Notes under the pieces: generated by a model
Databases searched by the model: none
Seen by the model: the letters and a program-made list of their open reading frames with translations, nothing else
What the model was told of the DNA's origin: nothing
Shown here: positions 1 to 64,000 of the stretch, one piece after another
Layout: each line of letters opens with the position of its first letter
How positions within the stretch are numbered: the stretch's first letter is position 1
Translations under genes and position numbers: made by a program
From: Alicyclobacillus sp. SP_1
Lineage (GTDB): Bacteria; Bacillota; Bacilli; Alicyclobacillales; Alicyclobacillaceae
Length of the DNA: 64,000 nucleotides
Assembly: GCF_024706985.1 (NCBI RefSeq)
Contig: NZ_JAMCCX010000009.1
Span: 1 to 64,000 of the forward strand
Direction: 5' to 3'

Positions 1-69
1 ACCGTGAAGACCTCCAGCGCCGAGAATACTTGGGGTGCAGACCCCTGGGAAGGTAGGACGTTGCCAGGC
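1..69 (+). rRNA. rrf: 5S ribosomal RNA, 3' portion (5' end outside window)
   Basis: The first ~69 bases match the 3' half of bacterial 5S rRNA by eye. CCTCCAGCGCCGA is followed by a TACTTGGGG / CCCCTGGGA hairpin arm, then GGTAGGACGTTGCCAGGC, which is the usual 3' strand of helix I. The 5' part lies before base 1, so this is the end of an rRNA operon read into the window. A reading frame that starts at base 4 runs through this RNA and should not be taken as coding. The exact 3' end is uncertain by a few bases. Confidence 0.9.
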
Positions 70-85
70 GAGAGAGACGAACGAG

Positions 86-149
86 AGCCCCGAGTGTGGG
101 GGTGCAGAGAGGAAGACCATCTCTGTCCACCCTCCCCTCGGGGCTTTTT
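86..149 (+). terminator. Intrinsic terminator of the rRNA operon
   Basis: AGCCCCGAG (86-94) pairs perfectly with CTCGGGGCT (137-145). Inside this stem, GGGGGTGCAGAGA (98-110) can pair imperfectly with TCTCTGTCCACC (120-131). The stem is followed directly by TTTTA. It lies 17 nt after the 5S rRNA end, as expected for an rRNA operon terminator. Confidence 0.85.
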
Positions 150-231
150 ATTGACTTTCGAGGTGAATAAGAACACGATAGAGAGGCCACTCCACTTCCA
201 AATGGAAGCGATTTTCGCGGAGGTGAGAAAC

Positions 232-654
232 GTGTCTCTATGGGCGATATTTTGGATTGTGCTAGGCTTGATACTGGGTATTGTCGAGCTCCTATCCTTT
301 ACCTTTATTCTTATCTGGATTTCCATCAGTGCTATCGTCACGGGCATTGTGGCATTTCAGGTAGATTCGTGGACCTTTCAGGTGGTCCTCTTTGCGGTTG
401 CCAGCATTGTGTTGCTCCTACTGTCACGGCCGTTTGCCCGACGAATGCGCTCGCGTCGAACGTTTCGCACGCGAACTGAGTCGATGGTTGGACACGAAGG
501 AAAAGTGATTCAAGGTGCGCCAGCCGGTCAACGTGCCTTGGTTCGCGTGGATGGTGAAGTGTGGAGCGCGTCTTGCGACGTGCCTTTGCAGGAGGAGGAT
601 TCTGTGTTGATTTTGTCTGCGTCGTCGGCAGTACTGCAGGTTTCGAAGCTGTGA
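232..654 (+). CDS. NfeD-like membrane protein
   Basis: The protein is 140 aa from a GTG start chosen because GGAGGTGA (219-226) lies 5 nt upstream; the longer frame would run back into the 5S rRNA. The N-terminal half has closely spaced hydrophobic segments (about residues 3-30 and 35-65). A basic linker (RPFARRMRSRR) leads into a C-terminal OB-fold-like part with the NfeD pattern VGHEGKV...GRALVRVDGEVW. NfeD proteins are membrane partners of SPFH/stomatin proteins and are usually encoded beside them. The next gene is exactly such a partner, so the pair is probably one operon acting in membrane microdomain organisation. The precise function is not known from sequence. Confidence 0.85.
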   Translation: MSLWAIFWIVLGLILGIVELLSFTFILIWISISAIVTGIVAFQVDSWTFQVVLFAVASIVLLLLSRPFARRMRSRRTFRTRTESMVGHEGKVIQGAPAGQRALVRVDGEVWSASCDVPLQEEDSVLILSASSAVLQVSKL

Positions 655-788
655 GTGGCGCTTCCTGCAGGTCTCAGACTCATGCATGGCACACGCGAGA
701 GCTGTAAGGTACTGTTAAGTCACGTGGTCCGGTGAGGGAGTCCATCCGCAGGGCGGCTCCCACTCCGGGGCATAGGGGAGGTTATAGC

Positions 789-1751
789 ATGGTCAACCTG
801 ATTGTCGGTTTAGTCATCATCATTTTGGTTCTGATTATTCTTCTGCGTGCGATACGGATCATCCCACAACAGAAGGTCGCCATTGTAGAACGGTTGGGAA
901 AGTACCACGCAACCCTGCAGCCAGGCATTAACTTCTTGATTCCATTTGTCGATCGCGTTTCCCGAGTGCTCGACTTGCGCACTCAGCAAGTGGTGGTTCC
1001 GCCGCAGATGGTCATCACCAAAGATAACGTGCAGATTTCGATAGATACGGTGTTCTTCTATACGGTGGTCGAAGCTCAGAGAGCCACATACAACATCCAG
1101 GACTTTGTTCAAGGGATTCAAAATGTGACAGCTGCTAATGTGCGTCAAGTTGCGGGACATATGGAACTGGACGAAACTCTGTCGGGTCGGGACAAAATTT
1201 CGATGGCGTTGAGAATCGCGTTGGATGAGGTCACGGAATCTTGGGGTGTACGTATCGATCGAGTCGAGGTGGTGGACATCAAACCTCCGCGCGAGATTCA
1301 GGATGCTATGGAGAAGCAAATGAAAGCAGAACGGGAAAAACGAGCAAACGTTCTACAAGCCGAGGGCGAGCGGCAGGCGGCAATACTGCGGGCGGAAGGA
1401 GAAAAGCAGAGTGCCATCCTTCGCGCTGAAGGAGAACGAGAGTCGAACATCCGCCGCGCAGAGGGCGTTCGACAGGCACAGCAATTAGAGGCAGACGGGC
1501 GCGGTCAAGCCATTAGGCTGGTAGCTGAAGCAGAAAAGAACCGGATCGAACTATTGAAGTCGGCTGGTCTGGACAGCAACGTGCTCACCTACCAGTCGTT
1601 TGAGGCGTTGCAGGGTATTGCGAATGGACAGGCGACCACATTTTTCGTTCCGACCGAGGCCGTTGGCGTTCTGTCTGCCCTAGGAGCTTTGAAAACGGCT
1701 GCTGCAGGTTCACCTAATCCGAAGGCCAACATCGTGGACGAGATTCTTTGA
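789..1751 (+). CDS. SPFH/Band 7 (stomatin-like) membrane protein
   Basis: The protein is 320 aa from the ATG preceded by GGGGAGG. One N-terminal transmembrane helix (residues ~4-24) is followed by a typical SPFH domain (IIPQQKVAIVERLGKY, LDLRTQQV). A long charged helix then carries repeated units of the type ILRAEGERQA / AILRAEGEKQ (about residues 185-250), which is the coiled-coil stalk of stomatin/QmcA-type slipins. With NfeD encoded 134 bp upstream this is the classical slipin-NfeD pair. It is closer to stomatin/QmcA than to flotillin, which is longer and has a different C-terminus. Family assignment is firm; the physiological role is inferred. Confidence 0.88.
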   Translation: MVNLIVGLVIIILVLIILLRAIRIIPQQKVAIVERLGKYHATLQPGINFLIPFVDRVSRVLDLRTQQVVVPPQMVITKDNVQISIDTVFFYTVVEAQRATYNIQDFVQGIQNVTAANVRQVAGHMELDETLSGRDKISMALRIALDEVTESWGVRIDRVEVVDIKPPREIQDAMEKQMKAEREKRANVLQAEGERQAAILRAEGEKQSAILRAEGERESNIRRAEGVRQAQQLEADGRGQAIRLVAEAEKNRIELLKSAGLDSNVLTYQSFEALQGIANGQATTFFVPTEAVGVLSALGALKTAAAGSPNPKANIVDEIL

Positions 1752-1826
1752 GCTACGCTGGCGTGGTCCGAGATGGAGAACACGTGAAGAGTTTCATTCG
1801 GAGTTGCTGACGGGAACGGGCATTTG

Positions 1827-1854
1827 GATGCGGATGGAATGCCGCATCTTTTTT
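1827..1854 (+). terminator. Intrinsic terminator after the nfeD-SPFH pair
   Basis: GATGCGG (1827-1833) and CCGCATC (1842-1848) form a 7-bp stem with an 8-nt loop, followed by six T residues. It lies 76 bp after the SPFH stop codon. Confidence 0.75.
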
Positions 1855-2057
1855 GTGCCAAGATTGCGGAGAATGGGACGAAATTCTGTGATTCTTGCTG
1901 TTCGGCTGGCGAGAATAACAGGATTTTGCGTTTGTTTGTCGAATCATCATGTCGAATCCTATCGAATTGTCATGGATACTTGCCAGTCGCTGTCTTTGCA
2001 ATGCAGGGCCTTCTGTCTATTCACCATGGCCTCAATCTGAGGGAGGCAGTTCTATTC
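1855..2057 (+). other. Intergenic region before ftsE
   Basis: This is the remainder of a 306-bp stretch without a convincing gene. A reading frame crosses it in phase with ftsE but shows no similarity to anything and has no ribosome binding site, so it is treated as the 5' untranslated and promoter region of ftsEX. No promoter of good quality could be fixed by eye. Confidence 0.4.
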
Positions 2058-2744
2058 ATGATTGAAATGCAAGACGTGTCTAAAGAGTACGCCAATGGCA
2101 AAAAGGCCCTCGAGAACATCTCGGTGCATATCGGCAAAGGTGAGTTTGTCTACGTCGTGGGACCGAGTGGAGCAGGTAAGTCCACCTTCATCAAGCTCAT
2201 GTACCGCGAAGAGAGGCCATCGAGTGGTCACATTTTTGTCAATGGATTTAATATTGAGCGTCTCAAAAACCGCAAAATCCCCTACCTCAGAAGAAGCATT
2301 GGTGTCGTCTTTCAAGATTTTAAACTTCTACCTAAACTCACGGTTGCAGAGAATGTCAGCTATGCCTTGGAAGTCACGACTGCGCCTAAGCGCAATATGC
2401 GTCGCCGCGTCAAAGATGCATTGGACTGGGTTGGATTGACCGAGCAAGCAGACCGCTGGCCAGACCAGTTGTCCGGAGGCGAACAGCAAAGAGTTGCCGT
2501 GGCCAGAGCCCTCGTCAACAACCCTGCCGTTATCATTGCAGATGAGCCCACGGGCAACCTGGACCCGGAAAACTCTTGGTCGGTGATGAAGTTGTTCCAG
2601 CGCATCAACGACCGTGGTACCACGATTGTCATGGCTACGCACAACAAGGAAATTGTCAATACGATTCGCAAGCGAGTCATCGCCATCGAAGGCGGTAAAA
2701 TCATTCGAGATGAAGCTAGAGGGATGTACGGATATGACGATTAG
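2058..2744 (+). CDS. ftsE: Cell division ATP-binding protein FtsE
   Basis: The protein is 228 aa. It is an ABC ATPase with Walker A GPSGAGKST (residues 35-43), Q-loop VFQDFKLLPKLT, signature LSGGEQQRVAVARA, Walker B VIIADEPTGNLDP and the switch histidine in ATHNKEIV. The length and the LLPKLTVAENV Q-loop region are typical of FtsE. The start is the ATG of M-I-E-M-Q-D-V, with GGAGGC upstream, not the much longer in-phase frame. FtsE works with FtsX to drive peptidoglycan hydrolases during elongation, division or sporulation. ftsX overlaps its 3' end by 11 nt, which implies translational coupling. Confidence 0.95.
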   Translation: MIEMQDVSKEYANGKKALENISVHIGKGEFVYVVGPSGAGKSTFIKLMYREERPSSGHIFVNGFNIERLKNRKIPYLRRSIGVVFQDFKLLPKLTVAENVSYALEVTTAPKRNMRRRVKDALDWVGLTEQADRWPDQLSGGEQQRVAVARALVNNPAVIIADEPTGNLDPENSWSVMKLFQRINDRGTTIVMATHNKEIVNTIRKRVIAIEGGKIIRDEARGMYGYDD

Positions 2745-3627
2745 AGCCTTCGGGCGCCATTTTCGAGAAGGCTTGAAAAATCTCGTCCGCAATGGTTGGA
2801 TGACGTTTGCCGCCATGACAGCAGTCATGATTACTCTTGCCATTGTCGGCATGGCGATGATGATTGCGCTGAACGCCGAGCAGATGTCGCACTATGTCGC
2901 CAACCAGTTGGAAGTGAGCGCGTATTTGAAACAAAATTTGAATTCTGCTGAGGGACAGGCAGTAGCGACAGATGTCCGACGCCTACCGGATGTCAAGTCA
3001 GTGGTGGTGGTCACGAAGTCGCAAGGTTTGAAACAACTTCAGGCAGACCTTGGCAGTCAATATAGTGACTTACTGCGCGGGCTTCATTCGAATCCGCTGC
3101 CCGTTACGCTCATCATCAAGGCGAATAATCCGAAGGAAACTTTGCAGGTCGCCTCCGAGGTTAAGTCCATTCCTGAGGTGAGTTCGGTAAACGATGGTGC
3201 ACAGTATGTACGCCCCTTGTTCCGCGTTTTGGATATTGCGCGCAATATTGGTCTTGTATTCGTTCTAGCCCTGTTCTTGACCGCCATGTTTCTGATTTCC
3301 AACACTATTAAAATTGCGATTTTTTCGCGACGACGGGAAATCGAAATCATGCGTCTCGTGGGTGCTACAAATGGATTCATACGGATGCCGTTTCTCGTGG
3401 AATCTACTTTAATCGGGATGATTGGCGCCGCCGTCCCTGCAGCGGTGCTCGGTTATGTCTATGAGTATTTGTATCGCGTCACGGGTGGAGTATTCTACGG
3501 CCTGCATTTCCCCCTCGTTCCAGCCACAGAGTTTGTCGTCAAATTGGTTGTCGCGTTACTCGCTCTGGGATTTGTCATAGGCGCTTGGGGCGGATTCGTG
3601 TCCGTTCGTAAGTTCTTGAGGGCATAG
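2734..3627 (+). CDS. ftsX: Cell division protein FtsX
   Basis: The protein is 297 aa and starts inside the end of ftsE. It has the FtsX layout: a cytoplasmic N-terminus (FGRHFREGLKNLVRNGWM), TM1 (about residues 22-45), and an extracellular loop of ~125 residues with the FtsX_ECD pattern (VSAYLKQNLN, LPDVKSVVVVTKSQGLKQL). Three C-terminal TM helices carry the FtsX signature NTIKIAIFSRRREIEIMRLVG. It is the membrane partner of FtsE and transmits ATPase activity to hydrolases outside the membrane. Confidence 0.95.
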   Translation: MTIRAFGRHFREGLKNLVRNGWMTFAAMTAVMITLAIVGMAMMIALNAEQMSHYVANQLEVSAYLKQNLNSAEGQAVATDVRRLPDVKSVVVVTKSQGLKQLQADLGSQYSDLLRGLHSNPLPVTLIIKANNPKETLQVASEVKSIPEVSSVNDGAQYVRPLFRVLDIARNIGLVFVLALFLTAMFLISNTIKIAIFSRRREIEIMRLVGATNGFIRMPFLVESTLIGMIGAAVPAAVLGYVYEYLYRVTGGVFYGLHFPLVPATEFVVKLVVALLALGFVIGAWGGFVSVRKFLRA

Positions 3628-3653
3628 CTGACCGTGTGGAGAGGAGGTGTGGA

Positions 3654-4880
3654 GTGGGAAGCGAGAACGTCCACGCCATCGTGCAACCAGTGTTTCAGGT
3701 GTTTCGCGAATTGATGCTCAATCCGCTACTGTACCTCAGTGTGTTCTTAATTGTCCTCGAAAATGTTCGTCAAGCGAAGGTCGAACGAAAAATGTTCGGG
3801 GTACGTGTGACTCGAGTGTGGTTCCCTTTGTTGCTTCGTTTCCTTAAATTTTTGTTGGTGGGTATTGTTTTGACAGCCTCCGCACTGGCTTTGCATCTGA
3901 GTTTACCGTGGCGCCAAATTGTTTTGGTCAGCGCGCTCAGCGCTCTCTTGGCTGCCTTTCGGTTGCGGTTTATGGCATCCATCTACAGCATTGCCGTTTG
4001 GATTTTGGCGGCCTATCTCGCTACAACCTTGCATTGGTCCCTCGCAGGAATTTCCGGGCCGTGGCGGGATGCATGGCTGAATTTCTCGTCCGGTACGTGG
4101 GCAGCCACTATAGGACTGGCGGGTATTGGTCAAGTCCTAATGACTTGGTGGTGCTGGGGAGATGAAACGAGTCCTGCTCTCTTTCGAGGGAAGCGCGGTC
4201 TTTGTGTCGGGGGGTTTTATACGCAATACGTCTACCTGCTACCTATCGCGCCGTTGCCTTTCTTAACAGGAATTTCTTATTTAGGGGCGACACTGTTTCC
4301 CAAACAAGTGCGAATTTCGACTCTGTGGAGCGGGTTTGGAATGTTGGTCGCTGGCGGCGGGGCGTATGCGCTGCTTCGCTTTGAACATTTGGCTTTTGCA
4401 CCAATCCTATTGGTGGCGCTATACGTCCTCGTCGGAGAGGTGTATCTCCTGAAGTTGCGAGTCAGAGAAAGACAGCTCGACTCTCTGTGCGCCCCGTACG
4501 CCGAGGGAGTGACTATTTTGCACACGATTCGGGGGTCTGTCGCGAGGGAGCTGGGACTCTCGGCAGGTGAGCGGATCGTCGAAGTCAATCAGTCCACCGT
4601 CCGCAGTGAGTATGAGTTGCATTTCGCTCTGGACATCAATCCAGCCTACGTAAGGATGAAAGTCGTCGATTTGAGAGGGGAGGCGAGATTGGTGGGCAAA
4701 CCTATTTATGCTGGCGAGCGTCACCAAATTGGTTTGTTGATCGTGTCGGTCGAGGATGGAGTCTTCGTCTATAGGAGACGCGAAGTGGGGGCACTTTCGT
4801 CGCTGTATGCGCGATGGGGACGCTTGACCGAGAGTGGGTCGCCGATACAGAGAAAAGATATGCCCACACTCGTAGAGTAG
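3654..4880 (+). CDS. MinJ-like polytopic membrane protein with C-terminal PDZ domain
   Basis: The protein is 408 aa from GTG 3654, with AGGAGG (3642-3647) 6 nt upstream. Roughly eight hydrophobic segments fill residues ~20-285. They are followed by a PDZ-like domain at about residues 290-370 (GVTILHTIRGSVARELGLS, GERIVEVNQ). This topology, and the position directly downstream of ftsEX, match B. subtilis MinJ, the adaptor linking DivIVA to MinD at poles and septa. In B. subtilis, ftsEX, ctpB and minJ are close neighbours. No S41 protease domain is present, so it is not CtpB. The MinJ assignment rests on topology and context and is moderately sure. Confidence 0.6.
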   Translation: MGSENVHAIVQPVFQVFRELMLNPLLYLSVFLIVLENVRQAKVERKMFGVRVTRVWFPLLLRFLKFLLVGIVLTASALALHLSLPWRQIVLVSALSALLAAFRLRFMASIYSIAVWILAAYLATTLHWSLAGISGPWRDAWLNFSSGTWAATIGLAGIGQVLMTWWCWGDETSPALFRGKRGLCVGGFYTQYVYLLPIAPLPFLTGISYLGATLFPKQVRISTLWSGFGMLVAGGGAYALLRFEHLAFAPILLVALYVLVGEVYLLKLRVRERQLDSLCAPYAEGVTILHTIRGSVARELGLSAGERIVEVNQSTVRSEYELHFALDINPAYVRMKVVDLRGEARLVGKPIYAGERHQIGLLIVSVEDGVFVYRRREVGALSSLYARWGRLTESGSPIQRKDMPTLVE

Positions 4881-4911
4881 TTGATTTTTTCACCTCAGGA
4901 GGCTAGGAAAT

Positions 4912-5712
4912 ATGGACATCGCAACACTGGTCGGCGTCATCGTCGCAATTGCCGGATTGGTTGGGGGATTTACTTTAGATGGCGGCAGTATTACGGCGCT
5001 TTTGCAGCCGACCGCTGCACTCATCGTCTTTGGGGGCACCATCGGCGCGACCTTGACGTCCTCTTCTTTAAAGACTTTTCTTGGAGTGGGGAAGTATTTA
5101 AAAATATCTCTTTTTTCCAAGTCGGTAGACTTCTTGGACGTTATTGACCAGTTGGTGGGACTTGCGACCATCGCTCGCCGAGAGGGTATTCTGGCTTTGG
5201 AGGAGCGAATTGAAAACTTTCCGGATGAGTTTCTGAAAGGCGGGGTTCGTCTCGTGGTGGATGGAGTCGACCCGGAATTAGTCAAGTCGATGATGGAGAC
5301 GGAGTTGTCCTACGTGGAACAGCGCCACGAAGCGGGTGCGAAAATGTTTGAATCGGCTGGTGGATTTGCGCCGACCATGGGCATTATCGGAACCGTTATG
5401 GGACTGATTCACGTGCTCGGCAACCTGTCTAGTGTGGCGACCCTCGGTCCTCAAATTGCGACGGCATTCACGGCGACTCTGTACGGTGTGGCGAGCGCTA
5501 ACGTTCTTTGGTTGCCGATTGCCAACAAACTGAAAGAGCGGAACGCCGCAGAGATGTTGTTGCGAGAAATTATGCTCGAGGGCGTTTTGTCGATTCAGGC
5601 CGGAGAAAATCCCACAATCCTCGGTCAGAAGCTGCGAGCGTTCTTGGCTCCTACAGCGAGAACAGCAAAAGGAAAGACAGGTGCGCAGAATGCGGAAGCA
5701 GCGGAAGCGTAA
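4912..5712 (+). CDS. motA: Flagellar stator protein MotA
   Basis: The protein is 266 aa, with CAGGAGG 11 nt before the ATG. Four TM segments and the MotA/TolQ/ExbB proton-channel core are visible: GGSITALLQPTAALIVFGGTIGA in the N-terminal half, FAPTMGIIGTVMGLIHVL in TM3 and TAFTATLYGVASANVLWLP in TM4. The cytoplasmic loop between TM2 and TM3 carries many charged residues as in MotA. It forms the stator with MotB, whose gene overlaps by 32 nt. MotP (sodium type) is the alternative; the coupling ion cannot be told from MotA alone. No other motility genes are in the window. Confidence 0.9.
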   Translation: MDIATLVGVIVAIAGLVGGFTLDGGSITALLQPTAALIVFGGTIGATLTSSSLKTFLGVGKYLKISLFSKSVDFLDVIDQLVGLATIARREGILALEERIENFPDEFLKGGVRLVVDGVDPELVKSMMETELSYVEQRHEAGAKMFESAGGFAPTMGIIGTVMGLIHVLGNLSSVATLGPQIATAFTATLYGVASANVLWLPIANKLKERNAAEMLLREIMLEGVLSIQAGENPTILGQKLRAFLAPTARTAKGKTGAQNAEAAEA

Positions 5713-6517
5713 TGAACCTACGAATCACGAACGCTGGCTCATCACATACTCTGACTTGATTACGTTGCTGATGATTTTTTTCGTCATCATGTACGCAATG
5801 TCTTCTATCAATCATATTAAATTTGAGTCCCTGTCGGAGTCTCTGGCTGCCGCTTTGCACAAGTCGGATCAAATCCCCCTCAACCACACAGGAACAACGG
5901 CACTGATTTCTGCAGCGAATCCGACCAATAAGGGTCATCATCAAAAGACGCCCGCAACTTTAAAGGTTCACGATGCACAGTTGGACAGGCTGTACCAAAT
6001 GCTCCGCGATTACATCGACAAACATCATTTGGCGAGCAACTTGGCTCTGGCCGATCAAGCGCGAGGAATTCAAATTACACTGAAAGACGTTGTGTTGTTC
6101 GACACCGGATCAGCCAATATTCGACCGAAAGCGCAAAGTATTTTGGCAGGGCTCATTCCTTTCTTCTCGTCTCTACCCAATCAAATTGTCGTCGAAGGAT
6201 ATACGGACAATGTGCCAATTGACACCACCGTCTACCCATCCAATTGGCAGTTGTCCGCCGGGCGGGCGATGGGCGTAGTTCAGTTTCTGGTCGCTCATGG
6301 TATTGCGCCAACACGTTTGTCGGGCATTGGATACGGTCAGTACAGACCAGTGGTTCCAAACAACACTAGAGCGAACCGCCAGACCAATCGACGGGTTAAT
6401 ATTGTGATTTTACGCCAGGGTATTGAACCAGGTACTATAGCGGCGATTCCAACGCAGACGGATTTGTCCCCCAATTCGAAAGGGACATCCTCCACGACGG
6501 TGTCGAGCGCTAGCTGA
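5681..6517 (+). CDS. motB: Flagellar stator protein MotB (OmpA-family peptidoglycan anchor)
   Basis: The protein is 278 aa from GTG 5681; ATG 5690 is an alternative start. A basic N-terminus precedes a single TM helix with WLITYSDLITLLMIFFVIMY (residues ~20-39), where the aspartate of SDL is the ion-binding residue of MotB/MotS. The C-terminal OmpA-like domain (about residues 125-245) has LKDVVLFDTGSANIRPKAQ, VEGYTDNVPI, NWQLSAGRAMGVVQFL and NRQTNRRVNI, the usual peptidoglycan-binding motifs. The gene overlaps the end of motA in another frame. Confidence 0.92.
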   Translation: MRRMRKQRKRNEPTNHERWLITYSDLITLLMIFFVIMYAMSSINHIKFESLSESLAAALHKSDQIPLNHTGTTALISAANPTNKGHHQKTPATLKVHDAQLDRLYQMLRDYIDKHHLASNLALADQARGIQITLKDVVLFDTGSANIRPKAQSILAGLIPFFSSLPNQIVVEGYTDNVPIDTTVYPSNWQLSAGRAMGVVQFLVAHGIAPTRLSGIGYGQYRPVVPNNTRANRQTNRRVNIVILRQGIEPGTIAAIPTQTDLSPNSKGTSSTTVSSAS

Positions 6518-6619
6518 ATTGGAAGTCGAGTCTTCTGGACAACCTATACCAGAGGATACGTGCGGTGTGTGATTTTTCTGTCTCGATGCGCTTTAAAAAT
6601 ATTTCCACAAACCTCTGTT

Positions 6620-6646
6620 TCGGCGAGCGCTATGTTGGCTCGCCGA
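6620..6646 (+). terminator. Possible weak terminator after motB
   Basis: TCGGCGAGC (6620-6628) and GCTCGCCGA (6638-6646) form a perfect 9-bp stem with a 9-nt loop, followed by TTATTTG rather than a full T-run. It lies about 100 bp after motB and just upstream of the uvrB promoter. Confidence 0.5.
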
Positions 6647-6682
6647 TTATTTGTGGCTATACTGGGGCTGAGAAATGTTTTG

Positions 6683-6717
6683 CGAACATTTGTTCCGGCA
6701 CGATGGGACGTTATGAT
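6683..6717 (+). promoter_or_regulatory. SOS (LexA/DinR) box overlapping the uvrBA promoter
   Basis: CGAACATTTGTTCC at 6683-6696 matches the Firmicute LexA operator CGAACRNRYGTTYC at all but one position. It overlaps a -35-like TTGTTC (6690-6695), which stands 16 bp from TATGAT (6712-6717). A repressor bound here would cover the -35 element, so uvrB and uvrA are expected to be induced by DNA damage, as in B. subtilis. Confidence 0.8.
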
Positions 6718-6754
6718 ATACTATTCGAAGATGAAGTGGAAGAGAGGTCGAACT

Positions 6755-8740
6755 ATGGAGCGAATGGTCAAACCGTTCGAACTGGTGTCCTCATATCGTC
6801 CTCAAGGAGACCAACCGCAGGCTATCGACTTGCTTGCAGAAGGTGTGCAAGCCGGCTTGAGGCATCAGACTTTGCTCGGTGTCACAGGTTCCGGGAAAAC
6901 CTTCACGATGGCCAACGTGATTGCGCGTCTTAATCGACCGACGCTCATTATTGCCCACAACAAGACACTGGCTGGTCAACTTGCAGCCGAGTTTCGCGAA
7001 TTCTTTCCAAATAATGCTGTTGAGTACTTTGTGAGCTATTATGACTACTATCAGCCGGAAGCCTACATTCCGTCGACCGATACGTATATTGAGAAAGATG
7101 CAAAAATCAACGACGAAATCGACAAATTGCGTCACTCAGCGACCGCTTCCATTTTGGAACGCAATGATGTCATTGTGGTCGCGAGTGTTTCGGCTATTTA
7201 TGGGTTGGGAAGTCCGAAGGAGTACGGAGAGCATGTTCTTTCCTTGCGAGTACAGTCCACACGGTCTCGAGACAGTATTCTACATCGGTTGGTAGACATG
7301 CAATATGACCGTAACGACATCAACTTCACACGCGGAACCTTTCGGGTGCGTGGAGATGTGGTTGAGATTTTCCCAGCGTCGCGAGGTGAGCATGCGGTGC
7401 GCGTGGAACTGTTTGGAGACGAGATTGACCGCATCACCGAGATTGACGTTGTGACGGGAGAAGTTGTCGGATATCGAGACCACATCTCTATCTTCCCGGC
7501 TTCACACTTTGTTACTTCTCGCCCACGTCTGGAGGCGGCTGTGACGCGCATCAAAGAAGAACTCGCTGTCCGCTTGGACGAACTGAATGGTGCCGGCAAG
7601 CTGCTTGAGGCACAGCGCTTGGAGCAGCGAACGAATTACGATGTAGAAATGATGATGGAAATTGGATTTTGTACTGGGATTGAAAACTACTCGCGTCATT
7701 TAGAAGGTCGCTCTGCCGGGGAACCTCCGAATACTCTTCTCGACTATTTTCCGCCTGACTTCGTCACTTTTATCGATGAATCTCACGTGACACTTCCGCA
7801 AGTGCGAGGGATGTATGGCGGTGATCGGACGCGCAAGTTGACACTCATTGAGCACGGATTTCGCCTTCCTTCTGCGGCGGATAACCGGCCCCTCACATTT
7901 TCCGAATTTGAGGGCAAGGTAGGGCAGACCATCTATGTGTCCGCCACTCCCGGACCATATGAGCGAGAACACGAACAACGTATGGTGGAGCAGATTATTC
8001 GCCCCACAGGTCTCTTGGACCCAGTTGTCCATGTTCGGCCGACAAAGGGTCAAATTGACGACTTGGTGGCGGAGATTCAAGACAGAATCGCTCGCAAGGA
8101 ACGCGTATTGGTTACTACGTTGACTAAAAAAATGGCAGAGGATTTGACGGATTACTTTAAAGAGATTGGCATTCGCGTCCGCTACTTGCACTCGGATATT
8201 AAGACTATTGAGCGCATGGTGATTTTGCGGGAGTTGCGTTTGGGTGTGTTTGATGTCCTGGTTGGAATCAACCTCCTACGGGAGGGCTTAGACTTGCCAG
8301 AAGTGTCCCTTGTGGCCATTCTGGATGCGGACAAAGAGGGCTTTTTGCGAGCCGCAACATCGCTTATTCAGACGATTGGACGTGCTGCGCGGAACAGTGA
8401 GGGCCAAGTTATCATGTATGCGGACAAGGTGACGGATTCCATGCAACTGGCCATTCAAGAGACGGAACGCCGACGCGCTCGTCAGATGCAATTCAACGAA
8501 GAGCACGGCATTACGCCGCAGACGATACAAAAAGCGGTTCGCGATGTCGTCGAAGCCACACACGCGGCCGAAGCGCGGGACGACTACATTCCATTGGCAG
8601 AACAGGCTCAGAAGTTGCCTCCGAAGGAGCGGCGTGAGTATGTGGCCCGCTTGGAGCAGGAGATGAAGCAGGCCGCTCGAGAATTGCGCTTTGAGCGTGC
8701 GGCTGAGTTGCGCGATTTGATTATGGAGTTGACCGGATGA
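6755..8740 (+). CDS. uvrB: UvrABC excinuclease subunit B
   Basis: The protein is 661 aa, normal for UvrB. The start is ATG 6755 with AGAGAGG upstream; the 65-residue in-phase extension crosses the promoter and is rejected. Walker A GVTGSGKT is at residues 42-49. The damage-probing beta-hairpin is represented by [12 protein letters not shown]. Other helicase motifs are [41 protein letters not shown] and QTIGRAARN. The C-terminal UVR domain that contacts UvrC is [13 protein letters not shown]. UvrB loads onto damaged DNA with UvrA in nucleotide excision repair. The gene lies directly behind an SOS box. Confidence 0.97.
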
Positions 8741-8793
8741 GGATGTTCCACGAGAACACGTGGGATAGCGGTGCGGAAAAGGAGCGTCAGCGG

Positions 8794-11715
8794 ATGAATT
8801 CTAATTACATTGAGGTCAAAGGGGCTAGAGCTCATAATTTAAAGAATATCGATGTGCGCATACCTCGGGATAAATTTGTGGTCATCACCGGATTGAGTGG
8901 CTCAGGAAAATCCTCCTTGGCGTTCGACACTATTTATGCGGAAGGACAGCGACGGTACGTGGAGTCACTGTCCGCCTATGCTCGGCAGTTTCTTGGGCAG
9001 ATGGACAAGCCAGATGTGGATTCCATCGAGGGCCTTTCGCCAGCTATCTCTATCGACCAAAAAACGACCAGTCGAAATCCTAGGTCCACCGTTGGGACTG
9101 TGACAGAAATTTATGACTACTTGCGACTTTTGTTCGCTCGCGTGGGTAGAGCATACTGTCCCAACTGTCACATTCCCATCGAATCGCAGACGATTGAACA
9201 AATGGTCGACCAAGTCATCCAGTTGCCTGAAGGGACTCGGATTCAAGTGTTGGCACCGCTGGTGCGCGGCCGAAAAGGCGAACACGTCAAACTGCTCGAA
9301 GACATCCGCAAACAGGGATTTGTCCGTGTTCGCGTGGATGGTGAAGTGCGGGAAGTGACCGATGACATCCAATTAGAGAAAAACAAAAAGCATGATATTG
9401 CAGTGGTCGTGGACCGAATTGTCATTCGCCCAGATGTTGCGACGAGACTTGCCGATTCACTCGAAACGGCAGTTCGACTTTCCGGGGGCGTGGTGCTGGT
9501 CGATGTCCTTGGAGCAGAGGAGTTGCTGTTCAGTCAAAATCACGCTTGCCCGAATTGTCAGTTCAGTATGGATGAACTTGCACCACGGATGTTTTCTTTT
9601 AACAGTCCGTTTGGGGCCTGCGAGGTGTGTACAGGGCTCGGAGTCAACATGGAAGTGGATGAGGCACTGCTCATCCCCAATCCGACGCTTTCCATTGAAG
9701 AAGGAGCTATTGAGCCGTGGGCTGGCTCGTTTTCAAACTATTATCCGCAGTTGTTGAAAGCGGCGTGTGCTGCGTTCGGCATTGACACCAACGTCCCAGT
9801 TGCAGAACTTCCTCGAGAGTCGCTAGAAAAACTGTTTCGCGGAACAGGGAGTCCGATTCAGTTTGAATATGAGAATGACTTTGGACAAAGGAAGCGAGCT
9901 GAAATTGCCTTTGAAGGCATCGTGCCGAATCTCGCTCGGCGGCATCGTGAAACCGTGTCGGACTCCATTCGAGAATTCATCGAAGGATTTATGAGTGCTA
10001 AGCCTTGTCCTTCTTGTAAAGGGAAACGCTTGAAGAAGGAGTCGTTGGCAGTTCTCATTGGTGGCGCGAGCATTGCCGATGTCACAGACAAATCGGTGGT
10101 CGAAGCGCTCTCTTTCTTTGACAGTCTCGAGTTGACAGAAAAAGAGATGAGTATCGCCCGTCTCGTTCTCAAAGAAATTGAGTCGCGTCTCGGCTTTTTG
10201 CGCGACGTCGGGCTGGACTATTTGACGTTGTCGCGCGCTGCAGGAACGCTCTCTGGAGGGGAAGCGCAGCGCATCCGCTTGGCAACGCAACTCGGCTCCA
10301 GTTTGATGGGGGTCCTCTACATTCTCGACGAACCGAGCATCGGTTTGCACCAGCGAGACAATGCGCGGCTTATTCGAACTTTGGAACATATGCGCGACCT
10401 CGGGAACACATTGATCGTCGTCGAGCATGACGAAGACACCATGCTGTCGGCAGACTACATTATTGACATGGGCGTCGGAGCGGGTGTACACGGCGGGGAA
10501 GTCGTGGCGGCTGGAACACCGGCAGAAATTCAAAGAGATGAACATTCCATCACTGGGAACTATCTCTCGGGGAAAAAGTTTATTCCTGTTCCCGAAAAGC
10601 GAAGAATGCCCGACAATCGCTGGCTAGAGGTTCGTCAGGCTCGGGAAAATAATTTGAAGGGCATTAACGTCCGTATTCCACTCGGCGTGTTCAACTGTGT
10701 CACGGGGGTTTCCGGGTCGGGAAAGTCGACGTTGGTGAACGAGATTATCTACAAAGCACTGGCGAGAGACTTGAACCGCGCGCGTATTCGACCGGGTGCT
10801 CACCAGAAAATCGATGGACTCGAACATTTGGACAAAGTCATCGACATCGACCAGTCACCCATTGGTCGGACCCCGCGTTCTAACCCAGCCACGTATACTG
10901 GCGTCTTTGACGACATCCGCGACTTATTTGCAGCCACCAACGAAGCGAAGATGCGCGGTTACAAAAAAGGACGATTTTCCTTCAATGTGCGCGGCGGACG
11001 ATGTGAGGCGTGCAAAGGAGACGGCATTATAAAAATAGAAATGCATTTCCTCCCCGATGTATACGTCCCTTGCGAAGTTTGCAAAGGCAAACGATATAAT
11101 CGCGAGACATTGGAAGTGCACTACAAAGGCAAAAACATTGCCGATGTCTTAGATATGACGGTGGAAGACGCGGTGACTTTCTTTGAGAACATTCCCCGCA
11201 TTGTGCGGAAGATGCAGACCTTGCACGATGTGGGGCTCGACTATATGAAACTCGGCCAGCCAGCAACCACGATGTCGGGGGGAGAGGCGCAGCGCGTGAA
11301 ACTCGCTTCCGAATTGTATCGCCGCAGCACAGGCCGGACGCTGTATATCTTGGATGAACCGACGACTGGACTGCATGTAGCAGATATTGAGCGGCTGCTT
11401 TTGGTGCTACACAGATTGGTGGATAGTGGAGACACTGTGCTTGTCATTGAGCACAATCTGGATGTCATCAAAACGGCCGATTACCTGATTGATCTCGGTC
11501 CAGAAGGCGGTGACCGGGGTGGCCAGTTGGTCGCCACAGGGACTCCGGAAGAATTGTGTCGCGTGTCGAAATCGTACACGGGTCAATTTTTGGCACCGAT
11601 TCTGGAGAGAGGTATTCGACTCAGCAGGGGGGAAACGCAGTTTCCAAGAGCTGACCGGGTCGCAGAGAGCAGAGGGGCAGAAGAGACTCCCGACCGACCA
11701 CAGGTGCGTGTATGA
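8794..11715 (+). CDS. uvrA: UvrABC excinuclease subunit A
   Basis: The protein is 973 aa from ATG 8794, chosen because AAAAGGAGCG precedes it; an ATG at 8737 overlapping the uvrB stop has no ribosome binding site. Two ABC modules are present: Walker A GLSGSGKS (residues 33-40) with signature [12 protein letters not shown], and GVSGSGKST with [12 protein letters not shown]. Zinc-binding cysteines are in the N-terminal half (CPNC pairs), in CPSCKGKRL and in CEACKGDG / [10 protein letters not shown]. The protein scans DNA for bulky lesions with UvrB. The last ~35 residues are a poorly conserved charged tail ([15 protein letters not shown]), which makes it slightly longer than most UvrA proteins. 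Confidence 0.97.
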
Positions 11716-11770
11716 GTCTGACGTACGATGACTACTGGTGAGAACACGTCAAGTTTAGGGGGAGCGTCCA

Positions 11771-12775
11771 TTGGGAGCACAGCATGGCGTGACAGTTCGA
11801 GAGTTGGTTTCCGGACTGGGACTGCATGTATTTACGCCCCAGGCTAATTTAGACCGAGTGATTCGCAGTGTGGACATCAATCGTCCAGGTTTGGCCCTCG
11901 CTGGTTATTTACGGTATCATCCAGCCGAAAGAGTTCAGCTTCTTGGGCGAACGGAACTGTCTTTTCTTGAAGGGATGAACCCGCGCGAACAGGCTCTTCG
12001 CGTCTTTGCGTTTTGTGCCTATGAAGAGACGCCCTGCGTCATCATTACGCGAGGGGATATTCCTCCAGAGACTTTGTTGTCCGAAGCGACTCGGCGCGGT
12101 CTACCTGTCCTCGGCACAGCGATGGTCACCACACGAGGTGCCGCGACCCTCTCGAATTTTCTGGAAGAGCGGTTGGCGCCAGAGACTTTGGTCCATGGCG
12201 TACTGGTCGATGTGTATGGCATTGGCATTCTCATAACGGGCTCTAGTGGAATCGGCAAAAGTGAGACGGCACTGGAACTTATTAAGCGTGGACACCGTCT
12301 GGTTGCAGATGATGCCGTCGTGATTCGCCAGGTTTCCGACGACACGCTGCTCGGAAGCGCGCCTACGTTACTCCAGCATCTTTTGGAGATTCGCGGACTG
12401 GGCGTTCTCAACGCAATGACGCTGTTTGGCGCGGGAGCGGTTCGGACGCATAAAAAATTGGTTTTGGTCATTCATTTGGAGGCATGGCAAGAGAATAAGG
12501 CATATGACCGTCTAGGAATAGACAACGATTTGATGAAGATTTTGGGGCTTGAGATTCCCTTAGTGACGATACCGGTGCGACCAGGCCGAAATCTAGCCGT
12601 GATTGTCGAAGTTGCGGCTATGAACTTCCGCTTAAAGGGCATGGGTTACGATGCGGCCAAGGCTTTCACAGATGAATTGGCGGAGGCCATTTCCGCGAAT
12701 TCTGTGGATGCGGTGGATTCTTCGAAGGAGCAAAGCCCCCTTTCCAATTCTCAGCACAGCCGTTCCGGTTTCTAA
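11771..12775 (+). CDS. hprK: HPr kinase/phosphorylase
   Basis: The protein is 334 aa from TTG 11771, which has AGGGGGAG 7 nt upstream; GTG 11789 is an alternative start. Domains are an N-terminal HPrK_N part (VRELVSGLGL, GYLRYHPAERVQLLGRTE) and a kinase part with P-loop GSSGIGKSE (157-165), GHRLVADDAVVI, LEIRGLGVLN and PVRPGRNLAVIVEVAA. It phosphorylates and dephosphorylates HPr at its regulatory serine in response to glycolytic intermediates, and so controls CcpA-dependent catabolite repression. The cre-like site at 29661 fits such a system. The usual Bacillus neighbour lgt does not follow. Confidence 0.95.
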   Translation: MGAQHGVTVRELVSGLGLHVFTPQANLDRVIRSVDINRPGLALAGYLRYHPAERVQLLGRTELSFLEGMNPREQALRVFAFCAYEETPCVIITRGDIPPETLLSEATRRGLPVLGTAMVTTRGAATLSNFLEERLAPETLVHGVLVDVYGIGILITGSSGIGKSETALELIKRGHRLVADDAVVIRQVSDDTLLGSAPTLLQHLLEIRGLGVLNAMTLFGAGAVRTHKKLVLVIHLEAWQENKAYDRLGIDNDLMKILGLEIPLVTIPVRPGRNLAVIVEVAAMNFRLKGMGYDAAKAFTDELAEAISANSVDAVDSSKEQSPLSNSQHSRSGF

Positions 12776-12799
12776 AGGCTTGTTTGTGAACGGCTGTGC
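12754..12799. terminator. 12-bp perfect inverted repeat between convergent hprK and argS
   Basis: GCACAGCCGTTC (12754-12765) and GAACGGCTGTGC (12788-12799) are perfect inverted copies separated by 22 nt. The left arm lies inside the last codons of hprK. There is no T-run on either strand, so this is a hairpin that may block transcription from both sides or stabilise both 3' ends. It is not a classical intrinsic terminator. Confidence 0.5.
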
Positions 12800-12826
12800 G
12801 ATGGGATGGCGCTTGCGCTAAACATG

Positions 12827-14527
12827 CTACATGGCTTCTGGAGATTCTACGGCGAGTAGAAAGAGCACTTGGCGAATCACGTTGCGCGTAGCTTCCGTCA
12901 TTGCGAGGCGCCGCTTCTTCGTTGGGGAATCTGCGGTCAAGATGGGATGGTCATGGTAAAAGCGATTGAACGCCTGACAGACGCGAAGCACATAGCGGGC
13001 CAAAATAGAAGGGTCAAAGCCATCTACGGCGCGCTCAAAGGTTTCATTGGCCTCTGCCAGCCAGCGTATGAGTGACCATTCCGTATCTGTGAGAGTGACG
13101 AAATCCTCCAAATTGAGCGGGCCGAGCTTCTCCCCGTTTTTGCGTAGGACGCTACAACAGCGTGCGTGCGTGTACTGGACGTACGGACCGGTTTCTCCGT
13201 CAAAATTGAGGACGTCTTCGTAACGGAAGTCGACGTCGTGCACACGATACGTCTTGAGGTCGTTAAAGATGACGGCGCCCACACCGACTTGGCGGGCCAC
13301 GCGATCTTTGTCTTCGAGGTCTGGATTTTTGGTGTCAATGATGGCCCGGGCCTCCTGAACAGCCCGTTCCAGAACCTCTTCCAAGTACACGACCTTGCCT
13401 CGCCGAGTGGAGAGTCGCTCGCCATTATACTTCATCATTCCAAATGAGACGTGGGTACAGCCTGTGGCCCACGCATCACCCATCAACTCCAAGACTTTGA
13501 ACACTTGCTGAAAGTGCAGAGTCTGCTCGGACCCGACCACGTATAGGAGCTTGGTTGCGCCGAGGATGTCGTGTCGATATTTGGCAGCTGCCAAATCGCG
13601 CGTGGCATAGATGGTCGCGCCGTCCGACTTGCGGATGATGCACGGGGGCATGTCCCACGCACTTAAGTCAACGACTTCTGCGCCATCGCTCTCCACCAAT
13701 AGGCCCTTGCTGCGCAACTCGTCGACGACGGCGGCCATTTTGTCGTTGTAGAAACTTTCGCCCAAATAGTGGTCGAAGCTTACGCCGAGAAGTTGGTAAG
13801 TCTGTGCAAAGCCTTTGAGGCTCTCCTCGATGAACCATTTCCACAGGCGAACCGCTTCTTCGTCTCCGTCTTCCAACTTTTTAAACCACATTCTCGCTTC
13901 CTCATCTAATTCCGGATGAGATTGTGCTTCTTGGTGAAAGCGGACGTAGAGTGCAAAAAGCTCGCGCACCGGATTAGCTCGGACGGTTGCTTCGTCCCCC
14001 CATTTGAGGTAAGCGACAATATTTTTGCCAAATTGCGTGCCCCAGTCGCCCAGATGGTTGATGCCGACTGGCCGATACCCGTCTGCTTTGAGCATGCGGT
14101 GCAGTGCCTCTCCGATGATGGTTGAACGCAGATGACCTACCCCGAAAGGTTTGGCGATGTTCGGCGACGAGTAGTCGATGGCGACGATCTCACCTGTCCC
14201 GCGCCGGTTGCTCAAGACCTGTTCGATGTCTGTTTGCGCAGTTTCTAAAAGTTCCTTTGCAAATTGCGGACGATGTATGCGAATATTTACAAAACCACCG
14301 GTTGCGACTGCTTCCGCAAACAACCCGCTTTGCTCGATACGGAGCGCTAGGGTCTCAGCTATCTGCTGCGGACTTTGACGGAGGTGTCTCGCGAAGCGGA
14401 AGCAAGGAAGTGCCAAATCACCGAGATCGCGATTGGGGGGATATTCAATCCAAGTTTCACAGTCGGCGACGCTTACATTCGTCGCTTCTGCTACAATAGT
14501 TGCAAGTTGATGCTTGACGCTCTGCAA
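12827..14527 (-). CDS. argS: Arginyl-tRNA synthetase
   Basis: The protein is 566 aa, class I. The start is TTG 14527, placed 6 nt after AAGGAGGA; another TTG at 14533 touches the Shine-Dalgarno sequence and is less likely. It has an N-terminal Arg_N domain (ETWIEYPPNRDLGDLALPCF), the HIGH region YSSPNIAKPFGVGHLRST, LGDWGTQFGK, and the C-terminal DALR anticodon-binding domain (LARYVLRVCQAFNRFYHDH). It charges tRNA-Arg. It is transcribed away from the TPR gene, from an extended -10 promoter. Confidence 0.96.
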   Translation of the reverse strand: MQSVKHQLATIVAEATNVSVADCETWIEYPPNRDLGDLALPCFRFARHLRQSPQQIAETLALRIEQSGLFAEAVATGGFVNIRIHRPQFAKELLETAQTDIEQVLSNRRGTGEIVAIDYSSPNIAKPFGVGHLRSTIIGEALHRMLKADGYRPVGINHLGDWGTQFGKNIVAYLKWGDEATVRANPVRELFALYVRFHQEAQSHPELDEEARMWFKKLEDGDEEAVRLWKWFIEESLKGFAQTYQLLGVSFDHYLGESFYNDKMAAVVDELRSKGLLVESDGAEVVDLSAWDMPPCIIRKSDGATIYATRDLAAAKYRHDILGATKLLYVVGSEQTLHFQQVFKVLELMGDAWATGCTHVSFGMMKYNGERLSTRRGKVVYLEEVLERAVQEARAIIDTKNPDLEDKDRVARQVGVGAVIFNDLKTYRVHDVDFRYEDVLNFDGETGPYVQYTHARCCSVLRKNGEKLGPLNLEDFVTLTDTEWSLIRWLAEANETFERAVDGFDPSILARYVLRVCQAFNRFYHDHPILTADSPTKKRRLAMTEATRNVIRQVLFLLAVESPEAM

Positions 14528-14566
14528 AGACAATCCTCCTTAAATGCCATGAAGTGTATTCCTCAC

Positions 14567-14575
14567 ATTATAGCA
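14567..14575 (-). promoter_or_regulatory. Extended -10 promoter of argS
   Basis: On the minus strand TGCTATAAT (14575 down to 14567) is a consensus -10 with the TGn extension, 34 nt before the argS Shine-Dalgarno region. The -35 is poor: ACAAAC at 17 bp, or CTGACA at 20 bp. Confidence 0.55.
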
Positions 14576-14623
14576 TGGGTTTGGAATACGTTTGTCAGAC
14601 TGTGCCGATGCCTGTCGATTGCC

Positions 14624-14653
14624 TTCAAGTGACAGACAGGAGTGTGCTATACT
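14624..14653 (+). promoter_or_regulatory. Extended -10 promoter of the TPR gene / selB
   Basis: TGCTATACT ending at 14653 is an extended -10. TTCAAG (14624-14629) stands 18 bp upstream as a weak -35. The dyad CCTGTC...GACAGG (14611-14640) overlaps the -35 area and could be a regulatory site, but no known operator was recognised. Confidence 0.45.
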
Positions 14654-14754
14654 TGCGCTGAAGCAACACAAAATTTAACTCTGCCGTGGTAGCGCGTGGC
14701 ACCTGGAGCATTTTGCTCGGGCTGAATTCGCAGGCAACCGGGGGAGGTAGTATT

Positions 14755-16494
14755 ATGGATGTGCCCAAGAAGAACGAGCGGCGTCGCAGATACAATAATG
14801 TCATCCCGATTCATCAGTCTGCTCAGTACTTCCACGAGCGTGGGCTGAAGTATCTTCAAAAAAACGAGTTAGAGAAAGCGTTGCGCGCGTTTCGCAAAAC
14901 CGTAGAATACGAGCCGCGTAACCCCATCAACTACTGCAATCTTGCAGGCGTTTTGTCGGAACTTGGCGATTTTTCGGAATCGAACAAGGTTCTCTTCCAT
15001 GTCTTGCATCATCTCGCCCCCGACATGGCGGAGTGTCAGTTTTATTTGGCGAACAACTATGCGCATCTGGGTGAATACGATTCTGCGGAGGAGCACGTGC
15101 TTCGCTATTTGGATGCAGACCCTGACGGAGAATACGCCATCGAAGCGGAAGAGATGCTGGAACTCCTGCTCGATGAATTCGGTGGCGGAGCAGTTTATCG
15201 ACGTTGGGAGCAAGAGCGATTGGAAGTAGAGCAAGCTGCGGCCAAACAAGATGGTCGGCATTTACTGGAGCAAGGGGAATTTGAGTCTGCAATTGTCTGG
15301 TTGGAGAAATTGATTCGCGACAATCCGGACAATCACGCTGCGAAAAACAACCTGTCCCTGGCCTACTTTTACACAGGTCAGTCTGATAAAGCCATGCGCA
15401 TGTCCGAAAGCGTCTTGGAAACGCAGCCGGACAATCTTCACGCCATTTGCAACTATGCGGTATTTATGAACCACCGCTATGGACGGGAGCGCGCCCTTCC
15501 TTACTTTGAGACCCTACAAAGGGTATTCCCGCTCAACTACGATTTGGCCATGAAGGTCGGAACAACGCTCGGCTTAGCTGGTCTCCACGCCGAAGCGCTG
15601 CAGTATTTCCTCCGGATTGCGCGGATTGTGGTAGATGCCGACGACGCTCTGCGTCACTCCATTGCCGCTGCGGCCGCCAACGCGGGGCGGGCTGATGTGG
15701 CGCGGGTGTGGTGGCGCAAAATGGGTCAGGAAGACGAGATGAAGTCGGTGGCCGACTATTATTTGCGCCTTCTTGATGCAGCGGTAGAGTCAAACGCTCT
15801 TCCGTTGGCGGTCTCCTATCAATACGAACTGCCTTTGCAGATGGAATACGTGGAAATGCGCAGGCGGTTGCAAGAAATGAAAGTCGATGACTGGAAGGCC
15901 GATCCGCTCTTTCGCGCTTCTCTTGCTTGGGGCCTACGGCACGGAAGCGAAGCCACTCGACAGGCCATCATACGTGCCTTGGTTCTCGCGGCAGACGATG
16001 AATCGGTTCAGATGCTCCGCACGTTCTTAAGGGAAACCGTCACGGACAGCAGAACGCAATCGCTGGTTCTCCTTGCTCTCGTGCATCTGCAAGCTCAGGG
16101 TGAAGTGGAAGTTCGCCAGTCTCTCGGCAGTGTCACGGTTCGACTGGATGAAATTCCCGCAGAGGCTGTGCTCGGAATGAACGAAGACTACCAAACTGTA
16201 TGGCATCTGGTCGACGCGTGGTTGTCGGAACATCACCACCACGACTTAGGTCTTGTGGCCTTGCGCACGTGGGTGGTCTATCTTCAAACGAGAGTGTTTT
16301 CTGTTCCAGCCAAGTTCGGAAAACCCGAGATCTGGGCTAGCGGGTTGCTCTATCTCATGATGCGGTACCATCGAATTGCGGTCACGCAGCGAGAATTGGC
16401 AGAAGCATTTCATGTCTCGACGAGTTCTGTGCGCAAAGCTTCTCTAAAACTGGAAGAGACTTTGCTCCAGGATGTCAAGAGGGGACAGGTCTAG
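14755..16494 (+). CDS. Tetratricopeptide repeat protein with C-terminal helix-turn-helix-like segment
   Basis: The protein is 579 aa from ATG 14755, with GGGGGAGG upstream. Residues ~20-310 contain several degenerate TPR units (YFHERGLKYLQKNELEKALR, HLLEQGEFESAIVWLEKLI, NLSLAYFYTGQSDKAMR, YFETLQRVFPLNYDLAMKVG). The middle is helical and unassigned. Near the C-terminus, IAVTQRELAEAFHVSTSSVRK (about residues 540-560) has the spacing of a helix-turn-helix. There is no signal peptide, so the protein is cytoplasmic. selB starts 2 nt after its stop codon, so both are probably co-transcribed. The function is unknown; TPRs suggest protein interactions and the HTH suggests nucleic-acid contact. Confidence 0.75.
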   Translation: MDVPKKNERRRRYNNVIPIHQSAQYFHERGLKYLQKNELEKALRAFRKTVEYEPRNPINYCNLAGVLSELGDFSESNKVLFHVLHHLAPDMAECQFYLANNYAHLGEYDSAEEHVLRYLDADPDGEYAIEAEEMLELLLDEFGGGAVYRRWEQERLEVEQAAAKQDGRHLLEQGEFESAIVWLEKLIRDNPDNHAAKNNLSLAYFYTGQSDKAMRMSESVLETQPDNLHAICNYAVFMNHRYGRERALPYFETLQRVFPLNYDLAMKVGTTLGLAGLHAEALQYFLRIARIVVDADDALRHSIAAAAANAGRADVARVWWRKMGQEDEMKSVADYYLRLLDAAVESNALPLAVSYQYELPLQMEYVEMRRRLQEMKVDDWKADPLFRASLAWGLRHGSEATRQAIIRALVLAADDESVQMLRTFLRETVTDSRTQSLVLLALVHLQAQGEVEVRQSLGSVTVRLDEIPAEAVLGMNEDYQTVWHLVDAWLSEHHHHDLGLVALRTWVVYLQTRVFSVPAKFGKPEIWASGLLYLMMRYHRIAVTQRELAEAFHVSTSSVRKASLKLEETLLQDVKRGQV

Positions 16495-16495
16495 A

Positions 16496-18436
16496 ATGCC
16501 GGAAGAAAAAGCTCATCCAGGTTTCGTGGTCCTTGGGACTGCGGGACACGTTGACCACGGGAAGACTGCTCTCGTGCGGGTTTTGACCGGAAAGAACACG
16601 GACGCATTGAAGGAAGAGATGGAGCGCGGTATCTCCATTGACATTGATTTTGCACCGTTGGCATTGCCGAGTGGCACCCTGCTCGGCCTCGTTGACGTTC
16701 CCGGCCACGAGAGATTTGTGCGCAACATGCTGGCGGGTGCGGCGGGCATGGATGCCGCACTGTTGGTGATTGATATCAACGAAGGCATGAAACCTCAGAC
16801 CTACGAACATCTGCGAATTCTCGAGCTCTTAGGCGTGCGGGCCGGGGTGGTCGTCCTGACCAAGGTGGATTTAGCCGAAGAGGACTGGAGCGACGTTAGC
16901 GAGGAAGTCATTCGCGAAGCCCTTGCAGAGACGGCCTTTGCGGCGGCGCCAGTGGTGCGAGTGAGTAGTCGGACGGGCACTGGCATTGCCGAATTACTGG
17001 CCACGTTGGATGCACTCGCACCATCATGGATGCGGCGGGATCGGACAGGTGCATTTCGACTTCCGGTGGACAAAGTGTTCTCTGTTCCGGGATTTGGGAC
17101 GGTCGTCAGTGGTACCGTGTGGCGCGGCACCGTGAGCGTTGGTGATGTACTCGAGCAGCTTCCGTCGAAGAGGCCCGTCCGTGTGCGCGGCATTCAAGTT
17201 CATGGGACAAGTTCAAACCAAGCAGCCGCGGGGCAACGTGCTGCTCTAAACTTGACAGGCGTGGAGAAGAGCGACATTCATCGCGGAGATACGGTAGCTA
17301 CGCCGAACACGCTCTCAGTTTCGCGCCTGCTCGACGTCCAGTTGACGGCGTTGCCGGACTTGTCTCAGCCCGTGGAACATCGCTCCACGGTCCACGTTCA
17401 TCTTGCGACAGGGGAAGTGGTCGGGCGCGTCCTCTTGCTGAGTGGAACAGAACTTGTACCTGGCGAGAGCGGGTATGCGCAACTGTTGCTTGATAAGCCC
17501 TTGGTCGTTGCATCTGGCGATCACTTTGTGGTGCGAGGACATTCTCCGCTCACGACCATCGGCGGTGGACACGTGGTCGTACCTACGGCTCAGCGCTTGC
17601 ACAGACGCAACCGAAGTCACATTGTCGAGCGACTGGCCGAGCAAGACGGGCGGGGCCCGTCAGGCGCACTGATGATGGCTGCCAGAGAAGGCATGCGATT
17701 GACTGTTTCGGCGGTTGCTAGCGCGCTCAGCAAGACCAACGCAGAGGCGAACGAGTGGCTCAAATCCCTGGAGCATGCGGGCGATATACAAGCGCTTGCC
17801 AGCGGCTGGTTTGCTGCTTCTTACCTCCATCAATCGATGGCAGATTTGAGACAGAGACTTCAGCTGTTGCACGAGCAGCATCGGTTGGTCGAATGGGTCG
17901 CGAAGTCCACGTTGATGTCCCTCTATTCGGTGGAGCATTCCGAGATGAACGGGCGCGATATCGAGATGCTACTCGAACGGGCCGTCACGGCCGGATGGCT
18001 ACTCGTGGCATCCGGCAGCGTCAAGCTCCGGGACTGGACGGTGCAACTCACCGAGGAAGAAGCTGCTATCTATGAGCAACTGTTGGCGCGACTGACAAAC
18101 TCAGGTCTCGAGGCTCCAACAACGGACGCCTTGTGTGCCGAATTTCCGAAGCGCGATCGCGTTGCCAAATCTCTTCTCTCTCTCGCGAAGAGTCGCGGGG
18201 AGTTAGTGGAAGTCCAATCGGGCTGGATGTGGGCGCGACCTGCTTATGAATTCGCGGTGGCGGCGGTCCGCCAGTGTGGGCAGGGCGGCCAGGCATTTAC
18301 GGTGGCGCAGGTGCGCGATGCACTACAAACGAGCCGCAAGCAAGCGGTAGCACTCCTGGAATACCTTGATGGCATGGGTGAGACCGTGCGAAAAGGGGAT
18401 GTTCGCTATCTTTACGCGAATGTCACAAATTCTTAA
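16496..18436 (+). CDS. selB: Selenocysteine-specific translation elongation factor SelB
   Basis: The protein is 646 aa from ATG 16496, with AGAGGGGACA upstream. The G domain has GHVDHGKT (17-24), the SelB-type switch I ERGISIDIDFAPL, DVPGHERF and TKVDLAEE. EF-Tu-like domains II and III follow (FSVPGFGTVVSGTVWRGTVS). The C-terminal third, about residues 400-646, is a series of winged-helix segments that in SelB bind the SECIS hairpin. It delivers Sec-tRNA to UGA codons. selA, selD and selC are not in this window, so whether the organism uses selenocysteine cannot be judged here. EF-Tu is excluded by the WH tail. Confidence 0.9.
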   Translation: MPEEKAHPGFVVLGTAGHVDHGKTALVRVLTGKNTDALKEEMERGISIDIDFAPLALPSGTLLGLVDVPGHERFVRNMLAGAAGMDAALLVIDINEGMKPQTYEHLRILELLGVRAGVVVLTKVDLAEEDWSDVSEEVIREALAETAFAAAPVVRVSSRTGTGIAELLATLDALAPSWMRRDRTGAFRLPVDKVFSVPGFGTVVSGTVWRGTVSVGDVLEQLPSKRPVRVRGIQVHGTSSNQAAAGQRAALNLTGVEKSDIHRGDTVATPNTLSVSRLLDVQLTALPDLSQPVEHRSTVHVHLATGEVVGRVLLLSGTELVPGESGYAQLLLDKPLVVASGDHFVVRGHSPLTTIGGGHVVVPTAQRLHRRNRSHIVERLAEQDGRGPSGALMMAAREGMRLTVSAVASALSKTNAEANEWLKSLEHAGDIQALASGWFAASYLHQSMADLRQRLQLLHEQHRLVEWVAKSTLMSLYSVEHSEMNGRDIEMLLERAVTAGWLLVASGSVKLRDWTVQLTEEEAAIYEQLLARLTNSGLEAPTTDALCAEFPKRDRVAKSLLSLAKSRGELVEVQSGWMWARPAYEFAVAAVRQCGQGGQAFTVAQVRDALQTSRKQAVALLEYLDGMGETVRKGDVRYLYANVTNS

Positions 18437-18514
18437 AGCCTGTGTAATACGGGTGAAACATGCATGTCGTAGGATACAGATGTAGCACATTTGACCCCCT
18501 TTTATATAACCTTA

Positions 18515-18545
18515 CGGCGCCTCTTGATGGGCGCCGGCTTTTTTT
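18515..18545 (+). terminator. Intrinsic terminator after selB
   Basis: CGGCGCC (18515-18521) pairs with GGCGCCG (18530-18536) across an 8-nt loop and is followed by GC and seven T residues. It lies about 80 bp after the selB stop codon. Confidence 0.9.
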
Positions 18546-18597
18546 GTGGCGGGCAATGCGAGAAAACGGTCGTGTGCGGGCGAACCTTGGCATTCGT

Positions 18598-18627
18598 TTG
18601 TTGGACGTTTTGAGGCCATGGTATCCT
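18598..18627 (+). promoter_or_regulatory. Extended -10 promoter of the rapZ operon
   Basis: TTGTTG (18598-18603) is followed after 18 bp by TATCCT (18622-18627), which carries a TGG extension. It sits between the selB terminator and rapZ. Confidence 0.5.
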
Positions 18628-18681
18628 AAAGCATAGAGCTTGACAGGGAACGAGTTTGTTTGGTCTGAAAGGAGGATGGCG

Positions 18682-19554
18682 ATGGCAACAAGAATTCAGA
18701 CGTTAGTCTTAACGGGCATGTCTGGAGCAGGAAAAACCTTAGCCATGCAGTCCTTAGAGGATGTTGGCTTTTTCTGCGTCGACAACTTGCCTCCCATCCT
18801 CATTCCGAAGTTTATGGAAGTCGCGGAACAGTCGGCGGCGGCTGGGTCACTTCGGAAAGTGGCCCTAGCTTGCGATTTGCGCGGTAGAGAGTGGTTCCGT
18901 CCTCTGCTCGACACCGTTGTGCAGTTGCGAGAAAATCCGAACCTTGATTTGTCGATTGTATTTTTGGATGCGAGTGATGCTGCTCTCGTAAAGCGCTATA
19001 AAGAATCTCGGCGCCGCCATCCGATTGCACCTGAGGAACCCTTGTTGAAAGGTATTGCGTTGGAACGGCGGGCTTTGGCAGAGCTTCGGAGTGCCGCCGA
19101 CATCGTATTGGACACGAGCGATTGGCGTCCAATTCAGTTAAAGCAGGCTATCGTCCAACAATTTGCCGACGGAACTCCGAAAATGGTCGTGCACGTTGTT
19201 TCTTTTGGGTTTAAATATGGAGTTCCGATTGATGCGGACATGATTTTTGACGTTCGTTTCCTTCCTAATCCACATTACGTCGATGATTTGCGGCCGTTTA
19301 CCGGAGAGGATGCGCCTGTTTACGAGTATGTCATGAAGTCGTCCGCTACTCAGGAGTTTCTGGGTCGGACCGAAGATTTATTGGATTTTCTCATCCCGCA
19401 GTTCATCAAGGAAGGCAAGAGTCACTTGATGCTCGGGGTGGGGTGTACGGGTGGAAAACATCGCTCTGTCGCCATTGCCCGGCATCTCTCAGCCCACCTA
19501 CAACATCATGCGGAAGTCCATTTGACCCACCGCGATAGCCGACGGGAGGGTTGA
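18682..19554 (+). CDS. rapZ: RNase adapter / nucleotide-binding protein RapZ (YvcJ)
   Basis: The protein is 290 aa from ATG 18682, 6 nt after AAAGGAGG; ATG 18676 overlaps the ribosome binding site. It has Walker A GMSGAGKT (12-19), FFCVDNLPP, FLDASDAALVKRYKESRRRHP, VSFGFKYGVP, DVRFLPNPHY and GCTGGKHRSV, all hallmarks of the RapZ/YvcJ P-loop family. Family members bind ATP/GTP. E. coli RapZ controls GlmZ and the amino-sugar pathway, and B. subtilis YvcJ affects competence. It heads the conserved rapZ-yvcK-whiA cluster, with yvcK starting 3 nt after its stop. Confidence 0.95.
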   Translation: MATRIQTLVLTGMSGAGKTLAMQSLEDVGFFCVDNLPPILIPKFMEVAEQSAAAGSLRKVALACDLRGREWFRPLLDTVVQLRENPNLDLSIVFLDASDAALVKRYKESRRRHPIAPEEPLLKGIALERRALAELRSAADIVLDTSDWRPIQLKQAIVQQFADGTPKMVVHVVSFGFKYGVPIDADMIFDVRFLPNPHYVDDLRPFTGEDAPVYEYVMKSSATQEFLGRTEDLLDFLIPQFIKEGKSHLMLGVGCTGGKHRSVAIARHLSAHLQHHAEVHLTHRDSRREG

Positions 19555-19557
19555 GTC

Positions 19558-20709
19558 ATGCGTCGATGGTGGTGGGTAGCGTGGACGGTTGCTTGTATTG
19601 GGATAGGGATTTTGGTTGGAACGCTGCGGCTTGCCAATATGCCGCAGGGTGCCGAAATTGGCGGTATTGTGCTGATTGCCGCCGTTGTTCTGCTCGCTAT
19701 CGGTTGGTGGCGAGACATGCGACGAGCGCGTCAACGTGCGCGCGCCACAGGGCGTCGCTTGAAGATTGTGGCCATTGGTGGTGGCACTGGTTTATCCGTG
19801 GTCCTGCGGGGGCTCAAGGAATTTCAGGTGGACCTGACTGCCGTGGTGACCGTCGCGGACGATGGCGGATCGTCCGGAAGATTGCGGTCCGACTTTGCCA
19901 TGCCCCCTCCGGGTGACATTCGCAACTGTTTAGTCGCTTTGGCGGACACAGAGCCGCTGCTCGAGCGTTTGCTGCAGTACCGGTTTGAATCGGGCGAGGG
20001 TCTCGCAGGGCACAGTTTTGGGAATTTGTTTTTGGCGGCTATGACGCACATCATGGGCGACTTTGAGTCGGCGATTCGAGAGACCAGCCGCGTTTTGGCG
20101 GTGCGTGGGCGAGTGTTGCCCGCCGTCAAGGAAGACGTGCGACTGCAGGCGGTCTTGAGCGACGGTCGCGTGGTCGAAGGGGAGTCGAATATTCCTCTGG
20201 CGGGAGAGAGAATTGAGCGAGTCCAACTCATCCCGGAACAGTTGACCCCGCTGCCCGAAGTCCTGTCGGCTATTGCGGAAGCGGACGCTGTCATCGTGGG
20301 GCCGGGCAGTCTCTTCACGAGCGTGCTGCCGAACTTGCTCATCCCCGAAATCGTCGATGCCATTCGCAAAAGTTCTGCCACTGCTATGTATATTTGCAAT
20401 GTGATGACTCAGCCGGGGGAGACCGACAGTCTGTCGGCTTCCAGTCACTTGGAGACAATTTATCGTCACGTTGGTCCCGGACTGTTTGACTATATGCTGG
20501 TCAACGCGGCTCAGTTTCCCGAGGAGGCACTTCAGAAGTATCAGGCGCAAAACGCGTATCCTGTGCAGCCAGATATCGAAGCACTCCATTTGCTCGGGGT
20601 TCGCGTCATTGCCCGCAACTTTGTTCACTATGCGACCTACGCCCGGCATGACAGCCGCTTGATTGCTGAACAGATTGTCTCGCTGCTGGGATATGAACGC
20701 ACAAAATGA
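19558..20709 (+). CDS. yvcK: Gluconeogenesis factor YvcK (CofD-like), with N-terminal membrane segments
   Basis: The protein is 383 aa, with GGGAGG in the end of rapZ as ribosome binding site. From about residue 67 it is a standard YvcK: VAIGGGTGLSVVLRGLKEF, VTVADDGGSSGRLR, PPPGDIRNCLVALAD, GHSFGNLFLAA, VIVGPGSLFTSVLPNLL and CNVMTQPGETD. Family members bind UDP-sugars and are needed for growth on gluconeogenic carbon and for cell-wall homeostasis. Unlike the ~317-aa B. subtilis protein, this one begins with two hydrophobic segments (residues ~4-22 and ~34-48) and an Arg-rich linker, so it is probably membrane-tethered. Confidence 0.93.
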   Translation: MRRWWWVAWTVACIGIGILVGTLRLANMPQGAEIGGIVLIAAVVLLAIGWWRDMRRARQRARATGRRLKIVAIGGGTGLSVVLRGLKEFQVDLTAVVTVADDGGSSGRLRSDFAMPPPGDIRNCLVALADTEPLLERLLQYRFESGEGLAGHSFGNLFLAAMTHIMGDFESAIRETSRVLAVRGRVLPAVKEDVRLQAVLSDGRVVEGESNIPLAGERIERVQLIPEQLTPLPEVLSAIAEADAVIVGPGSLFTSVLPNLLIPEIVDAIRKSSATAMYICNVMTQPGETDSLSASSHLETIYRHVGPGLFDYMLVNAAQFPEEALQKYQAQNAYPVQPDIEALHLLGVRVIARNFVHYATYARHDSRLIAEQIVSLLGYERTK

Positions 20710-20742
20710 CCTGTTGCCGCAGGTTGGGTGGGGGGATGAGCC

Positions 20743-21696
20743 TTGTCGTTTGCTGCTGACACAAAAAAGGAACTGACACTCATCTCGGAAGCTTCAAGCA
20801 GCCAGAAAAATGAACTGGCCGCCGTCTTTGCAGCTTCCGGCCAGTGGCTGAGAGTAGACGGACGCGCCTTGTTTGTGGTGGAAACGGAGAATGTCGCGAC
20901 GGCGCGGCGCATTTACACTCAGGTGAAGACACAGTTTGGTCTCTCCGCGGAAGTGGCCGTGCGTCGGAAAATGCGTCTCAAGAAGAACAATGTCTACGGC
21001 ATTCGGCTCACTGAAGGGCAGACCGAAGTAGTACTGCCCCACTTGGGTTGGGATTTTGCAACGGTTGAAGAACCACACAAGTCGGGGACGATACTGCCTT
21101 TTCACGAGCCACCGTTTACGGACGTGGAAAGCGTGCGAGCTTATCTGCGGGGGGCGTTTCTCGCAGCGGGATCGGTCAATGCCCCTGGCAGTCCGTCGTA
21201 CCATCTCGAAGTCCATGTGCCAACGCAGGCACACGCGGACTACATTCAGGAGAAAATGAACCAATATGAACTCAATGCGAAACAGTTTCGACGCAAAAAA
21301 GGGTTTATTGTCTATCTCAAAGAGGGCGAAAAAATTGTCGATTTCCTCTCTATCATCGGGGCTCATCAGGCGTTGCTCAAGTTTGAAGACCGACGCATTT
21401 TAAAGGGTATGCGCAATCAGGTGAATCGTCTGGTCAACTGCGAAACTGCCAACATGAACAAGACCATCAACGCCGCTGTGCGCCAACTTGAGACCATCCA
21501 GCGCCTGCAAGCGACCGTCGGTCTGGAGACACTACCAGCGCACCTGCGCGAGGTGGCAGAGGTGCGCCTGCGTTTTCCAGAAGCCAACTTGCAAGAATTG
21601 TGCGAAAGGTTGGACCACCGCGTCAGCAAATCGGGGCTCAATCATCGGTTTCGCAAACTCGAAGAGATGGTAGCAGAGCGCTCCCTGCATCGCTGA
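20743..21696 (+). CDS. whiA: DNA-binding protein WhiA
   Basis: The protein is 317 aa from TTG 20743, after GGGGGGA. The N-terminal LAGLIDADG-like WhiA domain (FAADTKKELTLI, YLRGAFLAAGSVNAPGSPSYHLE) is followed by a C-terminal helix-turn-helix region (VRLRFPEANLQELCERLD, SKSGLNHRFRKLEEM). WhiA affects chromosome segregation and division in B. subtilis and sporulation in Streptomyces. Crh, which follows whiA in Bacillus, is not encoded here. Confidence 0.95.
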   Translation: MSFAADTKKELTLISEASSSQKNELAAVFAASGQWLRVDGRALFVVETENVATARRIYTQVKTQFGLSAEVAVRRKMRLKKNNVYGIRLTEGQTEVVLPHLGWDFATVEEPHKSGTILPFHEPPFTDVESVRAYLRGAFLAAGSVNAPGSPSYHLEVHVPTQAHADYIQEKMNQYELNAKQFRRKKGFIVYLKEGEKIVDFLSIIGAHQALLKFEDRRILKGMRNQVNRLVNCETANMNKTINAAVRQLETIQRLQATVGLETLPAHLREVAEVRLRFPEANLQELCERLDHRVSKSGLNHRFRKLEEMVAERSLHR

Positions 21697-21775
21697 ATGG
21701 ATGTTGAGTGCTTGGTCTAGCAGAGAAGTGTGGGCCATAAACTAAGCTGACTAATCTCTTTGGGTGGTGAACACC

Positions 21776-22297
21776 ATGCGGTTTGTCGCGCGGCGCCGAC
21801 CCTATCGCTGGTGGCAGCAGCCCCGCTGGTTGATTGTGTTCGGAATTTTGATGGCTGTCGGTGGGTTTGAACTGACCCGCTATATCATTCCATTTGAAGC
21901 GCGCAATCCCCTGTTTCACGAGGTGACCATCGGTGAACCTGTGATTGAACACTGGAAGTATGGCGGAGTCGACGAAGAAGGATATTTGCGCTTTTACAAT
22001 GGCATTCAGACCATCGTGTTGCCGCCTGGCAGTCATATGTTCGGCGCTGATGGAACGTTTGTGATGCTCGAGCATCACAATGCTACGTCGCTTACGTATG
22101 CCGATCCGCTCGAAGCCCTGCCACTTCGCTGGATTATCGTCATCCTCAGTTCCGTTGGCGCGGTGGTGGGTTTTGTGGCCTGGCGACTCCGTGTCATGCG
22201 CCGGCCGTTGCGAACGAAGAGTTCCACTCCGTACGCTCGTATTGCCCGTGTTGTCGCAAATTTTCGGCGCAAGAGACGTCGGCGTAAGCTGTTCTAG
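21776..22297 (+). CDS. Uncharacterised protein with two membrane segments
   Basis: The protein is 173 aa from ATG 21776, with GGGTGGTG upstream. The strongly basic N-terminus (RFVARRRPYRWW) leads into TM1 (residues ~18-38). A ~70-residue extracytoplasmic part follows (IGEPVIEHWKYGGVDEEGYL, YNGIQTIVLPPGSHMFGADG), then TM2 (~118-138) and a basic tail. No family was recognised. It follows whiA by 79 bp on the same strand and faces the broken gene at 22327, with 29 bp between the two ends. Confidence 0.7.
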   Translation: MRFVARRRPYRWWQQPRWLIVFGILMAVGGFELTRYIIPFEARNPLFHEVTIGEPVIEHWKYGGVDEEGYLRFYNGIQTIVLPPGSHMFGADGTFVMLEHHNATSLTYADPLEALPLRWIIVILSSVGAVVGFVAWRLRVMRRPLRTKSSTPYARIARVVANFRRKRRRRKLF

Positions 22298-22326
22298 CAA
22301 CCTTCTGCCGGTTCATTGGTCTTCTA

Positions 22327-22719
22327 CTAGAGCCATCCTTGTTCCTTGGCGACGAGGGTGGCTTCGTGTCTTGAACTGGAGTTGAGCTTGCCGAGGATGT
22401 CTGACAGATAATTGCGCACAGTTCCTTCGCTGAGGCACAGTTGCTGGGCAATCGCGCGCGTTCTTCCGCTGGTCGGGCTGTGGCCGAGTACGGACACTTT
22501 TCCTGTGCTCGGACGCATCAGCCCAAGCAGCATGGACAAACTCGTGGATTTTCCGGCGCCGTTGTGACCGAGTAAAGCAACAATCGAACCTTGTTTTATG
22601 TCGAACGAAACCTGTTGCACGGCAAACGTATTCGAAAAGTGTTTGCTCACGTTGTCAAATTGAATGGCGAGCGTTATGGCCGTTTGAGCCTCCTTGAACA
22701 GAATGAACGACACGTTCAT
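22327..22719 (-). pseudogene. In-frame remnant: ABC transporter ATPase N-terminus fused to LuxR-type response-regulator C-terminus
   Basis: The open frame reads AIQFDNVSKHFSNTFAVQQV, then Walker A GHNGAGKST and MLLGLMRPSTGKVSVLGHSP, which is the first ~80 residues of an ABC ATPase. It then jumps directly to RAIAQQLCLSEGTVRNYLSD and ends ...EATLVAKEQGWL, the HTH and final residues of a NarL/DesR-type regulator. Signature, Walker B and receiver domains are missing. In B. subtilis yvfR-yvfS-yvfT-yvfU the order is ATPase, permease, kinase, regulator, so one internal deletion could produce exactly this fusion. The ATG at 22719 has a poor ribosome binding site. The natural start position behind AAGGAGG is now ATA. 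Confidence 0.8.
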
Positions 22720-22770
22720 CCTAGCAAACGCAAAGAGGCGGTAGAAGTTCAAAATATAACAACTTTAGGG

Positions 22771-22782
22771 TGACATTTGTCA
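22771..22782. promoter_or_regulatory. Palindrome upstream of the broken ABC/regulator gene
   Basis: TGACATTTGTCA is a perfect 12-bp palindrome. On the minus strand it lies at -35 distance from the extended -10 TGTTATATT (22760-22753). It may be the old operator of the deleted two-component system. No known consensus was matched with certainty. Confidence 0.4.
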
Positions 22783-22839
22783 TGGACTTCGCCAAGGTCG
22801 GACGTGGCAGTAGATCTAGGGTCTGCCTTTTTCATTTTC

Positions 22840-22868
22840 TTGTTCGCATTGAAAAGTCATGGTACTCT
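22840..22868 (+). promoter_or_regulatory. Promoter of the DUF402 gene
   Basis: TTGTTC (22840-22845), a 17-bp spacer and TACTCT (22863-22868) with TGG extension. It lies 42 nt before the start codon and has the same TGG-extended -10 style as the rapZ promoter. Confidence 0.5.
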
Positions 22869-22909
22869 AGAACGAAGAGGCTTTTTCAGAGGGAGGAGCA
22901 ATTGACGCA

Positions 22910-23425
22910 ATGGCGTTACGCCCGGGCCGCGTCCAACAAATTTTTAAGCGCGAAGAGCGTGGAATTGACCGAAATAATGAGCCCTTTACCGTCGAAAAAC
23001 TGTTTCGAAGACCCGGATTGGTCGCGGTACAGAGGACAGCCTTTGAAACAGGATACACAAGTCATCTGAGAGAGATATATCCGCAATGGGGTATTGCAGT
23101 AAGCACATGTCTCGATGAGGCTTTGCCAGTCAAGCACCCACGCTTGCGATTTGACCATTATGTGGATTTGGTCAAGGTGTGGGAAGATCAAGACTGTATC
23201 TATGTGGAGGATATGTACGTCGATGTGCTCATTTACGAAAGGTCGTATTATCACGTCATTGACCTTGAGGAATTCGGAGAGGCTGTTTATACTCGGCAGA
23301 TGTCGTCGGCAGAAGCCAAACGCGTGTTGGAAAACACGCAAAAGTTTGTCGACTCAATGAAGCGAAGTCGGTTGTCTTATCATATATGGAAACACAAATA
23401 CGGTGTCAATCGGCGCATTCCATAA
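22910..23425 (+). CDS. DUF402 domain protein (YgaC/NTdP-like)
   Basis: The protein is 171 aa, with GGGAGGAG ahead of the ATG. The central segment VWEDQDCIYVEDMYVDVLIY followed by YYHVIDLEEFGEA is the DUF402 pattern, in which acidic residues bind a metal and a phosphorylated ligand. S. aureus and Bacillus relatives have nucleoside di-/triphosphatase activity. The first ~60 residues and the basic tail (IWKHKYGVNRRIP) are less typical. The family assignment is reasonable; enzyme activity is only inferred. Confidence 0.6.
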   Translation: MALRPGRVQQIFKREERGIDRNNEPFTVEKLFRRPGLVAVQRTAFETGYTSHLREIYPQWGIAVSTCLDEALPVKHPRLRFDHYVDLVKVWEDQDCIYVEDMYVDVLIYERSYYHVIDLEEFGEAVYTRQMSSAEAKRVLENTQKFVDSMKRSRLSYHIWKHKYGVNRRIP

Positions 23426-23568
23426 GGGCGCCGTCAAGATGCCCCTTCTTAGAAGTTCTGCAGCGGGGACTACCGATGAACAAACGCTGAATCAAAGAAT
23501 ATGGTTTTTCCTGCTCTGGAATCAGTACTTCTACTCTGTGTCACGATAGAGTGTGGGAGGATGGACAC

Positions 23569-24126
23569 ATGCGTGCACTGCTGATGATCGACTTGTCGAA
23601 TGACTTCATACGACTAGACGGGGCGCTTTCCTGCGGCGAGTCGGGTCTAGCCATCATACCTTACTGCAAAAATTTAGTTCATTCGTTTGTCGTGTCGGGT
23701 GACCTCGTTGTCGATACCCGAGACAGTCACTCACAAGACGACTGGGAGATTGACTCTGGGCTGTTTCCTCCGCACAATTTGGAAGGCACGGATGGTCAAC
23801 AGCTGATTCCGGAATTGGCCGACCTGAGGCCGATGGACGGGAATGGCCAGTGGGTGTACGTGCCAAAGAAGCACTACAACGCGACGTATGCGACTCTTCT
23901 GACAGAATTGCTGGAACGACATAAAATCACAGAAGTGCACCTTGTGGGGGTGTGTACGGATATTTGTGTTCGGTATACGCTAGCTGGTCTTTACGATTGG
24001 AGAGCTGCTCGTCGTTATGCAGTGGATTTTTTCGTTCATCGCCATGGAGTAGCGTCCTTCAATGCGGTTGGACACGAGGAGAGTCTTCAGCACTTCCCTG
24101 CTACGTTTGGTGCAAAGGTGATATAG
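23569..24126 (+). CDS. pncA: Nicotinamidase (isochorismatase family)
   Basis: The protein is 185 aa from ATG 23569, 10 nt after GGGAGG. Motifs are MIDLSNDF (D8), DTRDSHSQDDWE with metal ligands D52 and H54, GLFPPHNLEGTDGQ (H69), PKKHYNAT (catalytic lysine ~100) and GVCTDICVRYT (nucleophile C129), then VASFNAVGHEESL. The pattern follows B. subtilis PncA closely. It would hydrolyse nicotinamide to nicotinate for NAD salvage. It is a single gene with no obvious operon partner. Confidence 0.85.
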   Translation: MRALLMIDLSNDFIRLDGALSCGESGLAIIPYCKNLVHSFVVSGDLVVDTRDSHSQDDWEIDSGLFPPHNLEGTDGQQLIPELADLRPMDGNGQWVYVPKKHYNATYATLLTELLERHKITEVHLVGVCTDICVRYTLAGLYDWRAARRYAVDFFVHRHGVASFNAVGHEESLQHFPATFGAKVI

Positions 24127-24215
24127 CTCACACTCTTCTTCGAGGGATAGGGAGGGAAGCGACGAATCGTCTGCCGCTTCCATTCCGCGTCCATAGAGGG
24201 TTATTTCGATTGGGG

Positions 24216-24434
24216 TTATTCTTGAATTTCGCTCAGTACTTCTTGCGCCAGTTGTGCGGCACCAGAACTAGAAGTCGTTCGCGACATCGGCTGGGATTTG
24301 CGGAGTGCTTCCCAAGCCGCTATTCCGACACTCGCACCAATAACAAGGGCGGTCATCGTGCCAATTCCGCTTCGTCGCCGAGGCATGAAACGTCCTCGCA
24401 TCGAGTTCGCCACCCCGTTCATCATCTCCCACAT
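24216..24434 (-). CDS. Small membrane protein (DUF3918/YrzQ-like)
   Basis: The protein is 72 aa from the ATG at 24434, with GGGAGGTG 8 nt upstream; longer in-phase starts have no ribosome binding site. A basic stretch (RGRFMPRRRSGIG) is followed by one hydrophobic helix (TALVIGASVGIAAWEAL) and a Ser/Glu-rich tail. This resembles short one-helix Bacillus proteins such as YrzQ, a weak match by pattern only. It is divergent from mutY. Confidence 0.5.
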   Translation of the reverse strand: MWEMMNGVANSMRGRFMPRRRSGIGTMTALVIGASVGIAAWEALRKSQPMSRTTSSSGAAQLAQEVLSEIQE

Positions 24435-24510
24435 GGCCAGCACCTCCCTGCGTGTAGTGTAACCAACGGATAAAAATGTACGCATAGGTCGCTCAGAAAA
24501 GGAGTCAACT

Positions 24511-25611
24511 ATGGAGCATCCAGTTCATAAGCTGTTAGAGTGGTACCAGAGAAACCGTCGTGATTTGCCGTGGCGCCGAACAAAAGATGCTTACGCAATC
24601 TTAGTTTCAGAGACCATGCTTCAACAAACTCAGGTGGACACGGTTATTCCTTATTTCCGCCGATTCATGACGGAATATCCGACTGTTGGCGCTTTAGCCA
24701 GAGCGGACCAAGAGGCAGTGGTGAAACACTGGCAAGGTCTCGGGTATTACTCACGAGCCCGCCGTCTGCATTCAGCCGCACAGATGGTGGTGGATGAATT
24801 TGATGGACGAGTCCCAAGTAGTCTGGAACAAATTCGACAATTGCCCGGCGTTGGAGCCTATACAGCTGGTGCAGTACTGAGTATCGCCTATGACCTTCCG
24901 ACTCCAGCTATTGACGGGAATGTTTTGCGAGTCATGGCAAGGTATCTCGGTGTGCGGGAACCAGTGCGTCAAGCGAGCGTCCTCTGTCTCATCGAAGACA
25001 CAATGCAATCTTGGATTCAGTTGGTTTCACCAGGAGAGTTCACGCAAGCAGTGATGGAGTTAGGGGCACTTGTCTGTACACCACGAAATGCGGCTTGTCT
25101 CGTCTGTCCACTCGTTGATAGCTGTTATGCCCATGACCTTGGAGAAGTGGACGTAATTCCCGCCAAGACGGAGAAAAAGGCCCGCCGAAAGGCGAACGTC
25201 GGCGCGCTCTGGATTGAGAAAAACGGGTCTATTTTAGTGGAGCGGCGCAAACCATCCGGATTGCTCGCGGGGATGTGGCAATTGCCTGCAGTGGAGTACA
25301 ATGGGAGCGAAGACGTGACTTCTCACTTGCATCCACTGCTTGAGGAGTTATACACTGAAGGTGGCCAACCATCCGTAGAGGAGTCGACCGCCCCCTACTT
25401 GGTGCCGATGGCAACTGAGCGTCATCTGTTTTCCCATGTGGAGTGGTCTGTGACGGTCTATCGACCAGTCGGATTGACGTTAGACTTGGGCGTTGCTCAA
25501 GCTAGCACCGACCGCATGTGGTGTTCATTGGCTGACTTAGAAAAATTGGCTTGGCCACGTGTGTATGAAAAACTTTTGGAAAGACTGATTGGCGAAAGGG
25601 TGAAAATCTGA
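24511..25611 (+). CDS. mutY: A/G-specific adenine glycosylase MutY
   Basis: The protein is 366 aa, with AAAAGGAG before the ATG. The helix-hairpin-helix glycosylase domain has SETMLQQTQ (catalytic E34), LPGVGAYTAGA and PAIDGNV (D135). The [4Fe-4S] cluster cysteines are C189-x6-C196-x2-C199-x5-C205. A C-terminal NUDIX-like domain (ILVERRKPSGLLAGMWQLP) recognises 8-oxoG. It removes A opposite 8-oxoG. It differs from Nth (39424) by this C-terminal domain and by lacking the catalytic lysine of Nth. The next gene overlaps its stop codon. Confidence 0.95.
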   Translation: MEHPVHKLLEWYQRNRRDLPWRRTKDAYAILVSETMLQQTQVDTVIPYFRRFMTEYPTVGALARADQEAVVKHWQGLGYYSRARRLHSAAQMVVDEFDGRVPSSLEQIRQLPGVGAYTAGAVLSIAYDLPTPAIDGNVLRVMARYLGVREPVRQASVLCLIEDTMQSWIQLVSPGEFTQAVMELGALVCTPRNAACLVCPLVDSCYAHDLGEVDVIPAKTEKKARRKANVGALWIEKNGSILVERRKPSGLLAGMWQLPAVEYNGSEDVTSHLHPLLEELYTEGGQPSVEESTAPYLVPMATERHLFSHVEWSVTVYRPVGLTLDLGVAQASTDRMWCSLADLEKLAWPRVYEKLLERLIGERVKI

Positions 25612-26255
25612 TGCAAGCATACTCTATGTCGCGTGGCAACATCATGAGCAAAGTGTTTCTTGGTTTGTTTGTCTCGTTAATCTTTGCTGCTATTGGCAAC
25701 TATGTGGGGCAATTTTTGCCGCCAGCAGTGGATGAACTCGCTATCTTTGTAGAGTTGATTATGATTATTGCGGCTATGTTCATGTCGCGCCGGCGCGCTA
25801 TTGGATATCCGTTTGTGTTTAGCTTCACGTTCATTTCTGGGCTCAGCATCTATCCGTACATCGCTGCGTACACCTATGAATACGGTAGCGGCATCGTATT
25901 CAAAGCGCTGGCCGTGACGGCAGTTTCGTTTTTGGTGGCGAGCATTGTGGCCTCCCGCAGTTCGATGGACTTTTCGTTTCTGCGCGGGTTTTTGTTCATA
26001 GGAATCATCGCGCTGATTCTCATGGGCATTGTGTCCTTGTTCGTGGGGTTCAGCTCGACCACAGAATTGATTTACTCGTTCCTCGGCATAGCGATTTTTA
26101 TCGGATACGTTCTTTTCGATGTCAATCGCATCGCTCGTAGGGGTGTGGCAGAGCAGCATATTCCGTGGGTCGTATTGTCTCTTTATCTGGACATCATCAA
26201 CCTGTTCTTGTTCATTCTCCAGTTCTTTGGAGCTAGCTCTTCCTCTCGGCGCTAA
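25611..26255 (+). CDS. Bax inhibitor-1 family membrane protein (YetJ-like)
   Basis: The protein is 214 aa, starting on the ATG that overlaps the mutY TGA; AAAGGG lies upstream. Seven hydrophobic segments fill the protein. The final part, FIGYVLFDVNRIARRG followed by VLSLYLDIINLFLFIL, is the BI-1/TMBIM signature with the aspartates of the pH-sensitive latch. B. subtilis YetJ, also 214 aa, is a pH-dependent calcium leak channel. The role here is inferred from the family. Confidence 0.8.
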   Translation: MQAYSMSRGNIMSKVFLGLFVSLIFAAIGNYVGQFLPPAVDELAIFVELIMIIAAMFMSRRRAIGYPFVFSFTFISGLSIYPYIAAYTYEYGSGIVFKALAVTAVSFLVASIVASRSSMDFSFLRGFLFIGIIALILMGIVSLFVGFSSTTELIYSFLGIAIFIGYVLFDVNRIARRGVAEQHIPWVVLSLYLDIINLFLFILQFFGASSSSRR

Positions 26256-26400
26256 TCACAGGGAAGAATCATGGTGACGGTGATGTCTCCCGGTTACAAC
26301 CGAGTTTTACCGATGTGAATGACATTTGGATTGGTGCACTGCGAGCGTGGTATGGAGAGTTGCGCCTCTCGTCCTCTCGAAAGGATGGGAGGCCTTTCTG
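26256..26400 (+). promoter_or_regulatory. T-box-like leader of leuS (antiterminator/terminator region)
   Basis: Between yetJ and leuS, GCGTGGTATGGAGAGTT (26345-26361) resembles the T-box core (GGTGGTACCGCGAGAGTT type). UGGU (26348-26351) is able to pair with the ACCA end of tRNA-Leu. A strong hairpin follows: GCCTCTCGTCC (26364-26374) with GGATGGGAGGC (26383-26393), then CTTTCTGT. The CCGCG part of the core is altered, and only ~90 nt precede it, so stem I is short or degenerate and no specifier codon could be fixed. A T-box would let uncharged tRNA-Leu allow read-through into leuS. Confidence 0.6.
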
Positions 26401-26433
26401 TATCGATTCATAGAAATGGCGAGGTGTAAAGAC

Positions 26434-28851
26434 GTGGATTATCAACCAAAGCAAATTGAAAGCAAGTGGAAGAAATATTGGGCAGATCGACAGAGCCATT
26501 TGGTACCAGACGACGGCAACAAGCCGAAGTATTACTGTCTCGATATGTTCCCTTATCCTTCAGGAAACGGACTTCATGTGGGGCACTGGAGAGGATATAC
26601 CATCTCCGATGTGTGGAGTCGATACAAGAAACTGCAAGGGTTTGAAGTACTCCATCCAATGGGCTGGGATGCCTTTGGCCTGCCTGCAGAAAATTATGCG
26701 ATTGCTAACGGCATCCATCCGGCCGTTTCAACCGCGGAGAACATCCGCAATTTCAAACGCCAGTTAGAACAAATTGGTGCAACTTACGATTGGTCTCGTG
26801 AAGTGAATACGAGTTCTCCCGAGTTTTACCGTTGGACTCAGTTTTTCTTTGTGAAAATGGTGGAACGAGGACTGGCTTACCGAAAAAAGATGCCCATCAA
26901 TTGGTGTCCGAGCTGTAAGACCGGGTTGGCCAATGAAGAAGTGGTCGATGGTCGCTGCGACCGCTGTGGTGCGGAAGTCACGAAGCGTGACATGAATCAG
27001 TGGATGTTGAAGATTACGGCTTACGCAGACCGATTGGTGGACGATCTCGATGGACTTTCGTGGCCAGACCACGTCAAGCGCATGCAACGGGCTTGGATTG
27101 GCCGGAGCACGGGGGCGAGCATCCGGTTTGCCGTCGACCAGCATGACGAAGCGGCAATCGAAGTATTTACCACGCGTCCCGACACGATTTACGGCGCGAC
27201 ATACATGGTGCTCGCTCCCGAGCATCCGTTGGTCGAGAAAATTACGACGCCTGAAAACCGGGAAGATGTGAACCGGTATGTTGACGAGTCGCTGAAAAAG
27301 TCCACGATTTCAAGACAGATTGTCGACAAAACGAAAACGGGCACGTTTACGGGAGCTTATGCCATTCATCCACTGAGCGGAGCGAAAATTCCTATTTGGA
27401 TTGCGGATTATGTCCTCATGGACTATGGGACTGGGGCCATTATGGCAGTGCCCGCTCATGATGAGCGCGACTTCGAATTTGCGAAAGCTTTTCAATTGCC
27501 GATTCAGACAGTGGTGGTCCCAGACCAAGCGTCATCGGTCGAGAATGGTGTGCTTTTTGTAGGAGATGGAGTCTTGGTGCAATCGGGATCGCTCAATGGA
27601 TTGTCCGTTGAGGAAGCCAAACGGGCGGCGATTACGCTTCTTGAAACGGCGGGTTGTGGGCATGAGACGAAGTCTTATCGACTGCGCGACTGGGTATTCG
27701 CAAGGCAGCGCTACTGGGGCGAGCCCATACCAGTCGTCCACTGTCCAATCTGCGGGGTGGTACCGGTTCCCGAGAGCGACTTACCTGTTCTGTTGCCGGA
27801 GGTCGAGCGTTATGAGCCGACGGGTACAGGCGAGTCTCCCCTCGCGGCTATTCCCGAATTTGTTCACACCACTTGTCCCAAATGTGGCGGACAAGCCCGG
27901 CGAGAGACTGACACTATGCCGCAGTGGGCAGGTTCCAGTTGGTATTTTCTCCGCTATGTCGATCCGCTGAACACAAGCGCTCCCTTTTCTAAAGAGAAGG
28001 CAGATGCGTGGCTTCCGGTCGATATGTACATTGGCGGTGTGGAGCATGCGGTGTTACACCTACTCTATGCACGTTTCTTTACGAAGGTCATCTACGATCT
28101 CGGGATGATCGACTTCCAAGAACCGTTTCAACATCTCTTTACGCAAGGTATGATGACGCTCAACGGAGCGAAGATGAGCAAATCGAAAGGAAACGTGGTA
28201 AGCCCAGACGATATCATCTCGTCACACGGAGCGGACGCTTTGCGCATGTACGAGATGTTTGTCGGGCCGCCGGAAGATGATGCGGAATGGAACGAAAACG
28301 GGTTGGATGGGGTGTCTCGATTTTTGCAGCGCGTCTATCGGCTCATCTCGAACCATGCCACGCGGTCGGTTGCGTCTCGGCCATCTCTCGAGAAGCTGCG
28401 TCATCGGTTCATTGCTACGCTGTCTGAACGGATGGAAGGCTTTCGTTTGAATACAGCCGTCAGTGCATTTATGGAATACGTCAATGCACTCCAAAACGAA
28501 AGTGGGAACGGACTGGACAGGGCGACCATGGAGACACTCGCGGTGACGATTGCACCGTTTGCCCCACACCTCGGTGAGGAACTGTGGCATCAACTTGGTC
28601 ACGACACATCTGTCTTTGAAGCTACCTGGCCTGGGTATGAAACATCTTGGTTACAAGATGAAGAAGTGGAAATTGCCGTTCAGGTGAATGGCCGAGTGCG
28701 TTCTCGGCTGACTATTCCCGTTGATGAATCGGCCGCGCGTGTGATTGCTTCGGCAAAGGAACTCCCCGATTTGACCGAGTGGCTCGCGAGTGGGACGATC
28801 GTCAAAGAAGTGTATGTGCCCAATCGGTTGGTGAATTTTGTTCTACGCTGA
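26434..28851 (+). CDS. leuS: Leucyl-tRNA synthetase
   Basis: The protein is 805 aa from GTG 26434, after GAGGTG; this gives the family length, whereas the longer frame would read through the leader hairpin. HIGH is [11 protein letters not shown] (residues 41-51) and KMSKS is [11 protein letters not shown]. The editing domain has [20 protein letters not shown] and the threonine-rich region. A zinc-like motif is [12 protein letters not shown]...CDRCG. The C-terminal anticodon-binding and LeuS-specific domains are complete ([14 protein letters not shown]). It charges tRNA-Leu. A GntR-type gene follows by 21 bp. Confidence 0.97.
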
Positions 28852-28872
28852 GGCTTGAAGGAGGGCCGCTGA

Positions 28873-29562
28873 GTGGGGACCGTGAAGCTCTACATTCGCA
28901 TTGCGGAGGGCATCCGTCAGCAGATAGAAGCCGGTCAGTTCGGACCGGGGGACAAGCTGCCGCCGCTGGCCGTATTGGCGAAAGAGTTTGATTGCAGTCG
29001 CGCCACCGTGCGCGAGGCACTCAGCACGCTTCGAGGGCAAGGGTTGGTGGAGTTTCGTCATGGTGCTGGGACGTATGTCCGAACAGCCGCCGTTGAGATG
29101 TGGATGGAGCCACTCGAGGCGGCGTGGCTGCTCGGCGTAGGGCAAGTGGAAGAATTGTTGGACACACAGATTGCAATTCTTGCGGGTATTTCAGGCATTG
29201 CGGCACAAAGGCGCGCTCACTCGGACTATTCGCAGTTGTCTCAGGCACTGTTTGAGTTAGAATGTGCGGCGGGCAGTCGCGATAGTCTGTTGAATGCAGA
29301 GTTGCACTTTTTTGAGGTGTTGGCGCTCGTTGCAGGAAATTCGATTCTCGAAAATGCTTTTCGAGTTCTGCAGGAGTCATTTCGCTCGGTACTGCGGCTC
29401 TTAGACAGTCGCTCCACGGACGCACTGCGGACCTGTAGAGCACTCTACGACGCTGTCCAGATGGAGCGTGTGCAAGAAGCGCGGGACATTGTGTTTCGGT
29501 ATGGTGAGACAGTCCTTCGACAAGTCCAAAAAATGCGGAAAAACGGCAGTAGAGGCGAGTGA
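28873..29562 (+). CDS. GntR-family transcriptional regulator, FadR subfamily
   Basis: The protein is 229 aa from GTG 28873, after AAGGAGGG. An N-terminal winged helix (residues ~6-70: IRQQIEAGQFGPGDKLPP, REALSTLRGQGLVEFRHGAG) is followed by a helical FCD ligand-binding domain (LLDTQIAILAGISGIAAQR, NAELHFFEVLALVAGNSIL). It most likely responds to a small metabolite, often a carboxylate in this subfamily. It lies in tandem with leuS; the regulated genes are not evident. Confidence 0.85.
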   Translation: MGTVKLYIRIAEGIRQQIEAGQFGPGDKLPPLAVLAKEFDCSRATVREALSTLRGQGLVEFRHGAGTYVRTAAVEMWMEPLEAAWLLGVGQVEELLDTQIAILAGISGIAAQRRAHSDYSQLSQALFELECAAGSRDSLLNAELHFFEVLALVAGNSILENAFRVLQESFRSVLRLLDSRSTDALRTCRALYDAVQMERVQEARDIVFRYGETVLRQVQKMRKNGSRGE

Positions 29563-29627
29563 TCCGGGGGCACCGGAACCCCGTGGGAATACTGCCGCAT
29601 GCTTTTTGATGAACGGACTCAAAGCTC

Positions 29628-29675
29628 TTTCGAAATTCAAGAAAGTGTTGTATACTGGTCATGTAAACGCTTCCA
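29628..29675 (+). promoter_or_regulatory. Promoter with overlapping catabolite-response element
   Basis: ATGTAAACGCTTCCA at 29661-29675 matches the CcpA site WTGNAANCGNWNNCW at every defined position. It begins 4 nt after a -10 TATACT (29651-29656), which has a weak -35 TTTCGA (29628-29633) at 17 bp. The site therefore covers the expected start point, a position at which CcpA represses. hprK in this window supplies the upstream kinase of such a system. Confidence 0.65.
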
Positions 29676-29698
29676 CGGAATTTTGGGGAGTGACGAGA

Positions 29699-30121
29699 AT
29701 GTCGAAGATGTTGATTGTGAGTACGAGTTATGACGGAAAGGAGTACTTCCAGAGAGCCCGGTCCATCGGATTAGAAGTTTACGCGTTGGACTGCTTTGAA
29801 GGGCACCATCGTCAATTGAAAGACTGGTATGGCTCGGCGATGCTAGAAGTTGCCGGACGCCGTGCGGATGTTGTGAAGTTGCTCACCCCGCATCAGTTTG
29901 ACGTGGCCGTTATTCATGAGGACGACGATTACGTTCGCAGTGCTTTAATTGCGCAGTCCTTGCGAGATTGCGGCATCCCCTTGGTGCTCGTGGTCACCTC
30001 AGATGCATCGAGAGTTCGTATCTATCGCCGCACCGGAGCGCATCGTGTGATTGTTGCCAATTCGGCATCCGAAGCCTGGAATTGCTTTGAGCAATGGCTG
30101 GTTGCGAACCAACCCGCGTAG
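29699..30121 (+). CDS. Small Rossmann-like (TrkA-N/RCK-like) protein of unknown function
   Basis: The protein is 140 aa from ATG 29699, with GGGGAG 8 nt upstream. Alternating strands and helices (MLIVSTSYDGKEYFQRARSI, FDVAVIHEDDDYVRSALIAQ, IPLVLVVTSDASRVRIYRRT) follow the layout of the NAD-binding RCK/TrkA-N domain. The glycine-rich GxGxxG nucleotide loop is absent (STSYDG at that place). There is no membrane segment. It could be a degenerate regulatory domain or an unrelated receiver-like fold. The overlapping cre-like site suggests it is turned down by preferred sugars. Confidence 0.5.
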   Translation: MSKMLIVSTSYDGKEYFQRARSIGLEVYALDCFEGHHRQLKDWYGSAMLEVAGRRADVVKLLTPHQFDVAVIHEDDDYVRSALIAQSLRDCGIPLVLVVTSDASRVRIYRRTGAHRVIVANSASEAWNCFEQWLVANQPA

Positions 30122-30199
30122 GTTGCCGTGGACGCACAGTTCCGTTGATGACGTAAGAGAATTTCCACTCAACACTTTCCATTCTTATCGAATGGTTTT

Positions 30200-30226
30200 G
30201 TCCACTCACATCGCGAGTGGACTTTT
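30200..30226 (+). terminator. Intrinsic terminator after the Rossmann-like gene
   Basis: GTCCACTC (30200-30207) pairs with GAGTGGAC (30215-30222) across a 7-nt loop, followed by TTTT. Confidence 0.75.
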
Positions 30227-30258
30227 CACGTTGCATCTACGAATTTCACCGGCATTTC

Positions 30259-30286
30259 TTGCGAACACGGGCGAACATGAGATAAT
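30259..30286 (+). promoter_or_regulatory. Promoter of deoD
   Basis: TTGCGA (30259-30264), a 16-bp spacer and GATAAT (30281-30286), 36 nt before the deoD start and just after the upstream terminator. Confidence 0.55.
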
Positions 30287-30321
30287 GAGTTTGAATCTGC
30301 TTTCTTGAAAGGAGTCTCTGT

Positions 30322-31047
30322 ATGAGTATTCACATCGCGGCCAAAGCGGGGGATATTGCCGATTCAGTCCTTCTACCGGGCGACCCACTGCGGGCTCGTT
30401 TCATCGCCGAGAATTTTCTCGAAGATGTTCATTTGTACAGCGAGGTTCGCGGCATGTATGGGTATACGGGAGTCTACAAAGGTCAGAAAGTATCCGTGCA
30501 AGGGACAGGAATGGGTATACCAAGCATTTCTATTTATGCAGAGGAACTGATGCGCGAGTACGGCGTAGAGCGACTGATTCGTGTTGGAACGGCTGGTGCA
30601 CTGCCGGAGCGAGTCAAGGTGCGGGACTTGGTTTTGGCGATGAGTGCTTCGACCGATTCTGCGACCAATGTCCTGCGGTTTGGTTCCGTTCATTACGCGC
30701 CCACCGCCGATTATCACTTGTTGGAGCAAGCGGTCGCGGCCGGCGTTCGCATCGGTGCTACACTCCATGTAGGGAGCGTCTTGACGTCAGACACGTTTTA
30801 TCATGAAGACGAATCCATCTATGAAAAAATGTCCAAATACGGTGTGCTGGCTGTCGAGATGGAGACCGCAGCACTATTTACATTAGCTGCCAAGTACGGT
30901 CGGCGGGCACTCGCTGTATTGACCATCAGTGACCACATTGTTACCGGAGAATCGACCACTGCAGCAGAACGACAGAATTCCTTTCAACAGATGATGAAGG
31001 TTGCGCTAGAAGCGCTATGGTATGATAACGCTGCTCATGTGGAATAA
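30322..31047 (+). CDS. deoD: Purine nucleoside phosphorylase, DeoD type
   Basis: The protein is 241 aa, with GAAAGGAG before the ATG. It belongs to the trimeric/hexameric PNP_UDP family: [17 protein letters not shown], phosphate-binding [23 protein letters not shown] and [17 protein letters not shown], with the catalytic aspartate region [10 protein letters not shown]. It splits purine (deoxy)nucleosides with phosphate for salvage. It stands alone behind its own promoter; a small membrane protein gene follows by 15 bp. Confidence 0.94.
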
Positions 31048-31062
31048 CGGGAGGAGATAGAA

Positions 31063-31251
31063 ATGTCAGTCAAGCAGAAATTGGGGTTTTTGGCGTTGGC
31101 CATTATTTGCATGATTGGCTTAGCATCTGCGAGCTTATTTATGGCAAATGGATATGGCTGGTATGCTACGCTTGATTTTGTTGTCTCGTTCATTTTGATT
31201 TTCATTGGTTTCTTAGTGCGCCGCAAAATATTCAAGAGATTGAACAGTTAA
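31063..31251 (+). CDS. Small two-helix membrane protein (YlaF/DUF5325-like)
   Basis: The protein is 62 aa, with GGGAGGAG before the ATG. Two hydrophobic helices (LGFLALAIICMIGLASASL and YATLDFVVSFILIFIGFLV) end in a basic tail RRKIFKRL. Length and layout are like the Bacillus YlaF family, but this is a pattern match only. It sits between deoD and the ytvI-like gene, with 15- and 30-bp gaps, and may be co-transcribed with them. Confidence 0.6.
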   Translation: MSVKQKLGFLALAIICMIGLASASLFMANGYGWYATLDFVVSFILIFIGFLVRRKIFKRLNS

Positions 31252-31281
31252 TGAGCGACGGCTGGAGGAGAGTGTAGGATT

Positions 31282-32394
31282 TTGCTAAATCGTCAGCAAA
31301 TGTTGCGCCGCTATTGGTTGCGCGTGGCAGAAGTCGCCGCTCTGCTGTTGTTTGTCGCGTTGGCCATTGTTGTTGTGGGTTTGCTGATGCGTTATATCCT
31401 ACCTTTCATTCTCGGGTGGTTGGTGGCCGTACTTCTCGTTCCACTCGTGCGCTTGCTCGAACGCTGGAATGTTCCGAGATTGCTCGCCACGCTCATTGTT
31501 TTGTTGCTTCTCGTTCTCTTCGTCATCGTGTTATTTGTCGGTGTGATTGTTGGAGTCGCCCGGGAAGCGCCCATGCTGACGCTTAATTCGGAACATTTTC
31601 TGGCGCGTGGGAGTCTGTGGATACAAGAAGAAATCGAAGCGGGTCGCGTATTCTATGGAGAACTGCCACCTCAAGTAGCGACCCAAATTCAAAGGACGTT
31701 TGTGCACGTCTTAGCATTAATGGAACTTTGGTTTCAACATTTCGCCAGTGGTCTGTTACGGTCGGTGACACACTTGCCCGAGACGCTCTTTCTCGCGGTG
31801 ATTACCGTTATCACGGCTTTCTTCTTACTCATTCATCGCGAGCGTATGTTGCGCCGATTTTATCGTATGCTCCCCCCGGGATGGTCTGATAAAGTGGCCA
31901 GCGTAGTTCACGACGTGTATCGTGCGTTTGGTGGAACTATCCGTGTCCAACTGGTCCTCATGTTGTTGTCAGCGGGACTCGGGATGTTGGGTATGTGGGT
32001 GCTGCACTTTCGGTATGCGGTGATTCTCGGATTATTATTTGGTCTTTTTGGTGTGGTTCCAATGCTCGGTTCGGCGCTCATGACTGTGCCTTGGGCGATT
32101 GGGGCTTTAGTAGTGGGCGATCTATCGGTAGCGTTGAAAGTGATTGGGTTGCAGGTGGTTATCTCTATCTTGCGCCACTTGATTGAACCAAAATTCCTGG
32201 CAGACAATGTTGGACTGGATACTTTATCTACGCTGTTTGCCCTTTATGTAGGTCTACAAAGTATCGGATTTTTAGGGCTGTTTGTCGGTCCAATAGTCCT
32301 TATCGGCATTCGCAGCCTGTTTGCCACACATTTGTTTGAAGATTTTTTCCCTGGAACGGAGGAAGAAACACGTTCCCCTGCAACAGAAGAATGA
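31282..32394 (+). CDS. ytvI: AI-2E family transporter, YtvI-like sporulation membrane protein
   Basis: The protein is 370 aa from TTG 31282, after GGAGGAG; ATG 31300 is possible. It has the PerM/AI-2E layout: an N-terminal TM pair, a long soluble insert (about residues 95-155) and five C-terminal TM helices. Typical family sequences are FFLLIHRERMLRRFYRMLP, GLFGVVPMLGSALMTVPWAI, IEPKFLADNVGLDTLSTLFALYVG and GLFVGPIVL. Length and order agree with B. subtilis YtvI, which is made during sporulation. The substrate is unknown. Confidence 0.75.
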   Translation: MLNRQQMLRRYWLRVAEVAALLLFVALAIVVVGLLMRYILPFILGWLVAVLLVPLVRLLERWNVPRLLATLIVLLLLVLFVIVLFVGVIVGVAREAPMLTLNSEHFLARGSLWIQEEIEAGRVFYGELPPQVATQIQRTFVHVLALMELWFQHFASGLLRSVTHLPETLFLAVITVITAFFLLIHRERMLRRFYRMLPPGWSDKVASVVHDVYRAFGGTIRVQLVLMLLSAGLGMLGMWVLHFRYAVILGLLFGLFGVVPMLGSALMTVPWAIGALVVGDLSVALKVIGLQVVISILRHLIEPKFLADNVGLDTLSTLFALYVGLQSIGFLGLFVGPIVLIGIRSLFATHLFEDFFPGTEEETRSPATEE

Positions 32395-32487
32395 CCAAAG
32401 TAGCTGGAACATCCATTTTGGGAAGCTCCAGCCGCGTCCATGTTGCGTATGAATCGTTTAACAAGATGGGCATGTTCACGAGCGACT

Positions 32488-33093
32488 TCAGGCTTCGCGG
32501 CTCTGTTTTAATGCCTGTTCGCCGAGTAGCTTTCGAGCGCGCTCCATAATAGCGAAGAGTGTCTTTGAATCCTCTTCTAGTTGTTGTGGATTGACCTCCA
32601 CTCCAGTACTAGATTCAGGAAAATGACGGGCCGAGATTCGTTCTTCTAAAAGATGAATCCGCTCAGTCAGAGCTTGATTGTCTTCCTCTAGATGCTGCGT
32701 CTTGTTCTGCAGTCGATGAAATTCTTCGTCGTAAGAATGCAGGAACGAAATGACGTCTTGAATGCTCATCAGATTGACAGCAGTGACCTCTGCGTGCGAG
32801 GCTGTCTCGTAACCCGTCGCATTCGGCGCTGGTTCGTTGACGGCGGATTTTTTACCAAGCTTGCGTTTCTGTTTTGCCTGTTCAATTTCTTCACGATAGT
32901 ATTTTCGCACCACACCGTTCCAGCGATACCCACAGGCGGCCGACGTGCGCCCTAATTCATTGGCTGCTTCGTCAAACGCGGATAGCTGCGTGCTGCCAGA
33001 CTGAATGTGGTAAAGAACTAAGGATGCGAGACGCTGGTCGTCTTCTGGCGTCCATGCGTCCGATCTCGATGCCCATTTTTCTACCGACTGCAA
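32488..33093 (-). CDS. rsfA: RsfA-family prespore transcription regulator
   Basis: The protein is 201 aa from a TTG start 6 nt after GGGAGGA. The N-terminal Myb/SANT-like domain reads AWTPEDDQRLASLVLYHI, GSTQLSAFDEAANELGRTSA and CGYRWNGVVRKYY, the conserved core of RsfA/YlbO/YwfN proteins. A basic linker and a C-terminal coiled coil (residues ~115-150, LQNKTQHLEEDNQALTERIH) follow. In B. subtilis RsfA adjusts sigma-F-dependent transcription in the forespore. On its strand TTGCAC-15 bp-TATAGT stands upstream; no clear forespore-sigma promoter was seen. It is divergent from mrfA. Confidence 0.85.
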   Translation of the reverse strand: MQSVEKWASRSDAWTPEDDQRLASLVLYHIQSGSTQLSAFDEAANELGRTSAACGYRWNGVVRKYYREEIEQAKQKRKLGKKSAVNEPAPNATGYETASHAEVTAVNLMSIQDVISFLHSYDEEFHRLQNKTQHLEEDNQALTERIHLLEERISARHFPESSTGVEVNPQQLEEDSKTLFAIMERARKLLGEQALKQSREA

Positions 33094-33261
33094 GGCAATT
33101 CCTCCCTTGGAGATGTACTATACTTTATTTCCATGTCGTGCAAGATTCATACGGACTCCACACTTGACAGCTTCATTAGTATGCTATGTGACATATGGGA
33201 AATCGTGAACGTGAATTTGAAAAAATCGTAGAAATCACCGCTGGAATGAGGGAGACGGGAC

Positions 33262-35580
33262 ATGGAACTGGCCATGCTTTTAGAAGAGTGGCGGCGAACC
33301 GATTCATTCATAGAGCAGGTTGCATCGTGGCAAATTCGCGCGGCGCGATTGGCGGCGTTCCGACCAACGCCGGGGTTTTTGCACGAGGCACTGGTTGCAG
33401 CCGTCCGCAAGCGGAATGTGGAGAACCTCTATACCCATCAGGTACAGGCATTGGAAGAGGTTCATGCTGGAAACCATATCATCCTGACCACGCCTACTGC
33501 GAGCGGTAAGACACTGTGTTACAATCTCCCAATCCTCGATACCATCTTAAAAGATATGTCCACGCGCGCGCTATATATTTTTCCAACGAAAGCATTGGCA
33601 CAAGACCAAGTTGCGGAATGGTCCAGTTTGACGGCCGGACTGACCCATGATGGAATTCATGCGTTTACCTATGATGGTGACACGCCGATGCATGTTCGGC
33701 AACGCATTCGCGAAGCAGGACATGTGGTGGTGACCAATCCAGATATGCTTCACAGCGCAATTTTACCTCATCACACGAAGTGGCTCCGACTGTTTGAAAA
33801 CTTACGTTTTATCGTCATCGACGAAGCTCATATGTATCGAGGTGTCTTTGGAAGTCACTTTGCCAATGTTCTTCGGCGACTGCTGCGAATCTGTGCTTTT
33901 TACGGAAGTCAGCCGCAATTTATTCTCTGCTCCGCGACCATTGCGAATCCGGAAGAACATGCTTTTCGCTTGACCGGTCAGAGTGTTACGTGGATAGGAG
34001 AGTCTGGAGCACCAGAGGGAGAGCGCCATACCATTCTGTACAATCCGCCGCTGTTGAACCGCGAGTTGGGAATTCGCAAATCTTCCATTCTGGAAGCGCG
34101 GCGCCTGGGAGCGAGGCTTCTTACGGAAAATATCACGACCCTTGCTTTTGTGAAAACACGGACGCAGGTTGAAATTCTTTCTGGTTACTGGAAGCGCGAC
34201 GTGCCGGAACGATTGCGGACGAGAGTCATGGGATATCGAGGCGGTTATCTGCCGAGCGAACGTCGAACGATTGAACGAGGTTTGCGGGCGGGCGAAATTC
34301 GCGGCGTAGTGTCTACCAACGCATTGGAATTGGGGATGGATATTGGGTCTCTGGATGCGGTCTTGACTGTGGGTCATCCCGGTTCCATCGCGTCGGTGCG
34401 TCAACAGAGCGGCAGAGCTGGGCGCAGGCAAGGCCTATCTCTGTCTTTGTTCATTGCCAATGCTTCCGCTTTAGACCAATTTCTAGTGCTTCATCCGAAT
34501 GCTTTATTGGAAGCGCCCCCTGAAGAGGCTCGACTCTCTGCCGATAACTTGCTCATCCTTATGGACCATGTCAAATGCGGTGCGTTCGAGCTCCCCTTTT
34601 CTGCGTCTGAGCAATTTGGGGACGAGTCAGTGGGAGAATTGCTGTCATACTTAGCGGATCATCGTGTGCTCCATCGACAGTCATCTGGTACCTATTTGTG
34701 GATGGCGGAGAGCATGCCGAGTCTGTCCGTCTCGCTGCGCAGCGCATCGACCGAGAATGTTGTGATTGTGGACACCTCGGCTCCCGAGCCGAAAGTGCTT
34801 GGCGAAACGGACCGCTTTAGTGCCTTGACGACACTTCACGAAGAAGCCATCTACCTACATCAGACAAAGTCTTTTCAAGTCGAGAGATTGGATTTGGAAA
34901 ACGGCAAGGCATTTGTCCGGTCTGTGGAAGCAGACTATTTTACAGAAGCCGAATTGGCCGTGCGATTGCAGATGCTGCATCTGTTGGATGGAGCAGTGGA
35001 ACACGGAAAAGTAAGCCACGCACTGGCAGAAGTCATGGTCAACGCAACGCCTACCATCTTCAAAAAACTGAAGCTGGAAACGCACGAGAATCTCGGGTGG
35101 GGGCGCGTTCACCTTCCGGAAGCGGAACTACATTCTATCGGGTATGCCGTGTCATGGCCCGAAACGGCAGCAGATTTGGCTAAAGATGAGTGGGAGACGG
35201 CACTCGCTATGCTCGGCTACTTACTGCGCCATACTGGCGCTGTTTATGCGATGTGCGCTGTCTCAGACTTGCATGCCGCCGTTCATGTGCGCGATGTGGT
35301 GTTTGAACAGCCGACCGTCTACTTGTACGATGCTTATCCAGGAGGCATTGGTTTGGCTGAGCGCCTTTACCGAGCACACGGGGAAGTATTTGCGGCTGCT
35401 TTTGAGGTTGTCACTGCGTGTCCTTGTGAGCAAGGCTGTCCGTCCTGTACGGGCCCCCGTCCGCGGGCTTTTGCCGGAGAAAATCCGAAAGACGCGGTCT
35501 GCTCGCTACTGAGAGCGCTCCTTCGAGACGCAGATGAGCCGAGAAGCGGCAGAGTTAGCGGGACGGGTGAGGGAAGGTGA
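33262..35580 (+). CDS. mrfA: DEAD/DEAH-box helicase MrfA (YprA)
   Basis: The protein is 772 aa from ATG 33262, with GGGAGA upstream. Helicase motifs are TPTASGKT (77-84), FPTKALAQDQ, TNPDMLHSAILP, VIDEAHMYRG, CSATIANP, STNALELGMDIG and RQQSGRAGRR. The C-terminal DUF1998-type metal-binding site is CPCEQGCPSC, after YLYDAYPGGIGLAERLY. In B. subtilis MrfA and MrfB form a UvrABC-independent pathway that removes mitomycin C monoadducts. mrfB overlaps the last 4 nt. Confidence 0.92.
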   Translation: MELAMLLEEWRRTDSFIEQVASWQIRAARLAAFRPTPGFLHEALVAAVRKRNVENLYTHQVQALEEVHAGNHIILTTPTASGKTLCYNLPILDTILKDMSTRALYIFPTKALAQDQVAEWSSLTAGLTHDGIHAFTYDGDTPMHVRQRIREAGHVVVTNPDMLHSAILPHHTKWLRLFENLRFIVIDEAHMYRGVFGSHFANVLRRLLRICAFYGSQPQFILCSATIANPEEHAFRLTGQSVTWIGESGAPEGERHTILYNPPLLNRELGIRKSSILEARRLGARLLTENITTLAFVKTRTQVEILSGYWKRDVPERLRTRVMGYRGGYLPSERRTIERGLRAGEIRGVVSTNALELGMDIGSLDAVLTVGHPGSIASVRQQSGRAGRRQGLSLSLFIANASALDQFLVLHPNALLEAPPEEARLSADNLLILMDHVKCGAFELPFSASEQFGDESVGELLSYLADHRVLHRQSSGTYLWMAESMPSLSVSLRSASTENVVIVDTSAPEPKVLGETDRFSALTTLHEEAIYLHQTKSFQVERLDLENGKAFVRSVEADYFTEAELAVRLQMLHLLDGAVEHGKVSHALAEVMVNATPTIFKKLKLETHENLGWGRVHLPEAELHSIGYAVSWPETAADLAKDEWETALAMLGYLLRHTGAVYAMCAVSDLHAAVHVRDVVFEQPTVYLYDAYPGGIGLAERLYRAHGEVFAAAFEVVTACPCEQGCPSCTGPRPRAFAGENPKDAVCSLLRALLRDADEPRSGRVSGTGEGR

Positions 35581-36986
35581 GAAGGTCGCTGGCTGATAGG
35601 CTGGACCGCCTGCAAAACTCTCTGTGCACTCCGTCTGTGAAGACGGAAGCAAAGAAGGAGGTGTCATGGGCTGACGGTCAATCGGCGGGAACTTCAGTCG
35701 AGCCTCCGCCACCGGATGCGCCGTGCGCACATCCATGGCAGCATGTTTTGAGGCAGATGGGATTTGCCCCTGTTGACCCGGTCAGCGAGTCGGTTTGGAA
35801 GCGCAGCGTTTCCTACGATGTCTTTTGTAACCATGGTCAGTACACGTTTCATCATCTCGCCGAAGCAGACGTCTCGGGTCTTCAACATCTTCTAGGCCAT
35901 CCTGTGTCTCCGTGCGATTTGCGATTTTTTGACACGGAGACCATGGGACTCGGGTCCGGTGCGGGCAATATCGTGTTTTTGTATACGGTTGGTCAACTTC
36001 TGGATGATGAGGTGCGTTTTGAGCAATATTTTCTGGCCGATCCCGCTGCAGAACTTCTCTTCCTGCAGCATCTGGAGGGATGTTTTGGCGAGGCGGCGAT
36101 TTGGGTGACGTTTAACGGGAAATCGTTCGATTTGCCGATGATAAAGAGTCGCCGGACGATGTATCGGTTGTCGCCCTTGCCAAGTAGGCCGCATTTAGAC
36201 CTTCTGCATCCGCTGCGGCGAATTTTTAAATCGACGCTGCCGTCCGTTTCACTCAGTTTCTTGGAGGAAAAAGTGCTGCGGCTTGAGCGGGTGGACGATG
36301 TTTCTGGGCGCGAAGCGCCACTTCGATATCTAACATTCATGACGGACAAAGACGTGCAGGCGGTGACTCCCGTGTTGCAGCACAACCTAATGGATGTGGC
36401 GAGTCTCGTCGTACTGTGCGCGTATTTGGCGGACTTTACTTCTTCCCGTGCTGCTCTGCAGACCGCAAAAGAGTCGCTGGTCCTGGCACGTTGGTATGAA
36501 GCTTGGAAAAATGTTGAGGCTGCCGCAGAATGCTATCGAATGGCGCGTACGCTCGACGACCTCGACGGTTATGCCCTGTGGATGGAGAGCTTGTTTCATA
36601 AACGGCAAGGAAGATGGCTGCAGTCCGTCGAATTGTGGAAGGAACTAAGTCGCCTGCAACAGGAAAGCGTGGCTCCTCTGTTGGAACTTGCGAAGTGGGC
36701 GGAACATGTTGAAAGAGATTTGCCACTGGCGCTCTTCTATGCGAAGGAGGCGCATCAACGTGCACTGCAACAAGAGATGTCGTACTGCCGAGAGAGTTTC
36801 TTGCAACTTCCTTACCGGGTGTCAGCTCATGGAAGCAACATGGCTGCCGAAGTGAGTCCAGACTTTTTGCAAGAACCACAAAGTTCCAGCCCCGTCTTGC
36901 GTGCCATCGTCAAACGGATGCGGCGCATTGAGGGAAAAATATCCAAACAAGAGCAACGAGAAGAGGAGGACAAAGTGGATGGATGA
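35577..36986 (+). CDS. mrfB: DEDD-type exonuclease MrfB (YprB)
   Basis: The protein is 469 aa from GTG 35577, overlapping mrfA. About 110 N-terminal residues lead into an RNase H-like exonuclease domain: FFDTETMGLGSGAGNIVFLY (first D and E), WVTFNGKSFDLPMIKSR (second D), RPHLDLLHPLRR and the histidine/aspartate HNLMDV. The C-terminal ~170 residues are helical TPR-like repeats (SLVLARWYEAWKNVEAAAEC). This is the YprB layout. MrfB is the nuclease partner of MrfA in mitomycin repair. YktB follows with 8 nt overlap. Confidence 0.9.
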   Translation: MRRSLADRLDRLQNSLCTPSVKTEAKKEVSWADGQSAGTSVEPPPPDAPCAHPWQHVLRQMGFAPVDPVSESVWKRSVSYDVFCNHGQYTFHHLAEADVSGLQHLLGHPVSPCDLRFFDTETMGLGSGAGNIVFLYTVGQLLDDEVRFEQYFLADPAAELLFLQHLEGCFGEAAIWVTFNGKSFDLPMIKSRRTMYRLSPLPSRPHLDLLHPLRRIFKSTLPSVSLSFLEEKVLRLERVDDVSGREAPLRYLTFMTDKDVQAVTPVLQHNLMDVASLVVLCAYLADFTSSRAALQTAKESLVLARWYEAWKNVEAAAECYRMARTLDDLDGYALWMESLFHKRQGRWLQSVELWKELSRLQQESVAPLLELAKWAEHVERDLPLALFYAKEAHQRALQQEMSYCRESFLQLPYRVSAHGSNMAAEVSPDFLQEPQSSSPVLRAIVKRMRRIEGKISKQEQREEEDKVDG

Positions 36987-37644
36987 GCGGGATCGCCAAG
37001 AGGAATTTACGGGGTTTATTGCAGAAGACTTTGATGTTTTTTCTGTGCCGGGACTAGACGCCCGCATGGATGTATTAAAGCGTGTTCTGCGACCGAAATT
37101 GCAGCAATTAGGCGAGTTGTATGCTCCCGTGCTGGAGGCGGAGTTGGGTCTCCCAATGTATGTTCATGTAGCCAAGCATGCTCGGCGCACCGTCAATCCA
37201 CCGAAGGACAGTTGGGTCGCGTTTTCTGCGGACAAACGAGGCTACAAGCAGCATCCGCATTTCCAAATTGGAGTCTGGCCGACGCATGTCTTTGCCGTGT
37301 TTGGGCTCATCTATGAGTCGTCGCAGCGCGCGCTATACAGCCACAATTTGCAGACTCATGCGGCAGATGTGCTCGCAAGGTTGCCGGACGACTATGCGTG
37401 GATACCAAACCATATGGAGCCCGATTCGGTGGCTTCAGCGGAGTTAGACGAAGCAGGATTGACGGCGTTGGCAGAACAGCTCGTGGAGCGTCGTCAGGGT
37501 GACTTGTTGGTTGGGAAAATATTTACCAGAGAGGCTGTACTGGCAACCCCGGTGAGCGCCTTTATTGAGGACGTATCGTCCGTCTTTCGTACTTTATGTC
37601 CCCTCTACAAGATGGCTCAGACCGAGATTCCTGTGACTTTCTAG
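36979..37644 (+). CDS. yktB: YktB family protein (UPF0637/DUF1054)
   Basis: The protein is 221 aa from ATG 36979, with GAGGAGGA 8 nt upstream inside the end of mrfB. It carries the family pattern: GFIAEDFDVFSVPGLDARMD, VAKHARRTVNPPKDSWVAFS, RGYKQHPHFQIGVW and FAVFGLIYES. There is no membrane segment. The biochemical function of UPF0637 is not known. The overlap with mrfB suggests translational coupling. Confidence 0.85.
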   Translation: MDERDRQEEFTGFIAEDFDVFSVPGLDARMDVLKRVLRPKLQQLGELYAPVLEAELGLPMYVHVAKHARRTVNPPKDSWVAFSADKRGYKQHPHFQIGVWPTHVFAVFGLIYESSQRALYSHNLQTHAADVLARLPDDYAWIPNHMEPDSVASAELDEAGLTALAEQLVERRQGDLLVGKIFTREAVLATPVSAFIEDVSSVFRTLCPLYKMAQTEIPVTF

Positions 37645-37908
37645 AGAATCTGCGAAACAGGGTCCTCGAAGACTGGTCGGCACAGGCGGTTCTAGTTTTG
37701 GGCGGTGAATCATGTTCGCATGCAGCCCGCAATATATTGTTTCGTGTTGCGTCCGGCACAAACGCTTTGCCGCACCGGAGGATGTGTCATGAGGACATCC
37801 AGAATGGCGTGACGGTGATGCCATGTTCAAGAAGTTGGTGGTTGGCTTCTTCTCCAAGTAAAATAGGAGGGGACAGCTGATGGCGGGCCGAGGTAATGAG
37901 GTGACGAG
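37645..37908 (+). other. Intergenic region of 264 bp, no gene recognised
   Basis: No frame with a ribosome binding site and coding character is seen. A small dyad GGATGT/ACATCC (37780-37800) is present, and two weak Shine-Dalgarno-like sites lead only to micro-ORFs of 10-20 codons. It may hold the promoter of the following phosphoesterase gene. Confidence 0.4.
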
Positions 37909-39369
37909 GTGAACATTCACTTTTTGCACATCAATGATGTGCATAGCTCCTTGGAAAACTATATGCGCCTGGGGCTCCGTCTGCGCCAACTGAGAGATAG
38001 ACTGCGTCAGCAAGGGGAAGCCGTGTGGACGCTGGATGTAGGAGATTTGGTCGATCGCGCTCGACCCGAATCGGACATTACGCTGGGACGGATTAACGCT
38101 GCGCTGATGCAGTCACTACAGGTGGACGCCTGGGTTTTTGGGAACAATGAGGGGCTCAGTTTGCCGGTCGAGGTGTGGTCTACCTTGGGTTCAATCTCCG
38201 GTGCGGCGATTTTGGGGACGAATCTGCGACGGCAGAGTGGACTGGCACTGGAAGGCATGGTCGACACGCAGTGCTTCTTCCATGAAGGCGTGCGCATCGG
38301 TATGTTTGGGTTGACTCCTCCGTATGAATTGCCCTATCGACCACTCGGCGTGCGGCCCACTGAGCCGCGTGTCGTCGCGCGCGAGACGGTCGAGCGGCTC
38401 AGGGCGTGTGGCTGTGACCTCATCGTCTGTCTCTCTCATCTGGGTCTTCCGGAAGACCGAGAGCTGGCGCACGCGGTATCAGGAATTGATCTCATTCTGG
38501 GCGGACATACACATCATTGGCTAGAGTCTCCCGAATACGTAGGTTCAACGATGATCTGTCAGGCCGGATGGCGAGCAGGCGCATTCGGTCACGTGACGTT
38601 GCGCGTGGAAACCCATCCGTTTCGCATCACACATCGCGAAGCGCATCTCGAGCGAGTGGATGTGCACGGGCCGCTCGACCCAGCCATGTGGGCGACTTAT
38701 CGCGAGTGGATGGCGGAGATTGAGTTGTCTCTGGCGAGGCCCGTGTTGAATCTTCAAACACGGCTCGTCACCGACTTTCAAACAGAAGAGAACTTTTCAA
38801 ACTTGCTATCGGACGCATTATTGGATGCAAAGCCTGCACACATTGGGATGATGATGGCAGGGGCTTTGGTCGCCAGTATGTTGCCGGGACCTGTGGATAT
38901 GCGGCAATTTCTCGCTGCCTGCTCCACACCGACAAAACCAGTGTCCATGGACTTGTCCGGATGGGAGATACGTGCGATCTTGGAGCGCGGGTTGGTGCCA
39001 GAGGTGCAGTTACACGTTGGGCGCGGATTTGGATTTCGAGGTGCTGTGGTGGGACGACTTGCGGTGTCAGGCGCGATGGTCGATGTGGATGAAAGCGGCA
39101 CGCGAGTCATCGACGTATGGATGAACGGTGACCGCATGCTGGATGACTTCGTGTACCGTGTGACGGCTTGCGAGTATCTGTACTTGGCGCCCGTCTTTCC
39201 AGAGTTTAAAAATGGGCGAAATGTCGAATTTGGGCGATCGCTCGCTCGTGAAATTCTGATAGACTATGTACAGGATGAACAGAACGTGGAGCGAGCAAAG
39301 GACAAGAGATATCGGGTAGTGACAGACCGCTCGTTCGGCTCTGAAGAGAATGGGGATGAAGGTTTGTGA
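37909..39369 (+). CDS. Metallophosphatase/5'-nucleotidase family protein (YunD-like)
   Basis: The protein is 486 aa from GTG 37909, after GAGGTG. The N-terminal calcineurin-like domain has FLHINDVHSSLENY (DxH), DVGDLVDRA (GD), FGNNEGLSL, CLSHLGLPEDRELA and LGGHTHHW. The C-terminal 5'-nucleotidase domain starts near residue 270 (TDFQTEENFSNLLSDALLD) and includes SMDLSGWEIRAILERGL. There is no signal peptide, unlike secreted UshA, so it is cytoplasmic like B. subtilis YunD. It probably hydrolyses nucleotides or related phosphoesters. Confidence 0.85.
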   Translation: MNIHFLHINDVHSSLENYMRLGLRLRQLRDRLRQQGEAVWTLDVGDLVDRARPESDITLGRINAALMQSLQVDAWVFGNNEGLSLPVEVWSTLGSISGAAILGTNLRRQSGLALEGMVDTQCFFHEGVRIGMFGLTPPYELPYRPLGVRPTEPRVVARETVERLRACGCDLIVCLSHLGLPEDRELAHAVSGIDLILGGHTHHWLESPEYVGSTMICQAGWRAGAFGHVTLRVETHPFRITHREAHLERVDVHGPLDPAMWATYREWMAEIELSLARPVLNLQTRLVTDFQTEENFSNLLSDALLDAKPAHIGMMMAGALVASMLPGPVDMRQFLAACSTPTKPVSMDLSGWEIRAILERGLVPEVQLHVGRGFGFRGAVVGRLAVSGAMVDVDESGTRVIDVWMNGDRMLDDFVYRVTACEYLYLAPVFPEFKNGRNVEFGRSLAREILIDYVQDEQNVERAKDKRYRVVTDRSFGSEENGDEGL

Positions 39370-39423
39370 GTGTGAGTCGCGACATACATCAACATAACTC
39401 ACGTGGCGTCAGGGGGGAAGTGT

Positions 39424-40155
39424 ATGCGGCTACTCTCTCGTGCACAAACTAGAAGAATGTTGTTGAAGCTAGAAGAAGCGTATCCGGATGCGCAGTGCGC
39501 GTTGAATTTTACGACTCCGTTCGAATTGCTCATAGCCACTATGCTGTCCGCTCAGTGCACGGACGTACGCGTCAATCAGGTGACGGAGAGGCTGTTTCAA
39601 AAGTATCGCGAGCCCGAGGAGTTTGCGGAAGCAGACTTGGAACAACTTCAAGAAGAAATTCGAGAGGTGGGTTTGTTCCGAGCCAAAGCAGAAAATATTA
39701 TCGCGGCATCTCAGATGATTTTGAAAGAATTCAGGGGTCTCGTGCCACGAACGCAAGATGAATTGGTTCGTCTTCCCGGCGTGGGCAGAAAGACGGCGAA
39801 CGTGGTTGTCTCGAATGCGTTTGGCGTCCCGGCCTTGGCTGTGGACACACATGTACAGAGAGTTGCTAACCGCATCGGCATCGCCAACAGCATGAAGCCG
39901 GACATCACGGAGCGTCAGATTTGTCAGCGCGTGCCGCAAAAACTCTGGACTCAAACGCATCATTGGCTGATTCACCATGGTCGCCAAATCTGTTCGGCCC
40001 GAAGTCCGAAGTGTGATGTGTGCCCTGTTCAATCTTTCTGTCAATTCTATGCCAAATTGCAGCAAGACCCGAAATTGACGACGAAAGTCTTTGAATTGGA
40101 TGAGCCTGTCAAAAAGGGTAAGCCCAAAAAGCGCGTGCGTGAAAATCTGCTGTAA
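39424..40155 (+). CDS. nth: Endonuclease III
   Basis: The protein is 243 aa from ATG 39424, after GGGGGGAAG. HhH-GPD glycosylase: LSAQCTDVRVNQVT, LPGVGRKTANVV (catalytic K123) and AVDTHVQRVANR (D141). The [4Fe-4S] cysteines are C190-x6-C197-x2-C200-x5-C206. It removes oxidised pyrimidines and cleaves the abasic site. A Lys/Arg-rich tail of ~30 residues (KKGKPKKRVRENLL) extends beyond the usual end and may aid DNA binding. Confidence 0.95.
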   Translation: MRLLSRAQTRRMLLKLEEAYPDAQCALNFTTPFELLIATMLSAQCTDVRVNQVTERLFQKYREPEEFAEADLEQLQEEIREVGLFRAKAENIIAASQMILKEFRGLVPRTQDELVRLPGVGRKTANVVVSNAFGVPALAVDTHVQRVANRIGIANSMKPDITERQICQRVPQKLWTQTHHWLIHHGRQICSARSPKCDVCPVQSFCQFYAKLQQDPKLTTKVFELDEPVKKGKPKKRVRENLL

Positions 40156-40262
40156 ATATCGCACCTCGCCGGTCTGGAGGCTAAGGTCTGGCCGCGCGCA
40201 AACGGCAACGTCGGCGATATGAAATGGCCATCCAATTAGGGCCGGCCTTCTAGAGTGATGGC

Positions 40263-40892
40263 ATGGATCGGTATGTTGAAGGTGGGAAGCGTGTGTGGAA
40301 GAGAGCATTTGTCGTTCTTTTGACGCTCAATGTGTTGGTCGGCGTGTTGGCTTTGGCGTGGATTACGAGCTTTCCGACGGCCACTTCGCCGCAGGTATCC
40401 GCGTTTCCTCAGAACTTGTCCACCCATTCTAATGAAGCGGTGATGCAAGTTGCGATTGGCGATGAGGCGATTAATTCATTTCTCAACTATGACCTACCTC
40501 GGCAACACGACTTGAAGCGAGTTCTTGCCTCGGCCCGCGTGTCGTTTGCAGAAGACTGGAATTGCCGTCTGGACATCAAACTGCTGGACCGGCAGGTTCC
40601 GTTCGTGATGACCTTTTCACCGGCCGTCCATCGTGGAAACCTCGATTTGCACTTGCTGCGCTCCTCGATGGGTGGGGTGCCGCTCCCCGACTTCATGCTC
40701 TTCCTAGTATTTCGCCACCTGCCGTGGCCAGGCTGGATTATTCTTAACAGCAAGCAGCATACCCTCGATGTGAACTTTACCAATCGGCCACCCCGTCCTT
40801 ACAGTATCCGCGTTTTATCGTACAGTGCCAAGACGAAGCAATTGACGCTTGCGGTAGGCATTGAACCTTCCGCGGTGCATACTCCGGCTTAA
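40263..40892 (+). CDS. YpmS-like (DUF2140) membrane-anchored protein
   Basis: The protein is 209 aa. One N-terminal TM helix (FVVLLTLNVLVGVLALAWI, residues ~16-34) is followed by an extracytoplasmic domain with the DUF2140 pattern: MQVAIGDEAINSFLNY near residue 60, then FVMTFSPAVHRGNLDLHL and VPLPDFMLFLVFRHLPWP. No good Shine-Dalgarno sequence precedes the ATG, so the start is the least certain point. The function is unknown. Confidence 0.75.
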   Translation: MDRYVEGGKRVWKRAFVVLLTLNVLVGVLALAWITSFPTATSPQVSAFPQNLSTHSNEAVMQVAIGDEAINSFLNYDLPRQHDLKRVLASARVSFAEDWNCRLDIKLLDRQVPFVMTFSPAVHRGNLDLHLLRSSMGGVPLPDFMLFLVFRHLPWPGWIILNSKQHTLDVNFTNRPPRPYSIRVLSYSAKTKQLTLAVGIEPSAVHTPA

Positions 40893-41004
40893 ATGAGCGC
40901 ACCGAACCGACACAGTATCGCATAATCGAGCGGGGAACGATGCAGGATAGGACTGCACAAGTCGGCATGGGCTGGCGAAGCATGGTGCACCTGGGGGTGT
41001 TTTT

Positions 41005-42861
41005 GTGCAGCTGCAACTATCCAAGTGGTTTCAGAAGCTCTTGATTGTCAACGACAGCGTAGTGGACGACCAATTCACTTTGACCGATGGAGAATCCTCG
41101 AACGAAGATGGGAGCGCATCGAGTTCGCAAGATGAGGTTAGGAGCGGAGTGGCGGCAGCTAGTCGACTGACCTCTGGAGGCGGTTCCATTCGTCCCAAGT
41201 CGTTGCGCGATTTTTTGAAACAAGGGCGGCAGGAATACGATGTGAGTGCAAAACAGCACGTACCAGGTCAGCCACACGGCATTCCAGTCGATTTAGACGA
41301 GACCAAACTTTTGCTGCAAAAAACATTTCACCTAGACATCAACAAGGATGTCGTGGTCCGTGATTTTATCATTGGCACAGAACATCCGTGGCGAGCCATG
41401 GCGGTGTTCGTGGACGGCATGGCCGACAAGACCACCATCAATACGCATGTTTTGCAACCACTGATGATTTTGACGCACATACCAGGAGACGAACCGCGGC
41501 GACACATGGAAACCATCGCAGAGCAACTGTTACCTGGCAATCAGGTGACGTTGATGCAGCAGTGGGGGGATGTGGTGCCGGCGATTTTAGCGGGATCGAC
41601 CGCGGTCTTTGTGGATCATTGTGACGCAGCGATACTCGTTGAGACGAAAGGCTGGGAGCATCGGACCGTGGGCCCCGTGCAAACGGAGAATGTGGTTCGC
41701 GGACCGCACAACGGATTCACGGAAAGTTTTCGCGCCAACACGGCGCTGGTCCGCTCCTTGCTGAGAACGCCACATCTCGTCACGGACATCATCGAAGTGG
41801 GCACGTTGGCGCCGACTGACGTAGCGATCATGTGGATTGAGGGGCTTACGAACAAGAGCCTTGTGGAGGAGACGAAGCGGCGCATTCAGGCGATTGAAGT
41901 GGATTATCTGCCAGACAGCGGGTTGCTGGAACAGTTTCTCGACGACAAGCCGAGCATGATGATTCCACAAGTGTTTTCGACGGAGCGCCCGGACCGCATT
42001 GCCTCCCTGCTGTCGGAAGGGCACGTGGCGATTTTTGTCGGCAACAGCACGTTTGTGTTGGCGGTTCCCGTCGTCTTTTGGACGCTCGTTCATACTGCCG
42101 AAGATGCCTACTTGCGGTTCCCGTTTGGTTCTTTTCTGCGCGTATTGCGCTGGATTGCACTCGTGGTGGCGTTGCTCTTGCCAGCGATGTATGTGGCTAT
42201 CACCAACTATCACCCGGAGATGATTCCGACCGATTTGATGCTGGCAATTGCGGGTAGTCGCGAGCAGGTGCCATTTCCAGTCGTCGTCGAAATTCTCTTG
42301 ATGGAGTTCGCGATTGAGCTGATTCGAGAGGCTGGTATTCGCATCCCATCCATCATTGGTCCGACCATCGGCATTGTCGGAGCTTTGATTATCGGTCAAG
42401 CTGCGGTACAGGCGGGAATTGTGTCGCCCTTGTTGGTCATCGTAGTGGCTACGACGGCGTTGGCGAGTTTCACCATTCCTAATTATCACCTCAATTTGGC
42501 CGTGCGTGTCTCGCGCTTCTTCTTTCTGATTGCGGCTGCTTTTTTAGGGTTTTACGGCATCGCGATTTTGGCTGTTGTCTACCTTGTCCGACTCTCCGTG
42601 CAAAAGTCGTTTGGTGTGCCGCTGTTGGCTCCAGTCACCCCAAGCATGCAGAGTTCGCCAGACGTCCTCATGCGCGGCTACGTATTTCAAATGAATCAGC
42701 GGCCAGAATATCTACAGACGCAAAAGAAGTGGCGGCAAAGCCCAGTGACGCGTCCGTGGAGTAAAGACACGAGGCCAGTCCCACAGAGCGACCAAGAAGA
42801 AACCGGCGGGAGCACTGTCCACGCCGATTCGTCGCGCGGCGAAAGAAGGGATAGACCATGA
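41005..42861 (+). CDS. Spore germination receptor subunit A (GerA family)
   Basis: The protein is 618 aa from GTG 41005, after GGGGGTG. A Ser/Glu/Asp-rich N-terminal stretch (residues ~25-60) precedes the soluble GerA domain (VVRDFIIGTEHPWRAMAVFV, GEVLPTDVAIMWIEGL-like LAPTDVAIMWIEGL, VDYLPDSGLLEQFLDD). A membrane domain with five or six TM helices from ~residue 370 contains HPEMIPTDLMLAIAGSREQV and IPSIIGPTIGIVGALIIGQA. It is the A subunit of a germinant receptor in the inner spore membrane, which senses nutrients together with the B subunit encoded next (4-nt overlap). Confidence 0.94.
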   Translation: MQLQLSKWFQKLLIVNDSVVDDQFTLTDGESSNEDGSASSSQDEVRSGVAAASRLTSGGGSIRPKSLRDFLKQGRQEYDVSAKQHVPGQPHGIPVDLDETKLLLQKTFHLDINKDVVVRDFIIGTEHPWRAMAVFVDGMADKTTINTHVLQPLMILTHIPGDEPRRHMETIAEQLLPGNQVTLMQQWGDVVPAILAGSTAVFVDHCDAAILVETKGWEHRTVGPVQTENVVRGPHNGFTESFRANTALVRSLLRTPHLVTDIIEVGTLAPTDVAIMWIEGLTNKSLVEETKRRIQAIEVDYLPDSGLLEQFLDDKPSMMIPQVFSTERPDRIASLLSEGHVAIFVGNSTFVLAVPVVFWTLVHTAEDAYLRFPFGSFLRVLRWIALVVALLLPAMYVAITNYHPEMIPTDLMLAIAGSREQVPFPVVVEILLMEFAIELIREAGIRIPSIIGPTIGIVGALIIGQAAVQAGIVSPLLVIVVATTALASFTIPNYHLNLAVRVSRFFFLIAAAFLGFYGIAILAVVYLVRLSVQKSFGVPLLAPVTPSMQSSPDVLMRGYVFQMNQRPEYLQTQKKWRQSPVTRPWSKDTRPVPQSDQEETGGSTVHADSSRGERRDRP

Positions 42862-44009
42862 AAACGACCACAAAGTTAGCGTCGAAAGAGCTGATTGCAA
42901 TGCTCACCATCTTTGTCGCCTCGAATGCTTTTTTGATGTACCCGCGCTATGCCAGCCAGTCTGCTTTGGAAGCCGCCTGGATGGAACCGCTGGCGGCGGG
43001 ACTCATGACGCTGCTTCTCTTCCTAGTCATGGAAGCGTTACTGTCCAAATTCTTTCCTGGCATGGACTTGGTGCAGGTGAGTCAAGAGACTTTCGGCAAA
43101 TTTATCACGCTACTGTTGACCCTTATCGTGGTAGCCTACTTTGTCTTTTCGACCGCGAGCGTGGTGCGCCAATTTACCGAAAATGTGTTGATCACGGTCT
43201 TGCCGTCTACTCCCATACTCTTCGTTGGGGCAGTCTTCATGGCTGCCGTGGCCTACATTGCGTTTACTGGTCTTGAAGGGATCTGTCGTACCGCTTACTT
43301 TGTCCAACCAATACTTATCATCGGCATTCTTGGCTTGTGCCTCATGACGGCCAATTGGTGGCATCCGCTCTATCTATTTCCGATTTGGGGATCCGGCATT
43401 GTCCGCGTCGCTTCAGGCTCCTTTGCCTACTCATCCATCTTTGTGAATGTACTGTTGTTGTGCATCATTTTCCCACACGCGCATCATCCGCGGGACTTTC
43501 GGGCCATTGGCGTGGTCAGCATTGTCGTGTCGACCGTGTTGCTGTCGGCCTTTCTTGTCTGTTATCACATGGTGTTTCCAGCGCATGCGGCGGGGAAGTC
43601 CTCGTTTGCTCTGTATGAGCTGGCGCGCATGGTGTATTTGGGACGGTTCATTCAACGACTGGAAAGCGTATTTGTCTTTCTCTGGGTGACTGCCGCCATT
43701 GTCAAAATGAGCGTGACGTTGTGGGGCGCTGGTTATCTTCTCGGTCGGGCCATAGGATGGCAGACGTTTCGCCCTGCCATTCCTTCCTTGGCGCTTCTCT
43801 GCTTTGCCATATCTCTCTGGAAGGCAGACCTCTTGCAAGTCATGGCTTTAGACCAAAAATATTTGATGCAGTGGGGATGGACGGTTGCTTTTGTTCTTCC
43901 AATTTTTATTGTGCTGGCGGGCATTGTCCGGCATTACGCCCGCAGAGGTCGAATGGGGGGTCCGCATCGGCGGATGACATCTCGCCGAGGAGGACCGCAG
44001 CATGTTTAA
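42858..44009 (+). CDS. Spore germination receptor subunit B (GerB family permease)
   Basis: The protein is 383 aa, with ATG overlapping the gerA stop codon (ATGA). Ten hydrophobic segments of the APC-superfamily spore permease type are present. Family landmarks are NAFLMYPRYASQSALEAAW near the N-terminus, and ILIIGILGLCLMTANWWHPL and FPIWGSGIVRVASGSFAYSS in the middle. The B subunit is the membrane part that binds the germinant. The last codons contain GAGGAGG, which serves as the ribosome binding site of the next small gene. Confidence 0.94.
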   Translation: MKTTTKLASKELIAMLTIFVASNAFLMYPRYASQSALEAAWMEPLAAGLMTLLLFLVMEALLSKFFPGMDLVQVSQETFGKFITLLLTLIVVAYFVFSTASVVRQFTENVLITVLPSTPILFVGAVFMAAVAYIAFTGLEGICRTAYFVQPILIIGILGLCLMTANWWHPLYLFPIWGSGIVRVASGSFAYSSIFVNVLLLCIIFPHAHHPRDFRAIGVVSIVVSTVLLSAFLVCYHMVFPAHAAGKSSFALYELARMVYLGRFIQRLESVFVFLWVTAAIVKMSVTLWGAGYLLGRAIGWQTFRPAIPSLALLCFAISLWKADLLQVMALDQKYLMQWGWTVAFVLPIFIVLAGIVRHYARRGRMGGPHRRMTSRRGGPQHV

Positions 44010-44175
44010 GTTTTTACTTGCTATGTTAATTCCGCTCGGCATCTTCATCTACACGTGGTCGTTTGGTCATTGGATGCAGATAAAGCGGAAATGGATGGGT
44101 GCTTTTTTTGCATATGCCTTGGCGCTTTGCTCTGCGTCGACAACCGGAATTATCTTTTGGCGAATGTTTGTATGA
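44002..44175 (+). CDS. Small two-helix membrane protein of the germination operon (candidate D subunit)
   Basis: The protein is 57 aa and overlaps gerB by 8 nt, with GAGGAGG well placed upstream. It begins MFKFLLAMLIPLGIFIYTW and ends FFAYALALCSASTTGIIFW plus RMFV. These are two helices joined by a basic loop (MQIKRKW). Some Bacillus gerA-type operons encode such small two-TM D proteins (GerKD type) that modulate receptor activity. No similarity beyond layout can be claimed. A gerC lipoprotein gene is not present at this place. Confidence 0.7.
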   Translation: MFKFLLAMLIPLGIFIYTWSFGHWMQIKRKWMGAFFAYALALCSASTTGIIFWRMFV

Positions 44176-44226
44176 CCCATGAAATGAGCCGCTGACTCGC
44201 TATAATGAAGGCGAGGAGGGTGTCTC

Positions 44227-44706
44227 GTGGAACGTCCGCAGGAGCATCAATATTCAAGCATGGGGGAACACACGCAAAAAACGGTCGAAATCTATACGGA
44301 TGGGGCCTGCTCGGGCAATCCAGGTCCGGGCGGGTGGGCAGCCATTCTGCTTTACGCAGGTCGAGCACGTGAATTGTCCGGTGGCGAGCGCCACACCACG
44401 AATCAACGCATGGAGATTCAGGCGGTCGCTGAAGGTCTGCGAGCACTCAAAGAGCCCTGTTCTGTGGTTGTCTACAGTGACTCTGCATACGTCATCAATT
44501 GTTTCAAACAGCGCTGGTACCTTAATTGGCAGAAGAACGGATGGCGCAACAGTAAGGGCGACCCAGTGCAGAATCGAGACTTGTGGGAGATGTTGTTGGA
44601 GCAGACGAAGCGCCATCGCGTGCGGTTTGAAAAAGTTCGTGGGCATGCCGGGGTTGATTACAACGAACGCTGCGATGTGCTGGCAAGGAGTGCTGTTCCC
44701 AGATGA
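44227..44706 (+). CDS. rnhA: Ribonuclease HI
   Basis: The protein is 159 aa from GTG 44227, 7 nt after GAGGAGGG. All four active-site residues are present: D25 in IYTDGACSGNPGPGGW, E63 in NQRMEIQAV, D85 in VYSDSAYVI and D150 in NERCDVLA. The basic handle region WYLNWQKNGWRNSKGDPVQN is of the E. coli type. It degrades RNA in RNA-DNA hybrids. A TATAAT at 44201-44206 without a clear -35 may serve as its promoter. queG overlaps the stop codon. Confidence 0.95.
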   Translation: MERPQEHQYSSMGEHTQKTVEIYTDGACSGNPGPGGWAAILLYAGRARELSGGERHTTNQRMEIQAVAEGLRALKEPCSVVVYSDSAYVINCFKQRWYLNWQKNGWRNSKGDPVQNRDLWEMLLEQTKRHRVRFEKVRGHAGVDYNERCDVLARSAVPR

Positions 44707-45848
44707 CTGCTTTGACAGCAGTGGACGTGCGCCGAATTGGGGTGGAGTTGGGCTTTGATGCCGTTGGAGTGACAGATGCCGCGCCTTTTCCCGAATTGGT
44801 AGAGCAGCTGCATGACTATGAGCGGCGCGGATTGACTGGTTTTGAGGAACGGGATGTGCAACGGCGCGTTCATCCAACGCAGTCCTTCCCAGACGCACAA
44901 GCGATTGTGGCCGTGGCAATGGCTTACCAAACGGCGTCCGGCCAAGCGATTGCCAAGTCGCACCCGACGGGCAGGCAGCACGGTCAAATGTCGGTGTACG
45001 TATATGGACAAGATTACCATCGAGTCATGAAAGAGCGGTTGGCCACACTTCATGAGCGTTTAATGGAGTTTTGCGGCTATGTTTTTCCAGCGCATATCGC
45101 GGTCGATACCTCGCCTTTAGTAGACCGGAGAGTAGCAGAACGCGCTGGTATCGGATGGGTCGGGAAAAATTGCATGTTTTTCGTTCCTGGTTATGGAAGC
45201 TATGTTTTCCTCGGGTCATTGGTTCTCGGAACGCCAGTTGACATTGAGAAACAAGATGCCAAAGTCAAGCACGAAGCGAGCGCATGTCACCAGTGCACAC
45301 TTTGTTTGGCGGCGTGTCCGACTGGCGCATTGCTGGCACCGGGAGTGATTGACGCCACCCGGTGTCTCTCCTACATCACGCAGATGAAAGGTGTGGTTCC
45401 TCGAGAGTTTCGCCGGCGCTTAGGTCGCCGCGTTTTCGGTTGTGACACCTGCCAATGGGCTTGCCCGGAAAATCGAGGGGTGTTCGCTTCCAAGCACCAT
45501 GAGTTCGATCCGTCCGAAGAATTGGCCCACCCGGACTTAATCGCATTGCTCCGCATGACGAATCGTTCCTTTATGCGCCGCTATGGGACATCGGCTGCCG
45601 CGTGGCGAGGGCTCAGAACTGTGCAGCGCAATGCACTCATCGCACTTGGCAATGCAGAGGCCGTCGAGGCGCTGCCGGAGATGATTCCATTTTTAACGCA
45701 TCCACGCCGAGAACTGCGAGCCACGACAGCTTGGGCGCTTGGCCAATTCGATGCATCTGAGGCCAGGCAAACCCTGGCCTCAAGACTTCATGAGGAGACA
45801 GATGAGATGGTGCTTGAGGAAATTCAAGCAGCACTCGCCACGCCTTGA
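44703..45848 (+). CDS. queG: Epoxyqueuosine reductase QueG
   Basis: The protein is 381 aa and starts within the end of rnhA. The N-terminal cobalamin-binding domain has VDTSPLVDRRVAERAGIGWV and GKNCMFFVPGYGSYVFLGSL. Two [4Fe-4S] clusters follow (CHQCTLCLAACPTGAL and CDTCQWACPEN). The C-terminal ~75 residues are HEAT-like repeats (NALIALGNAEAVEALPEM, LRATTAWALGQFDA), as in Bacillus QueG. It catalyses the last step of queuosine formation in tRNA. No other queuosine genes are in the window. Confidence 0.95.
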   Translation: MTALTAVDVRRIGVELGFDAVGVTDAAPFPELVEQLHDYERRGLTGFEERDVQRRVHPTQSFPDAQAIVAVAMAYQTASGQAIAKSHPTGRQHGQMSVYVYGQDYHRVMKERLATLHERLMEFCGYVFPAHIAVDTSPLVDRRVAERAGIGWVGKNCMFFVPGYGSYVFLGSLVLGTPVDIEKQDAKVKHEASACHQCTLCLAACPTGALLAPGVIDATRCLSYITQMKGVVPREFRRRLGRRVFGCDTCQWACPENRGVFASKHHEFDPSEELAHPDLIALLRMTNRSFMRRYGTSAAAWRGLRTVQRNALIALGNAEAVEALPEMIPFLTHPRRELRATTAWALGQFDASEARQTLASRLHEETDEMVLEEIQAALATP

Positions 45849-45858
45849 CTGGGGAGCG

Positions 45859-47361
45859 TCAACTCGTCCCCAGAGAGGCAATCTGGGTGTCGAGCGAGTC
45901 AAGAAATTGTTGCCTTCGTTCAGCGTGCGCGCCGTAGCTGTGAAGTGCGTCCATCCATGGCCGTGCCGGGCCGTGCTGGCTTGCCTCCTGCAGGAGGCGC
46001 CAGGCGTGGTGCGGGAAGCGAAGCAGCGCAGCCGTGGTCCGATATTCTCCAGAGGAAATCGGGTGCACGTTGTTGTAGTTTAAAAAGCCTACATAGGCAA
46101 AGTCGGTCGTCCAAAAAGTGGTCTGGAGACTTCGGCGGAGCAGATGAGCGAGATCGACCGCACGCGGAGCAAAAGCTGCCATGTCGTAGTCGATGATACA
46201 CATTTCCGGGCCATTTGGGACAAAGATGAAATTGGACGGAATGACGTCAAGATGACATAGTCCCGCGCGAGCCGTCTCGCGCTCGAGATATTCTTCACAC
46301 GCACTGGACGCCAATGTTTCCGTCGCTTGACTCGCATCTTCCTCGAGGCGACTTCGATGTTCTTTAAGCCAGCTGTTCAGTTCCGAGTGCGGATATTCCC
46401 GAGCAATTCGCTCCATTGACCGGTTCAGAGCCGCGTGACGGCGCTTCATCATGGTCGCCAAATTCGCCGGAGTAGTGCGCAGTCGTTCTTTGTGCGGAAA
46501 GGCTCGGGTCTGCTCGTGGAGTTCCGCCAATGCATAAGCGATTTGACCAACCTGTGTCGAAGACGCGAAGTTCGCCGTTGCTCCATCCAGCCAACGCAAG
46601 GCGTAGTAGGTTCGGGAGTCGATGGTCACGTAGGAAGCGCCGCTCGACGTTCGAATCATCGGAGCAAACTGGCGAAAACCCTGTTGCTCGGCAAACTCTA
46701 ACACCTCGTGAATGAGCCTTAAGCGCGAGGGATGGACATGCGCGAGTTTGACTGCAAAAATTCCTTCGCCCGTCTCCACCCGGGTCACTCCCCGCAAATT
46801 CATAGTGGACCGCACGTCCCAACCGTATTCTTGGAGCACCGCAGGGGGCACTTCACGTGGCGCAAGTTTGGCCATTCCGTAGCCATCGCCGTCTCGAAGC
46901 GGGCCTACTGTTTGTGTTTTGTCCAATGGGTTTGGTCCATTCGACCCCCTGGCTCCAGAATTGGCTGCCTTCAAATTCCCTTTTACGCCTTTCGAGGCTG
47001 AAGAATTGTTGAGTGGTTTTCGGGTGGTGGCAAATGCCGCCTCTGTAGCCGCGGGATATGACGTTTTCCCGGCAGGCCCAGAAGTTGAACCTTTGCCCAC
47101 GTTCGAAGTCGTGCCGGATGGACGAGCCAGTGGCTTATGTTCGGCGACTGGAGCTGTAGTTTGGTCCGCCTCGTACTTTGTTTTACTCGCGGATTTAGGA
47201 ATCACCGGGGCAGACTTGGCCGAAGGAGCAGACTCGTCCTGGCGGTCGTCACCCCCTCCGTTTGCTGCCTCCTGCTGCGCTACTTGCATGAAATAGGGAG
47301 GTTTCATCAACTCTTCGAGAATCGCACCCATCCAAGGCGTGCGTAAAGACCGGCGTTTCAC
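45859..47361 (-). CDS. CotS-like spore coat protein with long disordered N-terminal region
   Basis: The protein is ~500 aa. The start is taken at GTG 47361, 5 nt after AGGTGA; GTG 47370 is also possible. The C-terminal ~330 residues are an aminoglycoside-phosphotransferase-like fold of the CotS/YutH family: TRVETGEGIFAVKL, catalytic-loop-like LCHLDVIPSNFIF, metal-site-like CIIDYDMAAFAPRAVDLAHL. Residues ~30-170 form a low-complexity stretch rich in Ala, Ser, Thr, Lys, Pro and Gly, not found in B. subtilis CotS (351 aa). The coat role is inferred from the family. It faces queG, with the two ends 10 bp apart. Confidence 0.75.
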   Translation of the reverse strand: MKRRSLRTPWMGAILEELMKPPYFMQVAQQEAANGGGDDRQDESAPSAKSAPVIPKSASKTKYEADQTTAPVAEHKPLARPSGTTSNVGKGSTSGPAGKTSYPAATEAAFATTRKPLNNSSASKGVKGNLKAANSGARGSNGPNPLDKTQTVGPLRDGDGYGMAKLAPREVPPAVLQEYGWDVRSTMNLRGVTRVETGEGIFAVKLAHVHPSRLRLIHEVLEFAEQQGFRQFAPMIRTSSGASYVTIDSRTYYALRWLDGATANFASSTQVGQIAYALAELHEQTRAFPHKERLRTTPANLATMMKRRHAALNRSMERIAREYPHSELNSWLKEHRSRLEEDASQATETLASSACEEYLERETARAGLCHLDVIPSNFIFVPNGPEMCIIDYDMAAFAPRAVDLAHLLRRSLQTTFWTTDFAYVGFLNYNNVHPISSGEYRTTAALLRFPHHAWRLLQEASQHGPARPWMDALHSYGAHAERRQQFLDSLDTQIASLGTS

Positions 47362-47561
47362 CCCTATCACCTACTTCCGTTCTGACGGTTCCACGCCTAG
47401 CCTATGCAGATCATTCGGTGGTTGTCATGAAAATTGAGGAAAGTCAATCCTTCAAAAGTATTAGAAAAATTCTCGACTTTTCGGTAATGTTGTCCGCTAA
47501 ATCTTCTAGATACACTGGATGTGGAAAGAATGCGACTTATCTCAGAAGGGAGATTCTTTGA

Positions 47562-49625
47562 ATGAAAAGTCGGCAAGCCAAACGCGTCTTATCCACTGCA
47601 GTCTCTGTCGCAACGTTATGCATGATGTCCAGTCCAGTCACTGCCATGGCTGCTACGAACAATGTCTCTATCGCAACCGCATTGTCTGCACTCCCGTCGA
47701 CAGCGGTCCTTCTCGGGGCTACTAGTCCAACTCAAAAAATGGTCGTCTCTCTTGTCCTCAAGCCACAAGCAGGTTTGACGAGCGCAGCCAATCAAATGAT
47801 GAACACACCCATCGAGAATCGTCCGAAGTTAACTCCGACAGAATTCGCATCGATGTATGGCAATCCGCAGGCTTCGTCCATTGCTGATTATTTTTCTAGC
47901 GCAGGCCTTCAAGCGCAGGTTCAACCGGGAAATCTGATGGTCAATTTAACGGGCACTGCAAGTCAAATAGAAAAGGTGTTTGGCATTCAATTTGACAACG
48001 TGAGCGCCACATTGCCGGAATTTGGACTGCAAAAATTTTATAGAGCGACGGGAACGCCTACTCTCCCAGCGTCGATTGCTTCACAGGTGCAGTTGGTCGT
48101 TGGGTTGAGCAATCAGCCAACACTGAAGCCTATGTTGACGCGGGCGACAGGAAAAGGCGTGGGAGACTCAGCCACTCAGTACCCAGATGAGGGAGGAACG
48201 CCGCTCGATTACTTGCCCGCAGACATTCACGCCGCTTATGATGTCAATTCTGTATATCAGGATGGATATCTAGGGCAAGGTGAGACGATTGGCATCATGA
48301 CCTTGGCAAATTTCAATCCTGCAAATACTGAAACCTTTTGGCAAGATACAGATCTACCGGCAACCCCCACTCTCCACCTGTTTGACGTAGACTGGGCTGG
48401 CAACAATCCGAACACCTCCGGACAAACAGAGTCCACTCTCGATAGTTCCGAATCAGGGGCTATGGCACCCGGTGCAACCATTGATGAGTACATCGGCTAC
48501 ACGGCAGGATATGCGAGTATGTTGCAGACATTTCAAGAGATAGTCAGCAATGATACTGCAGACGTCATCTCGTCTTCGTGGGGAGCTCCGGAAGATGAAG
48601 TTCCGACAGACTACATGAATGCACTGAATGACGTTTTCAAACAAGCTGTCATGCAAGGGCAGACCATCCTCCAGGCGTCCGGCGATACAGGAGCTTACAG
48701 TGACCCGAACTCCAGTGCTCCCGTGGCTCTCTTTCCAGCCACCAGTCCTTATGTGACAGCGGCAGGAGGGACAACGTTGGTGTTGGCGGACGACAGTAGA
48801 GTCAGTGAGACGGCTTGGAGCTATCTCCCGGTCGCTGGTTCGGACACCGGAGGTTCCGGAGGTGGGTATAGTAGCTTCTTCAAGGAACCGAGTTGGCAAT
48901 TGAATGCGGGAATCCCTGACGCACCAAGAATGCGTGGGGTACCAGACGTCGCACTCAACGCCAACCCGGAAACTGGGTATCAAATTTACGATGATGGAGA
49001 ATGGGAGAATGGATACGGGGGAACATCCTTCGCGGCACCGCAGTGGGCAGGATTTACCGCATTGATGGACCAAGCGCTCGGCAAACGTCTCGGCAACATG
49101 AATGAGATGGTCTACTCTCTGGCGCTAACGCCAGCCTATGCAAATTCCTTCTACGACATCACGGAAGGCACGAATGGAGCGTATAGTGCGGGTACTGGTT
49201 GGAGCGCAGTGACAGGCTGGGGCACACCCGATGTTTCTGGGTTGATTGCGGCCATCCAGGGCCCGACGCCGATTTACGAAAGTATCAGCAGCGCAGCATC
49301 CAGTGTTGATACTGGTCAATCGACGACGGTCACCGTTACCGTTACGGATGCGCGTGGCCAAGGTGTGGCCGGGCAGCCCATTTCGCTGACTTCAGACAGT
49401 ACGACCGCGGATATTTCAAATGGCGGTTACGGGACGACGAATGCAGAAGGTCAGGCCACGTTTACCGTATCGGATAGCAGCGCGCAGGCCGTAGAATTCA
49501 CGGGGACAGATGAAAATAGTTATGGCAATGTGGATCCGCAGAACGTCACTGTAGACTTTGTCCAGAATTCGTCTGGCCCGGCACCAGCAGCCGGGGGTCC
49601 GGCTCCTGCGCCAGCCACACCCTGA
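47562..49625 (+). CDS. Secreted sedolisin-type protease (S53, kumamolisin-like) with C-terminal Ig-like domain
   Basis: The protein is 687 aa, with AAGGGAG upstream. A signal peptide (residues 1-30, KRVLSTAVSVATLCMMSS...TAMA) precedes a pro-kumamolisin domain (~50-190). The catalytic domain has Glu290 and Asp294 in ESTLD, oxyanion Asp375 in ASGDTGAYSD and nucleophile Ser489 in YGGTSFAAPQW, with spacing nearly identical to kumamolisin (E78, D82, D164, S278). The calcium-site region is FYDITEGTNGAYSAGTG. Residues ~570-665 form an invasin-type Big_1 domain, followed by a Pro/Ala/Gly tail. Such enzymes digest protein at acid pH outside the cell. Confidence 0.93.
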   Translation: MKSRQAKRVLSTAVSVATLCMMSSPVTAMAATNNVSIATALSALPSTAVLLGATSPTQKMVVSLVLKPQAGLTSAANQMMNTPIENRPKLTPTEFASMYGNPQASSIADYFSSAGLQAQVQPGNLMVNLTGTASQIEKVFGIQFDNVSATLPEFGLQKFYRATGTPTLPASIASQVQLVVGLSNQPTLKPMLTRATGKGVGDSATQYPDEGGTPLDYLPADIHAAYDVNSVYQDGYLGQGETIGIMTLANFNPANTETFWQDTDLPATPTLHLFDVDWAGNNPNTSGQTESTLDSSESGAMAPGATIDEYIGYTAGYASMLQTFQEIVSNDTADVISSSWGAPEDEVPTDYMNALNDVFKQAVMQGQTILQASGDTGAYSDPNSSAPVALFPATSPYVTAAGGTTLVLADDSRVSETAWSYLPVAGSDTGGSGGGYSSFFKEPSWQLNAGIPDAPRMRGVPDVALNANPETGYQIYDDGEWENGYGGTSFAAPQWAGFTALMDQALGKRLGNMNEMVYSLALTPAYANSFYDITEGTNGAYSAGTGWSAVTGWGTPDVSGLIAAIQGPTPIYESISSAASSVDTGQSTTVTVTVTDARGQGVAGQPISLTSDSTTADISNGGYGTTNAEGQATFTVSDSSAQAVEFTGTDENSYGNVDPQNVTVDFVQNSSGPAPAAGGPAPAPATP

Positions 49626-49671
49626 GTGCAACGTATTCTATCTTTGAGATGCAGAGAGCGCGTGGATTGAC

Positions 49672-49716
49672 AAAGAGCCCATCAGCCCGAATGTTTCGGG
49701 GCTGATGGGCTCTTGT
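49672..49716. terminator. Bidirectional terminator between the protease and the convergent dehydrogenase gene
   Basis: AAGAGCCCATCAGCCC pairs with GGGCTGATGGGCTCTT, extended by GAA/TTC, with one bulged G and a 3-nt loop. T residues follow on both strands (TTGTCTC and TTTGTC). Confidence 0.85.
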
Positions 49717-49731
49717 CTCTGTATACGGCAC

Positions 49732-50820
49732 TCAGACGCTCTCGCCGAGTGTGCTCCACACTTCCAATTTTGTGCGTACGCGGCGTATGACTTCATCCGT
49801 GAATTCACTTGTGGTGGCTCCGCCTCCACCGAGATCGGACGTTCGGCAACCGCCCATGACGGTCTCCAAAGTGCTTTCGTATATGGCACGGGATGCGGAT
49901 TGATAGTTCTTGTCGTTGATGTACGCGAGCAGGGACGCGCCGGCCAGAATCATCGCCATGGGATTGGCGACGTTTTTTCCAAAAAGGCTGGGGGCAGTAC
50001 CATGGGGTGCTTCCGCCATGACCACTTTCGGACGCCAATTCTCGTCGAGCGACAAAAGAATGGACTCGGCGCCAGCAATCGACCCAAACATCTGCAGGAC
50101 TAAATCGCTCAAGCAGTCGCCGTCGCGATTGAGGGCAGGAATGACCAGGGGCTCTCCTGCTTTGACAAGCAATAGTGCATATGTGGCATCAATTAACTGC
50201 GGTTCGTACGGAACATCTGGATATCTCGCGGCGGCGGCATCCAATTCTTCTTTCAGCATTCCCTCATAGATGGGCGATACGGTGAACTTGGGTCCGCCGA
50301 ACACTTTCGAGTGCAATCGCTTGGCGTGCAAAAATGCGTATTCAGCGACTCCATGGCAGACGTGACGAGAGATTTTCTCGGTCCGGTAGGCCACTTCGTC
50401 CTCCTCTTTTGATTCGCGCCACTCCTTCGCGCCGTACGCATCGTCGACCGCCATGCGGACGACGGAGATGGGGGAGTAAACGCCGACTGGCGGCGCGACA
50501 CTTGGGATGCGCCGCCCGGTACGGACAATCACCGTGCCGTTGATTTCTTTTCTCAAGATGGCATTTGGGCTGCCTACGTCGCCTTTCGTTTCGGGCGTGA
50601 TGGTGGCTGCCTTGAGGCCCAGTCCAGTCTGCCGCATGGCCGCTGCTGCTTCATGGACAATCTCGTTTTTTGTCTCGCGCCGCTTGTCGAGACTAAGGTC
50701 GTATCGCTCAAACTCCATATCCAGTCCGATGACAGACGGGTCGAGCACGCGCAACGCTTGCTCGAGCAACTCTTGACCAGTTTGGTCGCCTTCCATGACA
50801 ACAATGCGTGGTTTTGCCAT
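49732..50820 (-). CDS. Isocitrate/isopropylmalate dehydrogenase family protein
   Basis: The protein is 362 aa, with AGAGGTGGAG before the ATG. Family motifs are VVMEGDQTGQELL, NAILRKEINGTVIVR, TEKISRHVCHGVAEYAFLHA, ALNRDGDCLSDL (metal aspartates) and EAPHGTAPSLFGKNVANPMA (cofactor loop), which together mark a decarboxylating beta-hydroxyacid dehydrogenase. Which substrate it uses (isocitrate, tartrate/malate type or another) cannot be told by eye. It is shorter than the ~420-aa bacterial NADP-Icd. The IclR regulator encoded 1 bp upstream points to a specialised catabolic role rather than the central cycle. Confidence 0.8.
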   Translation of the reverse strand: MAKPRIVVMEGDQTGQELLEQALRVLDPSVIGLDMEFERYDLSLDKRRETKNEIVHEAAAAMRQTGLGLKAATITPETKGDVGSPNAILRKEINGTVIVRTGRRIPSVAPPVGVYSPISVVRMAVDDAYGAKEWRESKEEDEVAYRTEKISRHVCHGVAEYAFLHAKRLHSKVFGGPKFTVSPIYEGMLKEELDAAAARYPDVPYEPQLIDATYALLLVKAGEPLVIPALNRDGDCLSDLVLQMFGSIAGAESILLSLDENWRPKVVMAEAPHGTAPSLFGKNVANPMAMILAGASLLAYINDKNYQSASRAIYESTLETVMGGCRTSDLGGGGATTSEFTDEVIRRVRTKLEVWSTLGESV

Positions 50821-50821
50821 G

Positions 50822-51616
50822 TTACTCCACCTCTTTCGGATTCATTTGTCGCGGATTGGCGGTGTCTTGTGACAGCCGTCGGGACATCCAGTGTGCGGAC
50901 GCCCGCAAGGTCTCAATGTGTTCTTTCATTTTGTCTTTCGTAAAGCGCGACACGGGTCCGGAAATGGACAGCGAAGCAACGCAGTCATCGTCTCCATCGA
51001 AGACAGGGACGGCAATGGAAGCCGCATCCACGTCTCGCTCTTGGCTGGAAATGCCGAACCCCTCGGTGCGGATGGTGTGCAGTTGATGGCGCAGAGTTTC
51101 CGCTTCTTCTCCTGTGAGTTTGGTTGAGCGGAAGACCTCCTCCCACTCGCCGACCGGCGAGAAAGCGAGAAGCACTTTTCCCGATGCACCAAAATGCAAT
51201 GGGTAAGACTTGCCAATAGAGACCACGCTGCGAATCGGTTCTTTGCTCTCGACCGCTTGAATGCGAAGACGCTCGGCGCCCGACTTGATGGACAGACTCA
51301 CCGTTTCGCCAGTGATATCGCGCAGGCGAGTCATCTCAGGGAGGGCGAATACAGCGAGATCGCCATGGTGATAAACGCCAGACACAAGTTCTAGTAATAT
51401 CCAACCAAGAACGTATTTGTCGGTGCTCTCGACACGGCGAACAAATCCCTTGCTTTGCAGCGATGCCAACAGTCGGTGGGTGGTGCTCTTATGTAATCCG
51501 ACTCGCTTGGCGATGGTACTCAAAGACAGTTCCGCTTGCGATTGTGTGAAACACAGCAGGATGTCAAGCGCTCGTTCAACAGCGCGAACGGTGGTGCGAG
51601 TTCCCTCTGGTTGCAT
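50822..51616 (-). CDS. IclR-family transcriptional regulator
   Basis: The protein is 264 aa from the ATG at 51616, 9 nt after GGGAGGA. The N-terminal winged helix (RALDILLCFTQSQAELSLST, RVGLHKSTTHRLLASLQSKG) is followed by an IclR effector domain (SIKSGAERLRIQAVESKEPI, PLHFGASGKVLLAFSP, GISSQERDVDAASIAVPVF). Its gene is first in a two-gene operon with the dehydrogenase, so that gene is the likely target. A 17-bp palindrome upstream may be its operator. Confidence 0.88.
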   Translation of the reverse strand: MQPEGTRTTVRAVERALDILLCFTQSQAELSLSTIAKRVGLHKSTTHRLLASLQSKGFVRRVESTDKYVLGWILLELVSGVYHHGDLAVFALPEMTRLRDITGETVSLSIKSGAERLRIQAVESKEPIRSVVSIGKSYPLHFGASGKVLLAFSPVGEWEEVFRSTKLTGEEAETLRHQLHTIRTEGFGISSQERDVDAASIAVPVFDGDDDCVASLSISGPVSRFTKDKMKEHIETLRASAHWMSRRLSQDTANPRQMNPKEVE

Positions 51617-51636
51617 CAACTGGCATCCTCCCGTGT

Positions 51637-51674
51637 GTCCCACCCTGTGGGACCGTGTTCCACCATGAAGTATA
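51637..51674 (-). promoter_or_regulatory. Promoter and likely IclR operator of the dehydrogenase operon
   Basis: On the minus strand TGTTATACT (51677-51669) is an extended -10. Just downstream, GTCCCACCCTGTGGGAC (51637-51653) is a perfect 7-3-7 palindrome, placed where a bound regulator would block early transcription. The -35 is weak. Confidence 0.5.
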
Positions 51675-51774
51675 ACATAGGCGCTTCATCTTCTCACCGA
51701 TCCTCACGCCCCCTCAGGGAAGTGACCAACGTGACGCTTCTGTCATAGGGTGCCCAGAGAGTGAGGTGCCAGTA

Positions 51775-52797
51775 ATGGAAGCGGTTCTGCATGCAGTTCA
51801 GACATGGTTTGCGGCACGGAATCAAGCGTGGACGCTGCGGTCCAAAGAACGAGAGAGACTGTTTCGGTCGCTGCCCGCACAGACATCGTCCGTGGATATG
51901 CTGCGCCGCGAGTGTGCTCGCTTAGAGCGTGGCGCAGAGCTCCACGGGCAGAGACTCGTCCGCGCGCACAGTCATGTCACCATTGTGAGGATAGAGAGGA
52001 ACAATCATCCTAAGTCTCCCGTGACTATCTATGCCCGCGAATGGATGTATTTTACGCAGATGGCCAATTCGCTGGCCCACGTTCATGGACGGGCGCTAAC
52101 CCATGAAATGGTCTGGCGAAAAACAGACCATCACTGGAGATTGGTGGAGGATAAGGTGTGCGGACAAGAGGAGACCTGTGGTCTTCGTCAGCCATTGGTG
52201 CGATCCGCCATTCGTCCATACCCTCTGGTGCCTTCTTCACGAACTTCTGTGGCGCTCATGCGCCACGGGGAGTCTGAATTTGACAGGCTTCGCGCTGTGC
52301 GCTATGCCGATTTGTGGTGGAACGAAGCCAATCCGAGTTATCCGCAATATGGCAACGACGGAGCCAACTTTGTCTCGCAGTGCCTCTACGCGGGAGGAAT
52401 GCGCATGTCTGTGCTTGGGTCAGCGGACAGTGGGGGCTGGTGGTGTCAGTTTGCTCGGGGCAAGGGGGAGGGCGTAGCCCATGTGTCGAGTGATTCAGTG
52501 CCAGAACCAAGTAGTGAAGCGTGGAACCGCCCAGGTCGTCTCTATGAACACTTGACGTATCATCGGGGTGCCGTGCCACTGTCGTCGTCCAGTGATTTGT
52601 TGATTGGTGATTTGGTGTTTTATGATTGGACGGGTTCTGGGAAAGTGCAACACGTGGCGATGGTGACCGATTTTGATGCGGCGGGACGACCTCTGGTGAA
52701 CGCTCATTCGCTCGACTGCCAGTATCGACTATACACCATGTCTGACTCTCTTGCGTGGAGCGACAAATGCCGCTATCGGTTTCTGCGGATTCCCTGA
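51775..52797 (+). CDS. Amidase_6-like domain protein lacking the usual catalytic cysteine
   Basis: The protein is 340 aa from ATG 51775, 7 nt after GAGGTG. The N-terminal ~150 residues are basic and unassigned. From residue ~175, RYADLWWNEANPSYPQYG is followed by NDGANFVSQCLYAGG, the Amidase_6 core, and later LIGDLVFYDWTG and VQHVAMVTDFDA supply the histidine region. In the family the core normally reads DCTNFVSQ; here the cysteine position (196) is Gly. C203 lies seven residues later. There is no signal peptide. It may be inactive or have another role, possibly in sporulation as for relatives. Confidence 0.65.
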   Translation: MEAVLHAVQTWFAARNQAWTLRSKERERLFRSLPAQTSSVDMLRRECARLERGAELHGQRLVRAHSHVTIVRIERNNHPKSPVTIYAREWMYFTQMANSLAHVHGRALTHEMVWRKTDHHWRLVEDKVCGQEETCGLRQPLVRSAIRPYPLVPSSRTSVALMRHGESEFDRLRAVRYADLWWNEANPSYPQYGNDGANFVSQCLYAGGMRMSVLGSADSGGWWCQFARGKGEGVAHVSSDSVPEPSSEAWNRPGRLYEHLTYHRGAVPLSSSSDLLIGDLVFYDWTGSGKVQHVAMVTDFDAAGRPLVNAHSLDCQYRLYTMSDSLAWSDKCRYRFLRIP

Positions 52798-52854
52798 GGT
52801 CAGTGGACGCGAGTGTTAGACTATGGAGAGAATGTTCCATGTGGAGGATCTGCA

Positions 52855-53316
52855 GTGTTACAGATTGTCTTGTTTGAACCAGAAATTCCCGCGAACACGG
52901 GAAATATTGCGCGGACTTGTGCCGTGACAGGGTGCGGATTGCACCTCGTGCGACCGCTTGGTTTTCGCGTGGACGATAAGCAGTTGAAAAGGGCTGGACT
53001 GGATTACTGGCATTTGCTGAATGTCTGCTACCACGACTCATTGGAAGATTTCTTTTCCTATGCTGCGGGAGGGCGCTTTCATTTTGTAGAGACCAAAGGT
53101 AGGCATGACTACACAGAGGTGGAGTATCAGGAGTCGGACTATCTCGTCTTCGGTAAGGAGACCACAGGTCTCCCACCGGAACTGCTTGAACAGCGCGAGG
53201 ATGAAGTGATTAGGATACCCATGCGAAACGAAGCGAGATCGCTCAATTTGTCCAACTCGGTGGCGATTGTCACTTATGAAGCGCTACGGCAGCAAGGGTT
53301 CCCGGGACTGCGCTGA
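52855..53316 (+). CDS. trmL: tRNA (cytidine(34)-2'-O)-methyltransferase TrmL
   Basis: The protein is 153 aa from GTG 52855, after GGAGGATC. It is a small SPOUT methyltransferase: IVLFEPEIPANTGNIARTCA, LHLVRPLGFRVDDKQLKRAG, YLVFGKETTGLP, and the knot region IPMRNEARSLNLSNSVAIVT. Length and motifs match TrmL/YibK, which methylates the wobble base of some leucine tRNAs. It follows the amidase-like gene on the same strand. Confidence 0.93.
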   Translation: MLQIVLFEPEIPANTGNIARTCAVTGCGLHLVRPLGFRVDDKQLKRAGLDYWHLLNVCYHDSLEDFFSYAAGGRFHFVETKGRHDYTEVEYQESDYLVFGKETTGLPPELLEQREDEVIRIPMRNEARSLNLSNSVAIVTYEALRQQGFPGLR

Positions 53317-53362
53317 GCAGACCGACAGTGTCGGCTGAATGGATGCTTTCAAGAACGCCGGG

Positions 53363-53382
53363 GCCGGCTTTGAACAGCCGGC
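53363..53382. terminator. Hairpin between convergent trmL and MFS genes
   Basis: GCCGGCT (53363-53369) and AGCCGGC (53376-53382) form a 7-bp stem with a 6-nt loop. No T-run follows on either strand, so it is at best a weak bidirectional terminator. Confidence 0.4.
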
Positions 53383-53417
53383 TATGTGGCGAACTGATGA
53401 AGAAGAGTATGTGCGTT

Positions 53418-54623
53418 TTAAGTGGCAGTCAGGCGGTCACTCTGCTTATGCACCAGCGCCAAGTTGATGAGTGCCAACACGAGGATGCCGATGGTCACGA
53501 TGGCGAAGGTGGTCGGTTGGGTCAGTACGAGGGGGCCGAGAAGTGGCGGTAGTAAAGCAACGCCGACATTGGAGGCCATGCTGAAGCCAGCCGTCTGTAC
53601 GCCCGCTCCCAGTGCTTCGCGGGAGGCTGCTCCCGTCGCGGCCAAGGCGAGTGCGTAGGTACCGTTGCCAAACAGACCGAGCAGGAGGAAGACGATTTTG
53701 AGGACGCCAGGGCCAGTCAACCATGCACCGGTGAGGGCGAGCGTGACCATCGCGGTGAAGATGGTCGTCAGGGCCAGCAACGTCCAGAGCCAGGCGCGCG
53801 GATGTCCGAACGTGTCGGCGAGCCAGGCGAAGAGGATGGCGCCTATGGCGGATCCTAAAAAATTCAGCGCGGTCAACAGAGACCCGAGAGCGGCTGCGTT
53901 GGACAAGTGCTGATGACTGAGTGCGCTGACCGCAATTCCGCCGAACATGACGCTCGTGGCCGCGATGGCGAGTCCAATCCACCACCAACGCGGGCTACCG
54001 AAAACGACTCGGCTGGTCGCTGTGGACGTGGCGTCTGGCGCGGACTGCTGCAATCGACCAGCTGTGGCAAATAGGAAAATGCCGGCGACCAAGTTGACGG
54101 CAAAGACAAAGGTCAGTGTGCCAGTCAACCCGAACACTGCGGCGAGTCGTGGGCCGAGAAACGCCCCAACGGACATGCCGAGAAACAAGAGGCCAATGGT
54201 CAGGCCGGTCACGGCACGCCAGCGCACAAGGCCTGCTTGACGAAGCACGGCGCCGACAGGTGAGATGAGAAAAGGGTAGGCGATGGCTGCAACCGCTTGC
54301 GCTACGAAAAAGAGGGCATAGGAAGACGAGAAGATGCGCACACCGAGGCCCACGACGGACAACAAGACGGCCGTCCGCAGGACTGGAGAAACGCCACTCT
54401 TCTTAGCCCACCATGCAGCGGGTAGGCTGAACACAATCATGGCAAAGCCGTACAGAGACACGAAGAGGAGGATGGAACTGAGTGATGATTGAAGATGATG
54501 AATGAGGTCTGGAACGAGCGGCGCGAGGACAAACCACGCCATGCCGAGCGTGAACGCAAACACGACGTATGCCACTGCTGTGCCGCGGTGGACGCTCGCT
54601 GAAGATGAAGTGACGGACGACAT
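53418..54623 (-). CDS. Major facilitator superfamily transporter
   Basis: The protein is 401 aa from ATG 54623, 6 nt after GGGAGG; the longer in-phase frame runs into the upstream terminator and is rejected. Twelve hydrophobic segments are present. TM1 begins VAYVVFAFTLGMAWFVLAPL, and the loop after TM2 (WWAKKSGVSPVLRTAVLL) is in the place of the MFS motif-A loop. A central loop with the Ser/Thr-rich SAPDATSTATSR separates the two halves. Substrate unknown; the CynX/NimT-like or drug-efflux types are possible. It is a single gene. Confidence 0.8.
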   Translation of the reverse strand: MSSVTSSSASVHRGTAVAYVVFAFTLGMAWFVLAPLVPDLIHHLQSSLSSILLFVSLYGFAMIVFSLPAAWWAKKSGVSPVLRTAVLLSVVGLGVRIFSSSYALFFVAQAVAAIAYPFLISPVGAVLRQAGLVRWRAVTGLTIGLLFLGMSVGAFLGPRLAAVFGLTGTLTFVFAVNLVAGIFLFATAGRLQQSAPDATSTATSRVVFGSPRWWWIGLAIAATSVMFGGIAVSALSHQHLSNAAALGSLLTALNFLGSAIGAILFAWLADTFGHPRAWLWTLLALTTIFTAMVTLALTGAWLTGPGVLKIVFLLLGLFGNGTYALALAATGAASREALGAGVQTAGFSMASNVGVALLPPLLGPLVLTQPTTFAIVTIGILVLALINLALVHKQSDRLTAT

Positions 54624-54763
54624 AAGCGACCCTCCCAGAGTCGAAATTTGGCTGCCCACGGGCGTGGACATCCTATCGCAAGTATACGGATTGTCTCCCC
54701 AGTAAAGAAGAGTGACTGGTGCTTTCCCATGCACAAAATTTTCTGCAAAACTTGATGGAACGA

Positions 54764-54807
54764 CAAAACAGACCTCATCCTCCGAATCGGATTTGAGGTC
54801 TGTTTTG
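54764..54807 (-). terminator. Terminator of the pyruvate dehydrogenase operon
   Basis: CAAAACAGACCTCA (54764-54777) and TGAGGTCTGTTTTG (54794-54807) are a perfect 14-bp stem. On the minus strand the stem ends in TTTTG and is followed by TCGTT. The 318-bp stretch 54624-54941 contains otherwise only the likely MFS promoter (minus-strand TATACT at 54686-54681) and a small GC-rich hairpin at 54868-54882. Confidence 0.75.
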
Positions 54808-54941
54808 TTTGGTGCAGACGTTGCGCGTAGCCACCCGTAGTTTTGAACAGCTACGCAAAGAGACAAGCGGGGGCTATCCCCGGCTTTGGCGTGGTATGGA
54901 CAATGCTTGCAAGTTGGTTGAACAGACTCGGTTTGCGTCCG

Positions 54942-56354
54942 TTACTTGCTGACGACGTGAATGGCTTGGCCGAGCCCTACTTCTGCTGCTTCCATCACCA
55001 TTTCTCCGAGTGTCGGGTGAGCATGGATGGTGAGAGCCAAGTCTTCCAGCGTGGCGCTCATTTCAATGGCCAAACCGAATTCAGCAATCATGTTTGATGC
55101 TTCCATTCCGACAATATGCGCTCCAACGACGACGCCGGAGTTCTTATCGGCCACCACTTTGACAAAACCAGCATCTGCGTTGAGGGAGACGGCACGGCCG
55201 TTGGCCGCAAATGGGAAACGACCCACGGCAATTTCGCCGTATTCCTTTTTCGCCTCGTCCTCGCTAAGGCCGACGGAAGCCATTTCTGGGTCAGAGAAGA
55301 CGACTGCCGGGATGCAACGATAGTCGACAATGCTTGGATGGCCGGCAATTGCTTCCGCTGCCACTTTGCCCTCGTAAGAAGCTTTGTGCGCAAGTGCAGC
55401 ACCAGGGACGATGTCGCCAATCGCGTAGACATGCGGATTCGTCGTGCGTCCTTGAGAATCGACCTGAACTAAGCCTTTGTCAGTCAATTGAATCCCTGCG
55501 TCCGCAAGGCCCAATTCTTCAGTGTTTGGACGGCGCCCAACGGTGACCAGCACGTAGTCGGCACTCACACTTTGTTCCTGGCCATCTTTATCGGTGAACG
55601 TCAACGTCACGTCTTTGTCGGTTTCTGCGACCGATTTCGCCATCGCCTTGGTGTGAATCGCCACGTCATATTTCTTCAAGTTGCGCTCCACCAGCCGGAC
55701 CATCTGCTTGTCGAAAGCGGCAAGAATAGAGTCGAGTCCCTCGACGATGGTCACTTTTGTTCCGAATTTCGCGAAAGTCTGGCCGAGCTCGGTACCTATG
55801 TACCCTCCACCGACGATGACCATGCTGTCCGGGACTTTGTCCAAATTCAGGGCCTCTGTGGACGAGATGACCCGCTTCCCAAAGGGCAAAGACTTCAATT
55901 CAATCGGTCGAGACCCGGTGGCAAGAATGCAATCTTGGAACGTAAACCGCTCGCTCTCGTGTTCCATCATGATGCGAACTTCGTTCGGTTTGGTGAAAAA
56001 TGCTTCTCCTGCGAGCACCTTAATCTTGTTGCCTTTCATCAGCGTTTTGACGCCGCCCGTCATTTTTTCAACGACCGACTGCTTCCACGACTGCACTTTT
56101 GCATAGTCCAACTCGGCTTTCGTCGCGATACCAGGAAACGCTGACTCTTTGGCTGCTTCATAGTGGTGTGCCGCAGAAATCAACGCCTTTGATGGAATGC
56201 AACCGCGATTCAAGCAGACGCCACCCAGTTCGTCTTTATCCACAAGAGTGACCGATTTGCCCAACTGAGCGGCGCGAATTGCCGCCACGTAGCCGCCCGG
56301 TCCGCCTCCGATGACCAATACATCTACTTCTTCACTGAATTCGCCAACGACCAT
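54942..56354 (-). CDS. pdhD: Dihydrolipoyl dehydrogenase (E3 of pyruvate dehydrogenase)
   Basis: The protein is 470 aa, with TTGGAGGTG before the ATG. The FAD-binding motif VLVIGGGPGGYVAA is followed by the redox-active disulphide GGVCLNRGCIPSK (C47, C52). Other parts are the NAD site VIVGGGYIGTELGQ, the second FAD site PHVYAIGDIVPGAALAHKA and the C-terminal active-site HAHPTLGEMVMEAA. It reoxidises the lipoyl arm of E2. It is the last gene of the operon, 3 bp after pdhC. Confidence 0.96.
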   Translation of the reverse strand: MVVGEFSEEVDVLVIGGGPGGYVAAIRAAQLGKSVTLVDKDELGGVCLNRGCIPSKALISAAHHYEAAKESAFPGIATKAELDYAKVQSWKQSVVEKMTGGVKTLMKGNKIKVLAGEAFFTKPNEVRIMMEHESERFTFQDCILATGSRPIELKSLPFGKRVISSTEALNLDKVPDSMVIVGGGYIGTELGQTFAKFGTKVTIVEGLDSILAAFDKQMVRLVERNLKKYDVAIHTKAMAKSVAETDKDVTLTFTDKDGQEQSVSADYVLVTVGRRPNTEELGLADAGIQLTDKGLVQVDSQGRTTNPHVYAIGDIVPGAALAHKASYEGKVAAEAIAGHPSIVDYRCIPAVVFSDPEMASVGLSEDEAKKEYGEIAVGRFPFAANGRAVSLNADAGFVKVVADKNSGVVVGAHIVGMEASNMIAEFGLAIEMSATLEDLALTIHAHPTLGEMVMEAAEVGLGQAIHVVSK

Positions 56355-56357
56355 GGA

Positions 56358-57713
56358 TTACACCTCCAACAAGAGTAAACGCGGGTTTTGCAAGAAGGAT
56401 TTGATGTCGTTCAGGAACTGCTGTCCGAGCACGCCATCAATCATGCGGTGGTCAAAAGAGAGAGACAGCGCCATCATTTGAGCTGCGAAGACTTCCCCGT
56501 TTTTCAATGCAGGTCGCTCCGTGATTCTACCCACACCAAGAATAGCTAATTCCGGGTAGTTGATGATAGGCGTGAAGAACATGCCACCAGCCGACCCAAT
56601 GTTCGTGATGGAGATGGTACTTCCCTTCATTTCGTTCGGAGACAGCTTACCACTGCGACCACGTGTCGCCAAATCGTCAATTTCAGACGCAATCATCCAC
56701 ATGTTCTTGCGGTCTGCATGCTGGACAACCGGGACCAGCAAACCGCGGTCTGTGTCCGTCGCAATGCCAATGTGGTAGTAATGTTTGACCACAAGTTCCT
56801 GCTTCTCTTCATCGTAGTAGCCGTTGACGGTTGGATGTTTGCGCAGAGCGGCCACCAGAGCCTTGACGATAAACGGCAAATAGGTGATTTTGACGCCTCT
56901 GTCCGCCGCCAGCGGTTTAATTTCTTTGCGCAACTGAACCAACTCGGTGACATCAACTTCGTCCATCAGGGTGACGTGCGGCGCTGTGTAGGCCGACCGC
57001 GCCATCGATTCAGCAATCTTCTTCCGTATCATCGTCAGCGGAATGCGCTCTTCGGGCGCGCCGTTGTCTGTGCCGGACGGGACCGTGCTACCTTGGTTCG
57101 CCGCTGGCGCCGCTGGCGCCGCTGCAGATGCCGCTGCTGCGCTTGTGTCCGTGCCGGCTTGGCTGCCGCCGGTCTTGAACGCCAGCACGTCTTCTTTCGT
57201 AACCTTGCCGTGATTTCCCGTGCCGTGAACCTGAGTGATGTTCACGCCTTCTTCGCGAGCAAACTTACGCACACCAGGAGTTGCCAACACTTCGTGCGCT
57301 TGGCTCGATTCTGCCGCAGGTGTGGTCGTCTTCTTGTCCGGACCGGATGTGCCTTCGTCCTTGGACGCTGGTTCCGTCGTTTTAAAGGCAGACGGCGGTT
57401 CACTTGGGGGAGCTGGTGTAACCTCCGGAGCTGGTGCGCTCTGGGCCGGGGCTGTGGGAGATGCATCCTCCCCAGCTACTTCCAAAATCATCAGCACGTC
57501 GCCGACAACAGACGTGGTGCCCTCTTCTACTTGGAAGGAAACTACTTTTCCACTCACGGGAGATGGCAGTTCCACCAGCGCTTTGTCATTTTCTACTTCT
57601 GCGACCGCATCGTCCTCTTGAATCGTATCACCCGGTTTGACCAGCCATTTGCTGATCCGCCCTTCGTGCAGACCTTCTCCGAGTTCTGGCAATTTCAGTT
57701 CGTAGGTTGCCAT
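56358..57713 (-). CDS. pdhC: Dihydrolipoamide acetyltransferase (E2 of pyruvate dehydrogenase)
   Basis: The protein is 451 aa from the ATG at 57713, after AGGAGGTG. One lipoyl domain (residues 1-80, with the lipoylated lysine K44 in VENDKALVELP) is followed by an Ala/Pro/Thr-rich linker and the E3/E1-binding domain (~130-165, ATPGVRKFAREEGVNITQV). A second Ala-rich linker leads to the acetyltransferase domain ending with FDHRMIDGVLG (H422). It is the core of the complex and passes the acetyl group to CoA. A branched-chain type E2 is less likely, given the clear pdhABCD order. Confidence 0.95.
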   Translation of the reverse strand: MATYELKLPELGEGLHEGRISKWLVKPGDTIQEDDAVAEVENDKALVELPSPVSGKVVSFQVEEGTTSVVGDVLMILEVAGEDASPTAPAQSAPAPEVTPAPPSEPPSAFKTTEPASKDEGTSGPDKKTTTPAAESSQAHEVLATPGVRKFAREEGVNITQVHGTGNHGKVTKEDVLAFKTGGSQAGTDTSAAAASAAAPAAPAANQGSTVPSGTDNGAPEERIPLTMIRKKIAESMARSAYTAPHVTLMDEVDVTELVQLRKEIKPLAADRGVKITYLPFIVKALVAALRKHPTVNGYYDEEKQELVVKHYYHIGIATDTDRGLLVPVVQHADRKNMWMIASEIDDLATRGRSGKLSPNEMKGSTISITNIGSAGGMFFTPIINYPELAILGVGRITERPALKNGEVFAAQMMALSLSFDHRMIDGVLGQQFLNDIKSFLQNPRLLLLEV

Positions 57714-57730
57714 GGTGTCACCTCCTGAAT

Positions 57731-58711
57731 TTAGAGACTCATCACTTTTTCTAAGCCGCGAATGACCTGGTTCTGCGAAGGTAGCCATTCGTCCTCAATC
57801 AGCCCGAATGGGTAGACCGTGTCCGGTGGCGAGACGCGCAGCACTGGAGCTTCCAAGTAGAAAATTGCGTGCTCCGCAATCTGTGCGACGATTTCGGCGC
57901 CAGCTCCCGCTGAACGCTGTGCCTCCTGCAGGACGATAGCGCGATGCGTCTTTTTGATGGACGTTACAATCGTGTCCAAGTCGATGGGGCTGACTGTGCG
58001 CAGGTCGATGACTTCGGCTTGAACGCCTTTCGCCTTTGCCCACTCGTCGGCCGCTTTGAGTGCCGTGTGTACCATAGCGCCGTAGGTGACAATCGTGATG
58101 TCTTTACCTTCGCGAGCCACCACTGCTTGGCCGAGAGGAACGGTGTACGACTCTTCTGGTACCTCTTGGCGCATGGAGCGGTAGAGCTTCATGTGTTCCA
58201 GGAACAAGACCGGGTCGTCATCACGAATGGCGGAAATCAGCATTCCCTTGGCGTCGTATGGGTTAGAGGGAATGACCACTTTCAGGCCAGGACTCTGTAC
58301 GAATAGACCTTCCAGGCTATCCGCGTGCATCTCTGGTGTGCGAACGCCGCCACCAAACGGAGCGCGATACACAATCGGGCAGGAGTAAGCGCCATTCGAC
58401 CGATAGCGCATGCGTGCTGCTTGTGAGGCAATCTGGTCAAACGCCTCAAAGACAAAGCCGAAAAATTGAATTTCCGCAACGGGTCGAAACCCTTGGGTGG
58501 CGAGACCATTGGCCAAGCCAGCAATTCCAGACTCGGCAAGCGGCGTGTCAAACACGCGGTCCTTGCCATATTTGTTTTGAAGGCCATCGGTCGCTCGAAA
58601 AACGCCGCCGTTGTGCCCCACGTCTTCACCAAAAACCAGCACGCGCTCGTCGCTACCAAGCTCCAGGTCGAGTGCGTTGGTGATGGCTTGAATCATCGTC
58701 CACTGTGCCAT
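57731..58711 (-). CDS. pdhB: Pyruvate dehydrogenase E1 component, beta subunit
   Basis: The protein is 326 aa, with CAGGAGGG before the ATG. It is a transketolase-type E1-beta: [85 protein letters not shown] and [13 protein letters not shown]. It forms the heterotetramer with PdhA that decarboxylates pyruvate using thiamine diphosphate. It lies 2 bp after pdhA and 17 bp before pdhC. Confidence 0.95.
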
Positions 58712-58713
58712 GG

Positions 58714-60739
<2,026 letters not shown>

Positions 60740-60745
60740 TCGATG

Positions 60746-60772
60746 CCCATTTTCGCGGGCGGGCGAAATGGG
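60746..60772 (+). terminator. Hairpin after the esterase gene
   Basis: CCCATTTTCGC and GCGAAATGGG can form a near-perfect stem with one bulge and a short GC loop. No T-run follows, so termination is uncertain. Confidence 0.4.
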
Positions 60773-60900
60773 TCAAGTAGAAGAAGAATAGAATGAAGGA
60801 AGGCGACGCCACAAGTCGCCGACCGTACATGCTACCAGTTTCCTGTTGTCCAGTCGAATTTTGCCCACTGCGTCAGCTCTGAAAGATAGGAGGAATCGTC

Positions 60901-61785
60901 ATGGACTTTCTCGATCGCCTCAATCGCTATCGAGCAGAGGAAGAGGCGCTGCGTTGGGACGGCACGTTTTCGGATTATCTTGACATCGTTCGAGAGCGAC
61001 CAACCGTCGCCAAGAGTGCACATGCGCGAATTTACGACATGATTGTCGCTGCTGGTATCGAACGGGATGCAGAAGACAAACCGGTTTATCAATTTTTCGA
61101 AAGAGAAATGTATGGGCTGAGTCAGACCTTGGAGCGACTCGTAGAAGAGTATTTTCATGCAGCCGCTCGGCGACTCGATGTGCGCAAGCGCATACTCCTG
61201 CTCATGGGCCCAGTCAGCGGTGGCAAATCGACCATCGTGACCATGTTGAAACGGGGCTTGGAGCGGTATACGCGCACGTCGGAAGGTGCGCTGTACGGAA
61301 TTAAAGGCTGCCCGATGCACGAAGAACCTCTGCATTTGATTCCAGCTCAACTGCGCGCGGAATTTGAACAAGAATATGGTTTGTTTGTGGAAGGTAACCT
61401 CTGTCCCAGTTGTCGGATGATACTAGAGAATGAATATGGTGGAGATATTCAGAAAGTACCCGTGGAGCGCGTGCTTTTGTCCGAAGAACATCGCATTGGC
61501 ATCGGCACCTTCAGCCCCTCAGACCCGAAGTCGCAAGACATTGCGGATTTGACGGGCAGCATCGACTTCTCCACCATTACCGAATATGGGTCGGAGAGTG
61601 ATCCACGTGCGTATCGGTTTGACGGGGAACTGAACAAAGCGAATCGCGGGTTGATGGAATTTCAGGAAATGCTAAAATGCGATGAAAAATTCTTGTGGAA
61701 TTTGCTCAGTTTAACGCAAGAAGGAAATTTCAAGGCCGGACGTTTTGCACTGATCTCTGCCGACGAGATGATTGTGGCGGGATGA
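60901..61785 (+). CDS. prkA: PrkA serine protein kinase, N-terminal part only (gene interrupted)
   Basis: 294 residues are read from ATG 60901, after ATAGGAGGA; complete PrkA proteins have about 630. The AAA+ part is normal up to the break: MGPVSGGKST (P-loop, 102-111), GALYGIKGCPMHEEPLHLIP, EGNLCPSC, TGSIDFSTITEYGSESDPRA, NRGLMEFQEMLKC and FKAGRFALISADEMIVA. It then ends G-stop. The C-terminal kinase-like half does not follow in any frame. A convergent large serine recombinase ends 30 bp further on. PrkA is made in the mother cell during sporulation in B. subtilis. The break looks like insertion of an element rather than a point mutation. Confidence 0.9.
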   Translation: MDFLDRLNRYRAEEEALRWDGTFSDYLDIVRERPTVAKSAHARIYDMIVAAGIERDAEDKPVYQFFEREMYGLSQTLERLVEEYFHAAARRLDVRKRILLLMGPVSGGKSTIVTMLKRGLERYTRTSEGALYGIKGCPMHEEPLHLIPAQLRAEFEQEYGLFVEGNLCPSCRMILENEYGGDIQKVPVERVLLSEEHRIGIGTFSPSDPKSQDIADLTGSIDFSTITEYGSESDPRAYRFDGELNKANRGLMEFQEMLKCDEKFLWNLLSLTQEGNFKAGRFALISADEMIVAG

Positions 61786-61815
61786 GTGCAAAATCGCCGG
61801 GAGCTCAGGTTTTTC

Positions 61816-63450
61816 TCACGTTGTCGATGCGGGAGTGTGCTGACTGGCCGCGGACCGCAGTTCGACATCCAGATGAAAAGTGCTCGGGCGATTTCGCCCG
61901 CCGCCTTTTTCGGTGACTTCCAGGCGGACACGATGAAGCACGGCGTGCAGGAGTCGGTTTTTTAAGGCAGCGTCGCCAAGGTGCCGATAAAGGTCGGCCA
62001 AACTGTCCATGTCAGGGATGATGCGAGGCGTCACGGCGAAGGAAGTTCGGACATCGTGATTGTGGTCATCCGGCGCGTCATGCTCAACTTTCGCTAAGTC
62101 GGCTTGAATCTTCTCTATTTCAGCGCTCGTGTCGCGGCGGACAAGCAGGTATTCTTCGCGGCTGAGAATGCCGTCCAGCAGAAGCGTTCGAGCTTCGGCC
62201 ATGCGCCGCTCCCATCGTGCGAGTTGCCGTTTTTGTCGATCCCGCTCCTCCTCCACGGAAACTTTCGCCACGCGTATCCTGGTCTCCTCCGCATTTTCGA
62301 CTGCTTCTCGAAACATACCGAGTGTCGCGAATTTCAGGTGGACGAGCACTTGGATGAGCTGGTCTTCGCAGGTTCGGTACTTGACGGACTGGCCGCACTG
62401 ACGGCAGTAGAGAAACTCCTTCGTGTACGTGGACCGCTCTCCGTTTTTGCGCAGATACGATGGCTGCGAAGACTGGCGTACCAGCGTTTGGTTGCAAGCA
62501 GCACAGGTGACGAGGCCAGCGAGTTCCCAACTGCGCCGCGCTCGCTCTGCCGCTTGGCGAGAACCTTGTCGAGCGTCACGGGTCGCCAGTCTGTTCTGTA
62601 CCAGCAACCAGATTTCGTCGTCCACGAGCGGCTGAAAAGCGTGCTCTACGACAATGCGTTCACCGCTCGGTCGCACGGTCACTCTCCCGTCCGTCTTGTT
62701 GCGGCGCGTTTTTCGGAAGACGAGTGTCCCGTGGTAGGCTGGATTTTCTAAAATCCGGCGAATGACGGTGGTTCTCCAGGTGGGTTTTCCGCGCGGAGAA
62801 AGGATGCCCTCTCCTGCCAGTCGACGAGAAATCGCCTGTACAGTCAGCTGTTCGTGCGCAAACCAGACGAATAGGTTTCGAACGACTGCCGCTTCCTCCT
62901 CATGCGGTACAAGAATCTGGAGATTCCGATGGTATCGGTAGCCGTAGGGAACACTGCCAGCCACCCATTTGCCACGACTCGCGCCGTCGTACTTTCCCTC
63001 CGTTAGTCGCCAAACCGTCATTTCGTATTCCTCGCGATTGAAGAAGAGAGAAAAGCGAATCATGCGGAGGTCGCTGAAATTAGCGGGATCGTACACCGCG
63101 TCCTTGGTAATGATGAAGATGCGGCGGTCTCGCAGAATGTCGTAAACGAGGCCCATGTCGCCATAACTGCCGCGGCCAAGGCGGGAGAGGTCTTTGCAGA
63201 CGATGGCCTGATACTTGTCCCCGAGTTGTGGCAAGAGGGCGCGAAAGACGGGACGATGCTGAATGCTGTCCCCCGATGCCACTTCTTCGGCGATGTCGTA
63301 GTCAAAGTTCTGATGCGCCAAAACTTCGCGAATCATCCACTCCCGTTGCTTCTGCAAGGTGTCTTCGCCGCGCCGTTCGGCCTCTTCATCTTCGCGCGAC
63401 CGGCGCAAGTAACAGATGGCCGTGCGGACGGGCAAGGCATTATTGGACAT
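61816..63450 (-). CDS. Large serine recombinase (SpoIVCA/phage-integrase type)
   Basis: The protein is 544 aa from the ATG at 63450, after GGGGGAAGGA. The resolvase domain has catalytic Ser18 in AICYLRRSRED, VASGDSIQHRP and KDLSRLGRGSYGDMG (R90, R93). The recombinase domain follows (GKWVAGSVPYGYRY, AISRRLAGEGILSPRGKPTW, RILENPAYHGTLVF). A zinc ribbon (C316-x2-C319...C349-x2-C352) precedes a coiled coil of ~60 residues with the usual SREEYLLVRR segment. The domains are complete, so it is probably active. Excision normally also needs a directionality factor, and none is recognised here. Confidence 0.93.
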   Translation of the reverse strand: MSNNALPVRTAICYLRRSREDEEAERRGEDTLQKQREWMIREVLAHQNFDYDIAEEVASGDSIQHRPVFRALLPQLGDKYQAIVCKDLSRLGRGSYGDMGLVYDILRDRRIFIITKDAVYDPANFSDLRMIRFSLFFNREEYEMTVWRLTEGKYDGASRGKWVAGSVPYGYRYHRNLQILVPHEEEAAVVRNLFVWFAHEQLTVQAISRRLAGEGILSPRGKPTWRTTVIRRILENPAYHGTLVFRKTRRNKTDGRVTVRPSGERIVVEHAFQPLVDDEIWLLVQNRLATRDARQGSRQAAERARRSWELAGLVTCAACNQTLVRQSSQPSYLRKNGERSTYTKEFLYCRQCGQSVKYRTCEDQLIQVLVHLKFATLGMFREAVENAEETRIRVAKVSVEEERDRQKRQLARWERRMAEARTLLLDGILSREEYLLVRRDTSAEIEKIQADLAKVEHDAPDDHNHDVRTSFAVTPRIIPDMDSLADLYRHLGDAALKNRLLHAVLHRVRLEVTEKGGGRNRPSTFHLDVELRSAASQHTPASTT

Positions 63451-63579
63451 GAGTCCTTCCCCCTCTCGGCGGTGCTCGTTTTTCTATATGTATTCCAACG
63501 AGTAGAGTTCATGAAGTTCGCGGTTCGGGCATGAAGGCGGCGTCAGTCGCGCTCACTGCCACACGTTGCATGAGAGATC

Positions 63580-63611
63580 AAAAAACACACTCTGCCCGCG
63601 GCAGAAGTGTG
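63580..63611 (-). terminator. Intrinsic terminator after the aminopeptidase gene
   Basis: Read on the minus strand, CACACTTCTGCC, a 3-nt loop and GGCAGAGTGTG form an 11-bp stem with one bulged base, followed by TTTTTT. It separates the aminopeptidase from the recombinase gene downstream. Confidence 0.85.
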
Positions 63612-63644
63612 CTCTTTGGTCGTCATTGAGAAGGCTGGAGGCCA

Positions 63645-64000
63645 TCAGATGACCCAGTTGCCCTTTCGGAAAATCGCGATGTCGCTACCGTCTTCCAAGG
63701 TACCATCGATGTCCAGTTCCGCCGAGCCAATCATAAAGTCGATGTGCGTGATGCTGTCATTGGCACCGTTTGCGACCTGCTCTTCTTCGGTCATGTCGCG
63801 ACCGCCCACGAGGCAGGTAGGGTAGGCTTTGCCGATAGCCAGATGACAAGACGCATTTTCGTCAAACAGCGTGCTGTAAAACAGTTGATTGAGATTGGAA
63901 ATCGGTGATTCATGAGGGACTAAAGCAACTTCTCCTAAATAGTGCGATCCGTCATCCGACTCGATGAGTTCCTTCAGCGTTTCGAGTCCGCTGGTGGCAT
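63645..64000 (-). CDS. M29-family aminopeptidase (AmpS-like), C-terminal part (5' end outside window)
   Basis: 118 residues are visible, ending at TGA 63647-63645. GLETLKELIESDDGSHYLGE, NQLFYSTLFDENASCHLAIG, KAYPTC and SITHIDFMIGSAELDI are the typical end of thermophilic M29 metallo-aminopeptidases (AmpS/PepS). They contain histidine, glutamate and aspartate metal ligands (FDENASCH, THIDF). The N-terminal two thirds lie beyond base 64000. The gene is followed by its own terminator. Confidence 0.88.
   Translation of the reverse strand, partial: ATSGLETLKELIESDDGSHYLGEVALVPHESPISNLNQLFYSTLFDENASCHLAIGKAYPTCLVGGRDMTEEEQVANGANDSITHIDFMIGSAELDIDGTLEDGSDIAIFRKGNWVI

Follow-up and report, generated by a model that had tools for sequence, protein, structure and literature searches.

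A small non-phage element bearing a large serine recombinase splits prkA in Alicyclobacillus sp. SP_1: a candidate sporulation gene-intervening element

Intervening elements have been reported in the sporulation genes sigK, spsM, spoVFB, spoVR, gerE and yabG, including vrin, which interrupts spoVR in Geobacillus thermoglucosidasius (PMC4191935, PMC5595907, PMC6957869, PMC10747680), and Alicyclobacillus acidoterrestris is known to have a phage integrated in sigK (PMC13141910). A preliminary description of the locus studied here had cited sigK, spsM, spoVFB and gerE as precedents, all of which are reported targets, as are spoVR and yabG. It knew of no report of prkA as a target, and our literature search likewise found neither prkA nor yhbH, with subscription papers (for example Abe et al. 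2013) outside its reach.

The prkA element resembles SPbeta, which occupies spsM in B. subtilis with the large serine recombinase (LSR) SprA and the directionality factor (RDF) SprB, in its recombinase family, sporulation-gene target, in-frame restoration and symmetric att sites. SprA reassembles spsM during sporulation. SPbeta, however, is a large prophage, whereas the prkA element spans 3.9 kb without phage genes, targets prkA and has a candidate RDF with no sequence similarity to the SprB of the SprA-SprB structures. Skin (sigK), vfbin (spoVFB), vrin (spoVR) and yin (yabG) are likewise LSR elements that split a sporulation gene with precise restoration predicted, and the target of vrin is the third gene of the prkA-yhbH-spoVR operon; these elements are described as phage-like, in contrast to the non-phage prkA element. 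The gin element (gerE, B. cereus ATCC 10987) is also non-phage and combines serine recombination with a small accessory factor (GirC/GirX), but it measures 28.6 kb and has three recombinases where the prkA element has one in 3.9 kb. Heterocyst interruption elements of cyanobacteria share the logic of excision in a terminal cell and the presence of several elements per gene or operon (Rivularia nifD carries four; PMC4874684), although in another phylum and developmental programme. Elements of this kind have precedents; apparently new are prkA as the target, a minimal form free of phage genes, and an operon holding several elements.

The window is the whole stretch of 64,000 nucleotides that was analysed, positions 1 to 64,000 of contig NZ_JAMCCX010000009.1 (C9 below). 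The features of the locus, some lying past the window end, are:

60901..61785, plus strand: prkA 5' part, 294 aa, stop after ...EMIVAG
61738..61793, plus strand: attL, the junction of the prkA 5' part and the element, with the 18-bp repeat at 61761-61778
61816..63450, minus strand: large serine recombinase, 544 aa, SprA-like (PF00239 and PF07508)
63483..63490, minus strand: CATATAGA, sigma-E/K -10-like motif upstream of the LSR gene
63590..63606, minus strand: terminator-like hairpin between the M29 and LSR genes, a pattern match only
63645..64000, extending to C9:64898, minus strand: 3' end of the M29 aminopeptidase gene (cargo)
C9:64917-65321, plus strand: Dabb-domain ORF
C9:65336-65632, plus strand: 98-aa ORF, candidate directionality factor
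C9:65698-66744, plus strand: prkA 3' part
C9:65709-65726: attR repeat

The PrkA 5' part, which ends in ...FALISADEMIVAG and a stop (...ISADEMIVAG), covers positions 2-279 of the 358 in the PF08298 AAA_PrkA profile. The 3' half, on the same contig and strand, holds a complete PF06798 domain and the end of PF08298 and is followed in order by yhbH and spoVR, and prkA is interrupted at codon 289 by an element of 3,948 bp. When we deleted this element in silico and joined the halves at the GA of codon 289, we obtained a frame of 632 codons with zero stops, identical at 564 of 632 positions (89%) to the PrkA of G001, the sole other same-genus genome in the comparison. Uninterrupted prkA is present in relatives, G001 among them.

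These results bear directly on the preliminary description, which had proposed a skin-like element from a normal PrkA running into an immediate stop, with a complete, convergent LSR gene ending 30 bp away, an arrangement that we confirm. It would have been refuted by the lack of a 3' half (simple truncation) or by an intact second copy that made this one a relic. The 3' half lies about 3.9 kb downstream, and the 99.98%-complete genome encodes no second PrkA. The two junctions, which it had suggested comparing for a common core, hold an 18-bp direct repeat at which joining restores the frame exactly, and alignment with an uninterrupted relative, also suggested, paired the joined frame with the intact G001 gene. 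The skin-like reading is supported by the restorable frame and the SprA-like recombinase, while excision here, and that it is confined to the mother cell, are only inferred. Beyond the reach of that description lay the absence of phage genes from the element, reuse of the site across Bacillota, and the hotspot character of the whole prkA-yhbH-spoVR operon. With a single sporulation gene split into parts that keep order and orientation, a short shared core whose joining restores the frame, and its own LSR adjoining an att site, the element has the structural features of a sporulation gene-intervening element; its directionality factor is a candidate only, and its release as a circle in the mother cell is inferred.

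One copy of the direct repeat CGACGAGATGATTGTGGC stands at each element end, at positions 61761 and 65709; no other 18-mer is repeated within the 10 kb, where approximately 0.0007 such pairs are expected by chance. The predicted central dinucleotide, GA, lies in attL at 61765-61766 and forms the first two bases of Glu codon 289. At the predicted circle junction, attP reads TTTTGCACTC-N7-CACAA-N5-GA-N5-TTGTG-N7-GAGTGCAAAA, and 18 of 27 positions pair about GA, compared with a mean of 6.8 (sd 2.3) for random arm pairs, none of which was as good (0/5000); attB is asymmetric. Such a strong predicted dyad fits what is expected of a large serine recombinase. The best centre falls at the same base in G036 (17), G016 (17), G050 (16) and L078 (19), with weaker symmetry in G014 and G009 (13 each). 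For G023 the score there is 12 (P 0.025), equalled at an alternative centre, and attP symmetry was not significant in G049 and G037, which have a different recombinase subgroup.

The LSR possesses Resolvase and Recombinase domains, zinc-ribbon cysteines and a coiled coil, and in the alignment S18 is invariant and the cysteines are conserved. The catalytic serine, these domains, zinc ribbon and coiled coil, together with an attP symmetric about its central dinucleotide, are the attributes of a SprA-type LSR, and all of them are present here. When profile A1 was compared with solved structures, SPbeta SprA (YokA) matched over its full length (E ~1e-146) and all others at 1e-10 or weaker; the predicted structure of the LSR, with a pTM of 0.37, was left out of fold searches. 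The recombinase tree places two further LSRs inside the prkA-recombinase group, one from B. siamensis, adjoining a 3' fragment whose translation looks spsM-like by eye, and one from Brevibacillus, so insertion into prkA is not strictly the property of one clade. The sigma-E/K -10-like motif CATAYA occurs at most 80 nt upstream of six of the seven tested LSRs of site A (prkA codon 289), against a shuffle mean of 0.5 (0/2000). A scan with the full sigma-E consensus was not significant for most LSRs (0.235 of shuffles for the gene of this element), and a sigma-70 promoter scan of the element found none.

Besides the LSR gene, the element (G+C 0.557 vs 0.53 in the flanks) carries genes for an M29 aminopeptidase and a Dabb-domain protein and the 98-aa ORF adjoining attR. 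The aminopeptidase has a paralogue elsewhere in the genome (44% identical), and the count of terminator-like hairpins is within chance. In the PHROGs comparison the LSR was the sole match, with no phage structural or replication genes found, and the element does not qualify as a prophage or phage-like element; judged by its sequence, it is small, non-phage and not a recognisable prophage. We aligned the small ORFs beside attR from six site-A elements and ran the resulting HMM over 17,348 ORF segments of the fetched loci. Unseeded members appeared at the same place in G066, G133, G241 and G147, another lay near the Brevibacillus recombinase, and the element end in G048 carries a further family member; the family was not found in G016, G049, G037 or G050. 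A conserved small ORF stands beside attR in 10 site-A elements having an attR junction. The 98-aa ORF showed nothing significant against PDB, Pfam or PHROGs and is probably the directionality factor, a role inferred rather than observed.

Splitting of prkA at codon 289 recurs. Among 49 genomes of the order that are at least 90% complete, 47 encode PrkA, and eight of these 47 have the gene split at this codon with related LSRs; in a phylum sample of 249 genomes, five besides the present one do so. Carriers include A. pomorum DSM 14955, A. contaminans DSM 17975 and A. tolerans BL-1, together with Ferroacidibacillus organovorans, Moorella stamsii, M. mulderi and Desulfocucumis palustris. The cargo varies among site-A elements, and IMG/VR contigs hold an LSR of the same kind beside the prkA 5' part. 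In G048, contig C83 runs through prkA codons 1-313 uninterrupted and contig C42 enters prkA sequence from an element end, the two having exactly 77 bp in common, starting at the core CGATGAAATG. Such a pair of junctions points to occupied and unoccupied sites within a single sample, which could reflect either excision or strain mixture; no site-A recombinase was found in the G048 assembly.

Several further arrangements were noted in passing. A prkA piece of about 40 codons (255-295) lies between two LSR genes in Moorella (including M. mulderi) and Desulfocucumis (L086 and L083; G147:C3:41738-41995), and in Ferroacidibacillus organovorans (L063:6919-13193) two different site-A LSRs sit within a single prkA insertion, an arrangement that would result if one element inserted beside another. 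The prkA element of G036 (L055:4835-8809) contains three consecutive genes that by eye resemble a gerA-type germination receptor operon. PrkA matches begin near codon 139 in G043 (L066), G135, L156 and L164, possibly marking a further insertion site near the P-loop, with contig ends not excluded. The present genome (G000) also has a second split sporulation gene, with the 5' and 3' halves of a SigK-like sigma factor on different contigs (C50:169320-169661 and C17:112874-113221; L113, L114), broken by eye at CIEN|EILMHLR, with the 3' half adjoining an LSR (L106:6186-7796); an intact SigK is on C39 and SigE on C28.

Codon 289 is one of several LSR sites in the prkA-yhbH-spoVR operon, the others being prkA near codon 508, yhbH near 217 and 336, and spoVR near 52 and at 263-274. 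The recombinase tree partitions by site, with the yhbH-336 (14 rows) and yhbH-217 (9 rows) recombinases each forming one side of a branch at 99-100% bootstrap. In A. tolerans BL-1 (G009:C96:77932-109294) four elements, each bringing an LSR of its own, cut the operon into five parts, and G049 (C6:93073-132829) has a five-piece operon with four LSR elements at the same four sites. By coordinate count, 27 of 43 LSR matches in 61 genomes fall in or beside this operon, a figure biased upward because the query recombinase comes from the operon. Two genomes, A. contaminans (G014) and A. pomorum (G023), have their sole thioredoxin reductase (trxB) match at E <= 1e-40 within the prkA element (L057, L056), while trxB lies outside prkA in all eight other genomes tested. 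TrxB is essential in B. subtilis. A sole trxB inside the element suggests, by inference, that only a terminal cell could afford to lose the element. We lean, with some reservation, towards viewing the operon as a multi-site docking region in many endospore-formers, in which each recombinase lineage owns one conserved codon, up to four independent mother-cell excisions rebuild three genes, and some elements, having captured the host's sole copy of a gene needed in vegetative cells, as with trxB in A. contaminans and A. pomorum, can no longer be dispensed with except in a doomed cell.

The analysis demonstrates the structure, a join that restores the gene precisely, att sites that look functional, an intact recombinase, selection on both halves (below) and recurrence. 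We read the locus as a small, non-phage sporulation gene-intervening element whose excision in the mother cell by its own LSR would rebuild prkA, and we give this reading a probability of roughly 0.83. Excision in this strain, its timing and the role of the small ORF are inferred, the timing from the target gene and precedent; no excised form was seen, the contig being continuous through the insertion. During sporulation, the LSR and directionality factor would recombine attL with attR at the GA dinucleotide, releasing the element as a circle and leaving the mother cell with prkA in one piece. The mother cell dies, and so the spore would retain the element; the host would have working prkA in the cell that needs it, and the element would hold a position that spore-formers conserve. 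In both B. subtilis and B. anthracis, prkA mutants have sporulation defects (PMC4415436, PMC13001217).

An insertion that inactivated prkA and left it to decay would also explain a 5' frame that stops at the insertion and an assembly holding only the split form. The dN values to G032, however, are 0.145 and 0.092 for the two halves, compared with 0.146 and 0.085 for the intact G001 gene (dS was mostly saturated). On these substitution rates, both halves are shown to be as conserved as an intact same-genus gene, with selection on each; a relic would have decayed. The recombinase, att sites and frame are moreover all intact and the configuration recurs in many lineages, which makes a dying gene highly improbable. 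That the halves are made separately and function without excision is scarcely credible: an open frame does run about 28 codons upstream of the 3' half from a TTG start, yet the break falls within the AAA domain (PF08298 is split at about position 275 of 358), the upstream extensions vary between genomes, and exact conservation of frame and att sites would be needless.

Harder to set aside, though still unlikely, is the reading of an ordinary integrative element, or the remains of a prophage, for which prkA is merely the attachment site; it would leave only rarely or under stress, with prkA off in most cells. SprA-type LSRs also serve phages, the IMG/VR contigs pair an LSR with prkA, relatives of PrkA, YhbH and SpoVR exist beyond spore-formers, and there are no timing data. 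This is nevertheless the sole PrkA copy of the genome, and selection on it has not relaxed; four occupied sites, as in A. tolerans and G049, would leave the operon dead for good, although its pieces are conserved; and the reported elements in spoVR, sigK, spsM, spoVFB and gerE excise in sporulation.

Split prkA, yhbH and spoVR genes resemble pseudogenes in annotation and are probably not pseudogenes. If mother-cell excision is correct, the assembly of sporulation genes by DNA excision would be much more common, and have many more layers, than the few published cases suggest, and a single conserved operon would offer a natural set of recombinase and att pairs with known sites. Three questions would then be open to testing: why terminal cells put up with such insertions, how multiple excisions are brought into step, and whether a housekeeping gene, once captured, fixes its element in place.
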